NCBI RefSeq assembly: GCF_031085175.1
Contig: NZ_JAVHUY010000019.1
Coordinates: 1 to 64,000, forward strand
Source of the DNA: Phytohabitans maris
GTDB lineage: Bacteria; Actinomycetota; Actinomycetes; Mycobacteriales; Micromonosporaceae
Reading direction: 5' to 3'
Length of the DNA stretch: 64,000 nt
The position numbers were made by a program, and so were the translations under genes. The notes under the pieces are model-generated. The model was not told where the DNA came from and searched no databases. It saw only the letters and a program-made list of their open reading frames with translations. This document shows, in pieces, positions 1 through 64,000 of the stretch; within the stretch, counting starts at the first letter, position 1; every line of letters starts with the position of its first letter.

Positions 1-2049
1 GGCGCCTTTGCCGGTGACGCCGTCGTTGATCATGGTGTGGCAGAAGGGGCAGCTGACGGCGATGGTGGTGGCGCCGGTGTGGAGGGCTTCGTCGACGCGT
101 TCGGTGTTGATGCGTTTGCCGATGCGTTCTTCCATCCACATGCGGGCGCCGCCGGCGCCGCAGCAGAAGGAGCGTTCTTGGTTGCGGGGCATTTCGGTGA
201 TGCCGGTGGCGGTGGTGGTGGTGAGGAGTTGGCGGGGTGGGGTGAAGACGCGGTTGTGGCGGCCGAGGTAGCAGGGGTCGTGGTAGGTGATGGTGCCGGG
301 TAGGGGTTGGACGGGGGTGAGTTTGCCGGTGGTGACCAGGTCGGCCAGGAGTTGGGTGTGGTGGACGACGTGGACGTTGGTGAGGCCGAGTTGGGGGTAT
401 TCGTTGGCGAGGGTGTTGAAGCAGTGTGGGCAGGAGGCGACGATCTTGGTGACGTTGGCTTCGGTGAGGGTTTCGACGTTTTGGGCGGCGAGCATTTGGA
501 AGACGAACTCGTTGCCGAGGCGGCGGGCGGGGTCGCCGGTGCAGGTTTCGCCTTCGCCGAGGATGGCGAAGTCGACGCCGGCTTGGTGGAGCAGGGTGGC
601 CACCGCGCGGGCGGTTTTCTTGGCTCGGTCTTCGAACGCGGCGGCGCAGCCGACCCAGTACAGGTATTCGAACTTCGTCTCCGCGTCGGCGCGTTTGATG
701 TCGAAGTCGAGGGTTTTGGTCCAGTCTTCGCGGGTGTTGGGTGGGGCGCCCCAGGGGTTGCCTTTGTTTTCCAGGTTGCGGAGCATGACGCCGGCTTCGG
801 ACGGGAACGCGGATTCGATCAGGACCTGGTAGCGGCGCATGTCCACGATGTGGTCGACGTGTTCGATGTCGACCGGGCATTGTTCGACGCAGGCGCCGCA
901 GGTGGTGCAGGACCACAACACGTCCGGGTCGATCACCCCTTGTTCGTCGGCGCCGCCGATCAGCGGCCGCTGCGCCTCGGCCAACGCCAGGGCGTCCACC
1001 GTCGAGTGGTCGCTGTTGGTGTCGGCGAGCAGGTAGGGGGCTTTGGCGTAGGCGTGGTCGCGTAGCGACAGGATCAACAGTTTCGGGGATAGCGGCTTGC
1101 CGGTGTTCCAGGCCGGGCATTGGGACTGGCAGCGGCCGCACTCGGTGCAGGTGGTGAAGTCCAGCAGCCCTTTCCAGCTGAACTGCTCGACGGCGGCGAC
1201 CCCGAACTGGTCCTTGTCCGGGTCGGCTTCCTCGAAGTCCAGGAGTTTGCCGCCCGAGGTCATCGGTTTGACAGCGCCCAGCCCGGAGCCGGCCGGGCGG
1301 GCCGGGTCCCGTTTGAAGAAGATGTTGACGAACGCGGCGAACCGGTGCCACGCCACCCCCATGGTCAGGTTCGTGGCGATCGTGATCAGCCAGGTCATCG
1401 ACACCACGATCTTCACCGCCGCCACGATCGACAGCCCAGCCTCGGAGGCGGGCAGCAGATCGCCGAGGGCGTGTGAGACCGGGGCGGCCCAGGCCGGCCA
1501 GGGCATGTGCCCGGTCGCGGTCTTGAACCCGCGGATCACGAACCCGCAGACCAGAACAGCGACGATCACCCACTCCACGAAGTAGCCCTGCCACATCGTC
1601 GACCCGGTAAACCGCGACCGCCCAGCCGGCCGGGTCGGCCGGTTCACCAACCGGATCGTGATCAACACCGCGATACCGGCCAGGCCGAACACCCCGATCA
1701 CCTCGGTCGCCAGCCCGTAAACCGCCCACCCACCCACGATCGGCAGACCCGCGTGCGGGTCGACCACCTCGAAATACGCCTCGAGCACCAGCAGCGACAA
1801 CACGATGAACGCGACCATCACAAACCAGTGCGCCGCCCCCACCACCGACCACTTCAACATCCGGGTATGCCCGAACGTCTCCGCCAACATCCGCCTCAAC
1901 CGCACCGACTTACCAACAAACCGGGACGGATCAGGCTGACCCAACCGGATCACCGCCACCATCCGCCACACCGCACGCACAGCCAACACCACCGCAACCA
2001 CGGTGATCACAGCCGCGACGGCAGAGGTCACGATCTGGACGGTGCCCAT
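1..2049 (-). CDS. Membrane-bound (Fe-S) oxidoreductase, heterodisulfide-reductase-like (3' end outside window)
   Basis: The reading frame runs off the left edge, so only the first 683 codons are seen. Five hydrophobic segments lie in about residues 7-230. A ferredoxin-type pair follows: CTECGRCQSQCP near residue 300 and CTTCGACVEQCP near 382, each able to bind a 4Fe-4S cluster. After these come CCG-type cysteine motifs (SCPHC, DPCYLGRH, FCCGAGG, SCPFC), as in heterodisulfide reductase subunit B/D. The layout matches the actinobacterial family that includes Mycobacterium Rv0338c. The role is probably membrane electron transfer; the partner is unknown. The ATG at 2049 follows a GGGAGGG ribosome site, and an inverted-repeat operator overlaps the promoter. 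Confidence 0.9.
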   Translation of the reverse strand, partial: MGTVQIVTSAVAAVITVVAVVLAVRAVWRMVAVIRLGQPDPSRFVGKSVRLRRMLAETFGHTRMLKWSVVGAAHWFVMVAFIVLSLLVLEAYFEVVDPHAGLPIVGGWAVYGLATEVIGVFGLAGIAVLITIRLVNRPTRPAGRSRFTGSTMWQGYFVEWVIVAVLVCGFVIRGFKTATGHMPWPAWAAPVSHALGDLLPASEAGLSIVAAVKIVVSMTWLITIATNLTMGVAWHRFAAFVNIFFKRDPARPAGSGLGAVKPMTSGGKLLDFEEADPDKDQFGVAAVEQFSWKGLLDFTTCTECGRCQSQCPAWNTGKPLSPKLLILSLRDHAYAKAPYLLADTNSDHSTVDALALAEAQRPLIGGADEQGVIDPDVLWSCTTCGACVEQCPVDIEHVDHIVDMRRYQVLIESAFPSEAGVMLRNLENKGNPWGAPPNTREDWTKTLDFDIKRADAETKFEYLYWVGCAAAFEDRAKKTARAVATLLHQAGVDFAILGEGETCTGDPARRLGNEFVFQMLAAQNVETLTEANVTKIVASCPHCFNTLANEYPQLGLTNVHVVHHTQLLADLVTTGKLTPVQPLPGTITYHDPCYLGRHNRVFTPPRQLLTTTTATGITEMPRNQERSFCCGAGGARMWMEERIGKRINTERVDEALHTGATTIAVSCPFCHTMINDGVTGKGA

Positions 2050-2098
2050 GTACGTCGCCCTCCCTGTGGAGCAGTTGTGGCATCATCGCCACGAGAGC

Positions 2099-2128
2099 AG
2101 CGTACTGTCATGGTTACCGGTCGGTAAC
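2099..2128 (-). promoter_or_regulatory. Promoter with palindromic operator for the Fe-S oxidoreductase
   Basis: On the minus strand a TACGCT -10 hexamer is at 2104-2099. A perfect inverted repeat, GTTACCG-GT-CGGTAAC, lies at 2113-2128, where the -35 element would be. This geometry suggests repression by a TetR-type dimer. The regulator is not identifiable from the window. Confidence 0.55.
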
Positions 2129-2141
2129 GTGAATAAAGTCG

Positions 2142-2179
2142 CAGCCCAGGGCCCAACCTTAAAGGTTTAGCCGGGGCTG
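2142..2179 (-). terminator. Hairpin downstream of crgA
   Basis: Arms CAGCCC (2142-2147) and AACCTT (2155-2160) pair with AAGGTT (2162-2167) and GGGCTG (2174-2179), giving an interrupted stem just after the crgA stop. There is no strong U tract. Confidence 0.5.
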
Positions 2180-2183
2180 CGGA

Positions 2184-2447
2184 TCACCGCCAGCGTGACA
2201 GCAGGATCAGCGAGGCGACCATCGAGCCGAAACCGACCGCGAGATTCCAGTAGCCCCAAGACTCGACGGGGTAGGCGGTCTCGGACAAGTAGTAGACGAC
2301 GAGCCACGCGATGCCGGCGAAGATGAGCCCCACCGCGGTGATCGGCAGCCAGATGGGGCTCGGCTTCTTGGCTGCCTGCGCCGCCGTCGGACGGACGTCG
2401 GTGGGCGGGGTGTAGACCTTCTTCTTCCGGACCTGAGACTTGGGCAC
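2184..2447 (-). CDS. crgA: Cell division protein CrgA
   Basis: An 87-residue protein starting VPKSQVRKKKVYTPP, the basic N-terminal signature of CrgA, followed by two transmembrane segments (about 34-55 and 67-84) and ending in SRWR, close to the MRWH end of the mycobacterial protein. CrgA is a small membrane scaffold at the division site that recruits septal penicillin-binding proteins. The GTG at 2447 was chosen because an AGGAG site precedes it and it restores the family start; the open frame extends far upstream but those residues are antisense to the next gene. It is divergent from the DUF881 gene and sits in the conserved crgA-sortase-pknB neighbourhood. Confidence 0.95.
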   Translation of the reverse strand: MPKSQVRKKKVYTPPTDVRPTAAQAAKKPSPIWLPITAVGLIFAGIAWLVVYYLSETAYPVESWGYWNLAVGFGSMVASLILLSRWR

Positions 2448-2577
2448 GACGCTTACTCCTGTCAGCACTTTGGTACATAGATTAGCGCCGCTGCACCCGG
2501 CCGTCAGCCGGGCGAGGCTCGCACCTACCGCTAGAGTAGTCAAGCCGGCGCGCGGAAGCACGAGGGGGCTGAGACGG

Positions 2578-3384
2578 GTGGAGTACACCTCCGGCGGCGC
2601 CTCATGGCGCGAGGCGCTTCGCACGGCCGCCTCGGGGCTGTTCTCCCGGCCCAGCGGGCGGCGGCGTTCCCCCTGGTCAATCGGCGTCCCACTGATCGCG
2701 GTCGCGGCCGGCCTGCTCTTCACCACCAGCGCCACCACCGCCAACGGCACCTCGCTGCGCGAAGACCGCCGTCCCCAGCTCGCCCAGCTCATCGAGGATC
2801 GGCGGGAGCGGGTCGAGGAGAGCGACCAGCGGCGGGCCGCGCTGCTGACCGAGGTCGAGGCGGAGACGGAGGCGCTCGCCGGGACGGACGCGCCGATCGC
2901 CGACCAGCGGCGCCGGGGTGAGGGGAGCCGGCAGGCCGCGGGGTTCACCGCGCTGCGCGGGCCGGGCCTGACCGTCGAGCTCGACGACGCGCCGCGGCTG
3001 GGCGAGACCCGGCCGGGCAACCCGAGCAACGACGACCTCGTTGTGCACCAGAGCGACGTGCAGGCCGTGGTCAACGCGCTGTGGGCCGGCGGCGCCGAGG
3101 CGATGTCAATCATGGATGTACGGGTGATCTCGACCAGCGCGGTACGCTGCGTGGGCAACACCCTGCTGCTGCACGGGCAGGTGTATTCCCCACCCTTCAA
3201 GATCACCGCGATCGGTGATCCGGCAGAGCTGCGCCACGCCCTGGAGGTCTCCAACGGCGTGCGCCTGTTCCGCGACGCCGTGGACCATTTCGGCCTCGGT
3301 TACCGCGAGACCGTGGAAGGGAGCGTGACCGTGCCGGCATACGACGGTTCCAGCGCCCTCAGCGAGGTCGAGGTGCCGAAGTGA
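2578..3384 (+). CDS. DUF881 family membrane protein
   Basis: A 268-residue protein with one transmembrane segment (about residues 29-52) and an acidic/basic helical stretch likely to be coiled coil (about 60-105). A conserved DUF881 domain follows, marked by [30 protein letters not shown] and the [12 protein letters not shown] region. The domain would lie outside the membrane. DUF881 proteins are usually found beside crgA and sortase genes in actinobacteria and are thought to belong to cell-envelope or division functions, but the activity is not established. The GTG at 2578 is preceded by an AGGGGG site. It leads a tight plus-strand run with the sortase gene 7 bases downstream. Confidence 0.88.
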
Positions 3385-3391
3385 GCACCCG

Positions 3392-4480
3392 GTGAGCCGG
3401 CACCGCGCGCCGGAGGGTGAAGACCAGACAAGCGTCATCCCCCGCGTCACCGATGACGGCCTGCCCCCGGCACCGCGTCCCAGCCCCCGGCCGCCCGCCC
3501 CCGCCGGCCCGCCGGTCGTGCCCGGCCCGCCCGCGGGTCCCGTGGCCGGGCGCCCGCCAGCAGACCTGCCGGGGCCACCACCCCGTGTGCCGCTCGACCG
3601 GGTGGACACGCCCACCGCGATCATCCCGGCCATCCCGGCGGACGCGACCGGGCTGCTCGGCGCCGTGCCACCGGCGCCGCCCAAGCCCGACCCGCCCGCC
3701 GGCGGTGCCGTGCCGCCCGTGCCCCCGCCGCGCCGCGGTGAGCGAGTGGTCAAGTTGCGGCCGGAGCAGACCGACGAGGGCTACAAGAGCGTCTACTCCG
3801 AGCTCACCCGCCCGACGGTCGGCTCGCGGATCCGCGCCGGCGTACGTGGCCTGGGCGAGCTCATGATCACGCTCGGCGTGGTCGTGCTGCTCTTCGCCGC
3901 GTACGAGGTGTGGGGCACCACGGCCATCATCGGCTCCCACCAAGACACCCTCGGTCAGCAGCTCGACCAGCAGTGGGACCAGCCGGATCCGGTCGTCGGG
4001 CCGACGCCGAGCGCCTCCTCCAACCCACTGCCCGGCAAGGCGATCGCCCGCCTGTACATCCCCAAGCTCGAAAAGCAGTGGGTCGTGGTCGAGGGCGTCA
4101 CACAAAAGGACATCCGGTACGCGCCGGGGCATTACCCCAGCAGCGCCGATCCCGGCAAGATCGGTAACTTCGCCGTCGCCGGGCACCGCAACCGGGCCAC
4201 GTTCTGGCGGCTGGACGAGCTCGACAACGGCGACGCGATCGTGGTGGAGACCAAGACCGAGTGGTTCGTCTACAAGGTGGTCCGCACCCGCATCGTCAAG
4301 CCCACGCAGGTCGAGGTCGTGGCTCCGGTGCCCGGCGAGCCGGGGGTCAAGCCGACCCAGGCCATGGTCACGCTCACCACGTGCAACCCTAAGTTGGACA
4401 ACTACCAGCGCCTGATCATCCATGGTGAGCTGGCCCGCAAGCAGGCCCGATCCGCCGGTCAGCCCGCGGAGCTGGGTTAA
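3392..4480 (+). CDS. Class E sortase
   Basis: A 362-residue protein. About 120 residues of proline-rich cytoplasmic tail precede a single transmembrane helix (about 152-172), followed by the sortase fold. The catalytic histidine is in [11 protein letters not shown] and the nucleophilic cysteine in [19 protein letters not shown], the TLxTC signature with a downstream YQRLIIHG arginine. Class E sortases cleave LAXTG-type sorting signals and attach proteins to the actinobacterial wall. The GTG at 3392 lies 7 bases after the DUF881 stop. No obvious LAXTG substrate was noticed in the window, although several secreted proteins have C-terminal hydrophobic ends. Confidence 0.93.
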
Positions 4481-4491
4481 GGGGGCACACC

Positions 4492-4770
4492 GTGTACGCG
4501 TGGATCTGGCGGCACCTGCCGTTTCGCCAGTGGCCGCTCAAGCTGGCCACCTCGGTGGTGGCCATCGCGGCCATCGGGGCACTGCTCTGGTACGTGGTCT
4601 TTCCCTGGGCCGAACCGCTGCTCCCCTTCGACGACGTGCAGGTGACCGACGACTCCGGGGTGCCGGGCGCGCCGGTCGAGTCGGGTGCACCGGGGGTCGG
4701 GGACGAGCCCACGACCGGAGACGAGCACGATATCCCCTACGACACCGAAGAGCCGGCTACCCCAAGGTGA
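4492..4770 (+). CDS. Small membrane protein in the sortase-pabA run
   Basis: A 92-residue protein beginning VYAWIWRHLPFRQWPLK, with one transmembrane helix (about residues 17-41) and an acidic, proline/glycine-rich tail predicted to be outside the cell. It lies 11 bases after the sortase stop and 4 bases before pabA, so it is co-transcribed. Similar short proteins with a WRHLPF start occur at this position in related actinobacteria. No catalytic motif is seen; a role with the sortase or the division machinery is only a guess from context. Confidence 0.8.
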   Translation: MYAWIWRHLPFRQWPLKLATSVVAIAAIGALLWYVVFPWAEPLLPFDDVQVTDDSGVPGAPVESGAPGVGDEPTTGDEHDIPYDTEEPATPR

Positions 4771-4774
4771 TGGC

Positions 4775-5422
4775 ATGCGCGTCCTTGTGATCGACAACTA
4801 CGACTCGTTCGTCTTCAACCTGGTCCAGTACCTGGGCCAGCTCGGCGCCGAGTGCGAAGTGCGGCGCAACGACGAGATCGACCTGGCCGCCGTCGGCCGC
4901 TCCGGCGCCGCCGGGGTCCTGCTCTCCCCCGGTCCGGGTACGCCCGAGCGCGCCGGCATCTGCATGGACGTCATTCGGGAGTACGGCGGCAAGCTGCCCA
5001 TCTTCGGCGTCTGCCTCGGTCACCAGGCGTTCGGCGCGGCGTACGGCGCGACCGTCAACCGCGCTCCCGAGCTCCTGCACGGCAAGACCTCGGACGTGCA
5101 CCACAAGGGCGTGGGCGTACTGGCCGGGCTGCCCGACCCGTTCACGGCGACGCGCTACCACTCCCTGGCCGTGGTCGAGTCGACCCTGCCGGACGAGATC
5201 GAGGTGACCGGCCGCACCGACTCCGGCGTCGTCATGGCGATGCGCCACCGTGACCTGCCGATCGAGGGCGTGCAGTTTCACCCCGAGTCGGTACTCACCG
5301 AGGGCGGGCACATCATGCTGGCGAACTGGCTGGCCACCTGCGGCCTGTCCAGCGCCGCCGACCGGGCCCCCGCCCTGGCCGCGGAGGTCGAGGAACGCCG
5401 CCGCGCCGCGTTCGCCTCGTAG
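4775..5422 (+). CDS. pabA: Class I glutamine amidotransferase: aminodeoxychorismate/anthranilate synthase component II
   Basis: A 215-residue glutamine amidotransferase supplying ammonia to a chorismate-using synthase. It begins MRVLVIDNYDSFVFNLVQYL, the classic TrpG/PabA start. The nucleophilic cysteine is in GVCLGHQAFG (about residue 79) and the His-Glu pair in QFHPESVLTEGG. No component I gene is adjacent, so the choice between folate (PabA) and tryptophan (TrpG) synthesis cannot be made here. Homologs at this position beside pknB are usually labelled as either. The ATG at 4775 was chosen for the family start; it follows the previous stop by 4 bases. Confidence 0.93.
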   Translation: MRVLVIDNYDSFVFNLVQYLGQLGAECEVRRNDEIDLAAVGRSGAAGVLLSPGPGTPERAGICMDVIREYGGKLPIFGVCLGHQAFGAAYGATVNRAPELLHGKTSDVHHKGVGVLAGLPDPFTATRYHSLAVVESTLPDEIEVTGRTDSGVVMAMRHRDLPIEGVQFHPESVLTEGGHIMLANWLATCGLSSAADRAPALAAEVEERRRAAFAS

Positions 5423-5426
5423 GTAG

Positions 5427-5454
5427 TTATCCACAGGCGGCCAAGTTATCCACA
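5427..5454 (+). other. Pair of perfect DnaA boxes between pabA and hicA
   Basis: Two copies of TTATCCACA, at 5427-5435 and 5446-5454, in the same orientation with a 10-base gap, each followed by GG. This is the consensus DnaA-binding nonamer. They lie about 58 kb from dnaN, so this is not the origin; they may titrate DnaA or make hicAB expression responsive to it. Confidence 0.75.
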
Positions 5455-5507
5455 GGTCAATCCACCTGCCTTTACTTGATCTGTCCAGCCGTGTAGACGT
5501 ACCCTCT

Positions 5508-5720
5508 ATGAAACGGACAGACCTGATCAGGAAGATCCAGCATGCCGCCGTCGTCGCGGGCACGACATTCATGCTCGTGCGTGAGGGCGGCCGGCACTCG
5601 GTCTACCGATGTGGCTGGCAGTGCCTCGTGGTCCCGCGCCATCGAGAGATCAGCGAGATGACCGCTCGCGGCATCATGCGCGACCTGGACAGCGTCCTCG
5701 GAAAGGACTGGTGGAAGTGA
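5508..5720 (+). CDS. hicA: HicA-type mRNA interferase toxin
   Basis: A 70-residue protein with the HicA layout: an N-terminal helix (MKRTDLIRKIQHAA), a beta hairpin with the expected catalytic histidine in GGRHSVYRCG (about residue 30), and a C-terminal helix around EMTARGIMRDLDSVLG. HicA toxins are double-stranded-RNA-binding-fold ribonucleases that cleave mRNA. The stop codon overlaps the GTG of the next gene, giving the usual hicA-hicB translational coupling. Two perfect DnaA boxes lie just upstream. Confidence 0.85.
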   Translation: MKRTDLIRKIQHAAVVAGTTFMLVREGGRHSVYRCGWQCLVVPRHREISEMTARGIMRDLDSVLGKDWWK

Positions 5721-6151
5721 AGACCTACACCGCCGTGTGCCGCCGGTCGGGCGGCTGGTGGGCGATCAGCGTTCCGGAGCTCAAGGGCGTGCACACCCAG
5801 GCCCGCCGCCTCGACCAGGCCGAGGGCATGGCGCGCGACGCGATCGCGCTGATGCTCGACGTCGATCCGGCGACGATCGCGGTCGAGGTGCGGCCAGAGC
5901 TTCCGGATGTCGTGTCCCACGCGCTGGAGGCGCGGCGGGCGGCCCGGCAGGCGGAAGAGGCCGCCGAGCGTGCCACCGCGGCGGCTGTCCACTCACTGCT
6001 CGACGGTGGTTACACCGTTCGCGACGCGGGCGCGCTGCTCCAGCTCTCGCCGCAGCGTATCTCGCAGATCGCGCCCGGCGTGCGGGCATCGGCGAAGGCG
6101 GTCGCCGCAGCGCGGGTGGAGCGGCCGGCGGTGCGCGAGCGGGTGGACTGA
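5717..6151 (+). CDS. hicB: HicB-type antitoxin with DNA-binding C terminus
   Basis: About 144 residues. The N-terminal half (VKTYTAVCRRSGGWWAISVPEL) is the HicB partial RNase H fold that binds HicA. The C-terminal third contains a helix-turn-helix-like stretch, YTVRDAGALLQLSPQRISQI, expected to bind the operon promoter. The GTG at 5717 overlaps the hicA stop by four bases and restores the family start; a GTG at 5711 is the alternative. The gene converges on pknB with only 8 bases between the stops. Confidence 0.83.
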   Translation: MKTYTAVCRRSGGWWAISVPELKGVHTQARRLDQAEGMARDAIALMLDVDPATIAVEVRPELPDVVSHALEARRAARQAEEAAERATAAAVHSLLDGGYTVRDAGALLQLSPQRISQIAPGVRASAKAVAAARVERPAVRERVD

Positions 6152-6159
6152 GCGACGGC

Positions 6160-7923
6160 TCAGCCCTCGGTCCCGCCACCTCCGCCTGGCGTCGGCGAGA
6201 TGCTCGGCGTCGGGCTGGTCGGAGGCTCCGTGGTGGGCTCCTGCTGCGGCTCCGTGAAGACGGTCAGCACGACCGTCGAGCCCTTCTTCGCCTTGCCGGT
6301 GACGTTTTGCCGTTGCACCGTGCCGATCTTGTCGTCCGACGGCGCCGGCGAGCCCTCGCGCAGTTCCACGTCGAAGCCGGCCTCTCTCAGCTCGTCCTGG
6401 GCACTGCTGGCCTCGTCGCCGACCACATTCGGGACCGGCACGATGTTGCCGCGGGAGACCCTGACTTCCACGATCGCCTCCTTGGCGACCTTCTTGCCCG
6501 CGTCCGGCACCTCGACGACCTGCTCTTCCGGCGCCTCGTTGTCGACCTCCACAAACCTCGGCGTCAGACCGGCGTTCTTCAGCGCCGACTCGGCCGCGGC
6601 CCTGGTGCTGCCGACCAGGTCCGTCGGCACCAGGATCTCCTGCGGGCCCTGGCAGACGTTGATGACGACCTCGGTGTTGCGGTCGACCCGCTCGCCCTCC
6701 GGCTTGCTCTGCTTCGCGACCGTGCCCTTTTCGCAGTCGTCGCCGTAGTAGGGCTCCCCGTCGGTCGCGACGAGGCCGGCATTTCGCAGGTCGGCCTGGG
6801 CGGTCGCCGGCGCCAGGCCGAGCACGTTGGGCACCGTGGTCTGCGGCGTCCCCTTGTCTTGGTTGGAGAGGATCAGGCCGGCGATCAGGGCGATCACCGC
6901 CAGTACGCCGAGCGTGCTGAGCGCGGCCAGCACCCAGGCGGACGCCTTGCGCCGGCGCGGGTCGCCCACGCGCGCGGTCGGCCGGGTCATGGTGGCGTTG
7001 ATCGGCCGGGTGACCGCGGTCTGGCCCATCATCGCGACCGTCTCCGCGTCGCGCAGCACCGGCGTGGCCATGACCGGGCGCCCGGCGGCGGCCCGGAGCA
7101 GGTCGGCCCGCATCTCCTGGGCGCTCTGGTAGCGGTTGAGCGGGTTTTTCGCGAGCGCCTTGAGGTCGATCGCGTCGATGTCCGGGTTGACCTCGGGGTT
7201 GATCTCGCTCGGTGCCCGCGGGTCCTCCCGCACGTGCTGGTACGCCACGCTCACCGGGCTGTCGCCGACGAACGGCGGGTGGCCGCAGAGCAGCTCGAAG
7301 AGCACGCAACCCGCCGCGTACACGTCTGAGCGGGCGTCGACCGCCTCACCCCGGGCCTGCTCGGGTGAGAGGTACTGCGCGGTGCCGATCACGGCGCTGG
7401 TCTGCGTCATCGTGGTGGCGCCGCTGGCCAGGGCCCGGGCGATGCCGAAGTCCATGACCTTGACCTGACCGTTTTGGGTCAGCATGACGTTTCCGGGCTT
7501 GATGTCCCGGTGGATGATGCCGTGCCGGTGGCTGAACTCCAGCGCGGCGCAGATGTCGGCGGTGATCTCCAGGGCGCGCCGGGGCATCAGCCGCCCTTCG
7601 GCGGCGAGCACCTCCTTGAGCGTGCGCCCGTTGACGAACTCCATGACGATGAACGGCAGCGTCTCACCGGTCGGCGCGATCTCCTCGCCGGTGTCGTAGA
7701 CCGCGACGATGGCCGGGTGGTTGAGGGACGCGGCGTTTTGCGCCTCGCGGCGGAAGCGCATCTGGAAGGTCTGGTCACGAGCGAGGTCCGTGCGCAGCAT
7801 CTTGATCGCCACGTCGCGGCCGAGCCTCAGGTCGCGGCCGCGGTGGACCTCAGCCATGCCGCCATAGCCGAGTAGCTCGCCGACCTGGTACCTGCCACCG
7901 AGCAGGCGGGCCTGCGCAGTCAT
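6160..7923 (-). CDS. pknB: Serine/threonine protein kinase PknB with three PASTA domains
   Basis: A 587-residue transmembrane kinase. The kinase domain is residues 1-280: glycine loop GYGGMAEV (19-26), VAIK lysine 41, HRD 138-140, DFG 158-160, and an activation loop TMTQT (171-175) like the autophosphorylated site of mycobacterial PknB. A transmembrane helix follows at about 330-352. Three extracellular PASTA repeats (about 363-430, 433-498, 500-565) should sense muropeptides or lipid II; mycobacterial PknB has four. A proline/threonine tail ends the protein. The ATG overlaps the end of the upstream kinase by four bases. It is the last gene of the fhaA-to-pknB operon. Confidence 0.96.
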   Translation of the reverse strand: MTAQARLLGGRYQVGELLGYGGMAEVHRGRDLRLGRDVAIKMLRTDLARDQTFQMRFRREAQNAASLNHPAIVAVYDTGEEIAPTGETLPFIVMEFVNGRTLKEVLAAEGRLMPRRALEITADICAALEFSHRHGIIHRDIKPGNVMLTQNGQVKVMDFGIARALASGATTMTQTSAVIGTAQYLSPEQARGEAVDARSDVYAAGCVLFELLCGHPPFVGDSPVSVAYQHVREDPRAPSEINPEVNPDIDAIDLKALAKNPLNRYQSAQEMRADLLRAAAGRPVMATPVLRDAETVAMMGQTAVTRPINATMTRPTARVGDPRRRKASAWVLAALSTLGVLAVIALIAGLILSNQDKGTPQTTVPNVLGLAPATAQADLRNAGLVATDGEPYYGDDCEKGTVAKQSKPEGERVDRNTEVVINVCQGPQEILVPTDLVGSTRAAAESALKNAGLTPRFVEVDNEAPEEQVVEVPDAGKKVAKEAIVEVRVSRGNIVPVPNVVGDEASSAQDELREAGFDVELREGSPAPSDDKIGTVQRQNVTGKAKKGSTVVLTVFTEPQQEPTTEPPTSPTPSISPTPGGGGGTEG

Positions 7924-9305
7924 CTCGTCTGTCGTCCTTCGCTCGTCTGTGCGTCACCCGGGCGGGTCATGGAGCCTGCCCCACCCGACGGTACGGGGCG
8001 CTTCAACGGAGCGTCTTGGCGCACCCACATCTGCAACCCGGTTGGAACCGAGCTTGAGTTGCTCTGGTTACCCTGCTGTCCCAGCAGGTAGGAAATCAGC
8101 CCGGCGCAGAGGAGTACCAGGACGCCCAGCACCACCGCCAGCACGATGAGAATCTGCCGGTTGGTCGAGCTGTCCTCGGGCTGGGCCGGCGGATAGCCGT
8201 ACGGCTGCCCGGGCCGGGTCGGCGGTCCGTTGGTCGGGACGACCGGCCGGCCTGGTGGCACCGACGCCGCGCCGGGCCGGTAGCCGCTCGGTGCCGGCGG
8301 GGGTCCCGGGCGGTACGGCTGCTGGGACACCGGCGCGGGCGGAGCGGCGACCGGGCTGGCCGGCGCCGGCGGATACGAGGGGTTGGTGCGCGGAGGGACG
8401 GGAGTGGTGCCGGGCCCCGGAGACGAGGTGGACGCCGGCGAGGCAGGTCGGGACGGTGGGGACGCGGGGCGGCTCGCCGGCGGAGCGCCGAGCGTGGCCG
8501 CGGCCTGCCGGGCGACCGCGCCGAGCATCGCGGCGGTCTGGAAGCGGGCGCCCGGGTCCTTGGCCATCGACTGGTCGACGATGCGGCGGATCGCGGGTGG
8601 GATGTCGCCGGGCAGCGGGCGGGCCTGCTCCCGCACGTGCTTCATGGCGATCTCGAGCGGATTGTCGCCTTCGAACGGGCGGTGGCCGGAGAGGCACTGG
8701 TATGCCACCACACCGAGCGCGTAGATGTCGGAGGCCGCGGTGGCCGTGCCACCAGCCGCCTGCTCAGGCGAGATGTACGACGCGGTGCCCAGCACCGAAC
8801 CGGCGGCGGTGAGCTGCCCCACCATCGCGGAGCGGGCGATGCCGAAGTCGGTGAGGACCAGCGTGCCGTTGGGGCGTACCAGCAGGTTGCCCGGCTTGAC
8901 GTCGCGGTGGACGATGCCCTTCTCGTGGGCGGCCTGCAGCGCGTCGGCCGCTTGGGCGACCAACGCCATCGTGCGGGCCGGCGTGAGCCGGCCCACCCGG
9001 CTCAGCGTGCGCGACAGGGCATCTCCCTCGACGTACTCCATGACCAGGAAAGCGATCTGCTGGTCGCTGCCGTAGTCATACACGTCCACGACGCCCGGAT
9101 GGTTGATGGTCGCCATCGTGCGCGCCTCGCCGCGGAAGCGCTCGGCGAAGCCGGGCTCCTCCAGCAGGGCCGGGAGCAGGATCTTCACCGCGACGGTGCG
9201 GCCGAGCACCTCGTCGGTGCCGCGCCACACGTCACCCATGCCACCGCTGGCGATGCGCTCGTCAAGGCGGTACCGACCGCCCAGCAGGACGCCGGGGCTG
9301 AGCAT
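7920..9305 (-). CDS. pknA: Serine/threonine protein kinase, PknA-like
   Basis: A 461-residue kinase: glycine loop ASGGMGDV, VAVK lysine 41, HRD 133-135, DFG 153-155, and SYISPEQA in the activation segment. Residues about 275-378 form a proline/serine-rich linker, followed by one transmembrane helix (about 385-409) and a short outer tail of roughly 50 residues without PASTA domains. The position between pbpA and pknB and the lack of sensor repeats match PknA, which phosphorylates division and envelope proteins. Its start shares a base with the pbpA stop and its end overlaps pknB by four bases, indicating coupled translation. Confidence 0.94.
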   Translation of the reverse strand: MLSPGVLLGGRYRLDERIASGGMGDVWRGTDEVLGRTVAVKILLPALLEEPGFAERFRGEARTMATINHPGVVDVYDYGSDQQIAFLVMEYVEGDALSRTLSRVGRLTPARTMALVAQAADALQAAHEKGIVHRDVKPGNLLVRPNGTLVLTDFGIARSAMVGQLTAAGSVLGTASYISPEQAAGGTATAASDIYALGVVAYQCLSGHRPFEGDNPLEIAMKHVREQARPLPGDIPPAIRRIVDQSMAKDPGARFQTAAMLGAVARQAAATLGAPPASRPASPPSRPASPASTSSPGPGTTPVPPRTNPSYPPAPASPVAAPPAPVSQQPYRPGPPPAPSGYRPGAASVPPGRPVVPTNGPPTRPGQPYGYPPAQPEDSSTNRQILIVLAVVLGVLVLLCAGLISYLLGQQGNQSNSSSVPTGLQMWVRQDAPLKRPVPSGGAGSMTRPGDAQTSEGRQTR

Positions 9306-10810
9306 CAGTCGGCCCCCCGGTCGCGGAGCACGGCCTGCATGATCTGGCCACCGATCTCCGCCGCGGCGGAGCTGCCGCCGGACACGCCCGCCCGCTCCAG
9401 CAGCACGCAGACCGCCGAGATCGGCTCGCCATCCTTCAACACGAAGCCAATGAACCAGCCGTGGTCGCGCTCGTCATCCCCATCCTGTGCCGTTCCGGTC
9501 TTGCCGCCCACGGTGAAGCCGTCGATCTGGGCCCGGCGCCCGGTGCCCCGCTCGACCACGCTGACCATCATGTCCTGCAGGTCACCGGCGACCTGGCCAC
9601 TGATCGGGTTGTTGATCTTCTTCGGGGACGCCGTGCCGATCGTTCGCCGATCCGGGCCGAGGAGCTGCTGCACCAGGTACGGCCGCATCCGCTCGCCGCC
9701 GTTCGCGACGGTCGCCGCGATCATGGCGCCCTGGAGCGGGGTCATCCGCACGTTGTTTTGCCCGATGCCGGACTGCGCGAGGGCGGCCTTGTCCTCGCTG
9801 CCGTCCGGGTTTTGGATGTCGCCGGTGCGGCTGGCCGCGACCGGGATCCCGCCGCCGTCGAGGTTGCCCACCTTGAGATCGGTGTCTTCAAAGCCGAACG
9901 CCTTCGCCTTTTCCTTCAGCTTGTCGGCGCCGATCTGCTCGACGGCCAGGCGGGCGAAGCCGGTGTTGCACGACTCGGTGAGTGCCTCGTTGAGCGTCAC
10001 CTGCGCCTCGGGGCACGTGCCGGCGGAGGAGTTGCGGATCGGGGCGCCCGACGTCGGCGCCGTGTAGGTCGGACCCGCTTTGATCGAGGTCTGCGGGGTC
10101 AGGCCGGCCTCCAGGGCCGCGGCGGTGTCGATCACCTTGAACGTCGAGCCGGGCGGCAGCACCTCGCCGAGTGCCCGGTTTTTGAGCGGACCCTCCTTGT
10201 CGGCGAGCAGCTTGTCGTATGCCGCCTGCGCCGCCGGCGTGTCATGGCTGGCCAGCGGGTTGGGGTCGAAGCTCGGCATCGAGACGAGCGCCTGTATCGC
10301 GCCGGTCTTGGGGTCGATCGCGACCGCGGCGCCGCGGGTCGAGCCCACGTCGTTGTTGGCCAAGCCCTTGATCGCCGCGTCCTGGGCGCGCAGCGAGAGG
10401 GTCAGCACGACGTTGCCACCGGCCGTGTCCTCCCCGGTGAACATGTCGCGGAACCGGTCGGCGAAGAGCCGGTCACTGGTACCGGAGAGGAAGTCGTCCT
10501 CGGCCTGCTCGATGCCGGTGGCGCCGAGGTTGACCGGCTTGTACCCGATCACGTGCGCGAACTGGCTCTTGAACGGGTAGGTGCGCAGGTACCTGAGCTC
10601 GCCGTCCGTGACCTTGTTTTCGGCGAGCGCCTTGCCGGCCACCTCGATCACGCCGCGCGGCCGGTTGTACTCGTCGACCTGGACACGCGCGTTGTACTGG
10701 CTCGTGCGGTAGTCGTCGGCCTTGTACGCCTGTACCCAGTTGAGGTTGGCGAAGAGCAGGCCGAAGAGGACCATCACGACCACGCCGGCGCGGCGCAGCG
10801 GGGCATTCAC
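9305..10810 (-). CDS. pbpA: Penicillin-binding protein 2-like transpeptidase PbpA
   Basis: A 501-residue class B PBP that cross-links peptidoglycan. One N-terminal transmembrane helix (about 8-24) anchors it. Active-site motifs are STFK (serine 222), SCN in LTESCNTGFARL and KTGTAQ near the C terminus. It lies directly after rodA (four-base overlap) and would work as its transpeptidase partner in wall elongation or septation. It is the standard actinobacterial PbpA at this locus rather than FtsI of the dcw cluster. The start ATG overlaps the rodA stop. Confidence 0.95.
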   Translation of the reverse strand: MNAPLRRAGVVVMVLFGLLFANLNWVQAYKADDYRTSQYNARVQVDEYNRPRGVIEVAGKALAENKVTDGELRYLRTYPFKSQFAHVIGYKPVNLGATGIEQAEDDFLSGTSDRLFADRFRDMFTGEDTAGGNVVLTLSLRAQDAAIKGLANNDVGSTRGAAVAIDPKTGAIQALVSMPSFDPNPLASHDTPAAQAAYDKLLADKEGPLKNRALGEVLPPGSTFKVIDTAAALEAGLTPQTSIKAGPTYTAPTSGAPIRNSSAGTCPEAQVTLNEALTESCNTGFARLAVEQIGADKLKEKAKAFGFEDTDLKVGNLDGGGIPVAASRTGDIQNPDGSEDKAALAQSGIGQNNVRMTPLQGAMIAATVANGGERMRPYLVQQLLGPDRRTIGTASPKKINNPISGQVAGDLQDMMVSVVERGTGRRAQIDGFTVGGKTGTAQDGDDERDHGWFIGFVLKDGEPISAVCVLLERAGVSGGSSAAAEIGGQIMQAVLRDRGAD

Positions 10811-12303
10811 GACCTGATCACCTCCGTCGGGGCACCGTGCAGCTGGGCGGGAGGACCGCCGCCACCGGGGCCACCCACGCGCCCGCCCGCGGCGCCGGTG
10901 ACCGGGCGCCCGGCGGCGTCCGAGATCCGCAACAGCATCGCGATGATCAACCAGTTGGCCATCAGCGAGGAGCCGCCGGCGGAGAGGAACGGCGTGGTCT
11001 GGCCGGTGAGGGGGATCAGGCCGGTGACGCCACCGACGATCACGAAGACCTGCAAGCCGAGCGTGAACGCGAGGCCGCCGGCCACCAGCTTGCCGAACGA
11101 GTCGCGCACCGCCAGGCCGGCGCGGAGGCCGCGCTCGACGATCAGGAGGTAGACCACCAGCAGGGCGGAGAGGCCGAAGAGGCCGATCTCCTCGCCCAGG
11201 CCGGCGAAGACGAAGTCGCTCACCACGAGCGGGATCTTGTTGGGCTGGCCACCGCCGGGGCCGGCGCCGAAGAGTCCGCCGGTGCCGAGGCCGAGCAGCG
11301 ACTGGACCATCTGGAAGCCGTCGTCGTACGGCTTGGCGAACGGGTCCAGCCAGATCTCGGCCCGCTGGTAGAAGTTGGCGAACGGGCCGCCGACGCTCGC
11401 GCCCAGCGTGTACGCCAGGAAGGCGCCGCCGAAGAAGAGCAGCAGACCGATGATCAGCCAGCTGACCCGCTCGGTCGCCACGTACAGGATCACGACGAAC
11501 ATGCCGAAGTAGAGCAGCGCGGTGCCGAGGTCCTTTTCGAAGACGAGGACCAGAAGGCTGAGCAGCCAGACCGCGACGACCGGGCCGAGGTCGCGGCCGC
11601 GCGGAAAGTCGATGCCGAGGAAGCGCCGGCTGGCCAGCGAGAGCACCTCGCGCTTGCGGACCAGGTAGTAGGCGAAGAAGGAGACCAAGGCGAGCTTGGC
11701 GAACTCACCGGGCTGGATCTGGAAGCCGCCGATCCTGATCCACAGCTTGGCGCCGTTGATCTCGGAGAACTGCGAAGGCAGCACCGCCGGGATCATCACC
11801 AGCACGATGCCGACCAGGCCCAGCGTGTACGCGTACCGGGAGACCGCCCGGTGGTCGCGCACGATGATCAGCAGCCCGGCGGCGAGCACGACCGCGATCA
11901 GCGTCCAGGCCAGCTGCCGCCCGCCGACACCCGAGAAGATCGGCAGGTCGGCGCGCTCCTCCGCATCGGCGGAGGCGAGGTCGATGCGGCGCAGGAACGC
12001 CACGCCCAACCCGTTGAGCAGTGCGACGGCCGGCACGATCGCCGGATCCGCGTACGGCGCGAGGAAGCGGATCACCACGTGCAGGGCGAGGAACACCCCG
12101 GCCACCAGCGCGACCGGTATCCAGAAATCGGGTGTAATCGTGTCGAGCGCGGTCGCCTCGACCGTCGCCGCGTACGCCAGGACGAGCAGCATGACGAAGA
12201 CCAGCAGCGCCAGCTCCGCGTTACGCCGACCGCTCGACTCGCGGACACGCGGCATCTCACCCGTGGTAGCGGGCGTGGGTGCCGGCACGGCTGGGGCGGT
12301 CAC
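10807..12303 (-). CDS. rodA: SEDS peptidoglycan glycosyltransferase RodA/FtsW
   Basis: A 498-residue polytopic protein with about ten to twelve transmembrane helices. It carries SEDS family landmarks: the catalytic aspartate in FEKDLGTALL, the extracellular loop with GAKLWIRIGGFQIQPGEFAK, and LGLGTGGLFGAGPGGGQPNKIPLVVSDFVFAGLGEE cut across several helices. It polymerises lipid II into glycan strands with PbpA. The cytoplasmic tail is glycine/proline rich. A GTG start is used at 12303, 35 bases after pstP, the largest gap inside this operon. Confidence 0.95.
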   Translation of the reverse strand: MTAPAVPAPTPATTGEMPRVRESSGRRNAELALLVFVMLLVLAYAATVEATALDTITPDFWIPVALVAGVFLALHVVIRFLAPYADPAIVPAVALLNGLGVAFLRRIDLASADAEERADLPIFSGVGGRQLAWTLIAVVLAAGLLIIVRDHRAVSRYAYTLGLVGIVLVMIPAVLPSQFSEINGAKLWIRIGGFQIQPGEFAKLALVSFFAYYLVRKREVLSLASRRFLGIDFPRGRDLGPVVAVWLLSLLVLVFEKDLGTALLYFGMFVVILYVATERVSWLIIGLLLFFGGAFLAYTLGASVGGPFANFYQRAEIWLDPFAKPYDDGFQMVQSLLGLGTGGLFGAGPGGGQPNKIPLVVSDFVFAGLGEEIGLFGLSALLVVYLLIVERGLRAGLAVRDSFGKLVAGGLAFTLGLQVFVIVGGVTGLIPLTGQTTPFLSAGGSSLMANWLIIAMLLRISDAAGRPVTGAAGGRVGGPGGGGPPAQLHGAPTEVIRS

Positions 12304-12338
12304 GACTCAATCCCTGCTGTTCCTGTATCGAGCGACGG

Positions 12339-13799
12339 TCAGTCCGCCGAACGGCACCCGGTCGGGTCGACCGGCGGATCCGTGTCGGCGGGCGGGGCGT
12401 CCGGCGTGGTGGCCGGTCCCGAGCCGGCGGGCGAAGCGGTGGTGGGTGACGGAGTGCCCGGGGCGTCGGTGGGGGCAGCAGTGGCTGTGGCGGTAGGCGC
12501 CGCCGGCGCGCCGGTCGCCGCCGGGCTCGCGTTGGCCGACGGTGTCGGGGTCGGTGGGCAGGTCGGCTTGAGGTTGGGGTTGGTCGGGCTGTCCGAGGTC
12601 AGCTCGGCGAGCCGGCGCTGCGCGTCGGGCTCGTCGTCGGCCTGGATCCCCTGCTTGACCCGATCTTGGGCGACCGTGGTGAGGTCGTCCAGCCGCATGC
12701 CGCTGGTCTCGTGGACGCTGGACAGGTTGAGCCCGGCGATCTGGCCCGGCACGCCGCGGAAGACGGCGAGCTGGCCCTCGTCGGTCGCGCCCACGTAGTA
12801 CTGCCGCTGGGTGTAGCTCCAGCCCACCCAGAGGCCGCCGCCCAGGATGACGAGCAGGCCGGCGAGGAGCAGCGCGGTGCGGGCCGGGTGCCGGCGCGGG
12901 CGGTCAGGCTCCTCGTGGTGGCCACCGCCGGCGCCGTTGCCCGGCTCGGGCGCGGCCGCGCGGGGCGCCGCCGCCTGGAGGGCCGAGGCACGGGCGGCGG
13001 GCGTCGAGTCGTCGGCCGACGTGGCCATGCCCCGGTCGCGGGCGGCGGCACCGCCGACGATCGGGGCGGCCTCGAGGATGTCCTGGTCGGTGGCGTCGGC
13101 GACGACCACGGTGATGTTGTCCGGGCCGCCGCCGCGCAGCGCGAGCTGGATGAGCCGCTCGACGCACTGCTGCGGGTCGGAGAACTCGGCCATCGTCTCC
13201 GCGATGGTCTCCGCGCTCACCACCCCGGAGAGGCCGTCGCTGCAGATCAGGTAGCGGTCGCCGGGCAGCACCTGGCGGACCGAGTACTCCGGGTCGATGT
13301 CGCGGCCGTCGAGCGCCCGGGTGAGCAGCGAGCGCTGTGGATGGCTGCTCGCCTCCTCGGCGCTGATCCGCCCCTCGTCCACCAGCATCTGGACGTACGT
13401 GTCGTCCTTGGTGATCTGGTTGAACTCGCCGTCGCGGAGCAGGTAGGCCCGCGAGTCACCGATGTGGACCATCCCGATCTTGCTACCGGAGAAGAGCACC
13501 GCGGTGAGCGTGGTGCCCATGCCCTCCAGATGGGGATTGGCGTCGACGGTGTCGCGAAGCTGCTGGTTGGCCGTGTCGACCGCGCCGCGGAGGGCATCGA
13601 CCAGGGCATCGCCCGGGACGTCCTCGTCGAGGGGAGCCATCGCGGCGATGACGATGTTGCTGGCGACGTCACCGGCGGCCATGCCGCCCATGCCATCGGC
13701 GACGGCGAGCAGGCGCGGACCAGCGTAGACGGAGTCTTGGTTTCCGTCCCGGATCAGGCCGCGGTCACTGTGTGCCGCATAACGCAAGGTGAGAGTCAT
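12339..13799 (-). CDS. pstP: PP2C-family protein phosphatase PstP
   Basis: A 486-residue membrane phosphatase that reverses PknA/PknB phosphorylation. The catalytic domain fills residues 1-240 with the metal-binding motifs SDRGLIRDGNQD, VADGMGGMAAGD, HIGDSRAYL and CSDGLSG, ending in PDNITVVVADA. One transmembrane helix lies near 310-328, followed by an extracellular domain and a long threonine/alanine/proline-rich tail. Manganese dependence is known for the family. The ATG overlaps the fhaB stop by four bases. Confidence 0.95.
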   Translation of the reverse strand: MTLTLRYAAHSDRGLIRDGNQDSVYAGPRLLAVADGMGGMAAGDVASNIVIAAMAPLDEDVPGDALVDALRGAVDTANQQLRDTVDANPHLEGMGTTLTAVLFSGSKIGMVHIGDSRAYLLRDGEFNQITKDDTYVQMLVDEGRISAEEASSHPQRSLLTRALDGRDIDPEYSVRQVLPGDRYLICSDGLSGVVSAETIAETMAEFSDPQQCVERLIQLALRGGGPDNITVVVADATDQDILEAAPIVGGAAARDRGMATSADDSTPAARASALQAAAPRAAAPEPGNGAGGGHHEEPDRPRRHPARTALLLAGLLVILGGGLWVGWSYTQRQYYVGATDEGQLAVFRGVPGQIAGLNLSSVHETSGMRLDDLTTVAQDRVKQGIQADDEPDAQRRLAELTSDSPTNPNLKPTCPPTPTPSANASPAATGAPAAPTATATAAPTDAPGTPSPTTASPAGSGPATTPDAPPADTDPPVDPTGCRSAD

Positions 13800-14278
13800 G
13801 GCCGTAACTCGAGAGAAGTGCGGCCGATGCGGATCGGCACGCCGAGGGGTACGGGGGTTGGTCCAGTGACCTTAGCGCGATCCAGATAGGTGCCGTTGGT
13901 CGAGCCGAGATCTTCTATGAACCACTGGCCGGCACGGGGGACGAGCCGGGCGTGTCGTGCGGACGCGTAGTCATCAGTGATCACCAGTGTGGAGTCTTCC
14001 GCCCGACCGATGGTGATCTGAGCCTCACCGAGGGTGATCCGGGTGCCGGCCAACTGGCCGGCGGTGACCACCAGCTGGTGTGCCGCGCGGCCCCGTTTCA
14101 CCTTTGCCGGACGGGAGGGCCCCGCCGACGCGCCAACCCCCCGCGGCGCGGCGACGAGGCGACTGCTCCTGGCCCCGGCGAACAGGTCCCGGCGGATCAC
14201 ACCGACAACCGTGAACACGAAGATCCACAGCAGGATGAGGAAGCCGAACCGGGCAACGGTGAGGACGAACTCAGGCAA
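13796..14278 (-). CDS. fhaB: FHA-domain protein FhaB (FipA-like)
   Basis: A 160-residue protein with an N-terminal transmembrane helix (about 5-29) and a cytoplasmic FHA domain (about 70-158) carrying the phosphothreonine-binding signature GRAEDSTLVI, SARHARL and LGSTNGTYLD. FHA domains dock on phosphothreonine, so this is probably a substrate and adaptor of PknA/PknB linking signalling to division. It lies between fhaA (5-base gap) and pstP (four-base overlap), the conserved order. Confidence 0.94.
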   Translation of the reverse strand: MPEFVLTVARFGFLILLWIFVFTVVGVIRRDLFAGARSSRLVAAPRGVGASAGPSRPAKVKRGRAAHQLVVTAGQLAGTRITLGEAQITIGRAEDSTLVITDDYASARHARLVPRAGQWFIEDLGSTNGTYLDRAKVTGPTPVPLGVPIRIGRTSLELRP

Positions 14279-14283
14279 CGTCC

Positions 14284-15054
14284 TTAGCCATCCACTCGGA
14301 ACGTGAGGGTGGTCGTTCCGAGCTGGATCATGTCGCCGGGGTTGAGGGCCACGGCGGAGACGCGCTGGCCGTTGACCATGGTCCCGTTTGTCGATCCCAG
14401 ATCGGTGAGCACCACCTGGGCACCGTCGAAGTCGAGCCGGGCGTGGCGGCGGGAGATGCCGACGTCGGGCAGGCGCAGGTTGGCCTGGTCACCCCGGCCG
14501 ATGACGGTCGAACCCATCTGGAGTGGATAGGTGCGCCCGTCGCCGGAGACCAGCCGGACGTTGCGCCCGCCACCGCCGTGCTGCGGCGGAGGACCGTAGC
14601 CACCCGGGGCCTGCTCGTACGGGGGGTAGGCGGGGGGTGCCGGCGCGTCGTACGCCGGCTGCTGGACAGGGGCCACCTCGCCGCCGGTGTAGACCTCGGC
14701 CGTGACCCGGAACATGCCCGTGTCCAGCCCGTCACCGCGCTCGATCTCGACGATCACGTCGCCGTAGACGGTCCACGCCTGCTCGCCGATGAACTCCGCC
14801 TGCGACTGGGCGAGCTCCTGGGCGAGCGCGGCCGCATACGGCGCGAGCCGACTGTGGTCGTACGGCGAAAGATCGATCACGTAGCGGTTGGGCACGAGGG
14901 TGCGCCCACCGGCCAGGATCGCTTTGTGCGCCTCGGCCTCCCGCTGCATGGCGTTGAGGATCTCCACCGGGTGGACTACCCCTTTGAACACCTTCGCGAA
15001 GGCCCCCTCGACCAGGCCTTCCAACCGCTTCTCGAAGCGTTGCAGCACGCTCAC
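14284..15054 (-). CDS. fhaA: FhaA: DUF3662 plus FHA domain protein
   Basis: About 256 residues. The N-terminal DUF3662 domain (VSVLQRFEKRLEGLVEGAFA to about 125) is followed by a tyrosine/proline-rich linker with a PPYEQAPGGYGPPP stretch, and a C-terminal FHA domain (about 165-254) with VIGRGDQANLRL, SRRHARLDF and LGSTNGTMVN. FhaA binds the phosphorylated pseudokinase domain of MviN in mycobacteria, restraining lipid II flipping. The GTG at 15054 has a GAGGAG site and the family start; an in-frame ATG at 15081 has no ribosome site. It is the first gene of the kinase/wall operon. Confidence 0.93.
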   Translation of the reverse strand: MSVLQRFEKRLEGLVEGAFAKVFKGVVHPVEILNAMQREAEAHKAILAGGRTLVPNRYVIDLSPYDHSRLAPYAAALAQELAQSQAEFIGEQAWTVYGDVIVEIERGDGLDTGMFRVTAEVYTGGEVAPVQQPAYDAPAPPAYPPYEQAPGGYGPPPQHGGGGRNVRLVSGDGRTYPLQMGSTVIGRGDQANLRLPDVGISRRHARLDFDGAQVVLTDLGSTNGTMVNGQRVSAVALNPGDMIQLGTTTLTFRVDG

Positions 15055-15287
15055 CGGCTCCTCCTCGGGTTCCGAGGACATGATGGTATCCGGCCGCCGC
15101 ACGCGCAGGTTGCGCACCGACGTACCGCCCTGCTGCCGGCCTGTCTCGGGTGGCCGGTGTTGCCGTGCTACTCTTCCCACGCGCCACGGGCAGTAACCTG
15201 CTCGCGCGGTGGCAAACCTGCTTGTTGGGGACAGCCACGCACAGCGTAATATGTGGCCGCATCGTGTCCAGGGGCTACCCCTGGTCC

Positions 15288-15373
15288 GGGGAAGTGGCGG
15301 AATGGCAGACGCGCACGGTTCAGGTCCGTGTGCCCGAAAGGGCGTGGGGGTTCAACTCCCCCCTTCCCCACCA
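15288..15373 (+). tRNA. tRNA-Leu(CAG)
   Basis: An 86-base class II tRNA with CCA encoded. The acceptor stem GGGGAAG pairs with CTTCCCC, the anticodon stem CACGG/CCGTG encloses loop TTCAGGT (anticodon CAG), a long variable arm TGCCCGAAAGGGCG is present, and the T arm is GGGGG-TTCAACT-CCCCC. Confidence 0.97.
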
Positions 15374-15381
15374 CAGGCGTG

Positions 15382-15409
15382 AGAGCCCGTCCAGCAGGGC
15401 GGGCTCTTT
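15382..15409 (+). terminator. Intrinsic terminator after tRNA-Leu
   Basis: AGAGCCCGTCC (15382-15392), loop AGCA, GGGCGGGCTCT (15397-15407), then TTC. The stem has one G-T pair. Confidence 0.75.
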
Positions 15410-15483
15410 CCGTTTCCAAGCTCGCATCACCATCAGGTCACAATCCAGGGACGCGCCGTCTTCCCGGCAGGAATGCGCTTTCC

Positions 15484-15489
15484 TATGCT
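15484..15489 (+). promoter_or_regulatory. -10 element of a leaderless promoter for the GH88 gene
   Basis: TATGCT ends six bases before the ATG at 15496, so transcription should begin at or next to the start codon. No ribosome site is visible. Confidence 0.55.
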
Positions 15490-15495
15490 GGGCAC

Positions 15496-16869
15496 ATGAT
15501 GAGGATCGACGACGGGCTCCAGCCCGACGGCCTGCTGCCCAAGATCGAGCGCCTCTGGGACGCCTCGGCGGAAAAGCTCGACTCGATCGAAAAGACCTGC
15601 CCGCCCGGCTCCCCCTCACCGGTGTTCACCGTGGACGGTCGCTACACGGCGCGCGGTTGGACGGAGTGGACCCAGGGCTTCCAGTACGGCTCGGCGCTGC
15701 TCCAGTTCGACGCGACCGGCGACCGGCGGTTCCTGGAGCTCGGGCGGGAGCTCACCGTCCAGGTGATGGCGAGCCACCTCAGCCACATCGGCGTGCACGA
15801 CCACGGGTTCAACAACGTCAGCACGTACGGCAACCTGTGGCGGCTCACCCGGGAGGGCCGGGTCGACGACGGCGACGTCAACTTCTACGAGCTGGCCCTG
15901 AAGATCACGGGGGCGGTGCAGGCGGCCCGGTGGCGGGAGACCGCCGACGGCACCGGCTACATCTACTCGTTCAACGGGCCGCAGTCGCTCTTCGTCGACA
16001 CGATCCGCTCCTGCCGCGCGCTCGCCGTCTCGCATCAGCTGGGCCACGTGCTGATGGGCGAGCGGGACGAACAGATCTCGCTGCTCGACCGGCTGGCCCA
16101 GCACGCCACCAACACCGCCCGGTGGAACGTCTTCTACGGCGAGGGCCGGGACACGTACGACGTCCGCGGCCGCACCGCCCACGAGTCGATCTTCAACGTC
16201 AACGACGGCAGCTACCGGTGCCCGAGCACCCAGCAGGGGTACTCCCCGTTCAGCACCTGGACCCGCGGGCTGGCCTGGGCGATGCTCGGCTTCCCGGAGC
16301 AGCTGGAGTGGCTCGACACGGTCGAGGACGCGCCGGAGGGCCTCGCCGGCACCATGCTCGAGGCGGCGATGGCCACCTGTGACTTCTACCTCGCGCACAC
16401 GCCGGCGGACGGCATCCCGTACTGGGACACCGGTGCGCCCGGGCTCGTGCACCTCGGCGACTACCTCGACCGGCCCGCCGACCCGTACAACGCGCACGAG
16501 CCGGTGGACTCCTCCGCCGCCGCGATCGGCGCGCAGGGGCTGCTGCGGCTCGGCCGCTACCTGGCCGGGCGCGGGCGGGCCGAGGAGGGGCGGCGCTACT
16601 GGCAGGCCGGCCTCACCGTCTGCGACACGCTCTTCGGCGAGCCCTACCTCAGCACGGACGGGCGCCACCAGGGCCTGATCCTCCACTCCGTCTACCACCG
16701 CCCGAACGGGTGGGACCACGTACCCGCCGGCCAGCGGGTGCCCAACGGCGAGTCGAGCATGTGGGGCGACTACCACGCCCGCGAGCTGGCGCTCTACGTG
16801 CAGCGGGTGGCGCGCGACGAGCCCTACTACACCTTCTTCGGCGGCGCGGCCCCCGGCGGTGCGGCATGA
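15496..16869 (+). CDS. Glycoside hydrolase family 88, unsaturated glucuronyl hydrolase-like
   Basis: A 457-residue protein without a signal peptide, so it is cytoplasmic. It has the (alpha/alpha)6-barrel patterns of GH88: [19 protein letters not shown] near residue 94, [17 protein letters not shown] around 157 with the expected catalytic aspartate, [13 protein letters not shown], and [17 protein letters not shown]. These enzymes remove 4,5-unsaturated uronic acid from oligosaccharides made by polysaccharide lyases. The stop overlaps the start of an SDR gene (ATGA), suggesting uronate or related sugar catabolism. No lyase or transporter is adjacent. The start follows a leaderless-type -10. Confidence 0.88.
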
Positions 16870-17639
16870 GCCCGGCCGCCGTCGTGACCGGCGGCTCGCG
16901 GGGCATCGGGCGCGGCGTCGTGCTCGCTCTCGCATCATCCGGGTACGACGTGGTCGTCAACTACGCGCGCAACGCCGCCGCCGCCAAGGAGGTGGCCGAG
17001 CGGGTCGAGGAGGCGGGCCACCGGGCCCACCTGGTGCAGGCCGACATCGGGCTGGCCGCCGACCGGCAGCGGCTGGTCGAGGAGGCAGTCGGCGCGTTCG
17101 GCCGGATCGACCTGCTGGTCAACAACGCCGGCGTGGCACCGGACGTGCGCGCCGACATCCTGGAGGCGACCGAGGAGTCGTTCGACCGGCTGGTCGCGAT
17201 CAACCTCAAGGGGCCGTACTTCCTGACCCAGCTCGTGGCCCGCCACATGGTCGAGCAGATCGAGGCCGGCACGCTCACCCACCCCAAGATCGTCATCATC
17301 TCGTCGGTCAGCGCGTACGCGGCGAGCGTCAACCGGGGCGACTACTGCGTCACCAAGGCCGGCCTCGCGATGACTGCCCGGCTGTACGCGGCACGGCTGG
17401 CCCCGCACGGCATCAACGTGTACGAGATCCGGCCGGGTGTGATCGAGACGGACATGACCGGGGTCGTCCGGGAGAGGTACGACGACCTGATCTTCAACCA
17501 GGGGCTCACGCCGATCCGGCGCTGGGGCCGCCCGGAGGACGTCGGCAAGGCGGTGGTGGCGGTGGCGACCGACCTGCTGCCGTTCAGCACCGGACAGGTC
17601 ATCGACGTGGACGGCGGCTTCCACCTCCGTACCCTCTGA
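16866..17639 (+). CDS. SDR family NAD(P)-dependent oxidoreductase (3-ketoacyl-ACP reductase-like)
   Basis: A 257-residue classical short-chain dehydrogenase: TGGSRGIG coenzyme motif (8-15), NNAG, serine in IISSVSA, and YCVTK (YxxxK) catalytic pair. The end [12 protein letters not shown] is typical. It is translationally coupled to the GH88 gene by a four-base overlap, so the substrate may be a sugar acid or keto-sugar released by that pathway, although sequence reading alone would place it with FabG-like reductases. A strong hairpin follows 8 bases after the stop. Confidence 0.88.
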
Positions 17640-17646
17640 CCCGACA

Positions 17647-17676
17647 GGGCTCCCGCGCCCGTGGGTGCGGGAGCCC
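17647..17676. terminator. Bidirectional terminator between SDR and subtilase genes
   Basis: GGGCTCCCGC (17647-17656) pairs with GCGGGAGCCC (17667-17676) around a 10-base loop, between two convergent stops. Confidence 0.75.
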
Positions 17677-17709
17677 CGCCGACCTCCCCAGGTCGGGTCC
17701 GGGAGCCGA

Positions 17710-19599
17710 CTAGACGGTCAGCGTCCAGGTGTTGATGTAGCCGGTGTCGAGGCGTGCCACATCCTGTACGCGCAGCGTCCAGGTTCCGTTCGCCGCCTCG
17801 GTCGAGAGGTTGACGGTGTAGGTCGCGTTGACGTTGTCGGCGCTGTCGGTGCCGGAGCTGTTCTTCAGCCGGTACGCGGTGCCGTCCGGCGCCAGCAGGT
17901 CGACGACCAGGTCACCGCGGTAGGTGTGGACGATGTTGACGGCCACCGTCGAGCTGGCCGAGCCGTTGCGGCCGCAGGCGATGGTGATCGTGCTGGACGC
18001 GGTGCCCAGGTCGGGGATGTTCACGTCCGTGCCGTTGGTGCCGGTGCAGCTGCCGCTGCTGCCGCCGGTCACGGTCAGCGTGTACGTCGCGGTCCGGGTG
18101 CCGGCCGCGCCGGTACCGGTGACCGTGATCGGGTACGTGCCGTTGGTGACCGAGGCCGTGGTGGAGATCGTCAAGCTCGACGAGCTACCCGAGCTGACCG
18201 ACACGGGGCTGAAGCTCGCCGTCGCACCGGTGGGCAGGCCGGTCGCCGACAGGCTCACCGACTGCGGCGACCCGGCCGTGGTGGCCGTGTTGACCGTCGT
18301 GCTGGCCGAGCTGCCGGCCGTGACCGAACCGGAGGTCGGCGACACCGACACGGAGAAGTCGTTGGCTGGCGGGGTGCCGTTCTGCACCACGAAGAGCAGC
18401 CGGTTCGGGGTACCGGTGCCCACGTTGGTGATGACGTTGGGGGTGGCGTTGTTGACCAGGTAGTCGCGTACCTGGGTGGGGGTCCACGTCGGGTTGGCCG
18501 CGAGGACCAGCGCCGACGCGCCCGCGACGTGCGGGGTGGCCATCGAGGTACCGCTGATCGTGTTCGTGGCGGTGTCGCTGGTGTACCACGAGGACGTGAT
18601 GTTGACGCCGGGCGCGAGGATGTCGACGCAGGTGCCGAAGTTGGAGAAGCTCGCGGCGGCGTCGTTGTTCTGGGTGGCGCCGACCGTGATCGCCTCGGCG
18701 ACCCGGGCCGGGGAGTAGTTGCAGGCGTCCTGCCGCACGCCGAGCGCGTTGCCGTTGCCCGCCGCGACGGCGTACGTGACACCCGAGTTGATCGAGTTGC
18801 GGACCGCGGTGTCGATCGAGGTGTTGGCGCCGCCACCGAGGCTCATGTTCGCCACGGCCGGCTTGATCGCGTTGGCCGTGACCCAGTCGACGCCGCCGAC
18901 GACGCCGGCGAGCGTGCCGCTGCCCGAGCAGTTGAGCACCCGGACGCCGACGAGCTGCACTGCCTTGGCCACGCCGTACGCCGAGCCGCCGACCGTGCCC
19001 GCCACGTGCGTGCCGTGGCCGTTGCAGTCGTCCGCCGCCCCGCCGTCAACCGCGTCGAAGCCGCTGGTCGCGCGCCCGCCGAGGTCGCTGTGGCTAAACC
19101 GGATGCCGGTGTCGATGATGTACGCGTGCACCGTCGGCGCGGTCGTCGGGTACGTGTACGAGCTGCTCAGCGGCAGGTTGCGCTGGTCGATGCGGTCCAG
19201 GCCCCAGCTCGGGGGGTTGTTCTGGGTGTCCTGGATGCGGACCGTGTGGTTCTGCTCCACATAGGCCACGGCCGGGTCCGCCGCGATCCGTGCCGCACGT
19301 GCCGCGGTGGCCTTCACCTCGAAGCCCCGCAGCGCGGCGCGGTACGTACGCGCGACCGCCCCGTCGTGCTTGCTGGCCAGGTCGCGGGCCGCCTTGTCGA
19401 CGCCCGCCCGGGTGACCGAACTGTCCTTGAACACAACGATGTAGCTGTCGGCGACGGCGGTGTCGCCTCCGGCGTTGCGGATCGCACCTGTCGGCTCCTG
19501 CGCGAGCGCGGGCGGTGCCGCCATTGCGACGGCCACCGTCACAGCGACGGTGGCCATGCCGAGCGTCGCCAGGCGGCGACGCGAACGCGGGAGTGTCAT
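17710..19599 (-). CDS. Secreted S8 subtilisin-like serine protease with C-terminal P-like domain
   Basis: A 629-residue exported protease. A basic signal peptide (cleavage near ALA at 33) is followed by an I9-type propeptide (about 50-118, DSYIVVFKDSSV) that acts as chaperone/inhibitor. In the catalytic domain (about 130-400) the triad is aspartate in YIIDTGIRFSH, histidine in CNGHGTHVAGT and serine in ISGTSMATPHVAGA, with oxyanion asparagine in AAGNGNALG. A serine/threonine-rich immunoglobulin-like segment (about 415-510) leads to a proprotein-convertase P domain (about 515-629) with HTYRGDLVVDLLAPDGT. It probably degrades extracellular protein for nutrition or development. Confidence 0.95.
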   Translation of the reverse strand: MTLPRSRRRLATLGMATVAVTVAVAMAAPPALAQEPTGAIRNAGGDTAVADSYIVVFKDSSVTRAGVDKAARDLASKHDGAVARTYRAALRGFEVKATAARAARIAADPAVAYVEQNHTVRIQDTQNNPPSWGLDRIDQRNLPLSSSYTYPTTAPTVHAYIIDTGIRFSHSDLGGRATSGFDAVDGGAADDCNGHGTHVAGTVGGSAYGVAKAVQLVGVRVLNCSGSGTLAGVVGGVDWVTANAIKPAVANMSLGGGANTSIDTAVRNSINSGVTYAVAAGNGNALGVRQDACNYSPARVAEAITVGATQNNDAAASFSNFGTCVDILAPGVNITSSWYTSDTATNTISGTSMATPHVAGASALVLAANPTWTPTQVRDYLVNNATPNVITNVGTGTPNRLLFVVQNGTPPANDFSVSVSPTSGSVTAGSSASTTVNTATTAGSPQSVSLSATGLPTGATASFSPVSVSSGSSSSLTISTTASVTNGTYPITVTGTGAAGTRTATYTLTVTGGSSGSCTGTNGTDVNIPDLGTASSTITIACGRNGSASSTVAVNIVHTYRGDLVVDLLAPDGTAYRLKNSSGTDSADNVNATYTVNLSTEAANGTWTLRVQDVARLDTGYINTWTLTV

Positions 19600-19781
19600 C
19601 TCCCGTCCTCCCCTCTGACCGGCCGCACAGCCGTCCAGACGCTTGTGGCGCCGGATCGGGCAAAGATGTTTGCCGATCGGAGGAGAGATTATGTGGTTAT
19701 GTCAGCCAGCGACAGATGTTGAACTTTCTATATCACTGGCGATAGGTAACGGGCGTGGTCCTTCCGCTCGAAGCCGGCCGC
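19600..19781 (-). promoter_or_regulatory. AT-richer upstream region of the subtilase gene
   Basis: The stretch 19670-19750 is distinctly AT-rich for this genome and most likely holds the subtilase promoter; no single -35/-10 pair stands out. Confidence 0.3.
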
Positions 19782-20243
19782 CTACCGGGACCGGTTGCCC
19801 TGCTGTAGGTAGAGGAGCTCCAGGATGGAGCGGGCCGCCTCGAACCAGCGGTCCAGCCACCCGGGCGGCGGCACGGTGCCCTTCGGCGGTAGCTCCAGGA
19901 GCAGGCCGCGCAGCAGCGGGTGGTCGGCGAGTGCGCCGGCCGGGCCGTCCAGCCAGGTGGCCGGCGGGAAGACGGGCTCGGTGAGTCCGGACAGGTCCAG
20001 CCCGCCGTTGCCGTTGCGGCTGTGCGGCGACAGGTCCGGGTCGGGCTCGAGCTCGCCGGGGTGGCCCAGCTCGCCCGGGTGCATGAGGCGGTCGCCGGGG
20101 TGGGGCTCCCGCCCGCCCAGGGCGTCCCGCCCGTCCGTGCGGTACCCCACCCCTGGCGTCGGGTACCGGTCCGAGGGCTCCGGGGGAAACCGCTCCTGGG
20201 TGCTCACCGGGCCGTTCGCTCGCTCGTCAGGTCCAATCGTCAT
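19782..20243 (-). CDS. Hypothetical protein with conserved-looking C terminus
   Basis: A 153-residue protein of no recognised family. The N-terminal two thirds is low complexity, rich in proline, glycine and aspartate with repeats GELGHPGELEPDPD. The last 50 residues (LADHPLLRGLLLELPPKGTVPPPGWLDRWFEAARSILELLYLQ) look like a folded amphipathic helical segment. No signal peptide or membrane helix is seen. It is monocistronic between the subtilase promoter and a regulator pair. Codon use (high GC at third positions) supports a real gene. Confidence 0.65.
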   Translation of the reverse strand: MTIGPDERANGPVSTQERFPPEPSDRYPTPGVGYRTDGRDALGGREPHPGDRLMHPGELGHPGELEPDPDLSPHSRNGNGGLDLSGLTEPVFPPATWLDGPAGALADHPLLRGLLLELPPKGTVPPPGWLDRWFEAARSILELLYLQQGNRSR

Positions 20244-20339
20244 GACCGGTACAACGAGTTTTATTGGCTCGCGACTCTGGCTACTGCGCGCGAGCTACCG
20301 TATACTCACTCCCTGTACGGATAACGTCATACTATTAAG

Positions 20340-20360
20340 ACGCGCGCTAATGGCGCGCGT
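20340..20360 (-). terminator. Hairpin downstream of the DUF397 gene
   Basis: ACGCGCGC (20340-20347), loop TAATG, GCGCGCGT (20353-20360), a perfect 8-bp stem followed on the minus strand by TCTTAATAG. It lies within an otherwise gene-free 240-base gap. Confidence 0.55.
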
Positions 20361-20484
20361 GCGCACAGCCGCGCCGCCACTACGCATGGCGACACGGCTG
20401 CGCATCAGACTGCGTCATCCGTTCCGATCGTGGGCTAGAGGGCCACGCCTTCCCGCCAGACCACAAGTGCGAAACGAAATGCCG

Positions 20485-20712
20485 TCAGTCGAGGTCGAAC
20501 TCGCCGTCCTTGGCACCCCCGACGAATGCGTCCCACTCGTCGGCCGTGAAGATCAGCACCGGACCGGTCGGGTTCTTCGAGTCCCGCACGGCGATCGCCT
20601 GGTCGACGAAAGCCACTTCGACGCAGTTGTCGCAGCTGGGACCGCTCCGCGAGCTCTTCTGCCAGACAGCGCGGCTCAGGTCCAGCCGGAACCCCTTTGT
20701 CTCGACTTCCAC
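20485..20712 (-). CDS. DUF397 domain protein
   Basis: A 75-residue DUF397 protein with the hallmark WQKSSRSGPSCDNCVEVAF and VRDSKNPTGPVLIFTADEWDAFV. DUF397 proteins are encoded beside XRE regulators in large numbers in streptomycetes and Micromonosporaceae and behave as their small partners, with a toxin-antitoxin-like or developmental role proposed. The GTG start overlaps the end of the upstream XRE gene by 37 bases. Confidence 0.93.
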   Translation of the reverse strand: MEVETKGFRLDLSRAVWQKSSRSGPSCDNCVEVAFVDQAIAVRDSKNPTGPVLIFTADEWDAFVGGAKDGEFDLD

Positions 20713-21557
20713 AACGGCTCCTTAGTCAACTTTCGGATGAGTGCCACGGACTCCTCCGGACGGAGGGCCGCGGCGCGGATGTGATCAAAGATGAACATGT
20801 ACTTCCGCAGCTCCTCACTCTTCTCCAAGAACAGGCCGCCGGTGGCGTTTTCGGCGAAAACCACCCCCGGGTCGCTGGGCTCCGAGAAGTTGAGGATCGT
20901 GAACGTACCGTCCATGCCGGCATGAGCGCCGACCTCGAAGGGCAAAACCTGCAATGTCACATTGGGTAACTCCGCGGCCTCCACGAGTCGCTCCAGCTGA
21001 GCACACATGACGGCATCGCCGCCGATGGGGCGGCTGAGGACGGCTTCGTCGAGAACCACCCACAGGTCGATCGCATCGTCCTGTGTCAGTAACGACTGAC
21101 GGTTCAGCCGGACACGTACCCGGCGGTCGACCTCTTCAGTCGTGATATCCGGCCGCGCGGCACGGATCATTGCCTTGGCGTATTCCTCGGTCTGCAGTAG
21201 CCCGGGCATCACCTGCTGTTCGTAGGCTCGAACCGATTCCGCTGCCTGCTCGAGACCGACGTAAGCGCCGGTGAGCACGGTGCTGTACGCATGCCACCAG
21301 CCCTTCTGCCGGGCCTCGCGAGCGATCTGCACGAGTTCCTCGCACTCGTCGCCGCGGACCCCATAGATCTCGAGCATGTCGCGGACATCACGGGGAGTGG
21401 CCGTGGTGTGGCCGGTTTCGATTCTCGACACCTTGGAGGCCGAGCATTCCAAACGCTCGGCGACTCCTTCGATCGTCACTCCCGCGGCTTCGCGCCGGCG
21501 CCGCAGCTCGGCTCCGAGCCGGCGGCGGCGAATAGTCGGACTCCGACGCTCCGTCAC
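20676..21557 (-). CDS. XRE-family regulator with DUF5753 domain
   Basis: A 293-residue protein. The helix-turn-helix (about 13-70, LGAELRRRREAAGVTIEGVAERLECSAS split here as LRRRREAAGV and SKVSRIETGH) is followed by the DUF5753 sensor-like domain (about 95-280) with YVGLEQAAESVRAYEQQVMPG and LLQTEEYAKAMIR. This is the Scr1/WhiJ-like type that pairs with DUF397 proteins. It probably controls its own operon, since near-identical repeats lie across its start. GTG start at 21557. Confidence 0.93.
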   Translation of the reverse strand: MTERRSPTIRRRRLGAELRRRREAAGVTIEGVAERLECSASKVSRIETGHTTATPRDVRDMLEIYGVRGDECEELVQIAREARQKGWWHAYSTVLTGAYVGLEQAAESVRAYEQQVMPGLLQTEEYAKAMIRAARPDITTEEVDRRVRVRLNRQSLLTQDDAIDLWVVLDEAVLSRPIGGDAVMCAQLERLVEAAELPNVTLQVLPFEVGAHAGMDGTFTILNFSEPSDPGVVFAENATGGLFLEKSEELRKYMFIFDHIRAAALRPEESVALIRKLTKEPLWKSRQRGSGWT

Positions 21558-21626
21558 GGGTCACCTCCGAAGTCGCGTCCCCAAGGGCTTGCGAGTCTGT
21601 CGCGAATCGGCGTCACGGGTACCCGT
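21553..21626. promoter_or_regulatory. Candidate operator region of the XRE/DUF397 pair
   Basis: The 9-mer GTCACGGGT occurs at 21553-21561 (over the GTG start) and 21612-21620. The second copy is part of a perfect palindrome ACGGGTACCCGT (21615-21626). Two copies around the regulator start suggest autoregulation. Confidence 0.45.
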
Positions 21627-21643
21627 CACGGCGGACGCATGCT

Positions 21644-21934
21644 ATGACGGAGCTGCGACATCACGGCGAACCGGTCCGCGGTTACGCGGGGTGTATCCGT
21701 TCACTCGCGCTGACACGCAAAGGCACCGGCTCGTCGGCCGGTCACCGCGTTCAGTTTGCGCGTTTCCGAGCGGGACATCAAGCCACGGTCATGCTCCCGC
21801 GACCCGACCGGATCGACCCGAAGTTGCAACTTGCATTGATCATGTTCATGGTGCACCCTGTCCGTATGGCTCGGGTCACTTACCGTCCCCGACCAGTCGG
21901 GCAGGTTGCGGCATCGCCGCAGCTGGAGGCGTAG
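21644..21934 (+). CDS. Doubtful small ORF divergent from the XRE regulator
   Basis: A 96-codon frame with mixed codon use and no recognised motif. The last 22 codons, beginning MARVTYRPRPVGQ at 21869, could be the real unit: they follow a TTGCAACTTGCA direct-repeat segment at 21823-21834 that may be a promoter element. If neither is translated, the stretch 21627-21981 holds only regulatory sequence. Confidence 0.3.
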   Translation: MTELRHHGEPVRGYAGCIRSLALTRKGTGSSAGHRVQFARFRAGHQATVMLPRPDRIDPKLQLALIMFMVHPVRMARVTYRPRPVGQVAASPQLEA

Positions 21935-21981
21935 TCCGGCGCGGCGGAGGCATCACCCAGCGGTGACCCCCGAGGTGAGCC

Positions 21982-22329
21982 GTGAAGCACACGGTCCGGC
22001 AAACTTTGGCTGAAATCGGCAGTTTTGGGACAGGAGTCGATGTGTTACCCCGGTCAGGTGACGTGCTCCACGTAAGCCGCGAGGCGAGCGTCCAGTTCGC
22101 CGACCCGATGCTCTTTCGGGTGATCCGGGTCCACGACTGGCCGACCTACGACGGTTGGGTCTGGCTCGACGGCTACGAGCTCAACGGCAGTGGTGAGGCG
22201 GTCGAGCGCAGGTCGATCTTCGTAAAGATCAGCGGCCTCCGCACGGTCGGGTCCGCACCTGACATCCGCCAGCGCAACGCGCGCCACCCGGCCGCCCGGC
22301 CCAACGGGGTCCGCGCCCGCACGCGCTAG
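21982..22329 (+). CDS. Hypothetical protein
   Basis: A 115-residue protein starting VKHTVRQTLAEIGSFGTGVDVLP. It has aromatic, strand-rich sequence in the middle (MLFRVIRVHDWPTYDGWVWLDGY) and a basic, disordered tail. No membrane segment, no known motif. Codon use fits the genome. The TAG stop lies inside the first terminal repeat of the 115-bp palindromic element that follows, so the element may have altered the original C terminus. It may belong with the XRE/DUF397 regulatory cluster by position only. Confidence 0.6.
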   Translation: MKHTVRQTLAEIGSFGTGVDVLPRSGDVLHVSREASVQFADPMLFRVIRVHDWPTYDGWVWLDGYELNGSGEAVERRSIFVKISGLRTVGSAPDIRQRNARHPAARPNGVRARTR

Positions 22330-22440
22330 TGCGCTGGCCACTAACCTTTGCCGGCTTCCCTTTGCCGGCTTCGCCGGCCCGGGTGACCAGCGGCCGAAGG
22401 CCGCCGGTCACCCGGTGAACGTTAGTGGCCACCGCACTAG
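22326..22440. repeat. 115-bp palindromic element with 20-bp terminal inverted repeats
   Basis: Ends are CTAGTGCGCTGGCCACTAAC (22326-22345) and GTTAGTGGCCACCGCACTAG (22421-22440), matching at 19 of 20 positions when paired. Inside are a GCCGGC-TTC-GCCGGC hairpin (about 22365-22379) and a 15-bp hairpin GGGTGACCAGCGGCC / GGCCGCCGGTCACCC (22381-22413). The whole folds as a stem with two inner hairpins, like a REP or MITE-type element. No coding capacity. Confidence 0.8.
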
Positions 22441-22541
22441 GGGCTGTTGGCCGTTCCCCGTCCGGTGGTCCGCGGGCTCGCCTAGACTCAAAGGCACCCG
22501 CCGACCCCACTCGCGACCGGACCCCGAGCCTGGGGGACGGC

Positions 22542-23372
22542 ATGATCACAGCGCCCACACGCGTATTTCGGCATCCCTGCTCCGCTCGTGGGCTGAGCCT
22601 GCGCGCACTGCTCTTCGGTGTGCTGCTGACGACCGTCGCCCTGACCGGTGGCCAGCCGGTCGCTGCCTCGCCGGTGCACGAGTTCTCCGGCGCCCCGACG
22701 CACATAGCCGCGGCCGGTGGCGGGTTCGTCGTCGTAGCGAGCACGCCGAAACCCTCCCCCAGCGGTCCGCCGGACGACTGGTACCGCTACCACCACTGGA
22801 CCGACCCCTCGTGGCCCGATCCGTCGCGGATGACCGGAGAACCGTCCCGCCCGGCCGGCGGCCACGACTGGGTCCCGCCGACGACGCCGGCGTACGAGCC
22901 GCCACCATCGACCGGCTGGACAGCAACTCCTGGCGACCCGACCGACCCGGCGCCGGGTACCCCGACCGGCTCCGCCACGGTGACCGGGCCGCCATATCCG
23001 ACCGGGTCCGCCGGCGAGACGGACACTCCGAGCCCGCCGCGTACGGCCGGCGCCGCGCCGAAGACCAGTAGCCCGCCATCGGGACAGCACTCCCAGGGCG
23101 GCGCGCTGCCCGAACCGTCCACAGAGGATCCGCTGCCCCGCGACCCGGTGGTCGCCGGTCCGGACGACGACCTGGGGCTCGGCGACACGGTCGACGAGCC
23201 GACGCCGGAGCCGAGCGCGACCGGGCGGGCGACCGCACCGCCGCGGGCCGAGCCGGTGGAGACCACACCGGCCAGCGAGTACCAGCACACGCTGGTCTAC
23301 TCCGGCGCGATCGGTCTCACGCTGGCCGCCGTCGGCCTCATGATGGTGGGCCTGCGCCGCCGCCGCTGGTGA
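22542..23372 (+). CDS. Secreted proline-rich protein with C-terminal membrane anchor
   Basis: A 276-residue protein. The signal peptide (about 1-39) ends near PVAASP; residues 60-245 are proline/threonine/serine-rich and presumably extended through the wall; a transmembrane helix (about 251-272) and RRRRW end close the protein. The layout is that of a wall-spanning anchored protein, but no LPXTG or LAXTG motif is present, so it would stay in the membrane. The ATG at 22542 follows GGGGGAC; an upstream in-frame start would overlap the palindromic element. Function unknown. Confidence 0.75.
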   Translation: MITAPTRVFRHPCSARGLSLRALLFGVLLTTVALTGGQPVAASPVHEFSGAPTHIAAAGGGFVVVASTPKPSPSGPPDDWYRYHHWTDPSWPDPSRMTGEPSRPAGGHDWVPPTTPAYEPPPSTGWTATPGDPTDPAPGTPTGSATVTGPPYPTGSAGETDTPSPPRTAGAAPKTSSPPSGQHSQGGALPEPSTEDPLPRDPVVAGPDDDLGLGDTVDEPTPEPSATGRATAPPRAEPVETTPASEYQHTLVYSGAIGLTLAAVGLMMVGLRRRRW

Positions 23373-23381
23373 GGTGGTGCG

Positions 23382-24269
23382 TCAGGAGGTCGGCGTCGGC
23401 GACACGGTCGGGGCGAACGTGGGCTGCTCGGTCGGCGTCAGCGGGCTGGCGATCACCAGCGTGATCTCGGTGCCCTCGGGTACGACCTCCCCTTCCGCCG
23501 GATCCGTTTCGATCACGGTGTTCGGGGGTTCCTCCGCCGGCCGGTACACGAGGCGGTAGCTCAGGCCCAGCCGGTCGAGCTCGTCCCGCGCCTCCTCGTC
23601 GGTCAGCCCCACGAGCGGCGGCACCGGTACGCCGGCCGGCGCGGTCGTGGGTGGCGGCGCCGAGCTCGTGGTCGGCGCGGCGGAGGTGGCCGGGGCGGAG
23701 GTCGGCGCGAGGGTCGGCGAGGGCGTCGGGGTGGGCTCCACCTTGTTTGCCTCGTAGATCAGCCAGATGCCCGTGATCAGGCCGGCGACCAGCAGCAGCG
23801 CCACGATGCCGAGCACGATCGGCATCCACCACCTACCACCGCCGTCCTCGGGCGGTGGTGCCCATTCGGTGGGCGCCGGCCCGCGTACGGAGTCCGGTGG
23901 GGGCACGCCGGCCCGGCCGGACCAGGCGGCGGGCTCGGGCGGCACCTGCGCGGTCTCGGCCGGCATCCGCCGGGTCTCGTCGCCGGCCGCGGGCATCTGC
24001 CGGGTTTCGCCGCCCGTGGGCGGCATCTGCCGGGTCTCGCCGCCGGTTGGCGGGAGCTGGGCGGTCCGGTCGGGATCGGTGCGGGCTTCGTCGGGCTTTC
24101 CAGCCGCGGGGGCGCCGTCCGCCTCGTCCTCGTCCGCGAACGGATCGAACTCCCGGGTCTGATCCGGCTCGTCCCGCGGGTCGCCGGAGCCGGGAGCGGG
24201 GTCGGAGCCGGGAGCGGGGTCGGAGCCGGCACCGGGAGCGGGACCGTCCGGATCGCGGTCGTCGGCCAT
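23382..24269 (-). CDS. PASTA-domain membrane protein without kinase
   Basis: A 295-residue protein. The cytoplasmic N terminus (1-150) is acidic and proline-rich and contains repeated units PTGGETRQMP, PTGGETRQMP and AAGDETRRMP (about 70-105) plus DQTREFDPF. One transmembrane helix (about 151-174) is followed by a threonine/proline linker and a single PASTA domain (about 215-280) with VPPLVGLTDEEARDELDRLG. PASTA domains bind muropeptides or lipid II. The repeated threonines may be kinase targets. The ATG has a GGAGAGGAC site; the frame is open further upstream but antisense to the next gene. Confidence 0.88.
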   Translation of the reverse strand: MADDRDPDGPAPGAGSDPAPGSDPAPGSGDPRDEPDQTREFDPFADEDEADGAPAAGKPDEARTDPDRTAQLPPTGGETRQMPPTGGETRQMPAAGDETRRMPAETAQVPPEPAAWSGRAGVPPPDSVRGPAPTEWAPPPEDGGGRWWMPIVLGIVALLLVAGLITGIWLIYEANKVEPTPTPSPTLAPTSAPATSAAPTTSSAPPPTTAPAGVPVPPLVGLTDEEARDELDRLGLSYRLVYRPAEEPPNTVIETDPAEGEVVPEGTEITLVIASPLTPTEQPTFAPTVSPTPTS

Positions 24270-24448
24270 GGCGTCGTCCTCTCCGGCGCGGATCTTCCGG
24301 GCTCTGCTGGCTGCGCTCGCCGTCGCCCCAGGTCGCTGGAGCGATCCGCCCTCGTCGTGTGCGGACCCCACCAGCCCTGGGGCCCAACCTATCGGGCGAT
24401 CCGCCCGGAAGCGTGTTGCCCCGCACGGGGGCGATAGCGCAAGGAAGC

Positions 24449-24454
24449 TACGCT
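24449..24454 (+). promoter_or_regulatory. -10 element of a leaderless promoter
   Basis: TACGCT ends seven bases before the ATG at 24462; no ribosome site is present. Confidence 0.55.
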
Positions 24455-24461
24455 GCCCCGC

Positions 24462-25622
24462 ATGGCCGTTCGAGGCTGGGGAGGATCGGTCGCGACCGCG
24501 ATCGGGATAGCTGCCGGCGCAAGCGCCGCGCAGCTCGGGCTGGGCTATGGGCTCGGCATCATCGCGTGGCTGCCGTCGCCGAATGGCGCCAACGAAGCCA
24601 CCTGGGTGGCCAGCCTCGCGTGGGCGACCTGGATCGCGGCCACGTCCACGATCATCGGGGCGATCTGCGCCGACCGGATGAGCGCCTCCATAGTGGACAG
24701 CAGAGACACGCTCACCGGCGTGCTCTCCAGGGGCGCGCTCACGGTGGCCGCCGCGGTCGGCGCCCTGGCGACGGTGGCCCTGGTGGCGATACCGGCCCGC
24801 GAGGCGGCCCGGGCCGACACGTTCACGCCGCAGACCATAGCGGCGGGATACGCGGCGATCGGCGTGATCGTCGGCCTGCTCGTGGCCCTGTGGGCGGTCG
24901 CCTCCCGGGCCGTCGCGGCCAACGTGATCGCCACCGCGAGCTGGCTGTGGCTGCTCGCCGTGATCGCCGTGATCGACGGGGTCGCCACCGGACGCGGCCT
25001 CGCCTCCGCCCAGCTCGGGGTCTGGCAGATCACCTCGGACGCCGACCGCTACTGGTTCCGCAACATCTACCTGCCCGGCGCCGCCCTCACGCTCGGCTCG
25101 GCGCTGGTGATCGGCGCGCTCGCCGCGTGGCCGGCGGCCAAGCGCCTGGACGGCCGGGTGGGCACCGCGGTCTCCGGCGGTGTCGGACCGCTGCTCGTCG
25201 CGGCGGCGTACTTCCTGGCCGCCCCCACACTCGTCGGCATCCGAGCCGAGCAGCTCTCCGCACACCTGCTCGCGCCGTACGCGGTGATCGCCGGCCTGGC
25301 CGGATCGGTGCTGGTGACCGCGATCAGCCAGCGCCGGGACGCGCGCCGAAAAGACGACATGGCGCTGCTGCGGTGGCCCGACGAGCCGGCGCCGGAGCCG
25401 GAGACCGAGCCGGAGACCGATCTCGAACGGGTGCCGGTGCCGGCCCAGCCCGCCGGTGCCGACCTGGAGGACGACGCGTACGCCCCGGCCCGCGCCTACG
25501 TCTCCGACTCCGCACCGGCCAGCGAGCCAGCGGCCGCGTCGACCGAGCCGGCCCGCGGACAGGCGTCGGTCGCCACCCCGCTCTGGCCGGAGCAGGAAAA
25601 GAAGAAGCCGAAGCGCCGCTAG
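24462..25622 (+). CDS. Multi-pass membrane protein of unknown function
   Basis: A 386-residue protein with about nine hydrophobic helices in residues 8-300 (for example GIIVG-type segments around 135-160 and VGPLLVAAAYFLAAPTLVG near 250) and a charged, proline/glutamate-rich cytoplasmic tail (about 305-386) ending KKKPKRR. No transporter signature was recognised. It begins with a leaderless promoter and its stop overlaps that of the convergent TetR gene in the sequence CTAG. Confidence 0.75.
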   Translation: MAVRGWGGSVATAIGIAAGASAAQLGLGYGLGIIAWLPSPNGANEATWVASLAWATWIAATSTIIGAICADRMSASIVDSRDTLTGVLSRGALTVAAAVGALATVALVAIPAREAARADTFTPQTIAAGYAAIGVIVGLLVALWAVASRAVAANVIATASWLWLLAVIAVIDGVATGRGLASAQLGVWQITSDADRYWFRNIYLPGAALTLGSALVIGALAAWPAAKRLDGRVGTAVSGGVGPLLVAAAYFLAAPTLVGIRAEQLSAHLLAPYAVIAGLAGSVLVTAISQRRDARRKDDMALLRWPDEPAPEPETEPETDLERVPVPAQPAGADLEDDAYAPARAYVSDSAPASEPAAASTEPARGQASVATPLWPEQEKKKPKRR

Positions 25623-26251
25623 GCCGGCGGCGGGTAGTTGATCCCGGCCTCCAGCAGCGCGAACGCGCGGTCGGCCAGGTCGGAGACCTTTTCGTCGGGC
25701 TCGGTCTCCCGCCAGGCCCGCACCGCCACCTGCAGCGCCGCGCTGGCCACCGCGGCCACCAGCTTGGGGCGCGGGTCGGCGATCGGGTCGACACCCATCC
25801 GGCCCGCCACCCGCAGGGCCATCTCGTCGAGCTGCTCGGTGCACATCTCCAGGCTCCGGGCCATCACGGCCGGGCTGTCCTGCACGAGCCGCATCACACA
25901 CGCGAACTGGAACGCATCGTCGCCACCCTCCTCGTACGCCCGGAGGACCTGGCCGACCGCGTGGCGCAGGGCGGTGACCACGGGCTCGCCGGCGGGGCGG
26001 GCATCGAGCGCCGAGTAGACGTCGAGGAACTGCTGGAGCTGCACCGAAGTGGCAACGTCCTCTTTGGAGCCGAAGTAGCGGAAGAACGTCCGGGACGACA
26101 CCTCGACCGCCTCGGCGATCTCGTCGACGGTCGTCGCCTCGAAGCCCTTGGTCGTGAAGAGCTCGAAGGCCGCGTCGATGAGAGCCTCCCGGGTGCGCTG
26201 CTTCTTGCGCTCCCGCAGGCTCGTGCCATCCACGGTGGTACTCGGCGACAT
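25619..26251 (-). CDS. TetR-family transcriptional regulator of the adjacent MFS pump
   Basis: A 210-residue protein with the TetR helix-turn-helix at about 16-62 (TREALIDAAFELFTTKGFEA, VDEIAEAVEVSSRTFFRYFGSK) and a C-terminal ligand-binding domain with MftR-like length. It is divergent from a DHA2 efflux gene with 113 bases between them. A perfect inverted repeat in that gap is the obvious operator, so it probably represses the pump until a drug or metabolite binds. Confidence 0.93.
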   Translation of the reverse strand: MSPSTTVDGTSLRERKKQRTREALIDAAFELFTTKGFEATTVDEIAEAVEVSSRTFFRYFGSKEDVATSVQLQQFLDVYSALDARPAGEPVVTALRHAVGQVLRAYEEGGDDAFQFACVMRLVQDSPAVMARSLEMCTEQLDEMALRVAGRMGVDPIADPRPKLVAAVASAALQVAVRAWRETEPDEKVSDLADRAFALLEAGINYPPPA

Positions 26252-26328
26252 GCGGAAAGTATACGGGTGGTGTCCAGCTCCGACTTTATTCCCGGCATGA
26301 CAGTCGTCACTATCAGACGTAAGTCGGT

Positions 26329-26357
26329 TGACGACATCTGTCAGGCACTGACAGATT
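26329..26357 (+). promoter_or_regulatory. MFS promoter and TetR operator
   Basis: A -35 TTGACG (26329-26334) and -10 CAGATT (26352-26357) are 17 bases apart. The perfect repeat CTGTCAG-GCA-CTGACAG (26338-26354) fills the spacer and overlaps the -10, the position of a repressor site. The -10 ends 7 bases before the ATG, so the mRNA is likely leaderless. Confidence 0.7.
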
Positions 26358-26364
26358 CGCTCTC

Positions 26365-27963
26365 ATGTCACAGGCAACCCTGACCCGGCCCGGTGGGCCG
26401 AACACCGACCTACGGCGGCCCAGCCGTCGCGGCCACGGTCATCCCTGGCTGACCCTCCTGGCCGTAGCCCTCGGCGTGATGGTCGTGGGCCTCGACGCGA
26501 CGGTCGTGGCCATCGCCAACCCGGCGATCGCCCGCGATCTCGGCGCCGACTTCGCCCAGCTCCAGTGGGTTACCAACGGCTACCTGCTCGCGCTCGCGGT
26601 GTCCCTGATCGTCGCCGGGCGCCTCGCCGACCGGTTCGGCCGCAAGACCGTCTTCCTCGTCGGCGTCGCGGGCTTCGCGATCGCCTCGGTGGCGGTGGGG
26701 CTCTCCGGTTCGATCGAGATGGTGATCTTCTGGCGGGTGATGCAGGGCTTCGCCGGCGCGCTGCTCCAGCCGGCCAGCCTCGCGATCCTTCGCAACACGT
26801 TCCCGGCCGAAAAACTCAACATGGCCATCGGCATCTGGGCCGGCACCTCCGGCCTGGCCATCGCCAGCGGCCCCATTGTGGCCGGCCTGCTCGTGGAGAA
26901 CGCGAGCTGGGAGTGGGTCTTCTTCCTCAACGGCCCGGTCGCCGCCGTGGCGATCCTGCTGGGCCTGTGGGTGGTGCGGCAGTCGCGCGACCCCGAGGCC
27001 GCCGGCTCGTTCGACCTGCCCGGCGTCGGGCTGCTCTCCGCGGCCCTGTTCAGCCTCGTCTGGGGCCTGATCAAGGCGCAGGAGTACGGCTTTGGCGACA
27101 TCGTCCCGCTCGGTTTCTTCGCCGGGGCGGCGGTGCTGGGCACGGCGTTCATCCTCCGCGAACGCTGGGCCGCGCACCCGCTGATGCCGCTCGGGCTCTT
27201 CCGCGACCGATCGTTCTCGGCCGGCACCGGGCTGGCGATGCTGGGCTTCTTCGCCCTCTTCGGCTCGTTCTTCTTCCTGACCCTGTATCTGCAGCAGGTG
27301 CACGGCATGAGCCCGGTCGACGCGGGCGTACGCCTGCTGCCGATGACCGCGACGTTCATCGTGGCCTCGCCGGTGGCCGGTGCGCTCACCGCCCGGTTCG
27401 GCCCGCGCCCGCCGCTCGTGATCGGCATGTTGCTGACCTCGGTCGCGCTCTTCGCGCTCTCCCGGATCGGTGTGCAGGCCGACTACCTGTCGCTCTGGCC
27501 GTGGTTCATCGTGATCGGCATGGGCTTCGGCATGGTGCTGGTGGGCAGCACCGAGGCCATCGTCGGCAACGCGCCGGTACACCTGGCCGGGCTCGCCGGC
27601 GGCATCCAGCAGACCGCGGCCCAGCTCGGGGGCGTGCTCGGCACCACGGTGTTCGGCACGATCCTGGCCACCCGGGTCGGCGACGTACTGGTCGAGAAGC
27701 TGACCGGTGCCGGGGTGCCGGCAGAGATGGCACCGGGCTTCACGGCCGCCGAGGACTACGTGGCACAGGGGGTCGCACCGGTACCGCCGGGCGCGCCGCA
27801 GCCGCTCGCCGACGCGATCACGACCGGCAGCCACCTGGCGTTCATGACGGGCTTTCAGGGCGCGCTGACGGTGGGTGCGGCGATCGCGCTGCTGGCGGCG
27901 GTCGCGGCGCTGCTCGTCCGGCGCGGGGAGAACACCACGGCGGGAGCCCACGCGGGGGTCTGA
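26365..27963 (+). CDS. MFS transporter, DHA2 family (EmrB/QacA-type drug efflux)
   Basis: A 532-residue protein with 14 predicted transmembrane helices. Family motifs include LDATVVAIANPAIA in the first helix, GYLLALAVSLIVAGRLADRFGRK (motif A, split here as RLADRFGRK) and the motif C-like GTSGLAIASGPIVAGLL in helix 5. DHA2 pumps export drugs or metabolites by proton antiport. It is divergent from its TetR regulator and ends at a strong bidirectional terminator. Substrate unknown. Confidence 0.94.
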   Translation: MSQATLTRPGGPNTDLRRPSRRGHGHPWLTLLAVALGVMVVGLDATVVAIANPAIARDLGADFAQLQWVTNGYLLALAVSLIVAGRLADRFGRKTVFLVGVAGFAIASVAVGLSGSIEMVIFWRVMQGFAGALLQPASLAILRNTFPAEKLNMAIGIWAGTSGLAIASGPIVAGLLVENASWEWVFFLNGPVAAVAILLGLWVVRQSRDPEAAGSFDLPGVGLLSAALFSLVWGLIKAQEYGFGDIVPLGFFAGAAVLGTAFILRERWAAHPLMPLGLFRDRSFSAGTGLAMLGFFALFGSFFFLTLYLQQVHGMSPVDAGVRLLPMTATFIVASPVAGALTARFGPRPPLVIGMLLTSVALFALSRIGVQADYLSLWPWFIVIGMGFGMVLVGSTEAIVGNAPVHLAGLAGGIQQTAAQLGGVLGTTVFGTILATRVGDVLVEKLTGAGVPAEMAPGFTAAEDYVAQGVAPVPPGAPQPLADAITTGSHLAFMTGFQGALTVGAAIALLAAVAALLVRRGENTTAGAHAGV

Positions 27964-27976
27964 TCAACACTCCATG

Positions 27977-28011
27977 TCGAGGGCGCTCCGCGGGCGGCGG
28001 GGCGCCCTCGA
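27977..28011. terminator. Bidirectional terminator between convergent genes
   Basis: TCGAGGGCGC (27977-27986) pairs with GCGCCCTCGA (28002-28011), a perfect 10-bp stem between the MFS and glutamate-cysteine ligase stops. Confidence 0.8.
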
Positions 28012-29490
28012 TCATTCGACCGGCCAGGTGTGTACCGGCTCGTTGGTGCGCTGGAAACGGCCGTACCGCTGGAGCATGTCATGCAGTGCCTCGCCGCGGT
28101 CGAGGTCGCGGCGGCGCTCGGCGGCGGTCACCGCCTCGGTCTGCCACACCGCGCCGTTACGTTGCAGCAGGCAGCGCTGCTCGATGATGCCGAGCAGCCG
28201 GTCGCGCAGCGCCGGGTCGACGCCGAAGCGGTCGAGCCCCGCGTACGCCTTGGGCAGCAAGGACTCCAGCACCAGGTCGGTGACCCGGATCTCGCCCACG
28301 CGGGGCCAGTGGACCGTCGCCTCGATGCCCCGTCGGGCGGCGGTGTGGAAGTTCTCCTCGGCCGCGCTGAACGTCAGCTGCGACCAGATCGGCCGGTCCG
28401 CCTCGGCCAGCTCCCGGGTCAGTCCAAAGTAGAACGCCGCGTTGGCGAGCATGTCGACGACCGTGGGACCGGCCGGCAGTACCCGGTTTTCCACGCGCAG
28501 GTGGGGGCGGCCGTTCATCACGTCGTACACCGGACGGTTCCACCGGTAGACCGTGCCGTTGTGCAGCCGCAGCTCACCCAGGTGCGGTACGCCGCCGGCG
28601 TGCAGCACCTCGACCGGGTCCTCGTCGTCGCAGATCGGCAGCAGCGGCGAGAAGTAGCGCACGTTCTCCTCGAACAGGTCGAAGATCGACGTGATCCACC
28701 GCTCGCCGAACCACACCCGCGGGCGTACCCCCTGGGCCTTGAGCTCGTCCGGCCGGGTGTCGGTGGCCTGCTCGAACAGGGCGATGCGGGTCTCCGCCCA
28801 GAGCCGCCTCCCGTACAGGAAAGGGGAATTCGCCCCGATGGCCACCTGGATGGCGGAGATCGCCTGCGACGCGTTCCAGTAGTCGGCGAAGCTCTCCGGC
28901 GAGACCTGGAGGTGAAACTGGACGCTCGTGCAGGCCGCCTCCGGCGCGATCGAGTCGGTGTAGGTCTGCAGCCGCTCGACGCCCCGGATGTCCAGCTCGA
29001 TGTCTTCGCCCCGGGCCGCCACGATCTGCTCGTTGAGCACCCGGTACCGCTCGTTGGCCGAGATGTTGTCGAGCACCAGGTGGTGCGACGTCAACGTGGG
29101 CAGGATCCCGATCAGGATGATCGTGGAGTCGGCCTTGACCGCCCGGTGCTCGGCCCGGCCCAGGCTCGCCTGCAGGTCTTCCTCGTAGTCGGCGAAGCCC
29201 TCGCCCTCGATGAGGCGGGGTCGCGCGTTCAGCTCCAGGTTGAACTGCCCGAGCTCGGTCTGGAACGTCGGGTCGGCCAGGTTGGCCAGGATCTCCGCGT
29301 TGCGCATCGCCGGCTCGGCCTCGCTGTCGACCAGGTTGAGCTCGATCTCCAGGCCCGTCGTGGGACGCTCGGCGTCGAAGCCGAAATCGTCGAGCATCAG
29401 CGCGAAGACGTCCAGGCACCGGCGCACCTTCTGCCGGTACCGGGTGCGGTCCTCCCGGGAGAACGCACCCTGCGAGACGTCCTTCCCCAT
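28012..29490 (-). CDS. Glutamate-cysteine ligase family protein (GCS2-type)
   Basis: A 492-residue carboxylate-amine ligase. Recognisable parts are the ATP/glutamate site GLEIELNLVDSEAEPAMRN, ELGQFNLELNARPR, HLQVSPESFADYWNASQAI and RVENRVLPAGPTVVD near the C terminus. The family forms gamma-glutamyl amide bonds, with glutathione, mycothiol-related or ergothioneine precursors as possible products; the true substrate is not clear because actinobacteria mostly lack glutathione. The ATG at 29490 has an AGGGG site; a longer in-frame start (29592) adds a basic extension without a ribosome site. Confidence 0.85.
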   Translation of the reverse strand: MGKDVSQGAFSREDRTRYRQKVRRCLDVFALMLDDFGFDAERPTTGLEIELNLVDSEAEPAMRNAEILANLADPTFQTELGQFNLELNARPRLIEGEGFADYEEDLQASLGRAEHRAVKADSTIILIGILPTLTSHHLVLDNISANERYRVLNEQIVAARGEDIELDIRGVERLQTYTDSIAPEAACTSVQFHLQVSPESFADYWNASQAISAIQVAIGANSPFLYGRRLWAETRIALFEQATDTRPDELKAQGVRPRVWFGERWITSIFDLFEENVRYFSPLLPICDDEDPVEVLHAGGVPHLGELRLHNGTVYRWNRPVYDVMNGRPHLRVENRVLPAGPTVVDMLANAAFYFGLTRELAEADRPIWSQLTFSAAEENFHTAARRGIEATVHWPRVGEIRVTDLVLESLLPKAYAGLDRFGVDPALRDRLLGIIEQRCLLQRNGAVWQTEAVTAAERRRDLDRGEALHDMLQRYGRFQRTNEPVHTWPVE

Positions 29491-29802
29491 ACAGCCCCTC
29501 CCGGCGCGCGCACGGCGATACGGGCGCCGTCGCAGAGACACCATTCGTGGCGCTTGGTGCTGAATCGTCATGCCGCGGGCACGCGACACCACGAGAGCAC
29601 CCGGAATGGCATCCCCCCACTCGGCGCGGTGACCTTCACGTTAGGAGCGTGGTCGCCGCTTGGGCTAGGGACAAAACAGGCACATATCACCGGTCGTGAG
29701 CAGGGGAGCGCGCTTAGTCCACCTAAGCAATATGCCCCGGTAACCGCGAAACTGGTCACCGGGGCACATTGTGGACAGACATGAGGAGCGTGGTGCGGCG
29801 CC
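29491..29802. other. Intergenic region, 312 bases
   Basis: It holds the upstream region of the ligase gene and the YceI terminator at 29733-29766. No gene or tRNA was seen in the remainder. Confidence 0.5.
29733..29766 (-). terminator. Terminator of the YceI gene
   Basis: TGCCCCGGTAACC (29733-29745) and GGTCACCGGGGCA (29754-29766) pair with one mismatch around an 8-base loop, 36 bases after the YceI stop. Confidence 0.75.
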
Positions 29803-30378
29803 TTACTGGCGGATGGCTTCGCCCTCGATCTCGATCTTGACCTTCTTGCCCACCATCACGCCGCCGGTCTCCAGTGCGACGTTCCAGGTCAGGCCGAAGT
29901 CCTCGCGGTCGATCTCGGTGCTGGCGCTGAACCCGAAGATGTCCTTGCCGTACGGGCTACGGCCGACACCCTCGAACTCGACCTTGAGCTCGACCGGGCG
30001 GGTGACGTCCTTGATGGTGAGGTCGCCGGCGAGCACGAACTCGTTGCCGCGGTGCGACTTCACACCCGTGCTGGTGAACTGCAGCGTCGGGTACTTCTCG
30101 GCCTCGAGGAAGTCGCCGCTGCGCAGGTGGTTGTCCCGGTCGGCCTGGCCGGTGGTGATGCTTGCCGCCTGGATGGTCGCCACGACGGACGACTGCAGCG
30201 GGTCCTCGGCAATGGTGATCGTGGCGGTCGCCTCGTCGAACCCACCGCGCACCTTGCTCACCATCATGTGGCGAACGGTGAAGCCCACCACCTTGTGCGC
30301 GGCGTCGAGATCGTACGTCCCCGCCGTCGGGATGGTCAGGCCCTCGAACTGCCGGGTGACTGCCGACGTGTCGGTCAT
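29803..30378 (-). CDS. YceI family protein
   Basis: A 191-residue lipocalin-like protein: AGTYDLDAAHKVVGFTVRHMMVSKVRGGF at the start (the YceI signature, cited here as DLDAAHKVVGFTVRHMMVSK), DRDNHLRSGDFLEAEKYPTL in the middle and RVELKVEF-type strands at the end. YceI proteins bind polyisoprenoid or amide lipids in a beta-barrel pocket. No signal peptide is seen, so it is cytoplasmic here. It is divergent from a MarR regulator, which probably controls it. The ATG is preceded by GGAGG (in the minus-strand sense). Confidence 0.93.
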   Translation of the reverse strand: MTDTSAVTRQFEGLTIPTAGTYDLDAAHKVVGFTVRHMMVSKVRGGFDEATATITIAEDPLQSSVVATIQAASITTGQADRDNHLRSGDFLEAEKYPTLQFTSTGVKSHRGNEFVLAGDLTIKDVTRPVELKVEFEGVGRSPYGKDIFGFSASTEIDREDFGLTWNVALETGGVMVGKKVKIEIEGEAIRQ

Positions 30379-30405
30379 GGGATACTCCTCCAGGGAAAGT
30401 TCTTG

Positions 30406-30433
30406 ATAGTTCTACCTTTGCCCAAGCAACTAT
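30406..30433. promoter_or_regulatory. Possible MarR operator between yceI and marR
   Basis: ATAGTT (30406-30411) and AACTAT (30428-30433) form an inverted repeat in the unusually AT-rich divergent gap. The spacing of 16 bases is wide for a MarR site, so this is tentative. Confidence 0.3.
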
Positions 30434-30466
30434 ACGCACGGCAATATTCCGCGTGTCAAGGGGTGC

Positions 30467-30472
30467 TACGCT
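30467..30472 (+). promoter_or_regulatory. -10 element of a leaderless promoter for the MarR gene
   Basis: TACGCT ends six bases before the GTG at 30479; no ribosome site is visible. Confidence 0.55.
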
Positions 30473-30478
30473 GTACAG

Positions 30479-31045
30479 GTGTCCGATGACCTCTTCGACG
30501 ACCCGCGGCTGACCGCCGCCGGGCTGTTCTTCGAGGTGCACACGGGGCTCAACGCCCGGTTCGCCGCGCAGCTATGTGGGCACGGCCTCTCACCGGTCGA
30601 GTTCGAGGTCCTCATGCGCCTCGCCCGCTCTCCGGGCCACCAGCTCCGGATGACCGACCTGGCGTCCCAGACGTCGCTCTCGACCAGTGGCGTCACCCGC
30701 GTCGTCGATCGCATGGAGCGCGATCGCTACATCATGCGCCGTGCCTGCCCGTCCGACCGCCGTAGTTCGTACGCGGTGATCACGCAGAGCGGCCTCACCA
30801 AGCTGGAGCAGCTCCTCCCCGAGCACCTCGCGCTGATCGAGCAGTGGTTTACCGGCCAGCTGCCGGCCGACCAGCTCGACACCGTTCTCGACGCGCTGCG
30901 CACGATCCGCGACGCGGTCCACCCCGGCGCCACCGCCGGCTCTTCGGCCGGTGACGGCGAGCGAGCCGCGCAGGGCCGGTCCCGCCCAGAGGAGCGGGGC
31001 GAGCCGTCGAGCGACGCGTCCGAGCGCGTCGTGGTCGAGGTGTGA
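30479..31045 (+). CDS. MarR-family transcriptional regulator
   Basis: A 188-residue winged-helix protein. The DNA-binding region is about residues 38-100: LSPVEFEVLMRLARSPGHQL, MTDLASQTSLSTSGVTRVVD (recognition helix) and a wing with RRACPSDRRSSYAVIT. A helical C-terminal dimer segment is followed by a charged, disordered tail of about 45 residues. It is divergent from the YceI gene, a common actinobacterial pairing, and likely represses it. The GTG at 30479 fits a leaderless promoter. Confidence 0.92.
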   Translation: MSDDLFDDPRLTAAGLFFEVHTGLNARFAAQLCGHGLSPVEFEVLMRLARSPGHQLRMTDLASQTSLSTSGVTRVVDRMERDRYIMRRACPSDRRSSYAVITQSGLTKLEQLLPEHLALIEQWFTGQLPADQLDTVLDALRTIRDAVHPGATAGSSAGDGERAAQGRSRPEERGEPSSDASERVVVEV

Positions 31046-31249
31046 CACAGAGAGATACCAATCAGGCCTGACCGGCAGAAAGACCGGCAGAAGTGATTTG
31101 ACGACTCCTGCAACTAGGTCTTAAGCGGACAAACATCCTCGTAGACGTGGCTAGCGTGCAGCGCACGGGAGGGGCACCACGGGGGTGCGGCGCGGGCGGG
31201 TCGAGGGGGACCCGAGTCGGGGGGCGTCTCCGTTCGCGCCGCCTACGAG

Positions 31250-31378
31250 GTGATCAGGGCGCGGGGCCCCCCCGGCGGGCGGGGGCGGTGGGGGGGGCCG
31301 GGGGGGCGCCCCGCCTCCCGGGCCCCCCGCCCCCCCCCACCGCGGTACTCGCGTCGGCTTGGCGGGCGCCCTGATCAC
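31250..31378. repeat. 129-bp inverted-repeat element with G- and C-homopolymer tracts
   Basis: Outer arms GTGATCAGGGCGC (31250-31262) and GCGCCCTGATCAC (31366-31378) are perfect 13-bp repeats. Inside, GCGGTGGGGGGGG (31285-31297) pairs with the C9-containing arm ending CCACCGC (31330-31343), with further G7 and C7 runs between. The top strand could form G-quadruplexes. It could be a mobile palindrome or a remnant; homopolymer lengths may contain sequencing error. Confidence 0.65.
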
Positions 31379-31392
31379 GCGGTCTTCCGGGC

Positions 31393-31433
31393 CCCGACGG
31401 AAACGTGGAGCGAAGCGGAGCGTTTTCGTCGGG
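31393..31433 (-). terminator. Terminator of the STAND regulator gene
   Basis: CCCGACGGAAACG (31393-31405) and CGTTTTCGTCGGG (31421-31433) pair at 12 of 13 positions, starting 4 bases after the stop codon. Confidence 0.7.
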
Positions 31434-31437
31434 TGGT

Positions 31438-33960
31438 TCATCCGCCGATGAGTGCCCGCTCCCGGGGCAGCAGCGTGATGCCGCCCTCCTTGCAGACCGA
31501 GGTCAGCCAGTCGACGACCGAGCGCCGGGCCTCCGGCTCCTCGGTACTGGCCACGAGCCAGACCAGCGCCTCGGCCACGTCACGCAGGTCGTGCCCGCCG
31601 GCGTACGCCTGGGCCGCCGCGTTGAACCACTCCGCCGCCGACTCCTTGTCGCCGCGCTGGAACGCCAGGATCGCCTCGATCGAGGCCGCCTCACCGGACT
31701 CCACCCGACCCAGCGCCAGCCGTTCCGGCGTCGCCGGCTCGGACGCGGCCATCAGCTGCCTGATCTCCGCAAGCACCACGCGCGCCTCGTCGACCTGGCC
31801 GGCCTGGGCGTGGGCCCGCCCGATCGTGCCGAGCACCCGCCGCCGGTGGCCCGGATCGCCGAGCTCGGCCAGCGCGGCGATGGCCCGCCGCCCCACCGCC
31901 TCAGCCTCCGCGTACCGGCCGTCGAGGCGGGCCACCTCCGCGAGGTTGGCCCGGGCCAGCGCGCGCAGCCGGTGCTCGCCGCACTCCGCCGCGAGCCGGT
32001 CGACCTGGGCCAGGCGGCGGCGGGCGGCCCGCAGGTCACCGGCCCGGATCTCGTGCCAGGTGAGGTTGTTCTGGGCCACCGCCATGTCCCGGATCCGCCC
32101 GGCCCGGCTCGCCAGTGCCAGCACCGCCTCGCCGTGGCGGCGTGCCTCGTCGTACCCGCCGGTGGTCATCCACAGCGCGCAGAGCAGGCTGCGCGCGGCG
32201 AGCTCGCCGGTCAGGTCGCCGGCACGCTGGAACTCGGTCAGCGCGGCCTCGGCCGCCGGCAACTCCTCGGCGCCACCGCCGTGCTCGGCCGCGAGCTGCC
32301 CCACGCCGACGCCGGCCCAGGCGCGGACGATCGGGTCGGCGTCGGCGGTACGCGGGTCGTCGAGCAGCCGCCGCAGCCACTGCCGGCCGGGCACGTCCCG
32401 CCCGCGGAAGCGCCACCACCGGGGCAGCCCGGCCGCGAGCCGGATCGCGGTGTGCGGGTCGTCGTTGGCCGAGTACGCCAGCGCGGCCCACAGGTCACTG
32501 GCGACGTCGTCGAGGCGGCCGACCGCGGCGGAGAAGTTGCCGCCGGCCAGCTCGGGAGCCGTACGGGCGGCCAGGGCGGCGAAGACGACCGCGTGCCGGC
32601 GGCGGATCCGGCCCAGCTCGCCGTTGGCCGCGGCCCGCTCGGTGGCGAAGTCGCGTACGACGTCGAGGAGGCGAAAGCGGAAGGGGCCCGAGCCGCGTAC
32701 GCTCAGCAGCCCGAGCGCGATCAGGCGGTCCAGCAGCTCGACCGGATCACCGCCGGCGGCCTGCCCGGTCTCGTCGGCGAGCATCGACTCCGCGAGGTCG
32801 ACCGACCAGCGGTTGCGAAACGCGGAGAGCCGGCGCAGCGCCCGCCGCTCGTCCGCCTCCAGCAGCCGGTAGCTGGCGGCGACCGCGTCCCGGAGCGTGA
32901 CGGTCACCGCCTCGCGGGTGGCCGGTGCCGTCCGGGCGGCGTCCCCGCGCGGTTCGGCGGGGGCCGGGCCGGCCAGGTCGAGCACGCGGTCGCCGTACCG
33001 GTTGAGGATCTCGTTGAGGTCGAGCACCCGGCCGCGGGCGGCCGCCAGCTCCAGGGCGAGCGGTAGCCCACCGAGCCGCCGTACCAGGCCGATCAGCGCC
33101 CCGACCTCGTCCGGCTCCAGCGGCTCGCGGCGCACCTGCCGGAGCCGGGCCAGAAACAACGCCGCCGCCGGGTAGCCGGCGGCGGCATCGAGATCCGCCT
33201 GGACGTCGGCCGGCGGCACCTCCAACGGTGTCACCGGCCACACCCGCTCGCCGGGGAGGCCGATCGGGTGCCGCCCCGTGGCCAGCACCCGAAGGGTCGG
33301 CGCGGCCCCGGCGAGCCACGTCAGCGCCACCGCGACCGCGTCCGGTGCCCGCTCGACCGCGTCGACCATGAGCAGCGCGGGCGCGCCGGAGAGCCGCCCG
33401 GCCAGGTCGGCTGCGCGGCCGACGCCGAAGACCGAGGCGATCGCGGCGAGCACGTCGTCCGGCGTCGACACGTCCGACACCACGATCCCGGCGACCCCGG
33501 CCGGATGCGCGGCGGCGGCGCGGTGGGCCACGGCGAGCGCCAGGCCGGTCTTGCCGACCCCGGCCAGGCCGACGAGGCTCACCGTACGGCTGTCCAGCCC
33601 GTCGAGCAGGGCGGCCAGCTCCGCGATGTCGTGGTCGCGCCCGATCAGGTCACCGGCGGGCGGCAGCTCCACTCCGGCCGGCCCACCCGCCGGGGCGGCC
33701 CCGGGCTCCACGCTCGTCCCCCGGGCGGCGTCCAGGAAGTCCGCCCGTTCCCGCCCGGTCAAGCCGAGCGCCTTGGCGAGCAGCTCCATGGTCGTGCGCT
33801 GCGGCCGTGATCGACCGCGCTCGAGGTCACGCACCGTACGAATGCCGACGCCGGCCCGCCCGGCGAGCTCGGCCTGGGTGAGGCCGGCCGCCAGCCGTTT
33901 GGCGCGCAGCAGCGCGTCAAACGCGGTGGTGCCCTGGTCAGGGCCATGATCCGGGGTCAT
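31438..33960 (-). CDS. HTH-NB-ARC-TPR (STAND) transcriptional regulator
   Basis: An 840-residue signal-transduction ATPase. An XRE helix-turn-helix (about 14-70, LTQAELAGRAGVGIRTVRDL) is followed by an NB-ARC-like NTPase with Walker A GLAGVGKT (131-138), a Walker B-like ALLMVDAVERA and a GLPLALELAAAR motif near 290. A winged-helix region (about 360-440) comes next, and the C-terminal half is helical TPR-like repeats rich in alanine and arginine. These proteins switch by nucleotide-driven assembly when the repeats bind a ligand, and the HTH then acts on promoters. No biosynthetic cluster is adjacent, so the target is unknown. Confidence 0.9.
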   Translation of the reverse strand: MTPDHGPDQGTTAFDALLRAKRLAAGLTQAELAGRAGVGIRTVRDLERGRSRPQRTTMELLAKALGLTGRERADFLDAARGTSVEPGAAPAGGPAGVELPPAGDLIGRDHDIAELAALLDGLDSRTVSLVGLAGVGKTGLALAVAHRAAAAHPAGVAGIVVSDVSTPDDVLAAIASVFGVGRAADLAGRLSGAPALLMVDAVERAPDAVAVALTWLAGAAPTLRVLATGRHPIGLPGERVWPVTPLEVPPADVQADLDAAAGYPAAALFLARLRQVRREPLEPDEVGALIGLVRRLGGLPLALELAAARGRVLDLNEILNRYGDRVLDLAGPAPAEPRGDAARTAPATREAVTVTLRDAVAASYRLLEADERRALRRLSAFRNRWSVDLAESMLADETGQAAGGDPVELLDRLIALGLLSVRGSGPFRFRLLDVVRDFATERAAANGELGRIRRRHAVVFAALAARTAPELAGGNFSAAVGRLDDVASDLWAALAYSANDDPHTAIRLAAGLPRWWRFRGRDVPGRQWLRRLLDDPRTADADPIVRAWAGVGVGQLAAEHGGGAEELPAAEAALTEFQRAGDLTGELAARSLLCALWMTTGGYDEARRHGEAVLALASRAGRIRDMAVAQNNLTWHEIRAGDLRAARRRLAQVDRLAAECGEHRLRALARANLAEVARLDGRYAEAEAVGRRAIAALAELGDPGHRRRVLGTIGRAHAQAGQVDEARVVLAEIRQLMAASEPATPERLALGRVESGEAASIEAILAFQRGDKESAAEWFNAAAQAYAGGHDLRDVAEALVWLVASTEEPEARRSVVDWLTSVCKEGGITLLPRERALIGG

Positions 33961-34090
33961 GGCCAGGAAGAGTACGCATCAGTAGCGACCTTGGGGAGCG
34001 ATGCGTCGCCTCGCCGACCGGCGGAGCTTCGGATACCCGACAGAACAGGCCTCGACGACCCGAACGTCCCACTCGGTAGTGATCGTGCCC

Positions 34091-35230
34091 CTACAGGCCG
34101 AGATCACGCGCGATGATCATCCGCTGCACCTCGGAGGTGCCTTCCCCGATCTCCAGGATCTTCGAGTCCCGCCAGAAGCGGGCGACCGGGAACTCGTTCA
34201 TGAAGCCGTACCCGCCGTGGATCTGGGTCGCCTCGCGGGCGTTGGTCACCGCGGTCTCGCTGGCGTGCAGCTTGGCGATCGCGGCCTGGCGCTTGAAGTC
34301 TTCGCCGGCGAGCATGCGGGCGGCCGCGTCGTAGTACGCCAGGCGGGCGGTGTGCGCGCGCATCTCCATGTCAGCGATCTTGAACTGGATCGCCTGGAAC
34401 GCCCCGATCGGCTGCCCGAACGCGTGCCGCTCCTTGGCGTACTTGACCGACTCGTCGACGCAGCCCTGGGCCAGCCCCACGGCGAGCGCCGCGATCGCGA
34501 TCCGCCCCTCGTCGAGGATCCGCAGGAACTGGGCGAATCCCCGCCCGCGCTGGCCGAGCAGGTTGGCCGCCGGCACCCGGCAGTCGCTGAACGTCAGCTC
34601 GTGCGTGTCGGAGGCGCACCACCCCACCTTCGAGTACCCGGGCTGCACAGTGAAGCCGGGCGTACCGGAGGGCACGATGATCGCCGACAGCTCCTTCGAG
34701 CCGTCCGGGTTGGTGCCGGTGACCGCGGTCACGGTGACCAGGGCGGTGATGTCGGTGCCCGAGTTCGTGATGAACGCCTTGGAGCCGTTGATCACCCACT
34801 CGTCGCCGTCGAGCACCGCGCGGGTCTGCGTGCCGCCGGCGTCCGAGCCGAAGCCCGGCTCGGTGAGGCCGAACGCGGCCAGTGCCTCGCCACTGATCAG
34901 CCCGGGCAGCCACCGCGCCTTCTGCTCCTCGGTGCCGAAGCGGTAGATCGGCATCGCGCCGAGCGAGATCGCCGCCTCCAGCGTGATGGCGACCGACGAG
35001 TCGATCCGGGCCAGCTCCTCCAGCGCCAGGCAGAGCGCGAAGTAGTCGCCGCCCATGCCGCCGTGCTCCTCGGGAAAGGGCAGGCCGAAGAGCCCCATCC
35101 GGCCCATCTGCCGCACGATGTCGTACGGGAAGGCGTGCTGCTCGTAGAACTTGCCGATCACCGGCGCGACCACCTCGCGCGCGAACTCGCGCACGCTCTC
35201 CCTCAGCGCCTCGTGCTCCTGCGTGAGCAT
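34091..35230 (-). CDS. Acyl-CoA dehydrogenase
   Basis: A 379-residue flavoenzyme with the full family fold: AAFGLTEPGFGSDAGGTQTR (FAD/substrate loop), WVINGSKAFITNSG, a catalytic glutamate region ending TQIHGGYGFMNEFPVARFWRD and the closing IGEGTSEVQRMIIARDLGL. It introduces a 2,3 double bond into an acyl-CoA. It lies 33 bases downstream of a carboxyltransferase gene, as in leucine or branched-chain/terpenoid degradation modules, where isovaleryl-CoA or citronellyl-CoA is the substrate; the exact chain is not determinable. Confidence 0.94.
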   Translation of the reverse strand: MLTQEHEALRESVREFAREVVAPVIGKFYEQHAFPYDIVRQMGRMGLFGLPFPEEHGGMGGDYFALCLALEELARIDSSVAITLEAAISLGAMPIYRFGTEEQKARWLPGLISGEALAAFGLTEPGFGSDAGGTQTRAVLDGDEWVINGSKAFITNSGTDITALVTVTAVTGTNPDGSKELSAIIVPSGTPGFTVQPGYSKVGWCASDTHELTFSDCRVPAANLLGQRGRGFAQFLRILDEGRIAIAALAVGLAQGCVDESVKYAKERHAFGQPIGAFQAIQFKIADMEMRAHTARLAYYDAAARMLAGEDFKRQAAIAKLHASETAVTNAREATQIHGGYGFMNEFPVARFWRDSKILEIGEGTSEVQRMIIARDLGL

Positions 35231-35263
35231 GGTCGACTCCTTTTGTTAGACGGGCGTCCTTTG

Positions 35264-36796
35264 TCAGACGGGCGTCACGCCGTGGCGGCGCTTGGAGAAG
35301 TGCCGCTCCTTGCCCCGCGCGGCCGCGAACCGGCGAACCAGCTCGCCGCGCAGCTCGTGCGGCTCGACCACCGCGTCGACCACGAGCTCGCTGGCCAGGC
35401 GGGCGACATCGATGTCGCGCTCGTACTCGGTGCGCTTTCCGGCCACGAACGCGGCCCGCTCCTCGGGGTCGGCGATGGCCGCGATCCGGTTGGCGTAGAC
35501 GGCGTTGACCGCAGCCTCCGCGCCCATGACCGCGATCTTCGCGGTGGGCAGCGCGATCGTCGCGTCCGGCTCGAAGCCCGGGCCGGCCATCGCGTACAGC
35601 CCGGCGCCGTACGCCTTGCGCACCACCACGCAGATCTTGGGTACGGTCGCCTCGGCCACCGCCGTGATCATCTTCGCGCCGTGGCGGATGATGCCCTCCT
35701 TCTCCACGGCCGTGCCGACCATGAAGCCGGGCACGTCGGAGAGGAAGAGCAACGGCACGTTGAACGCGTCGCAGAGCTGGATGAACCGGGTCGCCTTGTC
35801 GGCCGAGTCGACGAAGAGCACCCCGCCCTTGAACATCGAGTTGTTGGCCACGACGCCGACCACCTCGCCGGCCAGCCGGCCGAACCCGACCGTCACCTCG
35901 CGCGCCCACAGCGCCTGGATCTCGAAGAAGCTGCCCTCGTCGAGCAGGCCACGCACGTACCGGCGCATGTCGAAGGCCTGCCGCTCGCTCTCCGGTACCA
36001 GCCCGGCGAGGTCTACATTGGACGGCGCGGCGGTCGCCGGGGCGGCGGGCGGCGGCTGGGTCCAGTTGTCCGGCAGGTACGACAGGTAACGCTTGACGGT
36101 GTCGAGCGCCTCGACCTCGGTCTTGCACAGGAAGTGGCCGACGCCGGACTCCCGGGTGTGCACGGCCGCGCCGCCCATCTCCTCCAGCGTGGTCTTTTCC
36201 CCGGTGACCATCTCGACCATGCGGTCGGAGCCCAGGTACATGCTGGCGTTGCCCTCGACCATCGCGACGACGTCGCAGAACGCCGGGATGTACGCACCGC
36301 CGGCGGCGGACGGGCCAAAAAGGGCGCAGGCCTGCGGGATCGAGCCGGAGGCGCGCACCTGGTTCCAGAAGATCTTGCCGGCGCCGCGCCGCCCAGGGAA
36401 GAGGTCGACCTGGTCGGTGATCCGGGCGCCGGCCGAGTCGACCAGGTAGATCATCGGTACGCCGGTCGTGTATGCCCGCTCGATGATCCGGATGATCTTT
36501 TCGACCGTACGCGCGCCCCAGGAACCGGCCTTGACCGTGGAGTCGTTGGCCATCAGGCAGACCGGTCGTCCGTCCACAGTGGCCTGTCCGGTGACGACTC
36601 CGTCGGCGGGGAGGCCGTCGGCGAGCGCGTTCGCGTACAGCCCGTCCTCGACGAACGAGCCCTCGTCGACCAGCAACGCGACCCGTTCGCGGGCGAAAAG
36701 CTTGCCCTTCGCCGCATTGGCCGCGTGGTACTTTTCGGCACCGCCCGCGAGGGCCCGCTTGCGCAGCCGTTCGAGCGCCTCATCGTCGAGCGTCAC
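35264..36796 (-). CDS. Acyl-CoA carboxylase carboxyltransferase (beta) subunit
   Basis: A 510-residue carboxyltransferase with paired crotonase-like halves. Motifs include LVDSAGARITDQVDLFPGR, oxyanion-forming GPSAAGGAYIPAFCD and, in the second half, FLSDVPGFMVGTAVE and RKAYGAGLYAMAGPGF. It moves carboxyl from biotin to an acyl-CoA; similarity of layout to the methylcrotonyl-CoA carboxylase beta group fits the neighbouring acyl-CoA dehydrogenase. The GTG at 36796 has an AAGGGG site; the frame extends to 36865 without support. The biotin carboxylase lies 3 kb upstream beyond two secreted-protein genes. Confidence 0.93.
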   Translation of the reverse strand: MTLDDEALERLRKRALAGGAEKYHAANAAKGKLFARERVALLVDEGSFVEDGLYANALADGLPADGVVTGQATVDGRPVCLMANDSTVKAGSWGARTVEKIIRIIERAYTTGVPMIYLVDSAGARITDQVDLFPGRRGAGKIFWNQVRASGSIPQACALFGPSAAGGAYIPAFCDVVAMVEGNASMYLGSDRMVEMVTGEKTTLEEMGGAAVHTRESGVGHFLCKTEVEALDTVKRYLSYLPDNWTQPPPAAPATAAPSNVDLAGLVPESERQAFDMRRYVRGLLDEGSFFEIQALWAREVTVGFGRLAGEVVGVVANNSMFKGGVLFVDSADKATRFIQLCDAFNVPLLFLSDVPGFMVGTAVEKEGIIRHGAKMITAVAEATVPKICVVVRKAYGAGLYAMAGPGFEPDATIALPTAKIAVMGAEAAVNAVYANRIAAIADPEERAAFVAGKRTEYERDIDVARLASELVVDAVVEPHELRGELVRRFAAARGKERHFSKRRHGVTPV

Positions 36797-36867
36797 ACCA
36801 AGCCCCTTCCCTGAACGATCGTTAGGGTACCATCTCGCGTTTGCGGGGAAGGTCAGCGTACGCACGA

Positions 36868-36904
36868 AGGCAGGGCCCCCGCTGGTTGCGGAGGCCCTGC
36901 CTTT
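36868..36904 (-). terminator. Strong intrinsic terminator after the chaplin-like gene
   Basis: AAGGCAGGGCC (36868-36878) pairs perfectly with GGCCCTGCCTT (36894-36904). It separates the chaplin-like gene from the carboxyltransferase gene downstream. Confidence 0.85.
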
Positions 36905-36935
36905 TCGATGGTTCAGTGGATCAGGCGATCTCTGC

Positions 36936-38198
36936 TCAGGCCGGGACCTGGCTCAGCAGCCCCATCGGGTCCACGCCCGCGACGTTGACCTTGCTGGTCT
37001 TGACGCCGCTGCCGAGGTCACCCGCGACCGGCAGGGAGGAGGCGCCACCGGCGGTGGGCAGGCCGCTGGTCAGCGTCCCGGTCAGGCCACCGACCAGAGG
37101 CAGGGCCTCCTTCTTGACCGACTTCGACTTGGCCGACTTCTTGTAGTAGCCGTCGTCCCCGCCGTCGCCGGGCTTGCCGTCGACGTCCTGGGCGGCGCCG
37201 TTGACGCAGGCACCGCTGACGCCCACACCGACGCCGAGCACGCCCACGCCGTTGCCGCAGGCGTTGATCGGCACCTGCACCGGCACGTAGACCTGGTTGC
37301 CGTTCAGGATCCCGTCGTTGTCACCCGACACCTGCGCGGTGTCCTCGGTACGCTTCGACTCCTTGTCGACGTCCTGCGCCGCACCGTTGAAGCAGGCACC
37401 GCTCAGGCCCGCGCCGACGCCGAGCACGCCCACGCCGTTGCCGCAGATGTTGATCGGCACCTGCACCGGCACGTAGATCTGGTTGCCGTTGAGGATGCCG
37501 TCGTTGTCGCTCGAGACCTGGGCAGTGTCCTCGGTGCGCTTCGACTCCTTGTCGACGTCGTGCGCCGCACCGTTGACGCAGGCGCCGCTGACGCCGACGC
37601 CGAGGCCCAGGACACCCACGCCGTTGCCGCAGATGTTGATCGGCACCTGCACCGGCACGTAGACCTGGTTGCCGTTCAGGATCCCGTCGTTGTCACCCGA
37701 CACCTGCGCGGTGTCCTCGGTACGCTTCGACTCCTTGTCGACGTCCTGCGCCGCACCGTTGGCGGCGATGCCGCTGATGCCGGCCCCGACACCGAGCACG
37801 CCCACGCCGTTACCGGCCACGTTCACCGGGATCTGGATCGGGACGTAGGCCTGGTTGCCGTTCGCGATGCCGTCGTTGCCCCAGCTGAACTGGGTGGTGT
37901 CCTCGGTGCGCGAGGCCTCCTTGTGCTTGCGGGAGGACTTGCTCCAGTGGTCCACGTCCTGGGCGGCGCCGTTGGAAGCGAGGCCGCTGATGCCGGCCCC
38001 GACACCGAGCACGCCCACGCCGTTACCGGCCACGTTCACCGGGATCTGGATCGGCGCGTAGGCCTGGTTGCCGTTGAGGATGCCGTCGTTGTCGAGCGAC
38101 ACCTGCGCGGTGTCGGCGTGGACGGCGGACGGCGCGAAGAGGAGCGCACCCGCGGCCAGCACACCAACGCTGAGCGTCTTACGAACCCAAGTCTTCAT
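36936..38198 (-). CDS. Secreted protein with five tandem chaplin-like repeats
   Basis: A 420-residue protein. Signal peptide 1-28 (cut after AVHA), then five units at 29-99, 100-161, 162-223, 224-285 and 286-347. Each reads like NDGILNGNQVYVPVQVPIN, then a CGNGVGVLGVGVGVSGAC core, then NGAAQDVD and a charged linker KESKRTE. The core resembles chaplins of streptomycetes (hydrophobic, GN-rich, two cysteines with 16 residues between: 190/207, 252/269, 314/331). Units 1 and 2 have alanine in place of the cysteines. The tail (about 348-420) is basic then glycine/leucine rich, without a sorting motif. It probably assembles into an amphipathic surface layer; that is inference. Confidence 0.82.
   Translation of the reverse strand: MKTWVRKTLSVGVLAAGALLFAPSAVHADTAQVSLDNDGILNGNQAYAPIQIPVNVAGNGVGVLGVGAGISGLASNGAAQDVDHWSKSSRKHKEASRTEDTTQFSWGNDGIANGNQAYVPIQIPVNVAGNGVGVLGVGAGISGIAANGAAQDVDKESKRTEDTAQVSGDNDGILNGNQVYVPVQVPINICGNGVGVLGLGVGVSGACVNGAAHDVDKESKRTEDTAQVSSDNDGILNGNQIYVPVQVPINICGNGVGVLGVGAGLSGACFNGAAQDVDKESKRTEDTAQVSGDNDGILNGNQVYVPVQVPINACGNGVGVLGVGVGVSGACVNGAAQDVDGKPGDGGDDGYYKKSAKSKSVKKEALPLVGGLTGTLTSGLPTAGGASSLPVAGDLGSGVKTSKVNVAGVDPMGLLSQVPA
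37200..38110 (-). repeat. Five tandem 186-bp coding repeats (first is 213 bp)
   Basis: The DNA encoding the chaplin-like units. The 127-bp stretches 37263-37389 and 37635-37761, offset by exactly two units (372 bp), are identical in every base, and units 1 and 2 share about 75 identical bases around 37783-37855 and 37987-38059. This indicates recent duplication or gene conversion. Confidence 0.9.
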
Positions 38199-38528
38199 GA
38201 TGAAGAATTGCCCTTCGATAATTGTCAGAAAATAGCGCTGCTATTCGGTTGTGATTTGTTTCGCTGCTTGTTGCGAGCGACCGTACGAACACGCTCGCTT
38301 TCCGAATTCGGGCGCGATGGAGCCACGGCTGTTCGGACCTTGATCCCACCTGTCGACTTGCGCCCAATTTCGGTGATCCGTCTACGGGAGATCCGCCGCC
38401 AGTCAGAGCGGTTCTGGGATTCTTCCCGTGCGTCGCCGCCTATCCGCGCCGCCGGTGAAGATGTACCGGTGGGCCGGATGGGGCTGGGTGTGCTTCCTTG
38501 CCCGGTCGTGGACGACCGGCGCGGGCAC
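38199..38528 (-). promoter_or_regulatory. Upstream region of the chaplin-like gene
   Basis: 330 bases without a gene. The part next to the start (38205-38290) is AT-rich for this genome, includes GAAGGG upstream of the ATG and probably the promoter (TATTTT on the minus strand near 38232). Nothing further is recognised toward 38528. Confidence 0.4.
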
Positions 38529-39653
38529 TCAGTCAGGTGAGACGGTCGGGGTCTCGGCCTCAAGCCGCAGGACCGCGACGTCGGTCGTGACCGGCAGTCG
38601 GTGGAACGCCACCGTGCTCTCCACGACCGAGGAGGTAACGACGGCGAACCCGCCACCCTCCAGGTGGGAGCCCGGCCCTCCGGCCGGGATCCCGGCACCC
38701 GCCCCGAGGAACGCCCGAAGGGGCGCGGGGTAGTGCCGGTCGGGCAGGTTTCCGGTGCCCGACCGCTCGTCCGGTGATCCGGCCGAGCGCAGCTCCGTGC
38801 CGGCATAGCGCCGGTCGCCGGAGAGGGAAACGGTGCTGACCCCGGTGAGGCCCACCGTCCGTGCGCCGAGCGCGGCAGCCGTGCCGGACCGGACCGGCTT
38901 CGCCTCGGCTCCGGAGGCCGGTGTGGTCCCCGGGATCAGGTCATGACCCCGCTGCCCCGCCAGGTCGCCACCGAGGGCCGCGCGCGTGACCGAGCCCAGC
39001 GCCGTGGTGACCGGCTGCGCCGCGGTGAGCAGCACGCCGGTGACCGGACGCAGGACCCCGTCCAGCGGGGCGACCACCGGGTCGACCGCTCGGGTCAGCG
39101 GAGTGAGCAGGCCCGTCGGCCCAGCCAGCACACCGGAAAGGCCCAGTGGCGTGGTCAGGCCGCGGACGGTACCGAGGAGGACTCCATCGCTGGAACCCGC
39201 TCGGTCCCGCACGGCGCGCGACTGCGCGGCGGGCGCCTGGGCACCCACCGGCTCGTCAGCCGCCACGCGGGTGGCGCCGACCCGGTCACCGACCGGCCGG
39301 GCGGCCGGCTGCGAGGTAACCGGGATCGAGGACGCGGCCGTGGCGCTGGGCAGCACGACCGTGCTCGCCCGCCCCACGGATAGGAGGTCGGTCGCGGCAA
39401 GCGTGGCATCCAGCGTGTCCGCCAGCGGCGAAAGCACTGTGGACTCACCGGAGCCGTCGACCAGCGAAACCACCGACAGGTCGGTGGGCGCGTCCTCGGT
39501 GGGCAGGGCGGCCTCCGCGGCGTGTGCCGAGGCGGCGGACAGGAGCCAGGCCGCTCCCGCCAGACCACCGACGGCCAGCACCCGCAGGCCGATGCGGACA
39601 TGCGCCGGTCGCGTCGCCGCGCGCGGTGAGCGCTCGACTCCCGACCCGGTCAT
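38529..39653 (-). CDS. Secreted hypothetical protein beside the chaplin-like gene
   Basis: A 374-residue protein with a signal peptide (about 1-46, ending SAHAAEA). The mature part is alanine/threonine/leucine rich with a run of repeated hydrophobic-proline units (about 160-225: LTTPLGLSGVLAGPTGLL, PLTRAVDPVVAPLDGVLRPV) and a C-terminal segment around RHYPAPLRAFLGAGAGIPAG. No enzymatic motif or anchor. It lies directly upstream of, and in the same direction as, the chaplin-like gene; a role in the same surface structure is a guess. Confidence 0.7.
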   Translation of the reverse strand: MTGSGVERSPRAATRPAHVRIGLRVLAVGGLAGAAWLLSAASAHAAEAALPTEDAPTDLSVVSLVDGSGESTVLSPLADTLDATLAATDLLSVGRASTVVLPSATAASSIPVTSQPAARPVGDRVGATRVAADEPVGAQAPAAQSRAVRDRAGSSDGVLLGTVRGLTTPLGLSGVLAGPTGLLTPLTRAVDPVVAPLDGVLRPVTGVLLTAAQPVTTALGSVTRAALGGDLAGQRGHDLIPGTTPASGAEAKPVRSGTAAALGARTVGLTGVSTVSLSGDRRYAGTELRSAGSPDERSGTGNLPDRHYPAPLRAFLGAGAGIPAGGPGSHLEGGGFAVVTSSVVESTVAFHRLPVTTDVAVLRLEAETPTVSPD

Positions 39654-39869
39654 GTCCCGCCTTTCCCCTGCGTTACTCGTTCGTGGCGGCGATCCGATCT
39701 ATTCGGACCGGTTTGACCACCGCTCGTATTTGGTAACGATACGGCCGCGTCTGGGTCACGCGACGCATTTGGGCAAATCCGTCCAAGATTCGGTCGACCC
39801 AACCGATCTCTCCGGCGCGGCGACCGCACGTTTCCGGGCCCCGGGACGCCCGAACAGACCCGGCGGGTC

Positions 39870-41207
39870 CTAGCGCATGCGGGCGACGATACCGGTGTCG
39901 TAGTCGCCGGAAACGAACTCGTCGTTGCCCAGGATCTCGGCGAAGAACGGCAGGTTGCACTTCGGGCCGGTGATCTCGAACCCGGCGACCGCCGCGCGGG
40001 CCCGCTCGATGGCGGTCGCCCGGTCGCCGGCGTACACGATCAGCTTTGCCATCAGGGAGTCGTAGAACGGCGTGACCGTGGTGCCCACCGCGTATCCGGC
40101 GTCGACCCGCACGCCATCGCCGCTCGGCTCGCTCCACGCGGTGATCGCGCCGGGGCCGGGCAGGAAGCGCTTGGGATCTTCGGCGTTGATCCGGAGCTCG
40201 ATCGCGTGCCCGCGCGGCGCCAGCGCGTCCGGGTCGAACGTCGGCGGCAGCCCGGCCGCCACCCGCAGCTGCTCCTCGACCAGGTCGAGCCCGTAGACGA
40301 GCTCGGTGACCGGGTGCTCGACCTGGAGCCGGGTATTCATCTCCAGGAAGAAGAAGTCGCCGCTGCCCGGGTCGAAGAGGCACTCGACCGTGCCCGCGTT
40401 GCGGTAGCCGACCGCCTCGCCGGCGCGCACGGCCGCGGCGAGCAACCGCTCGCGCAGCTCGGGCGAGACCGCCGGGGAGGGCGACTCCTCGAGGAGCTTT
40501 TGGTTGCGGCGCTGCACCGAGCACTCCCGCTCGCCGAGCGCCACCACGCGGCCGTCGGCCAGCCCGAGGATCTGCACCTCGATGTGGCGCACGCGGGGGA
40601 AATACCGCTCGATCAGCACCGAGCCGTCGCCGAACATCCGCTCGGCGAAGCCGCGCACCTTGTCGTACTCGCCGCGCAGCGCCGCCTCGTCGGCCGCGAC
40701 GCCCATGCCCATGCCGCCGCCACCCGCGGCGGCCTTGACCATCACCGGGTATCCGATCCCGGTGGCCGCCTCGACGGCGGCCTCCACCGTGGCGGCCGGG
40801 TCGGTGGTGCCGGGCGCGACCGGCACGCCGGCGGCGGACATCAGGTTGCGGGCATTTATCTTGTCGCCCATCGCGGTGATCGCGCCGGCGCCGGGCCCGA
40901 CCCAGATCAGGCCGTTGTCCTCGACGGTACGGGCGAAGTCCGCGTTTTCCGCCAGGAAGCCGTAGCCGGGATGCACCGCCTGGGCACCGGTCGCCTTGGC
41001 GGCGGCCAGGATGGCCTCGGTGTTGCGGTAGCTGAGCGCGGGGTTGGCCGGGCCGATCGCGACCGCCTCGTCGGCCTCGGCCGCGAACGGCAGGCCGGCG
41101 TCGGCCTCGGAGTGCACCGCGATCGCGCGCACGCCGAGCCGCCGCGCGGTGCGGATGACCCGGCGGGCGATCTCGCCCCGGTTGGCGACGAGCAGCGACT
41201 CGATCAT
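39870..41207 (-). CDS. Biotin carboxylase subunit of acyl-CoA carboxylase
   Basis: A 445-residue biotin carboxylase: ESLLVANRGEIARRVIRTAR start, HPGYGFLAENADFA, ATP-grasp glycine loop KAAAGGGGMGMGV, EMNTRLQVEHPVTEL and RINAEDPKRFLPGPG. It carboxylates biotin using ATP and bicarbonate. The chain stops at the usual end of the carboxylase domain, so it has no biotinyl (AMKM-type) domain; a separate carrier protein must exist and is not seen in this window. It is translationally coupled to the TetR gene upstream (TGATG). Confidence 0.95.
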   Translation of the reverse strand: MIESLLVANRGEIARRVIRTARRLGVRAIAVHSEADAGLPFAAEADEAVAIGPANPALSYRNTEAILAAAKATGAQAVHPGYGFLAENADFARTVEDNGLIWVGPGAGAITAMGDKINARNLMSAAGVPVAPGTTDPAATVEAAVEAATGIGYPVMVKAAAGGGGMGMGVAADEAALRGEYDKVRGFAERMFGDGSVLIERYFPRVRHIEVQILGLADGRVVALGERECSVQRRNQKLLEESPSPAVSPELRERLLAAAVRAGEAVGYRNAGTVECLFDPGSGDFFFLEMNTRLQVEHPVTELVYGLDLVEEQLRVAAGLPPTFDPDALAPRGHAIELRINAEDPKRFLPGPGAITAWSEPSGDGVRVDAGYAVGTTVTPFYDSLMAKLIVYAGDRATAIERARAAVAGFEITGPKCNLPFFAEILGNDEFVSGDYDTGIVARMR

Positions 41208-41803
41208 CAGGGGCCGACCAGCGCCGCCAAGGTGGCCTGGCGCAGCAGCGCGGCACGGCGGTCACGCTCGACCTCGCCGCCGAGGAAGGGCGTGGAGTTC
41301 ATCAGGCCGAAGGCGGCGTGCGCGAGCACGCGGGCCTCGCCGGCGGCGAGCTCGGGGCGGAGGTTGGTGAGGACGTTGACCCACTCCTCGACGTACAGCC
41401 GCTGGAGCCGGCGGATCTGCCGCCGCGGCTCCTCGGGCAGCCGGTCGAGCTCGTGCAGGTGCAGGGCGATCACGGCCGGGTTGGCGAGCGCGAACTCGAC
41501 GTGGAAGTCGATCAGCGACCCCAGCGCGGTGCGGGCGTCGTCGGGGTGCTCGGCCACGCGGGCCCGGCCACCCTCCAGGAGGCCCTCGCTGACCGGGATC
41601 AAGGCCGCGACGAGCATCGCTTCCTTACCGGCGAAGTGATGGTAGAGCGCGGGCCCGGTCACCCCGGCCGCGGAACCGATGTCGTCCATCGACACGCCGT
41701 GGTAACCGCGGGCCGCGAAAAGGCCCACAGCGATCTCGATTATCTCGTCGCGCCGGGTGCGCCTGCGGGCCGGCGCCGACGACGTCTGCTGCTCCACCGT
41801 CAC
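41207..41803 (-). CDS. TetR-family regulator of the acyl-CoA carboxylase module
   Basis: A 198-residue TetR protein: helix-turn-helix at about 18-62 (DEIIEIAVGLFAARGYHGVS, MDDIGSAAGVTGPALYHHFAGK) and a helical ligand domain with an SLIDFHVEFALANPAVIALH segment. Its stop overlaps the biotin carboxylase start, so the two are one operon; homologs at such loci control fatty or branched acyl-CoA catabolism. The GTG at 41803 was chosen as the start; the frame runs open far upstream but only antisense to other genes. Confidence 0.92.
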   Translation of the reverse strand: MTVEQQTSSAPARRRTRRDEIIEIAVGLFAARGYHGVSMDDIGSAAGVTGPALYHHFAGKEAMLVAALIPVSEGLLEGGRARVAEHPDDARTALGSLIDFHVEFALANPAVIALHLHELDRLPEEPRRQIRRLQRLYVEEWVNVLTNLRPELAAGEARVLAHAAFGLMNSTPFLGGEVERDRRAALLRQATLAALVGP

Positions 41804-41980
41804 TGGGCCAGCGTAACCAACTGTCAACACACGCATATCATGCGATCGGCGCCCTCTCTCCGCCAGCGACGGGACAGCAGACCCGCCCGCACGGCACCGA
41901 TCGCGTTCACCAGCACGTCGTCCACAGAGGACACCCGGTCGGGGCTGGAACCGCCGGATCCCGCCACGCCTCTTCCCGGC

Positions 41981-43222
41981 ATGACGAACAGGCGCACACT
42001 CCTCCAGCTCGCCGGGCTCACCGGCGCCGGCGCGGTCCTCGGCGCCTGCGACTCCGGTACCGCCGCCAAGCCCGAACCGCCCCGCGGTGACCTGCTCATC
42101 GTGGAGACGGAGGCCGGGCTCTCGGTCGTGGACTCCGGTACCGGCAGGGCCACCCTCCCCGCGGCTCCGTCGATCGTCACCGGTGACAGCGGCCGGCTGG
42201 TCCGTACCGAGTGGACCGGCAAGGGCACCAAGCTCGCCACGTACCGGCTGCCCGGCGGTGAGGTGGTCGCGGGCGGCCTGGTCCGCGACAAGCTGGAGGC
42301 GCGCGTGGTCTCCGCCGACGGGCGCCTGGTCGCGCTCGCCTCGCCGGCCGGCCCGCGCAGCCGTACCACCATCGCGGTCGCCGACGGCAGCGGCGAGCGG
42401 ACCCGCGTCGACCTGCCCGGCAACCTCGACCCGGAGGCGTTCGACGTCACCGGGCAGTACCTCTTCGTCCTCGACTACCTGCCGCCCACCGCGCCGGACC
42501 GGTATCGCGTGCGCGCCCTCAACCTGCGCTCCGGTGCGCTGGAGCCGCTGCACACCCGGGCCAAGGCGGTGCTGCCGCCGGGCGCCGAGGAGGAGATGCG
42601 CGGCCAGGGGCGGCAGGCGGTGTACGACCCGGGGCGGCAGCAGCTCTTCACCCTGTACACCCACCAGCCCGACCACCTGCACAGCCGCGACCTGCTGGCC
42701 GGTGCCCGCGACGGCGCCCCGCACGTGCACGCCTTCGTCCACACGCTCCACCTCGGCCAGCGGTGGGCGTACTGCATCGACCTGCCCGAGCCGTTCGGCA
42801 TGCGGGCCGCCGAGCGGCACGCGATCGCGCTGAGCGGCGACGGCCGGCGGCTCTGCGTGGTGGACGCGGTCACCGGCACGGTCGCGGTGATCGACCCGGA
42901 CGCCCTGAACGTGCTGAGCACGATGCCGCTGGCCGCCCCGACCGGCGAGGGCCCGGCGACCGCCGCGTTCACCGCCGACGGCCGGCGCCTCGTCGTGGGC
43001 GGCGGCGACAAGGTGGTGGTGATGCCGATGGGCACCTCGGACCAGCCCACCCGGTGGTCGACCGGCTCGCGGGTGCGCGGGCTGGCGCTGCTGAACGGCA
43101 CCGAGAAGGTGTACGTCGGCCAGGACGGCGCGGTCACCGCCCACGACCTGACCACCGGGCGGCAACTCGCCCGCACCGGCGTGCCCGGCCTGGTCTCGGT
43201 GCGCCAGGTCGTCGCCCGCTGA
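41981..43222 (+). CDS. Tat-type lipoprotein with YVTN-like beta-propeller
   Basis: A 413-residue protein. The N terminus MTNRRTLLQLAGLTG followed by GAVLGAC has a twin-arginine motif and a lipobox with cysteine 23, so it is exported and lipid-anchored. The rest consists of repeated four-stranded blades with motifs such as LSVVDSGTGRATL, LCVVDAVTGTVAVIDPDALN and VYVGQDGAVTAHDLTTG, as in YVTN/quinoprotein-like propellers. No catalytic residues are identifiable; it may bind a ligand or another envelope protein. Confidence 0.85.
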   Translation: MTNRRTLLQLAGLTGAGAVLGACDSGTAAKPEPPRGDLLIVETEAGLSVVDSGTGRATLPAAPSIVTGDSGRLVRTEWTGKGTKLATYRLPGGEVVAGGLVRDKLEARVVSADGRLVALASPAGPRSRTTIAVADGSGERTRVDLPGNLDPEAFDVTGQYLFVLDYLPPTAPDRYRVRALNLRSGALEPLHTRAKAVLPPGAEEEMRGQGRQAVYDPGRQQLFTLYTHQPDHLHSRDLLAGARDGAPHVHAFVHTLHLGQRWAYCIDLPEPFGMRAAERHAIALSGDGRRLCVVDAVTGTVAVIDPDALNVLSTMPLAAPTGEGPATAAFTADGRRLVVGGGDKVVVMPMGTSDQPTRWSTGSRVRGLALLNGTEKVYVGQDGAVTAHDLTTGRQLARTGVPGLVSVRQVVAR

Positions 43223-43233
43223 CCGCCGGCGAC

Positions 43234-44010
43234 CTAGGCCGGCTCGATCGGCGCCAGCGTCGGGCGTTTGGCACTGACGAGGTCGCCCGAGGAGCGGCCG
43301 GTGAGGCGGCGTTTGACCCAGGGCGCCAGGTAGCGGCCGGCCCAGCGCAGGTCCGCGGCGCGGGCGGCCAGCCACGGGCTCGGCTCCGGGCGCGGCGGCA
43401 CCAGCATCCACTCCTCGTCGCAGCCCACGCCGAGCGCGGTCAGCACGTGCGCGGCGACCCGCCGGTGCCCGAGGGCGGACAGGTGCAGGCGGTCGACGCT
43501 CCACAAGAGAGGGTTGCGAAACTCCTCGTCGGCGTTGAGGTCGATCAGCGTGGCACCGCGGCGCTCGGCGGTGTCGGCCACCGCCTGGTTGAGCATCGCC
43601 ACGCGCGGCGCGACGATCCGCTGCCCGGGGAGCTTGGCCAGCCCCGAGCCGGCGAACCGGAAGAGGATCACGTCCGCGCCGCTCTCCCGCAGGTCGGCGA
43701 CCACCTGGTCGAAGCGCTCGATCAGCGCCACCGGGTCGAAGTTGCGGCGCAGCACGTCGTTGCCGCCCGCCGCGAAGCTGATCAGCTCGGGGCGCATCGC
43801 CAGCGCCTCCGGCACCTGCTCGGCCACCACGCCGGGGAAGAGCCGCCCCCGGATCGCCAGGTTCGCGTACCGGAAGTCCGGCCCGACCTCGGCCGCCAAC
43901 CGGGTCGCCACGAGATCCGCCCACCCGCGGTAGACACCACCCTGGGGGTACGGATCGTCCATTCCCTCGGTGAAGCTGTCCCCGACCGCCACGAAGCTGC
44001 GCCAACTCAC
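43234..44010 (-). CDS. SGNH/GDSL-family hydrolase
   Basis: A 258-residue esterase-type protein. Block [16 protein letters not shown] holds the serine nucleophile, block [15 protein letters not shown] the oxyanion residues and block [17 protein letters not shown] the Asp-His pair. There is no signal peptide. Family members deacylate or de-esterify lipids and sugars; the substrate is unknown. The GTG start at 44010 is divergent from proS. Confidence 0.92.
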
Positions 44011-44074
44011 GATCGCAAGTCTCGCACCACACCGCGCCGGCGTATTCCGCGTGCCTCGGCACAGTGATCGCGCC

Positions 44075-44080
44075 TACGCT
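44075..44080 (+). promoter_or_regulatory. -10 element of a leaderless promoter for proS
   Basis: TACGCT ends six bases before the ATG at 44087. Confidence 0.55.
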
Positions 44081-44086
44081 GCGCAC

Positions 44087-45793
44087 ATGTTGTTGCGGAT
44101 GTCCACGCTCTTTCTTCGTACGCTGCGCGAGGACCCCGCCGACGCCGAGGTGCCGAGCCACCGGCTGCTGCTGCGGGCTGGCATGATCCGGCGGGCCGCC
44201 CCGGGCGGGTTCACCTGGCTGCCGCTGGGCAAGCTGGTGCTCGACCGGGTCACGCAGGTGGTTCGCGAGGAGATGGCGGCGATCGGCGGCCAGGAGGTGT
44301 CGTTTCCGGCCCTCCTGCCGCGCGAGCCGTACGAGACGAGCGGCCGCTGGACCGAGTACGGCGCGGACATCTTCACGCTCAAGGACCGCCGCGGCGCCGA
44401 CTACCTGCTCGCGCCCACGCACGAGGAGATCGTCACGCTGCTCGTCGGCGACACGCTCAGCTCCTACAAGGACTACCCGGTGATCCTCTACCAGGTGCAG
44501 AGCAAGTTCCGGGACGAGGCGCGGCCCCGGGGCGGGCTGCTGCGCGGGCGCGAGTTCCTGATGAAGGACGCGTACTCCTTCGACCTGGACGACGCCGGCC
44601 TGGACGCCGCGTACGACAAGCACCGCGGCGCGTACCAGCGGATCTTCGACCGGCTCGGGCTCGACTACACGATCGTCTCCGCGGTGTCCGGCGCGATGGG
44701 TGGGTCGGCGTCCGAGGAGTTCCTGGCCGCCTCGCCGGTGGGCGAGGACACGTTCGTGGGGTGCACGCACTGCGACTACGCCGCGAACACCGAGGCGGTG
44801 ACCACACCCGCCCCGGCCCCGAGCGACCCCGCCGCCGCTCCCGCCCTGGAGGTGCACGACACCCCGGACACGCCGACGATCGACACGCTCGTCGCGCTCG
44901 CCAACACCCGCCGGCTGGGCGGTCGCGCCGACTGGACCGCCGCCGACACGCTCAAGAACGTCGTGCTCACCGTCTCGCCGCCCGGCGCCGACCCGTACCT
45001 GCTGGCCATCGGCGTGCCCGGCGACCGCGAGGTGGACCTCAAGCGGGTGGCGGCCGCGCTACACCCGGCGGTCGTGGCGATGTTCGACGGCTGGGCGGGG
45101 CGGCCGGACCTGGTCCGCGGCTACATCGGACCGCAGAAGCTCGACCTGCGCTACCTGGTCGACCCGCGGGTGGTCCCCGGCACCGCGTGGCTGACCGGTG
45201 CGAACGAGCCCGGCCGGCACGCCGTCAACGTGGTGTGCGGCCGCGACTTCACACCCGACGGCACGATCGAGGCCGCCGAGGTACGCCCCGGCGACCCCTG
45301 CCCCGCCTGCGGCACCGGCACGCTGACCATGCGCCGGGGCATCGAGATCGGGCACATCTTCCAGCTCGGCCGCCGCTTCACGGACGCGTTCGGCGTCGAC
45401 GCGCTCGGGCCGGACGGCAAGCCGGTGCGGCCGACGATGGGCTGCTACGGCATCGGCCTCTCCCGCGCGGTGGCGGCCATCGCCGAGCAGCACCACGACG
45501 AGCGCGGGCTCATGTGGCCGCGCGACGTGGCGCCGTTCGACATCCACGTGATCGCCGCCGGAAAGGACCTCGGGCCCGCGGCGGTCGAGCTCGGCGGTCG
45601 CCTCGCTGCCCGCGGGCGGCGGGTGCTGGTCGACGACCGGACGCAGGTGTCCGCGGGGGTGAAATTCACCGACGCCGAGCTGATCGGCATCCCCGAGGCC
45701 GTCGTGGTCGGCCGCCGCTTCAGCGACGGGTACGTGGAGTGGCGTGACCGCGTCACGGGCGAGCGCTCCGAGGTGCCGCTCGACCGGGTGTAG
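44087..45793 (+). CDS. proS: Prolyl-tRNA synthetase (bacterial type with editing insertion)
   Basis: A 568-residue class II synthetase. Motif 1 surrounds [15 protein letters not shown], motif 2 is [23 protein letters not shown] (given here in part: [13 protein letters not shown]) and motif 3 is [14 protein letters not shown]. Between motifs 2 and 3 (about 225-400) lies the YbaK-like INS domain that hydrolyses alanyl-tRNA-Pro, with TLKNVVLTV and [10 protein letters not shown]. The anticodon-binding domain is C terminal. The ATG at 44087 suits the leaderless promoter; an in-frame ATG at 44099 is possible. The nearby ybaK homolog adds a second, free-standing editing activity. Confidence 0.97.
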
Positions 45794-45821
45794 CGCGCTC
45801 CCATCCGGGTACCGAGCTCTC

Positions 45822-46250
45822 ATGGCTACCCGGACTGTGCGCGACGTGATGACCAGGCGGGTCGTCTACCTACCCGCTGAGACCCCGGTGGACGAGGCGG
45901 CGCAGGCCATGCGCGCGGCCGACATCGGCGATGTCGTGATCACCGACGGCCCGGTGCTGGCCGGCATCCTCACCGACCGCGACATCGTGGTGCGAGCGGT
46001 CGCGGAGCGTCTGGACCCCGGCCGGACAACCGTCGGCGCGATCGCCAGCTCCGAGCTGATCATGATCCAGCAGGACGCCACCCCTCAGGAGGCGGTACGG
46101 CTGATGCGCCAGCGGGCCGTGCGCCGGCTGCTCGTGTGCGACGCCGACCGCCAGCTCGTCGGCGTCATCTCGCTCGGCGACCTCGCGATGCACCTGGACC
46201 TGTCGTCTGTGCTCAGCGACATCAGCGAGGCCACGCCCAGTAGTAGTTGA
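45822..46250 (+). CDS. Two-CBS-domain protein
   Basis: A 142-residue protein composed of a pair of CBS domains: TVRDVMTRRVVYLPAETPV, IGDVVITDGPVLAGILTDRD for the first and MIQQDATPQEAVRLMRQRAV, RRLLVCDADRQLVGVISLGD for the second. Such Bateman modules bind adenine nucleotides and report energy state; stand-alone forms are common in actinobacteria and are often dormancy- or stress-linked. The ATG follows a TACCGA hexamer by 6 bases, again suggesting a leaderless message. Confidence 0.9.
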   Translation: MATRTVRDVMTRRVVYLPAETPVDEAAQAMRAADIGDVVITDGPVLAGILTDRDIVVRAVAERLDPGRTTVGAIASSELIMIQQDATPQEAVRLMRQRAVRRLLVCDADRQLVGVISLGDLAMHLDLSSVLSDISEATPSSS

Positions 46251-46253
46251 TCT

Positions 46254-46826
46254 TCAGGTTTCACGTGCAACGGTATCGACGGTCTTGGCTAGACCCTCGA
46301 CCACCTGCGCGTTCGGCAGCGCACCGAGCGCCGGGCCGGGCAGCGCGATCTTGCTGTGCCGCACGCCCGAGCCGATGATCACGTGGCCGGCGGCGATCAC
46401 CCGGGAGTCGACCAGGATCGGCCAGCTCTCGGGGAGGCCGATCGGCGTGATCCCGCCGTACTCCATCCCGGTCAGCTCCACCGCCTCGGCCATCGGCGCG
46501 AAGCTCGCCTTACGCACGTCGAGCATCTTGCGCACCACGCCGTTGACGTCGGCCCGGGTGGTGGCCAGGATGACGCAGGCCGCGTACCGGGTCACGCCCT
46601 CGCGCTTGCCGGCGACCACCACGCAGTTGGCCGAGATGTCGAGCCCCACCTCGTACGCCTCGCAGAACGCGGCGGTGTCCGCCAGCGTGGGGTCGATCGG
46701 CGCCACCAGCACCTCGTCCACGTCGACCGGTGCCTCGGCCGGCCAGGCGTCCAGCGCGGCGGCGGTGGGCGCGGCGAGCAGGTCCGGCCGGGTGCGGGCC
46801 GGCTCGGTCTTCAAGGTCCCTATCAC
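46254..46826 (-). CDS. YbaK/EbsC-type aminoacyl-tRNA deacylase
   Basis: A 190-residue YbaK-domain protein with AANCVVVAGKREGVTRYAAC-like strand pattern (core ISANCVVVAGKREG), KASFAPMAEAVELTGMEYGG and GITPIGLPESWPILVD. The family removes mischarged amino acids from tRNA-Pro, or is related to the INS domain of ProRS. The GTG at 46826 overlaps the stop of the upstream NAD(P)-binding gene (GTGA). It sits 0.5 kb from proS, on the other strand, fitting a prolyl-tRNA quality-control role. Confidence 0.9.
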   Translation of the reverse strand: MIGTLKTEPARTRPDLLAAPTAAALDAWPAEAPVDVDEVLVAPIDPTLADTAAFCEAYEVGLDISANCVVVAGKREGVTRYAACVILATTRADVNGVVRKMLDVRKASFAPMAEAVELTGMEYGGITPIGLPESWPILVDSRVIAAGHVIIGSGVRHSKIALPGPALGALPNAQVVEGLAKTVDTVARET

Positions 46827-47605
46827 GCCTGCGAGTCTCGCACCGGCCCGTACCGCTCGGCGAGGTAGCCCTGCCACGTCCGCGTTCCGGTGGGCTGGTC
46901 GGGGGTGGTGAGCAGCCCACCGCGCATCGCCCGCGCGGTCTTGCCGGGCAGGCGGAGCGAGAGCACCGGACGGCGCTTGCCGGTCGCCCGCAGCCAGGAG
47001 CGCACGATCTCCTCCGAGGTCTGCACCGCCGGCCCGCCGAGGTTCTCCACCCGGCGGCTCGGCCCGGCCGCCAGCAGCGCGGCGATCCGGTCGGCGACGT
47101 CGCGCGGGTCCACCAGCTGCACGGCGATCCCGGGGTCGGCGACCAGCACGCCCAGCCGGCTCGCGAGCGGCAGGAAGCGTTCGTCCACAAGCTGTGGAAA
47201 CTGGGTGGCACGCAGGATCGACCACGGCACCGGGCCGGCTTGCAGCACCTTCTCGGCGGCGAGCTTGGCTCGGTAGTACGAGATCGGGATCCGGTCGATG
47301 CCGACGATCGAGATGTAGACGAAGTGCCCCACCCCGGCCCGCTCGGCGGCGGCCGCGAGGCGGCGGGTGCCGGCGACGTCCACCTCGCCGGCCTTGTTGT
47401 ATCGCGTCGTGGCGGAGGCCAGGTGGACCACCGCGTCCATACCGGTGACCGCTTCGGCCAGCCCTTCTCCGGTCGCGAGGTCGGCCTTGACCCAGCCCGG
47501 CCTGGGGCGGCGGCTGGTGCCGCGCACCTCGTGGCCAGCCTGTTCGAGGCGGGGAACCACGGCCTGGCCGAGCACACCGCTCGCGCCTGTCACGAGAACC
47601 TTCAT
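46823..47605 (-). CDS. NAD(P)-binding atypical SDR (NmrA-like)
   Basis: A 260-residue protein starting MKVLVTGASGVLGQAVVPRL with the Rossmann glycine motif GASGVLG. Mid-sequence motifs MDAVVHLASATT, YISIVGIDRIPISYYRAKLA and AEKVLQAGPVPWSILRATQF are typical of the NmrA/atypical SDR group that acts as sensors or quinone-reductase-like enzymes. The catalytic tyrosine is present as YYRAK. Substrate unknown; it is co-transcribed with the YbaK gene by a four-base overlap. Confidence 0.88.
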   Translation of the reverse strand: MKVLVTGASGVLGQAVVPRLEQAGHEVRGTSRRPRPGWVKADLATGEGLAEAVTGMDAVVHLASATTRYNKAGEVDVAGTRRLAAAAERAGVGHFVYISIVGIDRIPISYYRAKLAAEKVLQAGPVPWSILRATQFPQLVDERFLPLASRLGVLVADPGIAVQLVDPRDVADRIAALLAAGPSRRVENLGGPAVQTSEEIVRSWLRATGKRRPVLSLRLPGKTARAMRGGLLTTPDQPTGTRTWQGYLAERYGPVRDSQA

Positions 47606-47642
47606 GGTGGATGGACGAGGTACCCCGGTGAAACGTGACGGC

Positions 47643-47670
47643 TTGACGCCACTGGCTAATGATGTTAGCT
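47643..47670 (+). promoter_or_regulatory. Promoter of the alpha/beta hydrolase gene
   Basis: TTGACG (47643-47648), 16-base spacer, TTAGCT (47665-47670), ending 8 bases before the ATG at 47679; likely a leaderless message. Confidence 0.6.
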
Positions 47671-47678
47671 TTTTGGCT

Positions 47679-48479
47679 ATGACGACTAGTTACCTTGATC
47701 GTGGCGAGGGCCGGATCGCGTACGAGGTGGCGGGCGAAGGGCCGCTCGTCGTCTGCGTGCCCGGCATGGGCGACCTGCGCTCCGCGTTCCGCTTCACCGT
47801 CCCCGCGCTGCTCGGGGCGGGCTACCGGGTGGCGGCGATGGACCTGCGCGGGCATGGGGAGAGCGACGACGGCTTCACCGCGTACGACGATCCCGCCCTC
47901 GCCTCCGACATCCGCGCGCTCGTCGCCCACCTGGGCGGGCCGGCGCTGCTGATCGGCAACTCGATGGGTGCCGCCAGCTCGATCATCGCGGCGGCCGAGC
48001 AGCCGGAGCTCGTGGCCGGCCTGGCGCTGATGGGGCCCTGGGTGCGCGACCCCAAGCCCAACCCGGTGATGCGCCTGGTGCAGCGCGTCATGCTGGTCAA
48101 GCCGTGGGGCCCGGCCGCCTGGCGGGCGTTCTACAAGACGCTCTACCCCGGCCGCCGCCCCGACGACCTGGCCAGCCACGTCGACCGCATCGGCGCCGCC
48201 ATGCGCCGGGGCGACCACTGGCGCTCCTTCGCGCGGACCACGACCACCAGCCACGCGCCGGTCGAGGCCCGCCTCGACGACGTGCGGGCACCGGCGCTGG
48301 TGGTGATGGGCGAAAAGGACCCCGACTTCCCGGACCCGGCGGCCGAGGCCCGGTTCGCGGCCGAGCGGCTCCACGGCGAGCTGCTGATGGTGCCCGACTC
48401 CGGCCACTATCCACAGGCCGACTCCCCCGACGTGGTCAACCCGGCGGTGCTCACCTTCGCGGCGAAGGTCTTCGGCTGA
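47679..48479 (+). CDS. Alpha/beta hydrolase
   Basis: A 266-residue alpha/beta hydrolase: oxyanion segment VVCVPGMGDLRSAF, nucleophile elbow GNSMGAASS (serine about 91), aspartate in VVMGEKDPDFPDP and histidine in PDSGHYPQADSPDV. No signal peptide. The catalytic triad is complete, and the small size and lack of a lid insertion suggest a general esterase, lactonase or C-C hydrolase. It is monocistronic, behind a good leaderless promoter; substrate unknown. Confidence 0.9.
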   Translation: MTTSYLDRGEGRIAYEVAGEGPLVVCVPGMGDLRSAFRFTVPALLGAGYRVAAMDLRGHGESDDGFTAYDDPALASDIRALVAHLGGPALLIGNSMGAASSIIAAAEQPELVAGLALMGPWVRDPKPNPVMRLVQRVMLVKPWGPAAWRAFYKTLYPGRRPDDLASHVDRIGAAMRRGDHWRSFARTTTTSHAPVEARLDDVRAPALVVMGEKDPDFPDPAAEARFAAERLHGELLMVPDSGHYPQADSPDVVNPAVLTFAAKVFG

Positions 48480-48492
48480 GCCGTCGCGGCGC

Positions 48493-49146
48493 TCAGTCCT
48501 TGCGGAAGGTCAGGCAGTAGTCCGCGCTGAGGCCGGGCAGCAGCTCGTCCCAGCACAGAAACGTCTCATGCCGCAACGACAGATGGCGGCAGAGCACCCG
48601 GCCCATGTCCCAGGCGAGCGGCGTGATGAAGCCGTCGTCTTCGAGGTTGGCCACGTTGACGACCGCGTGCCCGCTGGGCCGGAGCAGCCCCGCCACCTGC
48701 CGGAAGACGTCGCCAATCTCGGCCAGGTAGGTCACGTAGTCGCCGTCCAGCGTCTCGTACGCTGTCAGCGGGTTTTCCGGGTGGTCGGTCGCGCTCATGT
48801 ACGGCGGCGAAGTCATGCACAGGTCGACCGGCCCGTCCACCAGCGCCGAGAGGTTGCGCGCGTCGCCCTGCACGACCCGCACATCGCCGCCGCCGCTCAG
48901 CCGCCCCCGGATCAGATCGACGCGCTCGTCGAGCAACTCGACGCCGACCGCCCGCCGCCCCATCCGCTCGGCCACCACGAGCGTGGTGCCAAAGCCGGCG
49001 AACGGGTCGAGCACCAGATCCCCCGGCGACGTGTACTCCTCCAGGGCCGCCTCGACCAGCGCCTCCGGGTAGTGCACGTCTTCGTCGGCACCCTCCGGGC
49101 GCTCCGCGATCAGGTCAGCCGACTTCAGGTACAGCCACGGTCTCAC
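48493..49146 (-). CDS. Orphan DNA methyltransferase (N6/N4 type)
   Basis: A 217-residue methyltransferase. SAM-binding motif VLDPFAGFGTTLVVAER (about residue 45) and catalytic motif CMTSPPYMSATD (about 112) are both clear, in the order FxGxG before TSPPY. TSPPY is usual for N4-cytosine or N6-adenine amino methylation. No restriction enzyme or specificity gene is adjacent, so it is solitary and may be regulatory. The target-recognition region is small. GTG start. Confidence 0.88.
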   Translation of the reverse strand: MRPWLYLKSADLIAERPEGADEDVHYPEALVEAALEEYTSPGDLVLDPFAGFGTTLVVAERMGRRAVGVELLDERVDLIRGRLSGGGDVRVVQGDARNLSALVDGPVDLCMTSPPYMSATDHPENPLTAYETLDGDYVTYLAEIGDVFRQVAGLLRPSGHAVVNVANLEDDGFITPLAWDMGRVLCRHLSLRHETFLCWDELLPGLSADYCLTFRKD

Positions 49147-49296
49147 TGCGCCAGTATCCGGCCGCGGGGTTTCCGGCAGTCACCCCCGGTGCCGCACCAG
49201 CGCCGGCCATCACACCCGGGCGTCCACTCCACGGTGGGTCAGCCGACGCGGAATCGGTCGGCGCTCCGGCGGATGGAGATGTGTCGATACGCTGAA

Positions 49297-49302
49297 TAGC
49301 CT
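49297..49302 (+). promoter_or_regulatory. -10 element of a leaderless promoter
   Basis: TAGCCT ends six bases before the ATG at 49309; no ribosome site is visible. Confidence 0.5.
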
Positions 49303-49308
49303 GACCGC

Positions 49309-49968
49309 ATGACGGCGACCGGACCGTCGACGGGCCTCGTCGTCGGCACGTTGTTTATGGGGTTGGTGGCCTCGCTCTTCTGGCCCGTGACCCGCTACCT
49401 CATCACGATCGCCCACGAGGGCACGCACGCCATGACTGGCTCGATGACCGGCGGCAAGGTCCTGTACGTCCAGGTAAATGCCGACGCCACCGGCGAGACG
49501 AAGGCCAGCGGCAACCTGTTCCTCTACTGGATCGCCGGGTATGTCGGCCCGTCCCTGTTCGGCATCGCCGGAGCGATCCTGCTCGACAACGGCGCACACC
49601 CGGACGCCATCCTCTGGACGACCATCGTCCTGCTCGGCGCGGTCGTCCTGCAGATGCGCAAGTTCTTCGGCATCGCCGCCGTGGCTGTCGCCGGCTTCTT
49701 CCTCATCATGATCGTCCGCAACGCCACACCGACCGCGCGCGAGGTCTGCGCGTACACGCTGATCTGGTTTCTGCTCTTCGGCGGCGTCATCCAAAACATG
49801 GAGGACAACCGGAAAAGCGTCGGCTGGTCGGGAGACGGCGCCTCTCTCCGCGACTACACCAAGATCCCAAAGGGCTTCTGGGGGATGCTCTGGTGGCTGG
49901 CGACGCTGGCGGCGCTCGGCTACGGCGGTGGCATCCTCGTCGGGGCGATCGACGCACCCGGCACCTGA
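49309..49968 (+). CDS. M50-type membrane metallopeptidase-like protein
   Basis: A 219-residue protein with about six transmembrane helices. HEGTH (HExxH) near residue 36 at the end of the first helix pair, in ITIAHEGTHAMTGSMTGG, is the zinc site of the M50B family. The expected second motif is not obvious (GYVGPSLFG near 77 resembles the glycine/proline loop). These proteins are site-2-protease relatives found widely in actinobacteria without a defined substrate. A PDZ domain is absent. It stands alone behind a leaderless promoter. Confidence 0.85.
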   Translation: MTATGPSTGLVVGTLFMGLVASLFWPVTRYLITIAHEGTHAMTGSMTGGKVLYVQVNADATGETKASGNLFLYWIAGYVGPSLFGIAGAILLDNGAHPDAILWTTIVLLGAVVLQMRKFFGIAAVAVAGFFLIMIVRNATPTAREVCAYTLIWFLLFGGVIQNMEDNRKSVGWSGDGASLRDYTKIPKGFWGMLWWLATLAALGYGGGILVGAIDAPGT

Positions 49969-50121
49969 GACGGCCCCGACGAGCAGCGGCGACGCCATCG
50001 TGGGCCGGAGGCATCACCATGCGAACCAGACCGCGACCATCGCCGGTGACCCACTGCCGCTACGTTTGACCAGGTCACGGAGCCGAGGCGGTGTCCGGTG
50101 AGCCGTCGGTCCAGTCGTCCC

Positions 50122-50409
50122 CTAGGTTCGGTATACGTCGCGGCGATGGTCGACGTCGACCACGGTGACGGTGCGGGTGGCGTCGTCGATTCGGTAGATG
50201 ATCCGGTAGGTGCCGCGGCGGGCGCTGAATCGGTCCGCCAGCGGTGGAAGCAGTCGTTTGCCGACACGGTATGGCTGGCGGACCAAGGGCCCGACCATGA
50301 GCTCATAGGCCGCCACCGCGACCGCCTCGGGCAGTCGTTCGGCCAACGCACGGCGGACGGTCGGGGTGGTACGCAGTTCGTAAGGCTCGGCCGGATCTAC
50401 CTCGCTCAC
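50122..50409 (-). CDS. RelE/ParE-family toxin
   Basis: A 95-residue toxin with the RelE fold: YELRTTPTVRRALAERLPEA helix pair, PLVRQPYRVGKRLLPPLADRF and the strand RGTYRIIYRIDDATRTVTVVDVDHRRDVYR, with basic residues and a tyrosine typical of the mRNA-cleaving site. It overlaps the antitoxin gene by four bases, antitoxin first. Endonuclease on ribosome-bound mRNA is the usual activity. Confidence 0.9.
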   Translation of the reverse strand: MSEVDPAEPYELRTTPTVRRALAERLPEAVAVAAYELMVGPLVRQPYRVGKRLLPPLADRFSARRGTYRIIYRIDDATRTVTVVDVDHRRDVYRT

Positions 50410-50690
50410 GCCGCCGGGGAACGGCGACGGCGTATGGCGTCGGCGAGTTCGCCAGCGGACACCTGTTCGCCTCTGGCCAGCTCGGCGTCTGATTCGGCCA
50501 GCCGTCGCAGCGTCGCTGGATCGCCGAGTACCGCGAGTGTCTCCTCCAACTGCTCCAGGTCCTCGACCGACAGCAGCACGGCCGAGGGACGGCCGTGCAC
50601 CGTTACGGTTACCCGCTCATGGTGGTCGTGGACCCGGCCGACCAGCTCGGACAGGTGTGTCTTTACCTCGCCCAGCGGCAACGTCGTCAT
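50406..50690 (-). CDS. Phd/YefM-family antitoxin
   Basis: A 94-residue antitoxin starting MTTLPLGEVKTHLSELVGRV, with DNA-binding N-terminal strand-helix module and RVTVTVHGRPSAVLLSVEDLEQLEET. The C-terminal helix should mask the toxin. A -10-like CATACT ends 7 bases before the ATG on the minus strand and lies inside a short repeat GTCATACTTTTGAC, a probable autoregulatory site. Confidence 0.9.
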   Translation of the reverse strand: MTTLPLGEVKTHLSELVGRVHDHHERVTVTVHGRPSAVLLSVEDLEQLEETLAVLGDPATLRRLAESDAELARGEQVSAGELADAIRRRRSPAA

Positions 50691-50730
50691 AGTCAAAAGT
50701 ATGACCAAAATACGGCGAGCTGTCGACCGG

Positions 50731-51648
50731 TCACCGGATCTGGCCGCAACATTTCTTGTACTTGGCGCCCGATGCGCACCAGCACGGCGAATTACGCGGC
50801 GGCGGCCAGGCGATGGTGGCCTCTTCGGCGACAGTCTCGCCGAAGGCTGCCTTGGTTTCAGGGTCGGTCGGCGATCCGCCCACCCGATCGGCGAACTCAC
50901 ACAGCTGCGAGACCGTCGCCGGGACAACTCGAATGGCCGGCACACCGCTTTCGGCGAGATCGCGCCATCGACGCTCCGCTGCCGGGTAGTACTCCTCGTC
51001 GCTGTCCTGGTACTCCTGCGGCCAACGTCGCCGAGCCTCGGCCCGCTCGCCGCGCTGGAACACCAGCATCCGCACCTGTCGCGGCATCCGGCCAGCCTCG
51101 ATGTATTCCCGGACGCCGTGGACATCGACCGGCCGGCGCGCGGACGGTGGCTCCGGCGTGATCTCGTCCGTCGAGTCGGCCGGCAACCCCAGCTGGCTGC
51201 GGACCTCCCGCCGGCCGCACAGCATCACCGAGGACATCTGCATCCAACCTGTGGGCCCACGCAGCGTCTCGATCTCGTCCGGGCTGAGTCGGGCAACAGC
51301 ACGGTCGTACCAGGTCAGGGCGCCATCGAGATCACCGCGCTCGGCCAGCAGCTCAGCCACCATCGTGCAATGCCCGCCGTGCAACGCCGAATCGCGGGCA
51401 AGGCGAGCCAGTTCGGCATACGCATCCTCAGCCGCGCCCTGCTCAAAGAGCGTCTCGGCCAACTCGAAGCGGGCATAGCAAGCATCCTCGCCGCCGGCAC
51501 CGACGAGCTCGGTCAACAACTCCCGGGCACGGTCCGTGCGACCTGCCCGTCGCCAGGCAGCGGCGGCTTCCAGCAGGATCTCGCCACGCTCGTCGGGAAA
51601 CTCCTCGGCCTGAACCTCAAGAGCGGCTGCCTCGTCAAGAGCAGTCAT
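50731..51648 (-). CDS. TPR-containing protein with C-terminal SEC-C zinc motif
   Basis: A 305-residue protein. The N-terminal 120 residues form helical TPR-like repeats (AAAWRRAGRTDRARELLTEL, ALTWYDRAVARL). The C terminus carries SEC-C: PCWCASGAKYKKCCGQ (CxC...CC), the zinc-binding motif best known from SecA. Such proteins may act as adaptors in translation or protein export, but no function is established. The ATG at 51648 was preferred over a longer frame because the added residues look unstructured. It ends 40 bases upstream of the toxin-antitoxin promoter. Confidence 0.85.
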   Translation of the reverse strand: MTALDEAAALEVQAEEFPDERGEILLEAAAAWRRAGRTDRARELLTELVGAGGEDACYARFELAETLFEQGAAEDAYAELARLARDSALHGGHCTMVAELLAERGDLDGALTWYDRAVARLSPDEIETLRGPTGWMQMSSVMLCGRREVRSQLGLPADSTDEITPEPPSARRPVDVHGVREYIEAGRMPRQVRMLVFQRGERAEARRRWPQEYQDSDEEYYPAAERRWRDLAESGVPAIRVVPATVSQLCEFADRVGGSPTDPETKAAFGETVAEEATIAWPPPRNSPCWCASGAKYKKCCGQIR

Positions 51649-51766
51649 AGCCACGGCCAGGACCGTACTCTCCGCGCATGCGACGGCAAGCCTGACACGG
51701 CGTATCAGCCAAGTGGTTCGCACAATGGTCGAACACCATTGACGAAGCCGCTGCTCAGAGGCGAGG

Positions 51767-51839
51767 TGGAGCCGAGGGGACTCGAACCCCTAACCCCTGC
51801 CTTGCAAAGGCAGTGCTCTGCCAGTTGAGCTACGGCCCC
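51767..51839 (-). tRNA. tRNA-Ala(TGC)
   Basis: A 73-base tRNA; acceptor GGGGCCG pairs with CGGCTCC allowing a wobble, anticodon stem CTGCC/GGCAG around TTTGCAA gives TGC, T arm AGGGGTTCGAGTCCCCT. CCA is not encoded. Confidence 0.96.
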
Positions 51840-51867
51840 GCTGGCGGCGCGGCCGCCGGCGAGTGGA

Positions 51868-51996
51868 CTAGCGGAGGTCGGGCGCGGTGGTGGCCTCGTG
51901 CCACAGGGCGCGCTCGTCGTTGGACTCCTTGACCTTCTTCGCGATCAGGGCCGCCGCACCGATCACACCGGCGATGATAATGATCTTCTTCCACAT
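51868..51996 (-). CDS. DLW-39 family protein
   Basis: A 42-residue single-pass membrane peptide beginning MWKKIIIIAGVIGAAALIAK, then KVKESNDERALWHEATTAP. The basic start, one helix and the E/ALWHEAT end match the actinobacterial DLW-39 family, which is always found beside the gyrA-proximal tRNA genes. An AAGGGG site precedes the ATG. It lies between tRNA-Ile and tRNA-Ala. Function unknown. Confidence 0.9.
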   Translation of the reverse strand: MWKKIIIIAGVIGAAALIAKKVKESNDERALWHEATTAPDLR

Positions 51997-52045
51997 TGGG
52001 GTGATCCCCTTCAGGTTGAGTTATCTCGGCCGGATGACTACATGG

Positions 52046-52119
52046 TGGGGCTAGATGGAATCGAACCATCGACCTCAGAGTTATCAGCTCTGCGCTCTAA
52101 CCGACTGAGCTATAGCCCC
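52046..52119 (-). tRNA. tRNA-Ile(GAT)
   Basis: A 74-base tRNA with CCA encoded next to it (52043-52045). Acceptor GGGGCTA/TAGCCCC, anticodon stem AGAGC...GCTCT-type pairing around CTGATAA (anticodon GAT), T arm GATGGTTCGATTCCATC. Confidence 0.97.
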
Positions 52120-52214
52120 GCGCGTGCGACGACGAGGTTACCGTACCCGGGAAGCTTCTCCCAAGTTGGGGCGCCCGCCACGCCGAGCGCCCCAGGTGTG
52201 TCCTCTCGTGCCTG

Positions 52215-53075
52215 TCAGTCCCGTTCGGCCAGGGTCAGCTCGATGCCGCCGACCAGGTCGGCGCAGACGTTGTAGATGAACGCACCGAGCGTGGCCAGCG
52301 CCGTGAAGAGCACCACGTTGACCGCTCCGATCAGCGCGGACGTGCCGATGACGCCCTTGGCGGTGATCCGGAACGTGCTGGCGTTTTCCCCACCGCCGGC
52401 GCTCACCAGGTCGGTCAGGCTGCTGTTGACGCTCTCGAAGACGCCCATGGCGTCGAGTGCGAGGTACAGCACAGAGGTGGCGACGATCACCACGATGAAC
52501 AGCACCAGCGACACCGCGAACGAGAACTTCATCACCGACCACGGGTCGATGCGCTTTACGTTGAGCTTGGCCCGCCGGGGACCGCGCGAGGCCGCGGACG
52601 CCACCGTGCTGCGGGCAGCACGCACCGCCTCGCCGACCCGAGCCGCACCCACCGCTGCCGCGCCGGTCGCACCCGCGGCGCCCACCGTGCGCACCGAGGC
52701 TCCACCCGCGGCCGCCCGTCCGGTGCCCGGGCGCGCTCCCACGCCCGGCGGCATGGCGGGCCCACCCGGCGCGGCGCCGGGTGTCACCTGGGTCGCGCCC
52801 GCCGGGGGCGAACTCACGGGCGCCTTGCCGGCGGCCACCGGCGGGGCGGCGCCGGGAGCACCCGGAGGCTGCTTCGACCCGTCTGCGGGCGGCTGGTCCG
52901 GTGGGGGCGGCATGCCAGGAGCCCGGGTGAACTTCGGGGACGGTGCCTCAGCGGGGACTGCCGCCCGGCCCACGACCGCGCGGCCGGTCGCCGGTGTGCC
53001 GCTCGGGGCGGCCTCCCCCTCGACCGGGTTGGTCGAGGTCCCCGCAGCCCCCGACTTCGCCTGTGTCTCCGTCAT
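52215..53075 (-). CDS. DUF3566 transmembrane protein
   Basis: A 286-residue protein. Residues 1-165 are disordered and rich in proline, alanine and glycine; the DUF3566 domain (about 172-286) starts LNVKRIDPWSVMKFSFAVSL, with two transmembrane helices (about 184-206 and 250-272) and the closing NVCADLVGGIELTLAERD. This family is always encoded next to gyrA in actinobacteria and is linked to envelope or division functions, undefined. The ATG is 4 bases after the gyrA stop; a TTG just ahead is possible. Confidence 0.93.
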   Translation of the reverse strand: MTETQAKSGAAGTSTNPVEGEAAPSGTPATGRAVVGRAAVPAEAPSPKFTRAPGMPPPPDQPPADGSKQPPGAPGAAPPVAAGKAPVSSPPAGATQVTPGAAPGGPAMPPGVGARPGTGRAAAGGASVRTVGAAGATGAAAVGAARVGEAVRAARSTVASAASRGPRRAKLNVKRIDPWSVMKFSFAVSLVLFIVVIVATSVLYLALDAMGVFESVNSSLTDLVSAGGGENASTFRITAKGVIGTSALIGAVNVVLFTALATLGAFIYNVCADLVGGIELTLAERD

Positions 53076-53078
53076 CAA

Positions 53079-56000
53079 CTAGTCCTGTTCGTCAGGCTCG
53101 TCGGCATTGCGAGCAATGGCCACGATGGTTACACCGTCTGGCAGGTCCATCAACTTGACCCCCATTGTGTTCCGATCGCGAGTGCGGCGTACAGGCTTCA
53201 CCGGAGTCCGGATAACTCCACCGTTACTTGTGATAGCGAAGAGTTCGTCGTCCGGGTTGATGACGACCGCACCGACAAGTGCACCACGACGCTCCGTGAT
53301 CTTGGCGGTCAACACGCCCTTACCACCACGACCCTGCACCGGGTACTCCTCGATCGGTGTTCGCTTGGCATACCCGCCGTTGGTCGCAACCAAAACATCC
53401 ATGCCCTCGCGTACGACCTCCATCGCGAGAAGCACGTCGTCCTCGCTGAACCGCATGCCTATCACACCCGAGGTAGCCCGCCCCATCGGACGCAGCGCCT
53501 CGTCGGTCGCGTTGAAGCGGATCGCCTGTGCGTTCTTGGAGACCAGCAGGAGGTCGTCCTGCGGGCCGGCGAGCGCGGCGCCGACCAGTTCGTCCTCGTC
53601 CCGCAGGTTGATCCCGATGATCCCGCCGCTGCGGTTGGAGTCGAACTCCTCCAGCCTTGTCTTCTTCACGAGCCCATTCTTGGTGGCGAGCACAAGGTAT
53701 GGCGCCACCTGGTAGTTCGGGATCACGATGACCTGCGCGATGTGCTCCTCCGGCTGGAAGGCGAGCAGGTTGGCCACGTGCTGCCCCTTGGCCACCCGGT
53801 TCGCCTCGGGCAGCTCGTACGCCTTGGCCCGGTAGACCCGCCCCTTGTTCGTGAAGAACAGCATCCAGGAGTGCGTCGACGTGACGAAGAAGTGGCTGAC
53901 GATGTCGTCCTGGCGAAGTGAGGCCCCGCTCACGCCCTTGCCGCCCCGGCGCTGCGAGCGGTAGAGGTCGACCTTGGTGCGCTTGGCGTACCCGGTGCGG
54001 GTGATCGTGACCACCACGTCCTCGCGCGCGATGAGGTCTTCCATCGAGACCTCGCCGTCGAACGGGACGATCTTGGTCCGCCGGTCGTCGCCCCACTTCG
54101 CGACGATCTCGGCCAGCTCCTCCGAGATGATCCTCCGCTGCCGCTCGGGCTTCGCCAGGATGTCCTTGAGATCCGCGATCTCCAGCTCGATCTTCGCCAG
54201 CTCGTCGATGATCTTCTGGCGCTCCAGGGCGGCCAGGCGGCGCAGCTGCATGTCGAGGATGGCCGTGGCCTGAACCTCGTCGATGTCGAGCAGCTGGATC
54301 AGGCCGGTCCGGGCCTCCTCCACCGTGGGCGAACGCCGGATGAGCGCGATCACCTCGTCGAGCGCGTCGAGCGCCTTGACCAGACCGCGGAGGATGTGCG
54401 CCCGCTCCTCCGCCTTACGCAGCCGGAAAGCGGTGCGCCGGCGGATCACGTCGATCTGGTGCTCGACGTAGTAACGGATGAACTGGGCCAGGTTGAGCGT
54501 GCGCGGCACGCCGTCGACCAGCGCCAGCATGTTGGCGCCGAACGTCTCCTGTAGCTGGGTGTGCTTGTACAGGTTGTTGAGCACGACCTTGGCGACCGCG
54601 TCGCGCTTGAGCACGATCACGATCCGCATACCCGTACGGCCGGAGGACTCGTCGCGGATGTCCGCGATGCCGGCGAGCTTGCCCTCCTTGACCAGCTCGG
54701 CGATCCGCTCGGCGAGGTTGTCCGGGTTGACCTGGTACGGCAGCTCGGTGACGACGAGGCAGGCGCGCCCCTTCTTGTCCTCCTCGACCTCGACCACCGC
54801 GCGCATCCGGATCGAGCCACGGCCGGTCCGGTACGCGTCCTGGATGCCGGCCATGCCGACGATCAGGCCGTACGTCGGGAAGTCGGGACCCTTGACGATC
54901 TGGATCAGCTCGTCGAGCGTGGTGGCCTCGTCGGCGTCCGGATGCTCCAGGCACCACTGCACGGCCGCGGCGATCTCCCGCAGGTTGTGCGGCGGGATCT
55001 TGGTGGCCATGCCGACCGCGATGCCCTCGGAGCCGTTGATCAGCAGGTTGGGAATCCGCGACGGCAGGATGGTGGGCTCCTTGGCCCGGCCGTCGTAGTT
55101 GTCCTGCATGTCGACGGTGTCTTCGTCGATGTCCCGCAGCATCTCCATCGCCAGCGGGTCGAGCTTGCACTCCGTGTTGTGGCTGACGAAGCCGTTGGAG
55201 ATGAACGCGTGGTCGTCGGTGTCGACCCGGATGCTGTAGACGGGCTGGACCCCGGCGTCGGTGACGCTCGCCACCTCGGCGTAGTAGAACCGGCCGTCGA
55301 CGAGCGGCTCGACGACATCCAGTACGTCCGCGTCCAGGTGTGCCGCGATCTCCGCCCGGTCACGCTCCCAGCGCTCGATCCGGTCGACGTTGTGCCGGCG
55401 CAGCCAGTCGCGCTCGGTCCAGCGCTGCGCGCCGTGCTCCCGGATGAAGTCGCCGACGTACGGCACGCGGTCGCTGGAGAGCGCCGAGCCCCGCGCCGGG
55501 ATCAGGGCGAGGTCGGCCGCGAGCTTGACCTGCTTGCGACCCAGGAAGCCGACCCGCTCCGCGAAGATGCGCGCGTCGCGGAGGTTGGTGATGACGACCT
55601 TGATCTCGCCGCTCTCGTCGCGGACCTGCCCCGCCACGACGCCGAACTCCAAGAGGAGCTGCTGCACCTGCTGGGCCAGCTGGGCGCTGCGGGTGGGGTA
55701 CGAGATCTGGATGGTGTTGCGCGGCAGCGGGGACGACGAGCCGTCGCCCTCGAAGAGCGCCTGCAGGAACGCCCGCTTCACCGCCGCCGGCCCGCGCCAC
55801 ACGAACGCGGGGACGGCCTTCTGAGCGCTCCGCCCGCCCACCATCTCGCCGAGCGGGCTGCGCCGGAGCGCGGTGAGGTCCTGGACGTCGATCTCGTAGA
55901 GGGTGCTGCCCGAGGCGATGACCCGCTCCGAGACGTCCCGCGGGCCGCCAACCGCCACGTCGTAGGCGGCGAGCACGCGGTCGAAGAACTTCCGGTCGGT

Positions 56001-56858
56001 GTTGTTGAAGCCGGCGCGGCCGCTGGACACCCACCCCTCGCCGACGAGGGCGCCGGCGAGGAGGGCGGCCTCGACGTGCTCCAGCATCGGGTAGCCGATC
56101 TCGTCCGGGACCACCCGCTGCAGCACGACGCGGTCGCCGGGACGGATCTCCTCCAGGAGCTTCCACAGCAGGGTGGGCACGCCGGCCACGTCGACCAGGC
56201 AGAGCACCGGATGGTTGCGGGTGCCGGTCAGCGCGTACCCCTCGCGGGTGCGCAGGCTCAGCGTCGGGTGCTCGCCGGAGTGGAAGAACTTCGACGCCCG
56301 CACCAGGTCGCCGTTTCGGTCGACGACCTTGAGGTCGATGTCGTGCTCGGAGCCGGACGCCGCACCGGGGACGATCTCGTCGATCCGGACCGTGCCTTCG
56401 GCGGTGCGAATTCGGGCATCTCCCGACAGGCAATACCTCATCGCCGCGGCCGGGTCGTTTCCGGGGGAACCGAAGTTGCCGTTGCCGTCGACCAGGGGGT
56501 AGCGCAGCGACCACGGCTGGGCCATGCGCACGAGCGCGTCGTAGATGGCCGAGTCGCCGTGGGGGTGGAACTGGCCCATGACGTCGCCGACGACGCGGGA
56601 GCACTTCACGTAGCCGCGGTCCGGCCGGTAGCCGGAGTCGTACATGGCGTAGAGGATCTTGCGGTGGACGGGCTTGAGGCCGTCGCGCACGTCGGGCAGC
56701 GCCCTACCGACGATCACGCTCATCGCGTAGTCGAGGTAGGAGCGCTGCATCTCCACCTCGAGCCCGACCGGTTCGACCCGGAGGCGCTGGCCGCCCTCGC
56801 CGGTTTCGCCGGCGTCGTTCGAGTCTTCCGGTTCGCTATCGAATGGAGTGTCCGTCAC
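53079..56858 (-). CDS. gyrA: DNA gyrase subunit A, intein-containing precursor
   Basis: A 1259-residue precursor, of which 840 residues are mature GyrA. The winged-helix/tower domain carries [13 protein letters not shown] and the quinolone-determining loop [13 protein letters not shown] (Gly-Asp-Ser, wild-type-like susceptible residues). The DNA-cleaving tyrosine (142) in AAAMRY is immediately followed by an intein (143-561); the C-extein resumes with [12 protein letters not shown]. The C-terminal pinwheel includes the GyrA box-like QRRGGKGV ([13 protein letters not shown]) and repeats such as [12 protein letters not shown]. GyrA with GyrB introduces negative supercoils. The GTG at 56858 has an AAGGG site; a TTG at 56864 is too close to it. 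Confidence 0.97.
55176..56432 (-). mobile_element. GyrA intein with LAGLIDADG homing endonuclease
   Basis: A 419-residue intein, cysteine 1 ([10 protein letters not shown]) to the C-terminal FVSHN, with threonine +1 in the C-extein. Block B is TRNHPVLC (about 71-78), and the FHSGEHP and [16 protein letters not shown] regions closely follow the mycobacterial GyrA intein, as does [20 protein letters not shown] near the end. The insertion site after the catalytic tyrosine is the same as the known Mxe GyrA intein. Between the splicing halves are two LAGLIDADG-type motifs: [11 protein letters not shown] (about 125) and ALFEGDGSS (about 225), each with the acidic residue needed for cleavage, so the endonuclease looks intact. 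Confidence 0.95.
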
Positions 56859-56895
56859 AATCAAACCCTTATCAGACTAAAAGCCGCATAAAGCC

Positions 56896-56935
56896 TGTGG
56901 ACAACGGCTGTGGAAACTGCAAAAGCTGTGGATAA
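56896..56935 (-). other. DnaA boxes between gyrB and gyrA
   Basis: TGTGGACAA (56896-56904, a one-mismatch box) and TGTGGATAA (56927-56935, perfect) occur in the same orientation in the 91-base gyrB-gyrA gap, with a weaker TGTGGAAAC between them. Confidence 0.7.
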
Positions 56936-56949
56936 CGTTGTGGGCCGCG

Positions 56950-58893
56950 CTAGATGTCCAGGAAGCGCACGTCCTTCGCGTTGCGCTGGATGAACGAGCG
57001 GCGCGCCTCGACGTCTTCCCCCATCAGGACGCTGAACAGTTCGTCAGCGGTTGCGGCGTCGTCCAGGGTCACCTGACGCAGCGTACGGGTGGCCGGGTTC
57101 ATCGTGGTGTCCCACAGCTCCGGGTAGTTCATCTCGCCGAGACCCTTGAACCGCTGGATGTCGTCGGGCTTGGCGTTCGGCTTCTTCTCCTGGCGGAGCC
57201 GGATCAGCCCGTCCCGCTCGCGGTCCGAGTACGCGTACTGCGCGTCATCGCCCTTTTTGTTCCACTTGATCTTGTAGAGCGGCGGAGCGGCGAGGTACAC
57301 GTGGCCCAGCTCGACCAGCGGCCGCATGAAGCGGAAGAGCAGCGTCAGCAGCAGCGTCTGGATGTGCTGGCCGTCGACGTCGGCGTCCGCCATCAGGATG
57401 ATCTTGTGGTACCGCAGCTTTTCGATGTCGAAGTCCTCGTGCACGCCGGTGCCGAGCGCGGTGATCAGCGACTGGACCTCGTTGTTCTTCAGCACCCGGT
57501 CGATCCGCGCCTTCTCGACGTTGAGGATCTTGCCGCGGATCGGCAGGATCGCCTGCGTACGCGGGTCGCGCCCCTGCTTGGCCGAGCCGCCGGCGGAGTC
57601 ACCCTCGACGATGAACATCTCCGACTCGCGCGGGTCGGTCGACTGGCAGTCGGCCAGCTTGCCCGGCATCGAGCCCGACTCCAGCAGCGACTTGCGGCGG
57701 GCCAGCTTGCGGGCCTGCGCGGCGGCGATGCGCGCGCGGGCCGCGGCCGACGCCTTCTGGATGATCATCTTGGCCTCGGCCGGGTTGCGCTCGAACCAGT
57801 CGGCCAGCCACTCGTTGCAGACCTTCTGCACGAAGCTCTTCACCGGGGTGTTGCCGAGCTTGGTCTTGGTCTGCCCCTCGAACTGGGGGTTGGCCAGCTT
57901 GACCGAGATGATCGCGGCGAGCCCCTCGCGGATGTCCTCGCCGGAGAGCTTCTCGTCGCCCTTGAGCAGCTTCTTGTCCGCGCCGTACTTGTTGACCACG
58001 CTCGTCAGCGCCGCCCGGAAGCCTTCCTCGTGGGTGCCGCCCTCGTGGGTGTTGATCGTGTTGGCGAAGGTGTAGACCGACTCGCCGTACGACTCGTTCC
58101 ACTGCATGGCGATCTCCGCCGCCATGCCCTCCTCCTCGGCGCCGAACTCGATCACGGTCTTGTGGATCGCGTTCTTGGTCTGGTTGAGGTGGCGGACGAA
58201 GTCGGCGATGCCGCCCTTGTAGAGGAAGGTCACCTCGCGCGGCTTGCCGTCCTCCTCGACCGTGCGCTCGTCGCGGAGGTGGATGGTGAGCCCGCGGTTG
58301 AGGAACGCCATCTCCTGGATGCGGCGGTAGATCGTCTCGAAGGAGAACTCGGTGGTCTCGAAGACCTGCGGGTCCGGCCAGAACGCGACCGAGGAGCCGG
58401 TGCGGGTGGTCGGCTCGCCCTTCTCCAGCGGGGTGGGCTTGGAGTTGCTGTACTGCTGGCGGTAGGTGAAGCCGTCCTTCCAGATCTCCAGGTCCATCCG
58501 GACCGAGAGCGCGTTGACGACCGACACGCCGACGCCGTGCAGGCCGCCGGAGACCGCGTACGCCTTGCCGTCGAACTTGCCGCCGGCGTGCAGCACGGTC
58601 AGGGCCACCTCGACGCCGGGCTTCTTCAGCTTCGGGTGCAGGTCGACCGGAAAGCCACGGCCGTTGTCGATCACCCGCACTCCGCCGTCGCCGAGGAGGA
58701 TCACGTCGATGGTGTCGCAGTAGCCGGCCAGCGCCTCGTCGACCGCGTTGTCGACGACCTCCCAGACCAGGTGGTGCAGACCCCGTTCACCGGTGGAACC
58801 GATGTACATACCGGGGCGCTTGCGGACCGCCTCCAGGCCCTCAAGGACGGTGATCGACTCGGCGCCGTATTCCTGCTTCTTCTGCGCTGCCAC
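56950..58893 (-). CDS. gyrB: DNA gyrase subunit B
   Basis: A 647-residue GyrB. The GHKL ATPase has [24 protein letters not shown] and [14 protein letters not shown]; the transducer domain follows; the TOPRIM magnesium site is [17 protein letters not shown] and the C-terminal domain holds PLYKIKW and [19 protein letters not shown]. It hydrolyses ATP to drive supercoiling. The GTG start has no competing start nearby. gyrA follows after 91 bases. Confidence 0.98.
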
Positions 58894-59364
58894 CCTCGGC
58901 CACTTTCTCGCGCCCGCCCAGCGCTGGTCAGCGCGGGGGGCGCGGGGTATGGCGGGCAGTCACGATGGCAGGGGCGCACGCCACCGCGACGTATGCTGAG
59001 GCGGGCGCTCCCGTCACCGCGGTCGCCCGCGGATCACGTTCACTCCGAGCGCCGGGTGATCCGGCGTCTTCGTCGCCTCCAATCTTACTGTGCGGAGGCC
59101 GGAAACCGGGTACACGGCACCCCATGCGGGCACCTGAGACCTTCATAGCCGGCCGAATGGCGCCGGGCGCGACTCCCCCCACACACCGGGCACCCCGACG
59201 CGGAAGACCGCCAAGCGGGACCGAAACTGCGGGAGTGCCCGCTCGGGGGTCGCGCAAAGGGCACAACGTGTCGTAATTTTGCCCGGCGCCGTTTGAACGA
59301 CCAGGCGCCTTTCACACTTGGCAGGCGCGCGGTCACGCTGCGCTACAGAGAGGGTGACCCCACG
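58894..59364. other. Gene-free divergent region upstream of gyrB
   Basis: 471 bases between gyrB and the 59365 gene. It should hold the gyrB promoter(s) and the promoter of the rightward gene. Frames here are open only through GC content and lack codon bias. No clear -35/-10 pair or RNA gene could be assigned. Confidence 0.5.
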
Positions 59365-59919
59365 ATGGGGCTGGACAACGTTGCCGTGAAATGGCCGCGT
59401 ACCGGCCGCTTTTACGACCCGGTGGCACCGGCCGAGTTCGTCGACTTCGCCGAGCTCGCGGACGATCCGCGGGTCTCGGCGCCGACCGCCGCGCTGGCCG
59501 GCCACATCGCCAAGACGGGTACGGTGCGCGCCACCGCCTACACGGAGCTGGTCGATCTGCTGCTCGGCCTCGACGGTGTGCTGTACGCCACAGAGGCCGC
59601 GGCCGAAGACGAAGACCCGGTGATCGACCCCGACGGGTGCGCGTGGATCGCCGGTGGCCTGGAGCGTTTCGTGGAGAGCCACCGGGAGCACGGCGAGGCG
59701 GTCACGTTCGACACGGTGGGCGCGGTGCTGCGCGCCGCCCTCGCCGGCGGGCGCCTGGCCGACCAGCAGCTGCGCTGGCTCGACAACCGCCTCGACGGGC
59801 TCCGTGACGAGTCGGGCGGCGCGCCGCAGTGGAGCTTCTCCCGCTCGGAGCTCGGCGTGCTCTCCCGCTTCTACCGGCGCTGCGCCGACCACGGCTTCGC
59901 CGTCTACGCCGACTTCTGA
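59365..59919 (+). CDS. Conserved-type hypothetical protein beside gyrB
   Basis: A 184-residue acidic protein beginning MGLDNVAVKWPRTGRFYDPV. Segments such as VDFAELADDPRVSAPTAALA, LVDLLLGLDGVLYA and LGVLSRFYRRCADHGFAVYA suggest a globular alpha/beta fold; no known motif, signal peptide or membrane helix. Strong high-GC codon bias supports it. It is the only rightward gene inside the gyr-recF block and converges on dciA with a 13-base gap. Function unknown. Confidence 0.75.
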   Translation: MGLDNVAVKWPRTGRFYDPVAPAEFVDFAELADDPRVSAPTAALAGHIAKTGTVRATAYTELVDLLLGLDGVLYATEAAAEDEDPVIDPDGCAWIAGGLERFVESHREHGEAVTFDTVGAVLRAALAGGRLADQQLRWLDNRLDGLRDESGGAPQWSFSRSELGVLSRFYRRCADHGFAVYADF

Positions 59920-59932
59920 CCAGTTCGTCCGG

Positions 59933-60457
59933 TCAGCCGTAGGTGTCGCGCGGGCCGCGCCCGGGGACCCGCCGGCCGCCGCGCGACCAGGACGGCGCGG
60001 CCGGGCCGTGGATGTGGAGCTTTACCACCACATTGTGGCCCACCTCGGCGGCGATCCGCTGCAGCAGCGACGCGGCCAGCAGGCGCAGCTGGGTGGCCCA
60101 CGCCGTCGACTCGGCCTCCACGGTCAGCTCGCCGCCGTCCAGCTTGATCGGCCGGCTGTGCTTGGCGATGTCGGGACCGACCACCCGCTCCCACGCCCCG
60201 AAGACGGTGGCCTCCGCGGCGGGACGCTGCCACCCCCGGGCCTTGACCAGCTTGGCGAGCACGTCGCCGAACGCCTGCGGATCGCGGGGGTCGGGCCCGG
60301 GCCCGGAGTAGCCCCGGGCCCGCCGGACGCTGGACCGCTCTTCCGCTCCCGGGGAGGTCCGCTTGCGCGGTGCGGCCTGCCGGCGTGCCTTTGCCGCATC
60401 GAGGACGGCTCGGGCCAGCTCAGGTCCGGTCTTCTCGCTTTCCGGCTCACTCGACAC
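59933..60457 (-). CDS. DciA-like protein (DUF721)
   Basis: A 174-residue DUF721 protein. The N terminus is basic and disordered; the core (about 62-150) contains [36 protein letters not shown] and [20 protein letters not shown], a KH-like fold. The family loads the replicative helicase onto DNA in bacteria lacking DnaC. Position after recF, with an 11-base overlap, is conserved in actinobacteria. Confidence 0.9.
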
Positions 60458-61574
60458 GGCGCACCCGTCCTTCCGCCACCTCGTATCGCGCCCCGCGGAG
60501 AACCGCCGGCACGTCCTCGGCGACCGCGCACGTTACCAGCAGTTGGCTCGCGCCACCGACCAGTTCGGCGAGGCGGGCGCGGCGGCCGGCGTCGAGCTCG
60601 GCGAAGACGTCGTCGAGGATCAGCACGGGCTCGATGCCCTCGGTGCGCAGCAGGTCGTACGCGGCGAGCCGGAGCGCCAGCGCGTACGACCAGGACTCGC
60701 CGTGGCTGGCGTACCCCTTTGCGGGCAGGTCACCGAGCATCAGCGTGAGGTCGTCGCGGTGCGGGCCGACCAGCGTCACGCCCCGCTCCACTTCGGACGG
60801 CCGGGACTCGGTGAGCGCGGTGGCGAGGGCGGCCTGCAGCGCCTCCCGGTCCGGCGGGTCGACCGGCACCGTGGCCTTGTAGGCGATCGACGCACCGCCC
60901 TTTCCGGCCGCCACCGCGTCGTACGCCTTGGTCACGTGCGGGGACAGCGCCGCCACCAGCTCCAGCCGGCCGGCCAGCAGCTCGGCGCCGTGGCGGGCCA
61001 GGTGCGCGTCCCACACGTCCAGTGTGGACAGGTCACCACCCCGGCTGCCGCCGGTCTTCCGGGCCAGGTACGCCGTGCGCAGCAACGCGTTGCGCTGCTT
61101 GATCACCCGGTCGTAGTCGGAGCGCACGCCCGCGTACCGCGGCTGCCGGGCGACCAGCAGGTCGTCGAGGTAGCGGCGGCGCTCGGCCGGATCGCCGCGG
61201 ACCAGCTCCAGGTCTTCCGGCGCGAAGAGCACCAGCCGCAGGGCGCCGAGCACGTCCCGGGCCCGGCGCACCGGCGAACGGCCGAGGCGGGCCCGGTTGG
61301 CCTTGCCGGGCACGAGCTCCAGCTCGACGAGGAGCTCCCGTCCATCGTGGACGATCATGCATCGGATCACCGCGGCCGCCGCGCCGGCGCGGACCAGTGG
61401 CGCGTCGGTGGCGACCCGGTGGCTGCCCAGCGTGGCGATGTACCCCAAGGCCTCGACCAGGTTGGTCTTGCCGACGCCGTTCTGCCCGACGAGGATCGAC
61501 CCGCCCGGCTCGAGGTCGACCTCCACCCGCTCGTACGAGCGGAAGTCGACCAGTTCGAGCCGTTGGACGTACAT
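60447..61574 (-). CDS. recF: RecF recombination protein
   Basis: A 375-residue SMC-like ATPase. It starts [21 protein letters not shown] with Walker [16 protein letters not shown] (about 33-47), a signature region near LVGPHRDDL and Walker [12 protein letters not shown] (about 318). RecF helps load RecA at gaps with RecO/RecR. It follows gnd by 7 bases and overlaps dciA. Confidence 0.97.
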
Positions 61575-61581
61575 GGGTCGG

Positions 61582-62457
61582 CTACGGCCGCTTGCGGACC
61601 GCGTGCCCGCCGAACTGCTGGCGCAGCGCGGCGACCGCCTTCATGGCCGGCGAGTCGTCCTGCCGGGACACGAAGCGGGCGAAGAGCGAAGCGGCGATCA
61701 CGTTCATCGGGACGGCCAGCCGGATGGCCTCCTCCACGGTCCACCGACCCTCGCCGGTGTCTTCCGTGTAGCCGCTCAGGTTGGCCAGGTCGGGGTCCTC
61801 GTCGAGCGCCCGGTCGAGCAGATCGAGCAGCCACGACTCGACGACCGACCCGTCGCGCCAGGACTTGATCACCCCGGGCACGTTGGTGATGATCTCCGAC
61901 TTGGTGAGCAGCTCGTAGCCCTCCGCGTACGCGTGCATCAGGCCGTACTCGATGCCGTTGTGCACCATCTTGGCGTAGTGACCGGCGCCGACCGGGCCGG
62001 CGTGCACGAAGCCGAACTGGCCCTGTGGCTTGAGCGCCTCGAAGACCGGCTCGAGCCGGGCCACGTGCTCCGGGTCGCCGCCGACCATCAACGCGTACCC
62101 GTTTTCCAGGCCCCAGACGCCACCGGAGACGCCGACGTCCATGTAGCCGATGCCCTGGTGGCTCAAGCGCTCCGCGCGGGGCGGGTCGTCGCTGAAGCGG
62201 GAGTTACCTCCGTCGATGATGAGGTCGCCCTCGCTGAGATACCCCGCCAGCTCCTCGATCGCCGCGTCGGTCACCGCGGACGGCACCATCACCCACACCG
62301 CGCGCGGCGGCGTCAAGCGCTCGACCAGCTCGGTCAGGCTGGCGACGTCGCTCACCTCCGGGTTGCGGTCGTATCCGACGACCTCGTGCCCGGCCGTGCG
62401 CAACCGGCCGCGCATGTTGCCACCCATCCGGCCAAGGCCAACAAGCCCTAGCTGCAT
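61582..62457 (-). CDS. gnd: 6-phosphogluconate dehydrogenase, decarboxylating (short, YqeC-type)
   Basis: A 291-residue dehydrogenase of the shorter family: NAD(P) motif [12 protein letters not shown] (5-16), [11 protein letters not shown] and the substrate segment [20 protein letters not shown] with the catalytic lysine. The pentose-phosphate product is ribulose 5-phosphate with CO2. The gene lies between dnaN and recF, the standard place for this type in actinobacteria. Confidence 0.95.
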
Positions 62458-62503
62458 GACTTCGTCCCCCTTGTTGTCCCTGCTCTAACCGCCGGCCAAC
62501 CTG

Positions 62504-63637
62504 CTAGCGGGTTACCCGGATCGGCATGATCAGATAGCGGTAGCCGGGGACAATCTCACCATCCTCGCCGGCCGGAGAGATCACCGCCGGCTTGAAGGCG
62601 TCGACGAACGACAGCATCGCCGTGGGGGAACCGAGCGCGGCGAGGCCGTCCAGCAGGTACTGCGGGTTGAAGCCAATGGTCAGCGACTCACCGGTGAAGG
62701 CGGCCTCCATCGCCTCGCTGGCCCGGGCCTCCTCGGTGCCACCGGCCTCGACCACGAGACCCTCGTCGCTGAAGCTCAGCAGGACCGGGGTCGTGCGGTC
62801 GGCGACCAGGGCGACGCGGCGGACGACCTCGTTGAGGGCGGCGACGGACACCCTGGCCTCGGAATTGTGCGAGGCCGGGAAGAGCGAGCGCACCGGCGGG
62901 TAGTTGGCGCCGTCGAGCAGGCGGCTGGTGGTGCGCCGGGCACCGCCGACGAAACCGATCATGCCCTCGCCGGCGCCGCCGTGGGCCAGCGCCATCGTCA
63001 CGTCGCCACCGAGGGGGCCGAGCGTCTTGGCGGTATCGGCGAGCGTGCGGGCCGGCACCAGCGCGTTCATGCTCACGTCCGGGTTTTCCGGCCGCCACTG
63101 CATCTCGCGCATGGCCAGCCGGTAGCGGTCGGTGGCGAGCATGGCCAGCGAGCTGCCGTTGAGCTCGAGGCGCACGCCGGTCATCATCGGCAGCGTCTCG
63201 TCGCGGCCGGCGGCGATCGCGACCTGTGCCACCGCGGAGGCGAACTCGGCCGCGTCGATCGTGCCCGCGCTGTCGGGCATCTCCGGCAGGGTCGGGTAGT
63301 CCTCGACCGGCATGGTGGGGAGCGTGAACCGGGCGCTGCCGCAGACCAGCTCCAGGTGCGCACCGACGGCGGCGATGTCGACCGGCTTGGCGGGCAGCGC
63401 CTTGGTGATCTCGGCGAGCAGGCGGCCGGAGACGAGCGCCGCGCCGTCAGCGTCGCCCTGCACGTCGACGCTCACCTGGCTGGAGACCTCGTAGTCGAAG
63501 CCGGACACGTTGAGCTGTCCCTCTGTCACCCGCATCATCACGCCGGCGAGCACCGGCACCGAAGGCCGATTGGGCAGGCTCTTCGCCGTCCACGCCACGG
63601 CGTCGGCGAGCGCGTCGCGCTCGACTCGGAACTTCAT
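62504..63637 (-). CDS. dnaN: DNA polymerase III sliding clamp (beta subunit)
   Basis: A 377-residue clamp with three similar domains; the start MKFRVERDALADAVAWTAKS and the end GYRYLIMPIRVTR are typical, as is LATDRYRLAMREM in domain 2. The ring holds polymerase III on DNA. The ATG at 63637 has a GGAGG site; the frame extends to 63694 without support. oriC lies directly upstream. Confidence 0.98.
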   Translation of the reverse strand: MKFRVERDALADAVAWTAKSLPNRPSVPVLAGVMMRVTEGQLNVSGFDYEVSSQVSVDVQGDADGAALVSGRLLAEITKALPAKPVDIAAVGAHLELVCGSARFTLPTMPVEDYPTLPEMPDSAGTIDAAEFASAVAQVAIAAGRDETLPMMTGVRLELNGSSLAMLATDRYRLAMREMQWRPENPDVSMNALVPARTLADTAKTLGPLGGDVTMALAHGGAGEGMIGFVGGARRTTSRLLDGANYPPVRSLFPASHNSEARVSVAALNEVVRRVALVADRTTPVLLSFSDEGLVVEAGGTEEARASEAMEAAFTGESLTIGFNPQYLLDGLAALGSPTAMLSFVDAFKPAVISPAGEDGEIVPGYRYLIMPIRVTR

Positions 63638-64000
63638 GCCTGTGCCTCCGCGTCGACTCGGTGGTGTGGCGGGCCTGCACCGTGAGCCAGGCACAGAACC
63701 GCCCTACCGACCATAGGGCTCCCCGGCCGGCGGCGTACGCCCGCCCCCGGTGGTTTGCCCGATCAGATACCAAGGTTGGCCCGGCGGGAGCCGGTCCACA
63801 GAACGCACAACGCTGGTGATTGGTTTTTGTTGTCTTAGAAGGATCAAGTTCATCGTCTTCATAGGGCCTGTGTGAACTGTGGAAGAGTGCCGTCTTCCCT
63901 GGCCAGGCGGTTATCCACCGGTGGTTTGACTGTGGAGAAGCGGGGTATGAAGCGGGCCTTCCGTCCACAGCTTCGCGATCGAGCAACAGTTGTCCACGTC
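63638..64000. other. oriC region (partial; continues beyond the window)
   Basis: The non-coding stretch between dnaN and, presumably, dnaA. DnaA-box-like nonamers include TTATCCACC (63911-63919) and TTGTCCACG (63990-63998), plus TGTGGAAGA (63878-63886) and TGTGGAGAA (63931-63939) in reverse orientation. An AT-richer stretch at 63808-63855, with GGTTTTTGTTG, could be the unwinding element. Confidence 0.85.

Follow-up and report, generated by a model that had tools for sequence, protein, structure and literature searches.

The analysis of a 64,000-nt stretch of the Phytohabitans maris genome (hereafter the window) reveals one gene that encodes five chaplin domains (Pfam PF03777) in a single chain. 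By sequence, the domains are joined by short charged linkers and preceded by a conserved signal sequence, the C-terminus carries no anchor, the gene lies at an orthologous locus, and a leader element is linked to it. The explanation that we favor, with moderate confidence, is that the product is exported but left unanchored, an array of pre-linked chaplin units that would build a hydrophobic layer alone and under its own structured leader; in this explanation it is assembly, surface activity and regulation that we infer. The parts of the gene, listed from its start to its end, are the following:

36936..38198 (-), five-unit chaplin gene, 420 aa, from the open reading frame (ORF) and the PF03777 profile
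38115..38198 (-), signal sequence MKTWVRKTLSVGVLAAGALLFAPSAVHA, residues 1-28, with presumed cleavage before DTAQVS, by inspection
37902..38114 (-), unit 1 and linker, residues 29-99, without Cys, from PF03777 and sequence
37716..37901 (-), unit 2 and linker, residues 100-161, without Cys, from PF03777 and sequence
37530..37715 (-), unit 3 and linker, residues 162-223, with Cys190/Cys207, from PF03777 and sequence
37344..37529 (-), unit 4 and linker, residues 224-285, with Cys252/Cys269, from PF03777 and sequence
37164..37343 (-), unit 5, residues 286-345, with Cys314/Cys331, from PF03777 and sequence
36939..37163 (-), C-terminal tail, residues 346-420, pLDDT below 50 throughout, without sortase signal or membrane segment

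An initial annotation of the same DNA had described five tandem chaplin-like units separated by charged linkers at 36936-38198, and both parts of this description are borne out. In the ORF list, the reading frame on the reverse strand has exactly these ends, and the 420-aa protein runs from the signal sequence through five chaplin units to a 75-residue tail, with units starting at residues 29, 100, 162, 224 and 286 (steps of 71, 62, 62 and 62). Tandem Repeats Finder independently called the array (186-bp period, 3.8 copies, 86% matches, score 1029), and PF03777 recognizes each unit. The unit core reads GNQ-xYxPxQxPxNx-(C/A)-GNGVGVLG and is devoid of Lys and Arg, while the four linkers contain three to five Lys/Arg and three Asp/Glu residues each. 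The N-terminus has, by inspection, the features of a secretion signal, that is, a Lys/Arg start, a hydrophobic core and AVHA ahead of unit 1; its MKTWVRKTLS start is invariant in an alignment of 19 orthologues, and the structural model places a helix at residues 4-21. Elsewhere in the window, short tandem repeats of 18, 21, 24 and 30 bp cluster at 23929-24243, perhaps within a low-complexity protein gene.

The assignment to the chaplin family was to fall, according to the initial annotation, if no profile match was found. The PF03777 (ChpA-C) profile matches the whole protein with an E value of 2.3e-41 (139.9 bits against a cut-off of 21, in five stretches) and also each unit taken singly, at 42.8, 40.3, 38.6, 32.7 and 29.5 bits, all above the 21-bit cut-off. 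A profile search of the genome found no second PF03777 gene. No NCBIfam model scored above its cut-off with the chaplin protein, and the best PDB sequences (E 0.69 and 0.84) were both unrelated to it. In the available part of PMC13251363, the Streptomyces-type chaplin domain is described as carrying three GN motifs. In the window protein, GN occurs in NGNQ and in CGNG/AGNG, and the third position reads SGAC, SGLA or SGIA (by eye), so that the three-GN pattern is incomplete.

The gene is widespread but not universal among relatives. Within the genus, an ORF with exactly five PF03777 matches is present in five of the six genomes, that of the window included. No PF03777 gene was found in the sixth (G001, 89% complete): at its locus (L227) about 120 nt lie between the biotin carboxylase gene and the carboxylase gene after it, and both the chaplin gene and the neighboring secreted-protein gene are absent, suggesting that the chaplin gene is dispensable. 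In 32 related loci, which were taken from a genome scan and whose units were counted with a unit profile built in this analysis, the chaplin gene always has a carboxylase gene within 3 kb and, in 31 cases, a biotin carboxylase gene on its other side. These shared neighbors point to a single orthologous locus shared between genera, among them Actinoplanes, Paractinoplanes, Couchioplanes, Catenuloplanes, Longispora and Spirilliplanes. All 19 aligned orthologues match PF03777. The gene adjoining the chaplin gene at 38529-39653 (-) encodes a 374-aa protein with a signal-like start and without a Pfam match, and some similarity to it, often short, is seen in 27 of the 32 related loci.

As for unit number, the custom profile found a five-unit ORF in 27 of the 32 related loci, four units in one and three units in four. 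Among 300 Micromonosporaceae genomes, PF03777 was found in 144, a lower bound, and not in the other 156, since at least two of the latter (G033 and G041) have such a gene that escaped the Pfam profile. The de-duplicated set of 106 Micromonosporaceae ORFs, some of them maybe cut at the end of the fetched stretch, comprises 50 with five units, 26 with four, 22 with three, five with one and three with six. A class-wide survey of 30 loci, biased toward Streptomyces-type genes since it took the best-scoring matches, yielded 28 one-unit and 20 two-unit ORFs, where the labels Streptomyces-type (f21) and, below, Micromonospora-like (g12) are inferred from domain scores, sorting motifs and gene content. 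Chaplin ORFs of four to eight units are also present in other actinobacterial families (f10, f19 and f39; 12 chosen genomes), indicating that many units per chain are not unique to this protein. The previous statement that chaplins normally occur as one or two domains therefore applies to the Streptomyces-type loci sampled but not to these other families. Likewise, a look at unit-number variation in relatives shows that the five-unit design is kept across genera, although a multi-unit design is no peculiarity of the window protein.

The Cys pair with 16 residues between its members, previously noted in units 3-5, is confirmed there, and Ala stands, as noted, at all four equivalent positions of units 1-2: Cys is found only at 190/207, 252/269 and 314/331, that is, in three of the five units of the 420-aa protein. 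Across the family set of 443 units, 256 have the pair, 168 have none and 19 have one Cys; in the printed patterns these 19 are all last units, and in the printed examples an extra Cys stands just before the unit. The patterns are clade-specific, --C-C being found in 28 distinct ORFs and C-CC in 11. Since four congeners have Cys pairs in all five units (G002 and G003 by eye), the Cys-less units 1 and 2 appear, by sequence, peculiar to the window species among the genus genomes seen. The cores of these two units are 92% identical to each other at the DNA level, and only 80 and 85% identical to their counterparts in P. suffuscus. Both have lost the Cys pair and both have changed AVIG/AAIG to VLG, which conversion between them would explain. 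Identity among the four closest genomes is 0.86-0.94 for units at the same position and 0.82-0.85 for units at different positions; in comparison with the most distant genome of the genus (G004), the two kinds of identity differ by only 0.01-0.04.

Such data could be read as ordinary repeat expansion, with a neutral number of units and an array whose function is that of a single chaplin domain. The range of one to six units in Micromonosporaceae, the homogenization of units 1 and 2 in the window protein and the barely greater likeness of same-position units toward G004 all agree with that reading. We nevertheless consider it very unlikely, given the retention of five units in 27 of the 32 related loci, the positional identity of units among the four closest genomes (0.86-0.94 against 0.82-0.85) and the recurrence of the --C-C code in 28 distinct ORFs.

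A conserved array could also be a precursor. The 420-aa protein contains the linker KESKRTE three times, and its internal units each open with DTxQxS, as the chain does after the signal sequence. Both features would suit a polyprotein whose linkers are cut by a secreted protease, for example after KESKR, to free five short-chaplin-like peptides, in the way that the fungal repellent precursor Rep1 is processed as a polyprotein; ES is found in 97 of the 121 linkers of the 32 related loci. However, dibasic pairs, as for Kex2-type cutting, are present in only 47 of these 121 linkers, duplication of the mature part would produce identical restarts without any cutting, and the architecture of the whole chain is conserved in 27 of the 32 loci. 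Processing into peptides is, in our judgment, unlikely, and we retain the linked array as the preferred form of the protein.

The absence of an anchor sets this array apart. A sortase signal in the strict sense (L[AP]x[TA]G, a hydrophobic stretch and a basic end) was present in none of 63 Micromonosporaceae ORFs, a set with a few duplicates in which the same strain was entered twice, vs. 19 of the 20 two-unit survey ORFs. A laxer sortase test and a search for a C-terminal membrane segment with a basic end gave none of 106 vs. all 20. The multi-unit ORFs of the other families are different in this respect: a membrane segment with a basic end is found in each of the 11 that end inside the fetched stretch (those of one genome, G665, ran off it), and an LPxTG/LAxTG motif in eight. 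As judged from sequence, the mark of Micromonosporaceae chaplins thus appears to be many units without an anchor. The window genome itself has eight sortase-domain matches, one of which (PF04203, E 7.5e-33) lies at 4052-4432 (+) in a 383-aa open frame of the window.

The model predicted from 19 orthologues has six or seven short strands per unit (mean pLDDT 54, pTM 0.52), with pLDDT values of 48-82 in 10-residue blocks of the units and below 50 in linkers and tail; a single unit, modeled from 47 aligned units, does not fold (pLDDT 43, pTM 0.13). Structure predictors tend to stack tandem repeats. The model thus points, at low confidence, to repeated short strands and no compact domain. In the 11 residues after each GNQ, the hydrophobic moment at 170 degrees is 0.58-0.65, a value reached by 0.02-0.2% of shuffles. 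The initial annotation had held that a compact fold without amphipathic strands would speak against its proposal; the low-confidence model contains no compact fold, and the hydrophobic moment is that of amphipathic strands. A Foldseek search against solved structures gave a best E value of 0.19, with none of 49 matches at or below 0.001, and placed CsgA and FapC at ranks 3, 4 and 10 (E 0.46-1.4). Curli CsgA and FapC carry several imperfect repeats per chain with conserved Asn/Gln/Gly positions. Their likeness to the chaplin array is one of analogy only (E 0.46 and 0.53, probability 0.01), with no sequence relation seen.

Our findings allow us to propose a model of how the array would work. After Sec export, the chain would remain extracellular and unanchored, and its units of about 45 residues would each form short amphipathic strands. 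Five linked units would provide their own high local concentration, which may lead to cross-beta (amyloid-type) nucleation without partner chaplins; the charged linkers would space the units and keep the chain soluble until it meets an interface, and intra-unit disulphides in some of the units may tune the readiness for assembly. By analogy, five linked units could be nucleus and building block at once, making short chaplins and a wall anchor dispensable. The assembled chain would then coat hyphae, spores or sporangia and make their surface water-repellent. In this regard, the earlier suggestion of a pre-multimerised polymer fits the conserved five-unit design, the lack of an anchor and the single PF03777 gene found, although the design is shared with other proteins.

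The available parts of the literature on Streptomyces are in line with several of these steps. Short chaplins are surface-active and form cross-beta amyloid fibers, as ChpE does without cysteines; cysteines are not needed for chaplin fibers in vitro, and disulphides may aid nucleation (PMC3079736). Two cysteines per domain are typical of Streptomyces-type chaplins, but exceptions are known: like units 1-2, ChpE lacks both cysteines (PMC3079736, PMC7766987), and so does the C-terminal domain of ChpB (PMC13251363).

In a different role, the protein would not form a hydrophobic coat but would serve, as an adhesin or a component of a matrix, to attach the cells to surfaces or plant roots. Several Micromonosporaceae form little aerial mycelium, which may be counted in its favor. 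Furthermore, some chaplins contribute to attachment, which has been proposed to come before aerial growth (PMC4255298, available in part). Nothing specific points to adhesion in the window protein, however, whose Pfam matches at E values up to 1 include no adhesin domain, and we regard this role as improbable compared with that of a coat.

Upstream of the gene lie two conserved elements:

38307..38366 (-), leader hairpin (models R1/R2), GGCGC/GCGCC stem, conserved 5' bulge A-N-GUCGAC-A and covarying inner stem
38390..38420 (-), second conserved hairpin-like inverted repeat, AACCGCT...GGCGGCGGATC, upstream of the leader, with weaker support, which may be a terminator, an operator or a piece of the leader; in Actinoplanes this element reads CCGCTTG-CGAA-CAAGCGG

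The leader hairpin spans about 60 nt and lies 108 nt upstream of the chaplin ATG, and a leader-like pattern is present in the upstream regions of 26 of the 32 related loci. In the whole genome, covariance model R1 finds one strong site, before the chaplin gene (E 1.7e-9; next 0.22), and in 101 family genomes it finds one site in each of 22, 20 of them before a multi-chaplin gene. The refined model R2 gives 91 matches in 87 of 300 family genomes. Inspection of the DNA of all 91 places 82 of them, in 81 genomes, directly upstream of a chaplin ORF, at a leader-to-ATG distance of 43-109 nt in the 79 measurable cases. Five of the other nine look like chance (E 0.0019 or worse). The remaining four (three in G173, one in G235) precede other secreted proteins with a similar signal sequence (KKTWVRKTLS, KKSWVRNTLS, KKMWVRKALS), and the proteins concerned (L200, L202 and L203 of G173, L213 of G235) comprise a decayed-looking chaplin (L200, by eye) and Gly/Pro-, Pro/Val- and His-rich chains. 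At these sites, leader and signal occur together as if they were a movable cassette.

In an alignment of 31 leaders, each from upstream of a chaplin gene, standard pairs make up 98.7% of the 458 pair cells (404 Watson-Crick and 48 G-U, as against 6 other), and seven of the 16 pairs show changes on both sides. None of 500 shuffles, which ignore relatedness, reached any of five covariation measures on this alignment, itself fitted to the structure, and slid structures leave only 25-43% paired. The 5' bulge A-N-GUCGAC-A is nearly invariant, while the apical stems vary in length and sequence and mostly remain paired. In the first alignment, of 25 upstream regions, the covariation term was almost nil and three of 19 pairs had changed on both sides. 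As chaplin upstream regions were the source of the first leader model, co-occurrence in close relatives reflects in part common descent; the stronger evidence is that of distant genera and covariation.

That the conserved element acts as DNA, as an operator or part of a promoter, and not through RNA structure is a less probable reading, though one that deserves consideration. The predicted fold of the 222-nt region of the window is little more stable than those of shuffles (z -1.29; 23 of 200 did equally well), an unremarkable energy, and a loose AAYYGAATA-like pattern downstream of the leader in 28 of 34 upstream regions could be part of a promoter. Yet the 48 G-U cells among 458, together with one pair that is U-G in 22 of 30 sequences, fit RNA better than a DNA palindrome, and pairing is mostly preserved in apical stems of differing length and sequence. 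A BldN-type promoter was discarded, the pattern GTAAC-N15-18-CGT having no match in 34 upstream regions, and a scan of 38150-38600 for sigma-70 promoters and terminators found none.

The codons of the gene start add to the case for the nucleic acid. Codons 2-20 of the signal sequence (38139-38195, -) are nearly identical across genera, with the rare ACT and GTT kept. Among 76 distinct genes with the signal sequence, picked by their KTW start and thus perhaps including a few non-chaplins, all 74 valines at codon 5 are encoded by GTT, as against 5.6% GTT in the rest of the genes, and codon 3 is ACT in 47 of the 76, as against 0.9% elsewhere in those genes. The first codons of 102 other ORFs from the same loci (at least 250 codons, GC3 of at least 0.85, read from the first ATG) include GTT in three of 105 valines and ACT in one of 91 threonines. 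When compared with these controls, the retention of rare codons suggests that selection at the nucleic-acid level extends into the coding region. Leader hairpin and conserved early codons would together control the amount of protein made, probably at the mRNA level, with the leader setting the level or the time of synthesis.

We regard the leader as a candidate new RNA element. Rfam 15 contains no match to it; at the gathering level, three tRNAs only were found (12 sources), and each of two leader regions searched against Rfam had a single match at chance level (E 3.3 and 2.1). A known riboswitch was rejected, the leader being without an Rfam match. The tRNA genes of the window lie at 15288-15370 (+), 51767-51839 (-) and 52046-52119 (-). 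Matches to the leader in the 30 class-survey chaplin loci had E values of only 2.1 and 3.7, three further loci gave one match at E 0.16 (L058), and no leader was found in 12 other-family chaplin loci (one from f3) or in four four-unit Micromonospora-like loci. In the class search, 18 other genomes of 296 matched at E 0.003-0.05, about the number expected by chance at that limit.

With respect to known systems, the closest comparison is with the long chaplins ChpA-C of Streptomyces coelicolor, which are likewise secreted with more than one chaplin domain per chain. Each of ChpA-C combines two domains with a C-terminal sortase signal, whereas the Micromonosporaceae proteins have mostly three to six units (five of 106 ORFs have one) and no such signal; the long chaplins have been viewed as scaffolds bound to the wall (PMC7766987, available in part). 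The short chaplins ChpD-H have the same kind of amphipathic core but one domain each, encoded by several genes, instead of five domains in one chain. The multi-unit chaplins of other families (f10, f19, f39) are similar in having four to eight units per ORF and differ in their anchored C-terminus and in that no leader was found in the loci searched.

The chaplin domain itself is already known, and in the partly available literature that was searched chaplins have one or two domains. That search, which covered few subscription papers, returned nothing on chaplins of three or more domains, nor on a leader RNA of chaplin genes. The surface hydrophobicity of Actinoplanes missouriensis, a species in which gene deletions can be made, has been ascribed to the sortase-anchored CwpA/B, which are without chaplin domains, and in the available part of the same paper we found no discussion of the multi-chaplin genes of related Actinoplanes (PMC13251363). 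In S. venezuelae, chaplin and rodlin transcripts are up in RNase III and RNase J mutants and are counted with the indirect BldD regulon (PMC12096830, available in part).

We tentatively extend the model to a broader and more doubtful proposal, in which one locus would replace the Streptomyces chaplin set through an unanchored multi-domain chaplin. The leader would be a cis-regulatory RNA dedicated to chaplins, whose GUCGAC bulge could be recognized by a protein or a ligand when surface growth begins, and leader plus signal would form a movable cassette that in some relatives stands before other repeat-built surface proteins.

Chaplin biology is based on Streptomyces, in which the work is divided among several proteins of one or two domains. 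In Micromonosporaceae, which are filamentous and in many cases form sporangia, up to six chaplin domains are brought together in one unanchored chain. A leader specific to chaplins, if true, would be the first case of an RNA element associated with a hydrophobic coat in bacteria, as far as the literature searched shows. As this is the only PF03777 gene found in the window genome, the coat would be genetically simple, and the whole chaplin function of P. maris could be tested by a single deletion.
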